Source of the DNA: an uncultured Sphingomonadales bacterium | Lineage (GTDB): Bacteria > Pseudomonadota > Alphaproteobacteria > Sphingomonadales > Sphingomonadaceae | Length of the DNA stretch: 11,403 bases | NCBI GenBank assembly: GCA_903893935.1 | Contig: CAITOD010000116.1 | Coordinates: 1-11,403 of the forward strand | Direction of reading: 5' to 3' | Part shown: piece after piece, positions 1 to 11,403 of the stretch | How positions within the stretch are numbered: the stretch's first letter is position 1 | Layout: every line of letters starts with the position of its first letter | The notes under the pieces: model-generated | Seen by the model: the letters and a program-made list of their open reading frames with translations, nothing else | Databases searched by the model: none | What the model was told of the DNA's origin: nothing | Position numbers and translations under genes: made by a program

Positions 1-834
1 CGCCGCCCGGCCCCCACCCCCGCGGCAAAACCCCCTGCGGCCCCCGCCACCAGGCCTCCGGCAGCCAAGGCCCCCGCGACAAAACCCCCGGCCGGCAAGC
101 TGCGCGGACCCGCGGATGGGGCCCAGTTGCCGCCTTCCGATCAGCTTGTGCGCATGCTCGCGGCGCGCAAAGTGCGGCAGCGCGACGAAGTTGTCGGGCA
201 GTTTCTCGGCATTCACGAAGGTCGCATCTACGGCTGGGCGGCGAACCTTGGCACGCCCGGTCAACCGGTCGACGTGGCACTGACAGTGGAGGGCGAAACC
301 ACGCGCCTCAGCGCCAAACATCGCTTCGCCGAATGGGCCGATCTGCCGCGCGAAGCGGCGCGCAACGGCTTCACCTTCGACATGCCCAAAGCCTATTGGA
401 GCAACGAAGACGGCACGCATCTCTCGCTGATCGTGGCGGGGTCGGAGCTGGTGCTGGCTTCCGGCGTGGCGGTGCCACCGGGTATCGAGCTCGATCGCGT
501 CGGCGTGGCCGGCATGTGCGAAGGCGCCCGGGACGGCACGCTGACCGGTTGGGCCAGCTTTCCCGAAGAACCCGATCGCGTGGTGGAACTGGCCGCTTAT
601 GTCGACGGCGCATTCCTGGCGCGCTTCGACGCCGATCTGCCGCACCCCAAAACGGCGCATGGCAGGGGCGGATTTCAGTTGCCGATCCCCGACGCGCTGC
701 TTGGCGACAGCAAGGTGCAGATCGACCTCGTGATGGCCGAAACCGGCATTCCAATGCCCAATTCGCCCTTTTCGGTGACAGCACAGCGGTTCAGCGTGGG
801 CCGCCTCGCCAAAGTCTGGAAATTCGGCAAGTGA
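1..834 (+). CDS. C-terminal part of a protein with a Pro/Ala/Lys linker and two GWA-type repeats (5' end outside window)
   Basis: The reading frame is open from the first base and ends at TGA 832-834, so the gene starts upstream of the window. Codons 1-35 are almost only Pro, Ala, Lys, Arg and Thr, which looks like a disordered linker. A beta-rich region follows with two related units about 105 codons apart. Each has a Gly-Trp-Ala core (codons 78-80 and 183-185) preceded by a glycine-containing turn, and each runs on into a 'V.L...V.G' strand and a 'GF....P' strand. Such GWA units occur, in my recollection, next to glycosyltransferase domains in bacterial polysaccharide loci, so this may be the tail of a larger glycosyltransferase or polysaccharide-biosynthesis protein; that is inference. 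No catalytic motif is visible in the part present. The stop codon overlaps the GTG start of the epimerase gene by 4 bases (GTGA), which suggests translational coupling. A TTG at 127 could be mistaken for a start, but it lies inside the open frame. Confidence 0.72.
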   Translation, partial: RRPAPTPAAKPPAAPATRPPAAKAPATKPPAGKLRGPADGAQLPPSDQLVRMLAARKVRQRDEVVGQFLGIHEGRIYGWAANLGTPGQPVDVALTVEGETTRLSAKHRFAEWADLPREAARNGFTFDMPKAYWSNEDGTHLSLIVAGSELVLASGVAVPPGIELDRVGVAGMCEGARDGTLTGWASFPEEPDRVVELAAYVDGAFLARFDADLPHPKTAHGRGGFQLPIPDALLGDSKVQIDLVMAETGIPMPNSPFSVTAQRFSVGRLAKVWKFGK

Positions 835-1748
835 ACATCCTGGTTACCGGCGGCGCCGGGTTTATCGGCGCCAATCTCGTGCCGCAGCTGGTCGCGGCAG
901 GCCACGCCGTGCGCGTGCTCGATTCCGAAGTCATGGGCAAACGCGCGCATCTGGGCGATTTCGCCGGCGAATTCCTGCACGGCGACATTCGCGACGAAGC
1001 CATGCTCGGGCAAGCGCTCGACGGAATCGAAGCGGTCATTCACCTCGCCGCCGATACGCGGGTGGTCGAATCGATCGCCGATCCCGCGCTCAACTTCGAT
1101 GTCAACGTGGTCGGCTCGTTCCGCCTGCTCGAAGCGATGCGCGCGCGCGGCATTACCCGGCTGATCAATGCATCGACCGGCGGCGCGATCATCGGCGAAG
1201 CCGAACCCCCGGTGCACGAGGAAATGGTGCCCCGCCCCGTCTCGCCCTACGGCGCAACCAAGCTGGCGGTCGAAGGCCTGTGCGCGGCTTATGCCGGCAG
1301 CTACGGCTTCACCACGATCTCTTTGCGGTTTGCCAATGTCTACGGGCCGCGTTCGTTCCACAAGGGCAGCGTGGTGGCGGCGTTCTTCAAGCGGATACTC
1401 GCAGGCGAAACGCTGGTGGTCTATGGCGATGGCGAGCACACGCGCGACTTTGTCTATGTCGAAGACTTGTGCGACGGCATCGTGCGTGCGCTCGGCTGCG
1501 AGGCGTCAGGGGTCTACCAACTCGGATCGGGCGTGCCGCTGTCGGTGAACGGACTGATCGCGGCCATGCGCGAAGTGGTCGCGCCACGGACTTTCGCGGT
1601 GGACTATCGCCCCGCGCGCGCGGGCGAAATCGTGCGGACCTGGTGCGCAATCGACCATGCCCGGCGACACCTCGGGTTCGACCCCGCCACGCCACTGGAA
1701 CAGGGCCTTGCCGCCACCTGGCAGTGGTTCCTCGATTCGCACCGATAG
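831..1748 (+). CDS. NAD-dependent epimerase/dehydratase (extended SDR, UDP-glucose 4-epimerase-like)
   Basis: A 305-residue protein read from GTG 831, which overlaps the previous stop. The start is set by the protein: the first beta strand and the glycine-rich NAD(P) motif TGGAGFIG fall at residues 6-13, as expected for an extended short-chain dehydrogenase/reductase. The catalytic tyrosine and lysine are in SPYGATK (Tyr140, Lys144), with Ser115/Thr116 as the likely third member of the triad. 'RFANVYGPR' and 'VYGDGEHTRDFVYVEDL' are typical substrate-domain signatures. The length is usual for the family. The reaction is probably epimerisation or dehydration of a nucleotide-activated sugar in the cytoplasm, feeding a surface polysaccharide; the exact sugar cannot be read from the sequence. 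The gene is in an operon with the upstream gene and is followed by a long non-coding stretch, so it is probably the last gene of its unit. The family call is secure; the substrate is not. Confidence 0.9.
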   Translation: MNILVTGGAGFIGANLVPQLVAAGHAVRVLDSEVMGKRAHLGDFAGEFLHGDIRDEAMLGQALDGIEAVIHLAADTRVVESIADPALNFDVNVVGSFRLLEAMRARGITRLINASTGGAIIGEAEPPVHEEMVPRPVSPYGATKLAVEGLCAAYAGSYGFTTISLRFANVYGPRSFHKGSVVAAFFKRILAGETLVVYGDGEHTRDFVYVEDLCDGIVRALGCEASGVYQLGSGVPLSVNGLIAAMREVVAPRTFAVDYRPARAGEIVRTWCAIDHARRHLGFDPATPLEQGLAATWQWFLDSHR

Positions 1749-1767
1749 ACATCGGTCGCACGCGACA

Positions 1768-1802
1768 CCGGCAACCGGGCCGGCAACCGGGCCGGCAACC
1801 GG
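1768..1802. repeat. 12-bp tandem repeat, about 2.9 copies
   Basis: The unit CCGGCAACCGGG occurs perfectly at 1768-1779 and 1780-1791, and 11 of its 12 bases recur at 1792-1802. It begins 20 bases after the epimerase stop codon. The unit has CCGG near both ends, so it can fold on itself. It may vary in copy number between strains. No function can be assigned. Confidence 0.85.
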
Positions 1803-1959
1803 ATTGCGCCCCGGGAAAGAAAATCCGGCATCCCGGCAAAGCCCGGCGGGGCGATCAGCGGCACGCACAAACGGCCTCATTTGCTTGGTTAAACCCGCCT
1901 CCCGGGCGCTCGCAAGGTTTGCCCGGACCGCCGTCCCAAGGCGGGAAACGGACTGCCAA

Positions 1960-1998
1960 TATGACATCGCGCACGAAGCGTGTCGCACCACTGTCATA
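1960..1998. repeat. Compound inverted repeat (nested hairpin)
   Basis: The outer arms TATGACA (1960-1966) and TGTCATA (1992-1998) are perfect complements. Nested inside, CGCACG-type bases at 1969-1975 pair with 1979-1986 around a 3-base loop, with one bulged T. The segment is followed by A-rich rather than T-rich sequence on the + strand. It is therefore not a standard intrinsic terminator for the epimerase gene, though it could end transcripts as a hairpin or act as a protein-binding site. The inverted repeat is seen directly; its role is unknown. Confidence 0.55.
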
Positions 1999-2014
1999 AT
2001 AAAAATCTACCGGA

Positions 2015-2045
2015 TCGACATCGCGAAACAACGGACTTTTATAAA
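2015..2045 (+). promoter_or_regulatory. Possible sigma-70-type promoter upstream of the capsule operon
   Basis: TCGACA at 2015-2020 (4 of 6 matches to TTGACA would require tolerance at two positions) is followed after 18 to 19 bases by TTATAA/TATAAA (2039-2045). This is the most AT-rich and promoter-like segment in the 512-base gap, and the next likely gene starts about 215 bases downstream. The spacing is longer than ideal, and GC-rich alphaproteobacteria often use poor matches, so this is only a candidate. Confidence 0.3.
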
Positions 2046-2067
2046 TAAATATCGACAAGGGTTACGA

Positions 2068-2106
2068 ATGTCGATGGCAATACGAGCAGCCAATTGCCGC
2101 CGATAA
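2068..2106 (+). other. Possible 12-residue leader reading frame
   Basis: An ATG at 2068 opens a frame reading MSMAIRAANCRR, which stops at TAA 2104-2106. AAGG/AGGG about 8 bases upstream could serve as a ribosome-binding site. It lies about 25 bases downstream of the promoter-like segment and about 155 bases before the next likely gene, the position expected for a leader peptide. There is no run of one amino acid that would point to attenuation. It is listed because it is a plausible short frame, not because it is known to be translated. Confidence 0.15.
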
Positions 2107-2260
2107 TTTCGAGCTTCAACCGATGCCTTGTAGATATTTGCGTCAGGCGTGTTTAATTTCTTTGGATCGCGATTGCCCGAATTCACGAACGGCCCGGGCG
2201 CGCGACGGCCCGTTTACGATCAAGGCAATTTTGTTTTGAAAAATTGGGAAGGGGGCTCGC

Positions 2261-2626
2261 ATGCTTCTGTTCATTGATGACTTGCGGCATATCCGTATCG
2301 TTCGCAAATCCGATTCAGACGCCGGGCGCGAACCGCTCGGACGCATCCGCAAGCACGATGCCGAGATCCCCGAAGACCTGCTGGCCAAGCTCGATGCGGC
2401 AGAGCAGGATGAACTGCGCGCAGCGCTTGCGCTGGTCGCCGCCGGCGAGCAGGCGCGGTTGAAGGCAGCGATTGCCGAATTGCCTGCGCTGATGCACCAG
2501 ATCGTCGATTTTTACCGCACGGACGCGAGCCTCGTCGAACAGCGCTGGGTCCGCGGCGCGGTCCAGGAAGCCTGGCGGTTGATCAAAGGCCACGATCACG
2601 CGGCAACCGATACCCCCGCAGACTGA
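2261..2626 (+). CDS. Small helical protein of unknown function
   Basis: A 121-residue protein I do not recognise. The start at ATG 2261 is supported by a strong purine-rich ribosome-binding site (GGGAAGGGGG, 2246-2255) five bases upstream. Residues 1-15 are hydrophobic and basic (FIDDLRHIRIVRK), and residues 36-110 are rich in Ala, Leu, Glu, Gln and Arg with heptad-like spacing, so the protein is probably mostly alpha-helical. It has no signal peptide, membrane segment, cysteine or known catalytic motif, so it is probably cytoplasmic. It precedes the UDP-sulfoquinovose synthase gene by 74 bases on the same strand and is probably the first gene of the capsule operon. A regulatory or adaptor role would fit that position, but there is no direct evidence for one. 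Confidence 0.75.
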   Translation: MLLFIDDLRHIRIVRKSDSDAGREPLGRIRKHDAEIPEDLLAKLDAAEQDELRAALALVAAGEQARLKAAIAELPALMHQIVDFYRTDASLVEQRWVRGAVQEAWRLIKGHDHAATDTPAD

Positions 2627-2685
2627 CTCCACACCTGAGAATCAAATAAAATATCGCTATGCACGCGTGTCGGCACGCCATGGCA

Positions 2686-2693
2686 AAGAAGGG
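2686..2693 (+). promoter_or_regulatory. Ribosome-binding site that decides the start of the UDP-sulfoquinovose synthase gene
   Basis: AAGAAGGG lies 7 bases before ATG 2701. Earlier in-frame ATG codons exist at 2659 and 2680, but they have no comparable site and would add residues ahead of the first Rossmann strand. Confidence 0.7.
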
Positions 2694-2700
2694 TTATTTC

Positions 2701-3963
2701 ATGGAAAAAGTAATAGTCCTTGGCGGTGACGGCTTTTGCGGCTGGCCAACGGCGCTGCACTTGTCGGATATCGGCTACGAGGTTGTGATCGTCGACAATC
2801 TTTCGCGTCGCAAGATCGATATCGAGCTCGAAGCCGAATCGCTTACCCCGATCAGCCCGATCGGCGTGCGGATCGCCGCGTGGCAGGAAGTCAGCGGCAA
2901 GACCATCCGCTATGAAAACCTGACTGTCGGTGCGGATTATGACCGCTTGCTGGAGCTTATCCGCCGGGAAAATCCGCGCGCGATCGTGCACTTTGCCGAA
3001 CAGCGCGCGGCGCCTTATTCGATGAAGACCTCGCGCCATCGCCGCTACACGGTCAACAACAATCTGAACGCCACGCACGATGTGCTTTCGGCGATCATCG
3101 AATCCGGGCTCGATGTGCATCTGGTGCATCTCGGCACGATGGGCGTCTATGGCTACGGCACCGCGGGGATGAAGATTCCCGAGGGCTATCTGCCGGTCAC
3201 TGTCGATACGCCCGAAGGTCCGACCACGATCGAGATCCTCTATCCGGCCAATCCGGGCAGCATCTACCATATGACCAAAGCGCAGGACGCGCTGTTCTTC
3301 TGGTATTACAACCGCAATTACAGCACCCGCGTGACCGATCTGCACCAGGGCATCGTGTGGGGCACGCAAACCCGCCAGACCTCGCTCGACGAGCGGCTGA
3401 TCAACCGCTTCGATTACGACGGCGATTACGGCACTGTGCTCAATCGCTTTCTGATGCAGGCCGCGATCGGCCATCCGATGACGGTGCATGGCACCGGTGG
3501 CCAGACGCGCGCGTTTATCCACATTCGCGACACCGTGCATTGCATCGAACTGGCGATTGCCAACCCGCCCGCGCGCGGCGAACGCGTCGCGATCATGAAC
3601 CAGATGACCGAAACGCATCGCCTGATCGATCTGGCGCAGATGATCTCGGGCATGACCGGCCAACCTTACGAACTGGTACCCAATCCGCGCAAGGAAGCGG
3701 CCGAGAACACGCTCGACGTGTGCAACGCCTCGTTCCTGCGGCTTGGCCTCAAGCCGACACGGCTCGAAGAAGGCCTGGCCGAGGAAGTGGCCGAGATTGC
3801 TGCACGCTACGCGCATCGGTGCGATCGCTCGAAAATCCCTTGCCACTCGCACTGGTTGCCCAAAGATGCTAGTGACGAAACGCGCGAACGCTTCATCAAA
3901 ATGGTCAATGCACCCCGTGAAAACGAAGCATACCGGGCCCAGAAGTTGATTGCCGTAAATTGA
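2701..3963 (+). CDS. sqdB: UDP-sulfoquinovose synthase family protein (SQD1/SqdB type)
   Basis: A 420-residue extended SDR enzyme. SQD1/SqdB converts UDP-glucose and sulfite to UDP-sulfoquinovose in the presence of NAD+. The sequence carries the features that separate this family from ordinary epimerases: the nucleotide motif GGDGFCGW (residues 8-15), the 'VDNLSRR' loop, 'ESLTPI', 'VHFAEQRAAPYSM' (96-108), 'HLGTMGVYG' with the catalytic threonine (Thr146), 'YHMTK' with Tyr189 and Lys193, 'RFDYDGDYGTVLNRF' and 'GGQTRAFIHIRDTV'. Compared from memory with Arabidopsis SQD1, the Thr/Tyr/Lys triad and these blocks align along the whole length. The start is ATG 2701, chosen for the ribosome-binding site and the immediate Rossmann strand. 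No SQDG glycosyltransferase (SqdD/SqdX type) is in the window. Its neighbours are capsule-export genes, so the sulfonated sugar may go into an exported polysaccharide rather than a lipid; that part is inference. Confidence 0.88.
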   Translation: MEKVIVLGGDGFCGWPTALHLSDIGYEVVIVDNLSRRKIDIELEAESLTPISPIGVRIAAWQEVSGKTIRYENLTVGADYDRLLELIRRENPRAIVHFAEQRAAPYSMKTSRHRRYTVNNNLNATHDVLSAIIESGLDVHLVHLGTMGVYGYGTAGMKIPEGYLPVTVDTPEGPTTIEILYPANPGSIYHMTKAQDALFFWYYNRNYSTRVTDLHQGIVWGTQTRQTSLDERLINRFDYDGDYGTVLNRFLMQAAIGHPMTVHGTGGQTRAFIHIRDTVHCIELAIANPPARGERVAIMNQMTETHRLIDLAQMISGMTGQPYELVPNPRKEAAENTLDVCNASFLRLGLKPTRLEEGLAEEVAEIAARYAHRCDRSKIPCHSHWLPKDASDETRERFIKMVNAPRENEAYRAQKLIAVN

Positions 3964-3969
3964 AGCACC

Positions 3970-3999
3970 CCCGCAGCGCCCCGATCATGGCTCTGCGGG
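3970..3999 (+). repeat. Hairpin between sqdB and kpsE genes
   Basis: CCCGCAG (3970-3976) is a perfect complement of CTGCGGG (3993-3999), with a 16-base loop. It lies just after the sqdB stop and 31 bases before the kpsE start. No T-run follows, so it is more likely an mRNA-stability or processing element, or a partial attenuator, than a terminator. Confidence 0.45.
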
Positions 4000-4030
4000 A
4001 AGCGAGCAGGCGGATTGGGGAAGACGAGCG

Positions 4031-5428
4031 ATGGCCAAGGATTATTGGGGCAGAGGCACAGGGTTCCTGACGCCACGCGATCCGGACGGTGATGCGCCGG
4101 CAGCCGAACGGCTATCGACCGAACCCACCGCGCGCGATGCCAAGCCCAAGCGTTCCACCTTCACGTTGCCCAGGCTGCCGCAGGCGCTGTCGCGGCAGAA
4201 GGGCGCGGTCGCGCTCGACGAACTGAAAGTCACGGCGCGGCCCAAAGCCGACGCGCCCGGCTATTTCGACGCGCGCGATGCCAGGCAGCCGGCGTTCCCC
4301 GAGCTGGTGCGCACGGTCGATTTCGGGCGCAAAGTGTGGTTCGCGGTCTCGTTCGTGGCGCCACTGGTGATCGGCGGCATCTATTTGTTCCTGATTGCCC
4401 CCGATGAATATGTCACCGAAATGCGCTTCAGCGTGCGCGTCCCGATCAGTGCCCACGCCGCCAACAACAGCGCCGGCGCGGGCTCGTTCGACGTCGTCTA
4501 TGGGGGCAACGGGCCGCCCACGACCGACCCCCTCGATAACTTCACTGTCACCGATTATATCTCGAGCGCGCAGGCGGCGCGTGACCTCGATGCCAAAGTC
4601 AATCTTCGCGCGATGTTCAACAAGCCGTCGGACCCGCTTTCCAAACTGGGCGAGCATCCCACCGCCGAGCGGCTGGGCAAATACTGGCGCAAGATGGTCT
4701 ACGCCAATTTCGACCCGGCAACCGGGCTCGCCGTGGTGCGCGTGAACGCCTATTCGGCTGCAGACAGCTTTGCGATCGCCAGCAGCCTGCTGAGCTTGTC
4801 CGCAGACGTGGTCAATTCGATCGACACACAGTCGCAACAGGATTCGGTGCGCTATGCACAAGGCCAATATGACCGGGCGGTGGCGCGGGTCGCCGGCTTG
4901 CGCGCCGAACTGGAAAGCTTTCGACTGAAGTCCAACGTCGTGAACCCGGAACGCGCGGAAGTTTCGGAAGACCTGCAGATTGTCGATCAGGCCGATCACT
5001 TGCGCAGCCAGGATCTGGCGCAGCTCGACATGCTCAAAAAACAGCTGGGCAACCCGCAGGCGCCGCAAATTCTCGTGCTGCAAAAACAGATCGACGGGCT
5101 AACCAAACAGATCGCGGCTGCGCGCGCGAGCGGTGGCGCGCTGCCGGGCGAACCGAGGATGGCCATAACGGTCGGCCGTTTCGAAGATCTTACGACAAAA
5201 CTGAACCAGGCGGTGTCGGTGCAGTCGTCTGCGCTGCAGGCCCTGAGCGAAGAAAAGACCGCCGCGCAAGCCCAGCGCCTCTATCTTGCGACATATGTCC
5301 ATCCTTCCAAGCCCGAGGCGCCCTTGGCGCCGCAGCGCTGGCTCGACATGCTGCTGATCCTGGTCTCGGCCGCGATGGTGTGGGTGATCGGCCGCATGAT
5401 CGGCAATTCGATCATGGAGCACGACTGA
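4031..5428 (+). CDS. kpsE: Capsule polysaccharide export inner-membrane protein (KpsE/BexC/CtrB type)
   Basis: A 465-residue polysaccharide co-polymerase of the ABC-dependent capsule pathway. It spans the inner membrane and projects into the periplasm to link the ABC transporter to the outer-membrane channel. An unusually long, charged and Pro-rich cytoplasmic tail covers residues 1-100. The first membrane segment is about 103-123 and is followed by 'APDEYVTEMRFSVR', a typical KpsE/Wzz-like block. The periplasmic part contains coiled-coil-like helices (about 270-365 and 385-420). The proline-rich 'HPSKPEAPLAPQRW' (424-437) precedes the second membrane segment (about 437-457), and the chain ends inside the cell. 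E. coli KpsE is about 380 residues, so most of the extra length is N-terminal. ATG 4031 has GGGGAAG seven bases upstream. The stop overlaps the permease start, which implies coupled translation. Confidence 0.9.
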   Translation: MAKDYWGRGTGFLTPRDPDGDAPAAERLSTEPTARDAKPKRSTFTLPRLPQALSRQKGAVALDELKVTARPKADAPGYFDARDARQPAFPELVRTVDFGRKVWFAVSFVAPLVIGGIYLFLIAPDEYVTEMRFSVRVPISAHAANNSAGAGSFDVVYGGNGPPTTDPLDNFTVTDYISSAQAARDLDAKVNLRAMFNKPSDPLSKLGEHPTAERLGKYWRKMVYANFDPATGLAVVRVNAYSAADSFAIASSLLSLSADVVNSIDTQSQQDSVRYAQGQYDRAVARVAGLRAELESFRLKSNVVNPERAEVSEDLQIVDQADHLRSQDLAQLDMLKKQLGNPQAPQILVLQKQIDGLTKQIAAARASGGALPGEPRMAITVGRFEDLTTKLNQAVSVQSSALQALSEEKTAAQAQRLYLATYVHPSKPEAPLAPQRWLDMLLILVSAAMVWVIGRMIGNSIMEHD

Positions 5429-6255
5429 TGGCCAGCCGGCCCGGAGCGATTCCCCCGGGAGGAGCGCGGTACTGGGATGTCGCGCTTTTTAATGCGATAA
5501 ATTCGTTTCGCTCGATCTTCTGGCACGAAGCGGACATGCACCATGGCCGGCGCCTGATGATGGGCTATCTGGCGGCAGGGGCAGAGCCGTTGTTCATCGT
5601 GCTGGTGCTGAACCTGCTGTTCACGATGCTGGCGCGCCACACCCCTTATGGACGCAGCTCGCTGCTGTTTCTGGGCACCGGCGTCTATCCGATCTACATG
5701 TTCATTCACACCTCGATCCGGATGCGCTCGCCGCTCGGGCGCGGCAAGTATCGCGTCCAGTTTCCCATGGAACGCCCTCTGTTTGTGCTCTTCTCGAATG
5801 CTCTGCAGCATTACATCACATATATGTGCGTTATTCTGGTGTTCTTCGGCGCACTGTATATCTCCGGGGTCGACGATGCCATTCCCTACGATCCGGTCCG
5901 CGCGCTGGAGGCGATCACCGGCGTTTATCTGATCGGGTTTGGCGCGGGCATCGTGAATGCCATTTTCGGCCGCATGTTCCCGGTCTGGGACCTCGCGTGG
6001 CCTGCGATTTCACGCACGGTGCTGCACTTTTCGGGGCTCTATTACGTCGCCGCGTACTTGCCACCGACCACGCGCTACTATCTGCTGTTCAACCCGATGC
6101 TGAGCGGCACGAACTGGTTCCGCATGGCGTTTTATCCGTTTTATCCTGCCGCCCACTCGGGCGCGCAATATGTGATCTTCTGCGGGATGGGGCTGGTGAC
6201 GTTCGGCCTGCTGCTGGAGGCGAACACGCGACAGTACCTGGAAGCCAAGGAATAG
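5428..6255 (+). CDS. kpsM: Capsule polysaccharide ABC transporter permease (KpsM/BexB/CtrC type)
   Basis: A 275-residue integral membrane protein of the ABC-2 type used for capsule export. About six hydrophobic segments can be seen (near residues 43-69, 77-97, 117-145, 161-181, 192-212 and 247-264), the usual number for KpsM. It has typical features such as 'RSSLLFLGTGVYPIYMF', 'FPMERPLFVLFSNALQHYI', and a C-terminal 'NPMLSGTNWFR' block followed by the last membrane helix. The start ATG 5428 shares a base with the kpsE stop (TGATG), and GGAG at 5416-5419 is a good ribosome-binding site 8 bases upstream. An in-frame GTG farther upstream (5380) would only extend the protein into kpsE. It should form a dimer with the KpsT-like ATPase encoded four bases downstream. 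Confidence 0.9.
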   Translation: MASRPGAIPPGGARYWDVALFNAINSFRSIFWHEADMHHGRRLMMGYLAAGAEPLFIVLVLNLLFTMLARHTPYGRSSLLFLGTGVYPIYMFIHTSIRMRSPLGRGKYRVQFPMERPLFVLFSNALQHYITYMCVILVFFGALYISGVDDAIPYDPVRALEAITGVYLIGFGAGIVNAIFGRMFPVWDLAWPAISRTVLHFSGLYYVAAYLPPTTRYYLLFNPMLSGTNWFRMAFYPFYPAAHSGAQYVIFCGMGLVTFGLLLEANTRQYLEAKE

Positions 6256-6259
6256 CGGC

Positions 6260-6985
6260 ATGATCAGGTTGCGCGGGGTCACGCACAGATACAACCGACG
6301 CCATGTCATTCTGACGGATGTCGATATCGAGATCCCGACCGATCGCCGCGTGGCGCTGATGGCCGGGCCCTATTCGGGCAAGACGACGGTGCTGCAGATC
6401 ATCGCGCGGCAGCTGACGCCGTGGCGGGGCCGGATCGAGCGCACCGGGCGCGTTTCATTCATCGGCGGATTTCACACCGCATTCCGTTCGACCATGACGG
6501 CGCGCCAGAACTTTGGCTTTGCTGCCGAACTTTACGGATGCAACCCGTCGCAGGTGATCGGTTTCATCGCCGAAATAAGCGGATTGGGCGATCTGCTCGA
6601 TGTGCCGTTCCGCCAGCTGGGTCTGCAAAACCGCATCAGCCTGTGCTATCTGCTGACTTACGCGCTCGATTTCGACACCTATCTGTTCGACAACATTGCC
6701 GGTCCGTGGATTTCGGAAATCAAGGATTTCCACAAGATCTGCGACGAACTCTACGCGCAAAAAACCGCCAGCGCCGGATCGATCTTTGCCACGCGCGAAC
6801 CGCGCGTGGCCGTCAAGTATTGCGATAGTGCGCTGCTGCTGCGCGATCGCAAGTTGTACTATTACGACGATCTGCAAGAGGCGCTGGCTATCGTCGAGGA
6901 AGACCGGCTGGCAGCCGAAAGCCTGGCGGCAAACCCGAACCCCGTCCCCGACTTGCCCGACAAACTGCGCGCGCTCAGAGATTGA
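6260..6985 (+). CDS. kpsT: KpsT-type ABC ATPase with degenerate catalytic motifs
   Basis: A 241-residue protein homologous along its length to the ATPase of capsule exporters. The N-terminal 'IRLRGVTHRYNRRHVILTDVDIEIPTDRRVALMAG' and the C-terminal 'KYCDSALLLRDRKLYYYDDLQEAL' follow the KpsT pattern. The key motifs are changed. Walker A reads AGPYSGKT (residues 35-42), so the first glycine is Ala while Lys41 remains. The signature serines are replaced (QLGLQNR, 119-125, keeping Gly121). Walker B is YLFDN, so Asp144 is followed by Asn145 instead of the catalytic Glu. The switch-loop His is Arg179 (ATRE), and the usual 'VTAVGD' D-loop region is absent. ATG 6260 has AAGGA eight bases upstream. It may be a poorly active or inactive subunit pairing with another ATPase, or a divergent subfamily. 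The frame is intact, so it does not look like a pseudogene. Confidence 0.85.
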   Translation: MIRLRGVTHRYNRRHVILTDVDIEIPTDRRVALMAGPYSGKTTVLQIIARQLTPWRGRIERTGRVSFIGGFHTAFRSTMTARQNFGFAAELYGCNPSQVIGFIAEISGLGDLLDVPFRQLGLQNRISLCYLLTYALDFDTYLFDNIAGPWISEIKDFHKICDELYAQKTASAGSIFATREPRVAVKYCDSALLLRDRKLYYYDDLQEALAIVEEDRLAAESLAANPNPVPDLPDKLRALRD

Positions 6986-6991
6986 GCCCTG

Positions 6992-8068
6992 GTGACATAC
7001 CAATCCTGCACACTCTCCCGGGTTCTGGCTTTGGCGCTGACCCTGGTGGCACCAGCCGCCAGTCGGGCGGGGCCGATCGCGCTTGACGGGCCGGCCTGCT
7101 TCGGACCGCGAGACAACGCCGGCTTGTCGTTCGAAGTAATCCAGCAGGCGCCGCCGCCCGGCGCAAATGGCGCGAACTATCAGTTTTACCCGCTGACCGG
7201 CGCCGCATCCGCGCAACTCGGCGCGCTCGCCGACGTCGCCGGGCCATACCAGCTTTATTACTTTCAGTGGGCGAACCGCGCCGACACCCCGATCACCACA
7301 CCACGCGGCGAGACGATCCACCGCAAGCCCAATCTGCAGCCATCGATGGGGCCGCAGCGCAAGCAACGATCGGCGTTCAGCACAATTGCCAGAGCCAATG
7401 CCTGCACGCTGGCGCAGACCGCCAGTGTGCTAGGACGCGCCGACCAGGCCCGCCACTTTGCCGAAACGGCGGGCATTCGCCTCGTGAGCGAAGCCGAACA
7501 GACCGACGAAGGGGCGCTTTCGCCAGAGGACGTCTGCGTTCTGGCCGATGGCACGCTGCCGCCGCATGGCGCCGGCGTGATGCTCGATTACGAAGTGCAG
7601 GACCGCCGCAGCCCCGAACAGACGCGCGCCTTTCTGTTGCAATATGCCGCCATGGTCCATGCCACCGGCCACCGCGCCATGCTGATGACCAATCCGCTTG
7701 ACGCCCCGACCCAGGCCTTTACCGGCATTTCGGCGGGCAATGCCCGCGCGATCGTGACAGCGTTCGACCGCACGACCATCTGGCTGTGGAGCCGCAATCG
7801 TCAGCACGATATCGCGGCCAGCTATCGGGCGCAGAAGGCGATGATCGAAGGCGGCGGCCGTTTCGACGGCTCACGGATCCTGCTGGAGTTCGAACTGGCC
7901 AATACGCAAGTGGAAGATGCGCAAACCGTGCGCGACCTGATCATCAACGACCATCTTGCCGGCGTGCTTCTGTGGCGTAACGGGGTACCGCAGGGGGGGC
8001 CGTGCAAATCGCCGGTGAACGCCAAAATTGCGATCATTGCGCTGGGGCACCAAAAAAATGACACTTAG
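6992..8068 (+). CDS. Secreted protein of unknown function in capsule operon (possible barrel-type glycosidase-like domain)
   Basis: A 358-residue protein I do not recognise. GTG 6992 begins 7 bases after the kpsT gene with only a weak ribosome-binding site. Residues 1-26 form a signal peptide (hydrophobic 10-21, with AxA-like ASRA before Gly27), so it should act in the periplasm or outside. Mature cysteines at 36, 138, 182 and 338 could form two disulfides. The C-terminal half alternates strands and helices in barrel fashion: 'GVMLDYE' (195-201), 'HRAMLMTNP' (227-235), 'TTIWLWSR' (261-268), 'RILLEFELAN' (295-304) and 'LAGVLLWRNG' (322-331). Asp199/Glu201 at the end of a strand, and Glu299/Glu301 on another, are in positions where barrel glycosidases carry catalytic acids. 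That fold guess is inference only. The position between ATPase and OPX genes suggests a role in processing or passing the exported polysaccharide. The stop lies inside the 5' end of the next frame. Confidence 0.75.
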   Translation: MTYQSCTLSRVLALALTLVAPAASRAGPIALDGPACFGPRDNAGLSFEVIQQAPPPGANGANYQFYPLTGAASAQLGALADVAGPYQLYYFQWANRADTPITTPRGETIHRKPNLQPSMGPQRKQRSAFSTIARANACTLAQTASVLGRADQARHFAETAGIRLVSEAEQTDEGALSPEDVCVLADGTLPPHGAGVMLDYEVQDRRSPEQTRAFLLQYAAMVHATGHRAMLMTNPLDAPTQAFTGISAGNARAIVTAFDRTTIWLWSRNRQHDIAASYRAQKAMIEGGGRFDGSRILLEFELANTQVEDAQTVRDLIINDHLAGVLLWRNGVPQGGPCKSPVNAKIAIIALGHQKNDT

Positions 8069-8105
8069 TTTGGTTAACGCTGTATCTGCTGCTCTGGGGT
8101 CCACC

Positions 8106-9347
8106 ATGAGGAACACTGTGACCGGCGTTGTCGATACCTTTCCGGCAGGTTTTGGAGATCGCACGACCGCGCCCCGGCCGGCACGCGCGCTTGCCGCATC
8201 GCTTGCGCTTGGCCTTTGCATCGCGCTGGGGGGGTGCTCGACCGTGCCCAAATCCGGGCCGCTGGTCGCCACCGTCAACCACGAAGCCAGGGAAGCGGCG
8301 CCGCCGTTCCTGCTCGTTCCGGTCAACCGCACCGCGCTTACCGAACTGTCGAAAATCAAGGCCGAGGAATTCGTCGCGCTGGCGATCAACCAGCCGGCGC
8401 CCGATGTCATGATCCACCGCGGCGACAAAGTCTCGATAACGCTGTGGGAATATGGCAGCGGCTTGCTGGGACCTGTGCCGTCGACCGGTCAGGCGACGAT
8501 CGGCCTGGTCGGTGCGCAATCGGCAAGCGTGCCGACCCAATCGGTCGACCAGGCCGGCACGATCATTGTTCCGTTTGCCGGCGAGATCAAGGCGGCAGGC
8601 CGCACCACACGGCAAGTCGAAGCCGCGATCGTTCAGGCACTGCGCGGAAAGGCCACCAATGCGCAGGCGCTCGTGCAGATCATGCAGACCACCGACAATT
8701 CGGTGACCGTGACGGGCGATGTCAATCACCCCGGCCGTATCACGCTGGCGCCTACCGGCACGCATCTGCTCGACGCGCTGTCCGAAGCGGGCGGCACCAC
8801 CGGCCGGGCGCGCGACATGCTGGTCCATCTGACCCGCGCGGGCAAAATCACCAGCACCCGGCTCTCGGTGATAAACGCCGATCCGGTGCAGAACATCTTT
8901 CTCAAGTCCGGCGACCTGCTGACGCTCGATCTGGAGCCGCAAAGCGTGGTGGTGCTGGGTGCCACCAACAAGAATCTCGATGTGCCGTTCGACAAGGACA
9001 GGATGACGCTCGCCGAAACGCTTGGCGCCGGCGGCGGTCTGGCCGACCGCCAGGCCGATCCTTATGGGGTCTATGTCTTGCGGTATGAAAAGCTGCCGGT
9101 GGCGCGCACGCTGACCACGCGGGCCCTGCCCGATTATCTGCAGGCGGGCGAACTGGTGCCGGTGGTCTATCAGATCGATATGCGCAGCGCCGACGGGCTG
9201 ATGCTGTCGCAGAATTTCATGATGCGCGATCACGATCTGGTCTATGTCGCCAATGCGCCGGCGGTCCAGATCGGCAAGCTGACATCGCTGTTCAACAGCA
9301 TTGCCGGCATCTTCAAAAGCAACAGTCTCAACGCTTACAACTATTAG
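8106..9347 (+). CDS. kpsD: Capsule polysaccharide export outer-membrane lipoprotein (OPX family, KpsD/Wza type)
   Basis: From ATG 8106 the protein has 413 residues. It carries a lipoprotein signal peptide with hydrophobic core ALAASLALGLCIALG and lipobox LGGC (Cys44), so the mature protein is lipid-anchored in the outer membrane. The polysaccharide-export domain begins at 'APDVMIHRGDKVSITLWEYG' (98-117). 'GTIIVPFAGEIKAAGRTTRQVEAAI' and 'VTVTGDVNHPGRITL' open the first SLBB-like domain, and 'VVVLGATNKNLDVPF' opens a second. The C-terminal 'AVQIGKLTSLFNSIAGIFKS' (386-405) looks like the amphipathic membrane helix of Wza-like channels. Two alternative starts exist at 8028 and 8058. ATG 8058 overlaps the upstream stop, but 8106 has GGGG six bases upstream and leaves a shorter region ahead of the hydrophobic core. 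The protein is the exit channel partner of KpsE. It is the last gene of the operon and faces merC. Confidence 0.9.
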   Translation: MRNTVTGVVDTFPAGFGDRTTAPRPARALAASLALGLCIALGGCSTVPKSGPLVATVNHEAREAAPPFLLVPVNRTALTELSKIKAEEFVALAINQPAPDVMIHRGDKVSITLWEYGSGLLGPVPSTGQATIGLVGAQSASVPTQSVDQAGTIIVPFAGEIKAAGRTTRQVEAAIVQALRGKATNAQALVQIMQTTDNSVTVTGDVNHPGRITLAPTGTHLLDALSEAGGTTGRARDMLVHLTRAGKITSTRLSVINADPVQNIFLKSGDLLTLDLEPQSVVVLGATNKNLDVPFDKDRMTLAETLGAGGGLADRQADPYGVYVLRYEKLPVARTLTTRALPDYLQAGELVPVVYQIDMRSADGLMLSQNFMMRDHDLVYVANAPAVQIGKLTSLFNSIAGIFKSNSLNAYNY

Positions 9348-9467
9348 AGCGTCCTGCGCTCTATAGCATCATGCGATAAGAAAGAATCGCATCATGCTAT
9401 AGGAGTATTTGTTTTTGCATGATTTATTGCGAAAAACTGGTGCCCACTTTTTCGCATCATGCGCTAG
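9345..9467. repeat. Palindromic repeat cluster (three hairpins) between convergent genes
   Basis: Three stem-loops lie side by side. TAGAGCG (9345-9351) pairs with CGCTCTA (9357-9363) and includes the kpsD stop codon. CTATAGCATCATGCGAT (9361-9377) pairs with 9386-9402 with a single C/C mismatch around the loop AAGAAAGA. GCATGAT (9417-9423) with ATCATGC (9456-9462) encloses TGCGAAAAA (9428-9436) paired with TTTTTCGCA (9448-9456). The word GCATCATGC occurs at 9366, 9389 and 9454. The third hairpin resembles dispersed palindromic elements known from rhizobia and relatives, in which GAAAA and TTTTC arms flank a GTGGGAACC-type centre; I make this link from memory. Its right end abuts the merC stop (9464-9466). 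It could act as a two-way terminator and probably recurs in the genome. Confidence 0.8.
9428..9456. terminator. Possible bidirectional transcription terminator within the repeat cluster
   Basis: TGCGAAAAA and TTTTTCGCA form a perfect 9-bp stem around an inner TGG/CCA pairing. The stem carries A and T runs in its arms on both strands and lies between two genes that point at each other. This matches the usual shape of a shared terminator, although the T-run is inside the stem rather than following it. Termination has not been shown. Confidence 0.4.
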
Positions 9468-9856
9468 CAGCACCGCGGCGCGCGGCGGATGTTGATGACA
9501 TGCGCCGTGGCGACCAGCGCAACCCCGGCAATGGTCATCGCCGCTTCGCCCAGGCCATGGTCCGACACGATCGCGCCCGCCATCAGCAGCAGACCGCTCG
9601 CGCCCAGCGCCAGCGGCAAGCGGTGGCCGTGGCGCAAGGCATTGGCGCCGATCGTGGCAGCACCGATCACCACCGCCAGAATCAGCCCGACCCGGTGGAT
9701 CGCCGGGTGCAGCAACAGCCCGCCGCCGAGCCCGAGCAGCCCGATCAGGATCAGCCCTGCCAGGCAATGCACCATGCACAGCCCCGACACGATCAGCCCC
9801 ATCCGGTCGAGGCGGGCGTGACGGTGATTGGCGAGGGGTTCGGGGGCTTTGCGCAT
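9464..9856 (-). CDS. merC: MerC-domain inner-membrane protein
   Basis: A 130-residue protein with four hydrophobic segments (about residues 19-49, 54-75, 80-97 and 104-121), typical of the MerC family. The hallmark cysteine motif CMVHC (Cys27, His30, Cys31) lies in the first membrane segment, where MerC of mercury-resistance operons binds the metal. A basic N-terminal tail (KAPEPLANHRHARLDR) and a C-terminal Cys-Cys pair are also present. No mer genes are nearby. MerC-domain proteins of this kind are common on alphaproteobacterial chromosomes, and their substrate is not established. The ATG is at 9856 on the - strand, with no ribosome-binding site in front; the likely promoter places the transcript start at or next to the ATG. 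The operator-like palindrome upstream suggests control by a metal-sensing repressor. The family call is good; the function is uncertain. Confidence 0.82.
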   Translation of the reverse strand: MRKAPEPLANHRHARLDRMGLIVSGLCMVHCLAGLILIGLLGLGGGLLLHPAIHRVGLILAVVIGAATIGANALRHGHRLPLALGASGLLLMAGAIVSDHGLGEAAMTIAGVALVATAHVINIRRAPRCC

Positions 9857-9862
9857 GGCGGC

Positions 9863-9891
9863 GATATATGTGACAGTGTAACATTACGCAA
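9863..9891 (-). promoter_or_regulatory. Candidate promoter of the merC-like gene, predicting a leaderless transcript
   Basis: Read on the - strand, TTGCGT (9891-9886) and TATATC (9868-9863) are separated by exactly 17 bases. Transcription would start about seven bases past the -10 element, which is at or beside the A of the ATG at 9856. This fits the absence of a ribosome-binding site. The matches to consensus are moderate. Confidence 0.45.
9868..9884. promoter_or_regulatory. Operator-like palindrome in the merC promoter spacer
   Basis: ATGTGACAGTGTAACAT is a 17-base near-palindrome: 14 positions are self-complementary, and the exceptions are the centre and one symmetric pair. It fills the spacer between the candidate -35 and -10 elements. 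Its half-site, read as AATGTTACA, is reminiscent of the TGTTA half-sites of Fur/Zur-family regulators. The symmetry is seen directly; the regulator is a guess. It is too short by one base for a standard CRP site. Confidence 0.5.
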
Positions 9892-9921
9892 GGGCAGGCT
9901 CGCCCATGGGGGAAGTTAACC

Positions 9922-9937
9922 TTGCGCGCGCGCGCAA
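9922..9937. repeat. Perfect GC-alternating palindrome upstream of heme A synthase
   Basis: TTGCGCGCGCGCGCAA is perfectly self-complementary over 16 bases, 20 bases before the heme A synthase ATG. Alternating CG of this length can adopt Z-DNA or a cruciform, and as RNA it could form a stem close to the start codon. The pattern can arise by chance in a GC-rich genome. Confidence 0.5.
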
Positions 9938-9957
9938 CCGGCGCCAGATGCTGCGTA

Positions 9958-11004
9958 ATGACCGACACCCGCTCCACCCGTCCGCTTTCGCTTGCCCGCT
10001 GGCTGGCCGTGGTAGCCGCGATGATCGTGGCGATCGTGGTGGTGGGCGGCATCACCCGGCTGACCGAATCGGGGGTGTCGATCACCGAATGGAATGTCGT
10101 ATCGGGCACGCTGCCGCCGCTTTCCGAAGCCGCGTGGCAGGCCGAATTCGCCAAATATCGCGAAACGCCGCAATTCATCCGCGTCAACGGCCCGGCCGGG
10201 ATGACACTGGCCACGTACAAAGTGATTTTCTTCTGGGAATGGGTGCACCGTCTGCTGGCGCGCACGATCGTGCTGGTGTTTGCCCTGCCGCTGATCTGGT
10301 TTTGGCTGCGTGGCGCCATTCCTGCGGGCTACAAACCGCGCCTGCTCGCGCTGCTGGCCTTGCTGGCGCTGCAGGGTGCGGCGGGCTGGTGGATGGTGCA
10401 ATCGGGCATCGTGCACGATGTGAAAGTCAGCCATTTTCGCCTGGCTACGCATTTGCTGCTGGCGCTGGTTTCGCTTGCCGGGATGGTCTGGACAGCGCTT
10501 GACCTGGTGGGCACGGCGCACGGCCGCGCGCCCGCACGGTTGCGCCCGCTGGCCGTGGTGGCGCTGGGCGCATTGGTGATCCAGCTGGTGCTGGGCGCCT
10601 GGGTGGCAGGCTTGCGCGCCGGCGTGGTAGCCGGTTCGGGCTGGTTCAGCCTTGACGCCTGGCCGCTGATGCAAGGCCGGCTATTCCCGGCCGGGATCGA
10701 CTGGAACAACGGCATGCTGGCGGCGTTTACCCACGACCCCTTTCTGCTGCATTTCCTTCATCGCTGGTGGGCCTGGGTGGTCGTCGCGTTGCTGATCGTG
10801 CTCGCACGCCTGGCGCGTGCCTCGGGCCAGCGCCCCGCTTCGATCGCGCTGCACAGCGCGTTCGGCACGCAAATGCTGCTTGGTATCGCCACGGTGTGGA
10901 GCGGGGTCTGGCTGCCGCTCGCGGTGCTGCACCAGCTGACCGGTGCGCTGCTCGTGCTGGCGACCACCTGGGCCGCGCACGCGCTGGGGCGCCGCGCCAT
11001 TTGA
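9958..11004 (+). CDS. ctaA: Heme A synthase (COX15/CtaA family)
   Basis: A 348-residue, eight-helix inner-membrane protein that oxidises the C8 methyl group of heme O to give heme A for aa3-type cytochrome oxidase. The proteobacterial/mitochondrial COX15 signature is clear: 'VVVGGITRLTESGVSITEWNVVSGTLPP' at residues 27-54. The conserved heme-ligand histidines appear in the expected blocks: 'WEWVHRLLAR' (His97), 'HFRLATHL' (His159, His165), 'FLHRWWAW' (His268) and 'VLHQLTGALL' (His325). The length matches the family. The start is ATG 9958, giving MTDTRSTRPL before the first membrane helix; the ribosome-binding site is weak. An in-frame TTG at 9922 is less likely and overlaps the GC palindrome. 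It is divergent from merC, and its promoter is not clear in the 101-base gap. It is followed by rplM on the same strand after 155 bases. Confidence 0.93.
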   Translation: MTDTRSTRPLSLARWLAVVAAMIVAIVVVGGITRLTESGVSITEWNVVSGTLPPLSEAAWQAEFAKYRETPQFIRVNGPAGMTLATYKVIFFWEWVHRLLARTIVLVFALPLIWFWLRGAIPAGYKPRLLALLALLALQGAAGWWMVQSGIVHDVKVSHFRLATHLLLALVSLAGMVWTALDLVGTAHGRAPARLRPLAVVALGALVIQLVLGAWVAGLRAGVVAGSGWFSLDAWPLMQGRLFPAGIDWNNGMLAAFTHDPFLLHFLHRWWAWVVVALLIVLARLARASGQRPASIALHSAFGTQMLLGIATVWSGVWLPLAVLHQLTGALLVLATTWAAHALGRRAI

Positions 11005-11057
11005 GCCGGCTTGCCCTCACGGTATTATTTTACCTCCCTGCAAAGCCGCCCCAAACC

Positions 11058-11086
11058 TTGACTTGGGATCGCATTTGCAACAAAGG
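11058..11086 (+). promoter_or_regulatory. Candidate promoter of rplM
   Basis: TTGACT at 11058-11063 is a good -35 match in a context (CTTGACTTGGG) common in sphingomonad promoters. With 17-base spacing the -10 would be CAAAGG (11081-11086), a poor match, so the call is tentative. The leader to the rplM ATG would be about 70 bases long, enough to hold an autoregulatory structure, but none was identified. Confidence 0.35.
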
Positions 11087-11159
11087 CGCGCATCACGCGT
11101 CGCGGCGCAGACCTTTCCGGTCGCGCGCCCGGCCCATCTGAGCAGGGATCCCGAAGCCC

Positions 11160-11403
11160 ATGAAGGCGCTTACCAAGGTCACCCGGTCGATCAAACCGGC
11201 CGAGGTCGAAAAGAAATGGCACGTTATCGATGCCGACGGTCTGGTCGTTGGCCGACTGGCGGTGATCATTGCCAACCATCTGCGCGGCAAGCACAAGCCG
11301 AGCTTTACCCCCCACGTCGATTGCGGCGATCACGTGATCGTGATCAACGCCGACAAGGTCAAGTTCACCGGCAACAAGCTGAAGGGCAAAGTCTATTACA
11401 AGC
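11160..11403 (+). CDS. rplM: Large-subunit ribosomal protein L13 (5' part; 3' end outside window)
   Basis: 81 complete codons are present. '[56 protein letters not shown]' is the conserved N-terminal core of uL13, including the VGRLA and GD.V.V.NA blocks. The start at ATG 11160 gives [10 protein letters not shown], an N-terminal stretch usual for alphaproteobacterial L13. GCAGGGA about 12 bases upstream and CGAAG nearer the ATG are possible but imperfect ribosome-binding sites. The full protein is normally about 160 residues, so roughly half is visible. rpsI normally follows it in bacteria and should lie just outside the window. The frame is intact and codon use is ordinary. Confidence 0.96.

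Follow-up and report, generated by a model that had tools for sequence, protein, structure and literature searches.

A putative pseudo-ATPase subfamily of KpsT beside its own type of KpsM in polysaccharide export operons of the Novosphingobium group

ABC exporters of surface polysaccharides are taken to be powered by ATP hydrolysis in the KpsT/Wzt subunit. In the dimer of nucleotide-binding domains (NBDs), each site combines the Walker A and Walker B motifs and the switch of one subunit with the signature motif of the other. KpsT, BexA and CtrD are the ATPases of ABC-transporter-dependent capsule export, and the KpsT of S. thermodepolymerans has been solved (8tsh, 8tsi, 8tsl). Besides E151Q, mutations of catalytic residues in KpsT were reportedly published in older work. 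For E151Q of the S. thermodepolymerans protein, it was reported that secretion was abolished and that the mutant transporter co-purified with ATP (PMC11041684). A site with an asparagine at the position of this glutamate is present in Pdr5, a yeast transporter of the PDR/ABCG type, and is reported to bind ATP without hydrolysing it (PMC8421411). A review describes degenerate sites in which ATP, in some transporters, stays bound through many cycles (PMC7756269).

The window analysed here, a stretch of 11,403 nucleotides from an uncultured Sphingomonadales bacterium, encodes a relative of these ATPases that we call KpsT*, a KpsT-type ABC ATPase subunit without the catalytic Glu, the switch His and the signature motif (positions 6260..6985, + strand, 241 aa). 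Its fold and sequence homology are those of KpsT. Among solved proteins, CFTR NBD1 is by sequence one of the next-best relatives after KpsT; it carries the degenerate site of CFTR, has a canonical signature and pairs with the active NBD2. The original prediction, made from the letters of the window, had described a KpsT-like ATPase that has lost most catalytic motifs within an intact frame, and the alignments confirmed this. The open reading frame runs without interruption and starts 4 bases past the kpsM stop. Walker B reads YLFDN (6680..6694, +), in which Asp144 is present and Asn145, aligned to E151 of the solved S. thermodepolymerans KpsT, replaces the catalytic Glu; the predicted D-N instead of D-E was thus found. 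By alignment, Arg179 (6794..6796, +) occupies the position of the switch (H-loop) histidine and LGLQNR (6617..6634, +) stands where canonical KpsTs have YSSGMR, so that the arginine and the missing signature serines had both been read correctly. In Walker A (P-loop; A35-GPYS-G40-K41-T42, 6362..6385, +), the predicted replacement of the first Gly by Ala was seen, but the general P-loop pattern, [AG]x4GK[ST], is still matched and the Lys is kept. A further change that is absent from the earlier reading is Arg76 in the Q-loop region (6485..6487, +), a position assigned by alignment only.

A plain search of 5.8 billion proteins gave seven matches at E ≤ 1e-3, one of which is the window's own protein (99%); in none of the seven is the Walker B Glu or the switch His present. 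In a scan of one genome per species, six KpsT* loci were found, five titled Novosphingobium and one uncultured Sphingomonadales. Cultured strains with the operon in their records include Novosphingobium NDB2Meth1 and FKTRR1. A search with a profile of 13 sequences returned 125 proteins at E ≤ 1e-3. Among the 120 listed, 66 clusters reached E ≤ 7e-50 and three more lay between 8.5e-47 and 3.7e-38; the remaining matches listed were generic ABC proteins with E values of 7e-11 or worse. The collected family comprises 67 clusters (P0001-P0067, with P0001 as the window's own protein), 66 from the profile search and P0004 from the plain search only. Two fragments (P0062, P0066) and a chimera (P0067, whose start is common to P0054 and is followed by unrelated sequence) were removed, which left 64 full-length clusters; three far relatives with other residues (P0068-P0070) were kept outside this set. 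The profile search scored the 7999 candidates that share most words with the degenerate-sequence profile, so that canonical KpsTs were hardly present among them. In a profile search of 397 genomes, 111 had matches at E ≤ 1e-30, and the 30 loci inspected were the window's own and 29 canonical ones. The canonical set used for comparison consists of 54 rows, namely the KpsT-like loci minus the KpsT* rows and three P-loop-less rows in which the motifs are lacking; 15 duplicates were discarded along with six other ABC proteins (L024, L026-L030), and three loci had no KpsT within the stretch.

Compared with KpsT, BexA and CtrD, the Glu and the signature are replaced throughout the KpsT* family, and the switch His is replaced in 63 of the 64 clusters. 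The catalytic Glu was found in none of the 64 (63 Asn, 1 Ser) versus all 54 canonical KpsTs. The switch His was found in a single KpsT* cluster (58 Arg, 4 Lys and 1 Gly in the others) versus 54/54, and the earlier statement that canonical KpsT keeps both residues therefore holds for every canonical relative compared. The signature Gly (Gly4 of the motif) was present in 3/64 versus 54/54 and the first signature Ser in 26/64 versus 54/54. The KpsT* signature mostly reads L-x-V/L/I-x, with no single new consensus. At the Q-loop position, all KpsT* clusters carry Arg (62) or Lys (2), whereas Gln is found in 47 of the 54 canonical proteins. The residues that hold Mg-ATP are kept in the family: the Walker A Lys and the Walker B Asp are invariant in all 64 clusters, as in all 54 canonical KpsTs, and the Walker A Thr/Ser is retained as well. 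Of the 65 rows with a length of 220 aa or more, to which the chimera P0067 belongs, 64 showed the pattern [AG]x4GK[ST]. The Walker A Ala is limited to the window's subclade, P0001-P0004 (4 of 64 members, with Gly in the other 60), and in P0004 the second Walker A Gly is gone too. The original prediction saw no recognisable D-loop, which is true of the window, but an Asp is found in 35 of the 64 family members at a place where the alignment is uncertain. Because the Glu is absent from all 64 clusters, the window's own included, chance or sequencing error can be excluded as its cause.

A careful tree of 49 rows chosen by hand gave a fully supported split between KpsT* and canonical KpsT. In a quick tree of 86 hand-chosen rows, KpsT* and the three far members formed one side of a branch with an SH-aLRT value of 97. 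P0068-P0070 lack an intact P-loop pattern where Walker A would lie, and their Walker B has D-D or D-Y. Joined to the KpsT* family in the quick tree, they appear to be further stages of loss.

KpsM, KpsE and an outer-membrane exporter surround KpsT* in the window as well as in the named loci L031-L036. The exporter membrane subunit, KpsM* (5428..6255, +), matches the NCBIfam KpsM model with 66 bits, under the 300-bit family cut-off, and its ATG overlaps the kpsE stop. The KpsE/BexC/CtrB-type periplasmic co-polymerase (4031..5428, +) was assigned by a profile match. This match starts at residue 104, which leaves a long N-terminal extension that is presumably cytoplasmic. The outer-membrane polysaccharide exporter of the KpsD/Wza type (8058..9347, +) contains Poly_export and SLBB domains; its start codon is uncertain, with TTG at 8028 as a further candidate. 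A protein with a predicted GH18 chitinase-like barrel is encoded at 6992..8068 (+), and the same operon also contains genes for an SQD1-like (UDP-sulfoquinovose synthase-like) enzyme (2659..3963, +) and an NAD-dependent sugar epimerase/dehydratase (831..1748, +, start inferred from the reading frame). KpsM and KpsE directly precede KpsT* in all six named loci; in L033, the contig ends within KpsE. All six have the outer-membrane exporter downstream, separated from KpsT* by further genes in L035 and L036, and each contains a relative of the GH18-like protein at varying position and strand. Upstream of KpsT*, the SQD1-like enzyme, the epimerase and a small gene were found in five of the six loci; the stretch of L033 begins too late for them, and its genome carries the SQD1-like gene on another contig.

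The locus was also sampled through KpsM, which is free of the bias of the degenerate profile. Among 195 genomes of the window's genus, the KpsM-based search gave 12 matches at E ≤ 1e-10. Eight of these are close (E ≤ 6e-67, the window's own included), and in each case KpsT* is the next gene downstream. Four are distant KpsMs (E 2e-14 to 9e-11), of which one adjoins a canonical KpsT; for the other three no KpsT was found within the stretch. The original prediction had offered a divergent exporter subfamily as one of two readings, to be recognised by the same substitutions at the same operon position in related genomes. As the KpsM sampling is independent of the KpsT sequence, the absence of Glu and His at this position in 8/8 genomes of the genus speaks for such a subfamily, and the same losses run through the wider family, with one exception for the His. 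Judged from its motifs and neighbours, KpsT* is a conserved subfamily of KpsT, here in the Novosphingobium group, beside its own KpsM type. In an exploratory alignment of KpsM*, clade-specific conserved residues were seen: the stretches WD..WP, HFSG and AFYPFYP are invariant in the eight-member clade and absent from the eight canonical KpsMs aligned, and the membrane subunit has therefore diverged together with the ATPase. Beyond these residues, nothing in the alignment pointed to proton coupling.

A Kdo-glycolipid pathway linked to the operon was considered and rejected, as PF05159 (the KpsC/KpsS Kdo-linker enzymes of the classical group 2 capsule) was not found in five of the eight KpsT* genomes. 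In G003 and G195 this domain lies on the contig of the canonical kpsT, and in G000, the window's assembly, on contig C672 and not on the window contig.

For KpsT*, dN/dS was 0.09-0.21 in ten pairs of five closer relatives. The ten close pairs gave 0.06-0.11 for KpsM and 0.06-0.28 for the outer-membrane protein, and by this measure KpsT* evolves faster than KpsM. The 11 pairs that involve the window or L035 gave 0.17-0.61, which are rough values with synonymous sites near or past saturation. In all 21 pairs dN/dS was below 1, which, together with the synteny of the named loci, upholds the earlier argument that the intact operon speaks against simple decay. The relatives of the operon are under purifying selection. 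As far as the aligned residues indicate, keeping the Mg-ATP-binding positions while losing the catalytic ones is not the pattern of random decay. Close homologues with fully canonical motifs, which the original prediction had named as the sign of a strain-specific decayed copy, were not encountered in the 64 clusters or in the eight genomes with the same context. Strain-specific decay is ruled out by the synteny, the dN/dS values and the family-wide loss of the Glu.

Most probably, KpsT* binds ATP with very slow hydrolysis or none, and KpsM* would move the polymer by other means. The retained motifs suggest that ATP is still bound. By analogy, both sites of a KpsT* homodimer under KpsM* would be similar to the one site of Pdr5 that does not hydrolyse ATP, and ATP might serve as a clamp or switch and not as a repeatedly burnt fuel. 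More weakly, the analogy suggests that the polymer passing through KpsM* would be moved by something other than hydrolysis in KpsT; candidate drivers are polymer growth, the proton gradient or the KpsE/outer-membrane assembly. For this reading as a whole, a pseudo-ATPase subfamily beside its own KpsM with an ATP-clamp homodimer and a polymer that is moved otherwise, we estimate a probability of about 0.6.

The two non-hydrolysing ATP sites are proposed because of the E151Q data, the Asn site of Pdr5 and the review on degenerate sites. Site 1 of Pdr5 resembles KpsT* in having Asn for the catalytic Glu, a replaced switch His and a broken signature (LNVEQ, compared with mostly L-x-V/L/I-x in KpsT*). 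Unlike KpsT*, Pdr5 combines this site with another that works, and its site 1 no longer has the Walker A Lys. KpsT* retains this Lys, and because one polypeptide bears all its losses, a homodimer would carry the degenerate site twice. A counterpoint to ATP binding may be seen in the relaxed Walker A of the window's subclade, to which P0004 with its lost second Gly belongs. Transporters of the SbmA/BacA type have no ATPase subunit and belong to a different ABC fold class. These proteins (SLiPT) are reported to use an ABC-type membrane domain without ATP hydrolysis and to be driven by the proton gradient (PMC13316013); SbmA is a secondary peptide importer, and the likeness is limited to the precedent of hydrolysis-free transport.

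We consider it rather unlikely that KpsT* is a divergent but active ATPase in which Asn145, Arg76 and Arg179 build an alternative active site and slow hydrolysis is enough for transport. The conserved Asn and Arg residues could in principle form a different working site, as the replacements are strongly conserved (Asn in 63, Arg at the Q position in 62 and Arg at the switch in 58 of the 64 clusters) in a gene whose relatives are under purifying selection. However, the signature that would have to complete this site from the other subunit follows no single new consensus. In addition, replacing E by Q at this position is reported to abolish secretion in the solved KpsT, and Asn here marks the non-hydrolysing site of Pdr5.

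That KpsM* and KpsT* have ceased to be a transporter, and now serve KpsE, the outer-membrane protein or the sugar enzymes as a scaffold or regulator, seems improbable. KpsM* has the full length of a KpsM-type protein and a low dN/dS in the ten close pairs (0.06-0.11), and KpsE and the Poly_export/SLBB protein accompany it in six of six named loci (one KpsE cut by the contig end). These observations outweigh in our view the degenerate state of the ATPase and the five of eight KpsT* genomes in which the KpsC/KpsS glycolipid enzymes of the classical pathway were not found, both of which would fit a scaffold, as would a role in pathogenesis that is reported for Bordetella capsule transport proteins (PMC4264864).

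The other reading of the original prediction was that KpsT* pairs with a canonical ATPase. In its wider form, it would join KpsT* to a canonical KpsT or another ABC ATPase encoded elsewhere, as in asymmetric exporters. The window contains no partner NBD with consensus motifs. A canonical KpsT query detected a copy elsewhere in five of the eight KpsT* genomes (E ≤ 3e-71) and none in three incomplete assemblies (82% complete, the window's own, and 91 and 93%); the proposed search for a second canonical kpsT thus failed in the window's assembly and succeeded in five genomes. The missing part of the window's assembly could hold a canonical system, as this assembly is 82% complete and contains a KpsC/KpsS-type gene outside the window contig. 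The canonical copies, however, have a KpsM-like match adjoining them in 5/5 cases, one of which is only partial at the stretch edge. In addition, a mixed dimer would be without any complete site because KpsT* has lost both halves, the catalytic residues and the consensus signature that is needed to complete the site of the partner in an asymmetric exporter; the Pdr5 NBD without the Glu, unlike KpsT*, keeps a good signature. Pairing with canonical KpsT, searched for in eight genomes, was judged unlikely, and we hold a heterodimer of any kind to be very improbable. Of the earlier interpretation, the divergent subfamily was supported and the canonical partner was not. Finally, a decayed, non-functional copy would explain why most catalytic motifs are gone, but this idea can practically be dismissed given the missing Glu in 64/64 clusters, the operon synteny, dN/dS below 1 in every pair and the invariant Walker A Lys and Walker B Asp.

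The natural loss of the Glu and, with one exception, of the His in an operon under selection makes the question of whether hydrolysis is needed to move the polymer testable in natural systems. The degenerate site that has been studied in Pdr5, CFTR and TAP may occur in KpsT* in a natural form with two such sites, and the principle by which the KpsT* exporter works may differ from that of its well-studied relatives. In the titles and abstract openings of the open-licence papers listed by the literature searches, no description of a KpsT family without catalytic residues was found.

A second KpsT-like class in the window's genus has no P-loop and mostly carries S-x-T-P-E-[Y and others]-[HR]-R in its place. 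All 52 clusters retain the Walker B Asp, and the residue after it is Ala, Gly, Ser, Val or Thr; four of the 52 contain a P-loop-like pattern, but elsewhere than at the P-loop position, at residue 74 or 190. Its branch in the quick tree of 86 hand-chosen rows is very long, with a warning of the tree tool about its placement. Proteins of this class were found in seven of 195 genomes (E ≤ 1.1e-86; loci L101-L107, outside the window, e.g. L023:1444-2154), in 7/7 between a KpsM-like and a KpsE-like gene. A canonical KpsT was detected in just one of these seven genomes; for the remaining six, the listed completeness is 100% in two and 52-94% in the others. To judge from these motifs, the second class makes hydrolysis-free KpsM exporters more plausible. 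We tentatively suggest, as plausible yet short of probable, that Novosphingobium and its relatives possess at least two kinds of KpsM-type exporter without KpsT hydrolysis, KpsT* with an ATP pocket and the P-loop-less class, in which an ABC exporter would have become a channel or secondary transporter and the former motor a structural or regulatory part.

With regard to the exported polymer, the SQD1-like enzyme of the operon scores 321 bits to Arabidopsis SQD1 (1qrr) and 315 bits to the NCBI UDP-sulfoquinovose synthase model, under its cut-off of 575. It shows 82-85% identity across the named loci that hold it, and a sulfonated sugar in the polymer is possible on the basis of this similarity. 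A report on a gel-forming Novosphingobium mentions kpsE, kpsM and kpsT (PMC11665390), in passages that do not touch on their motifs. At E ≤ 1e-60, the SQD1-like protein was found in nine of the 195 genomes, which are the eight KpsT* genomes and G094; from a reading of the open reading frames, its neighbours in G094 resemble a cellulose-synthase-type glycosyltransferase region.
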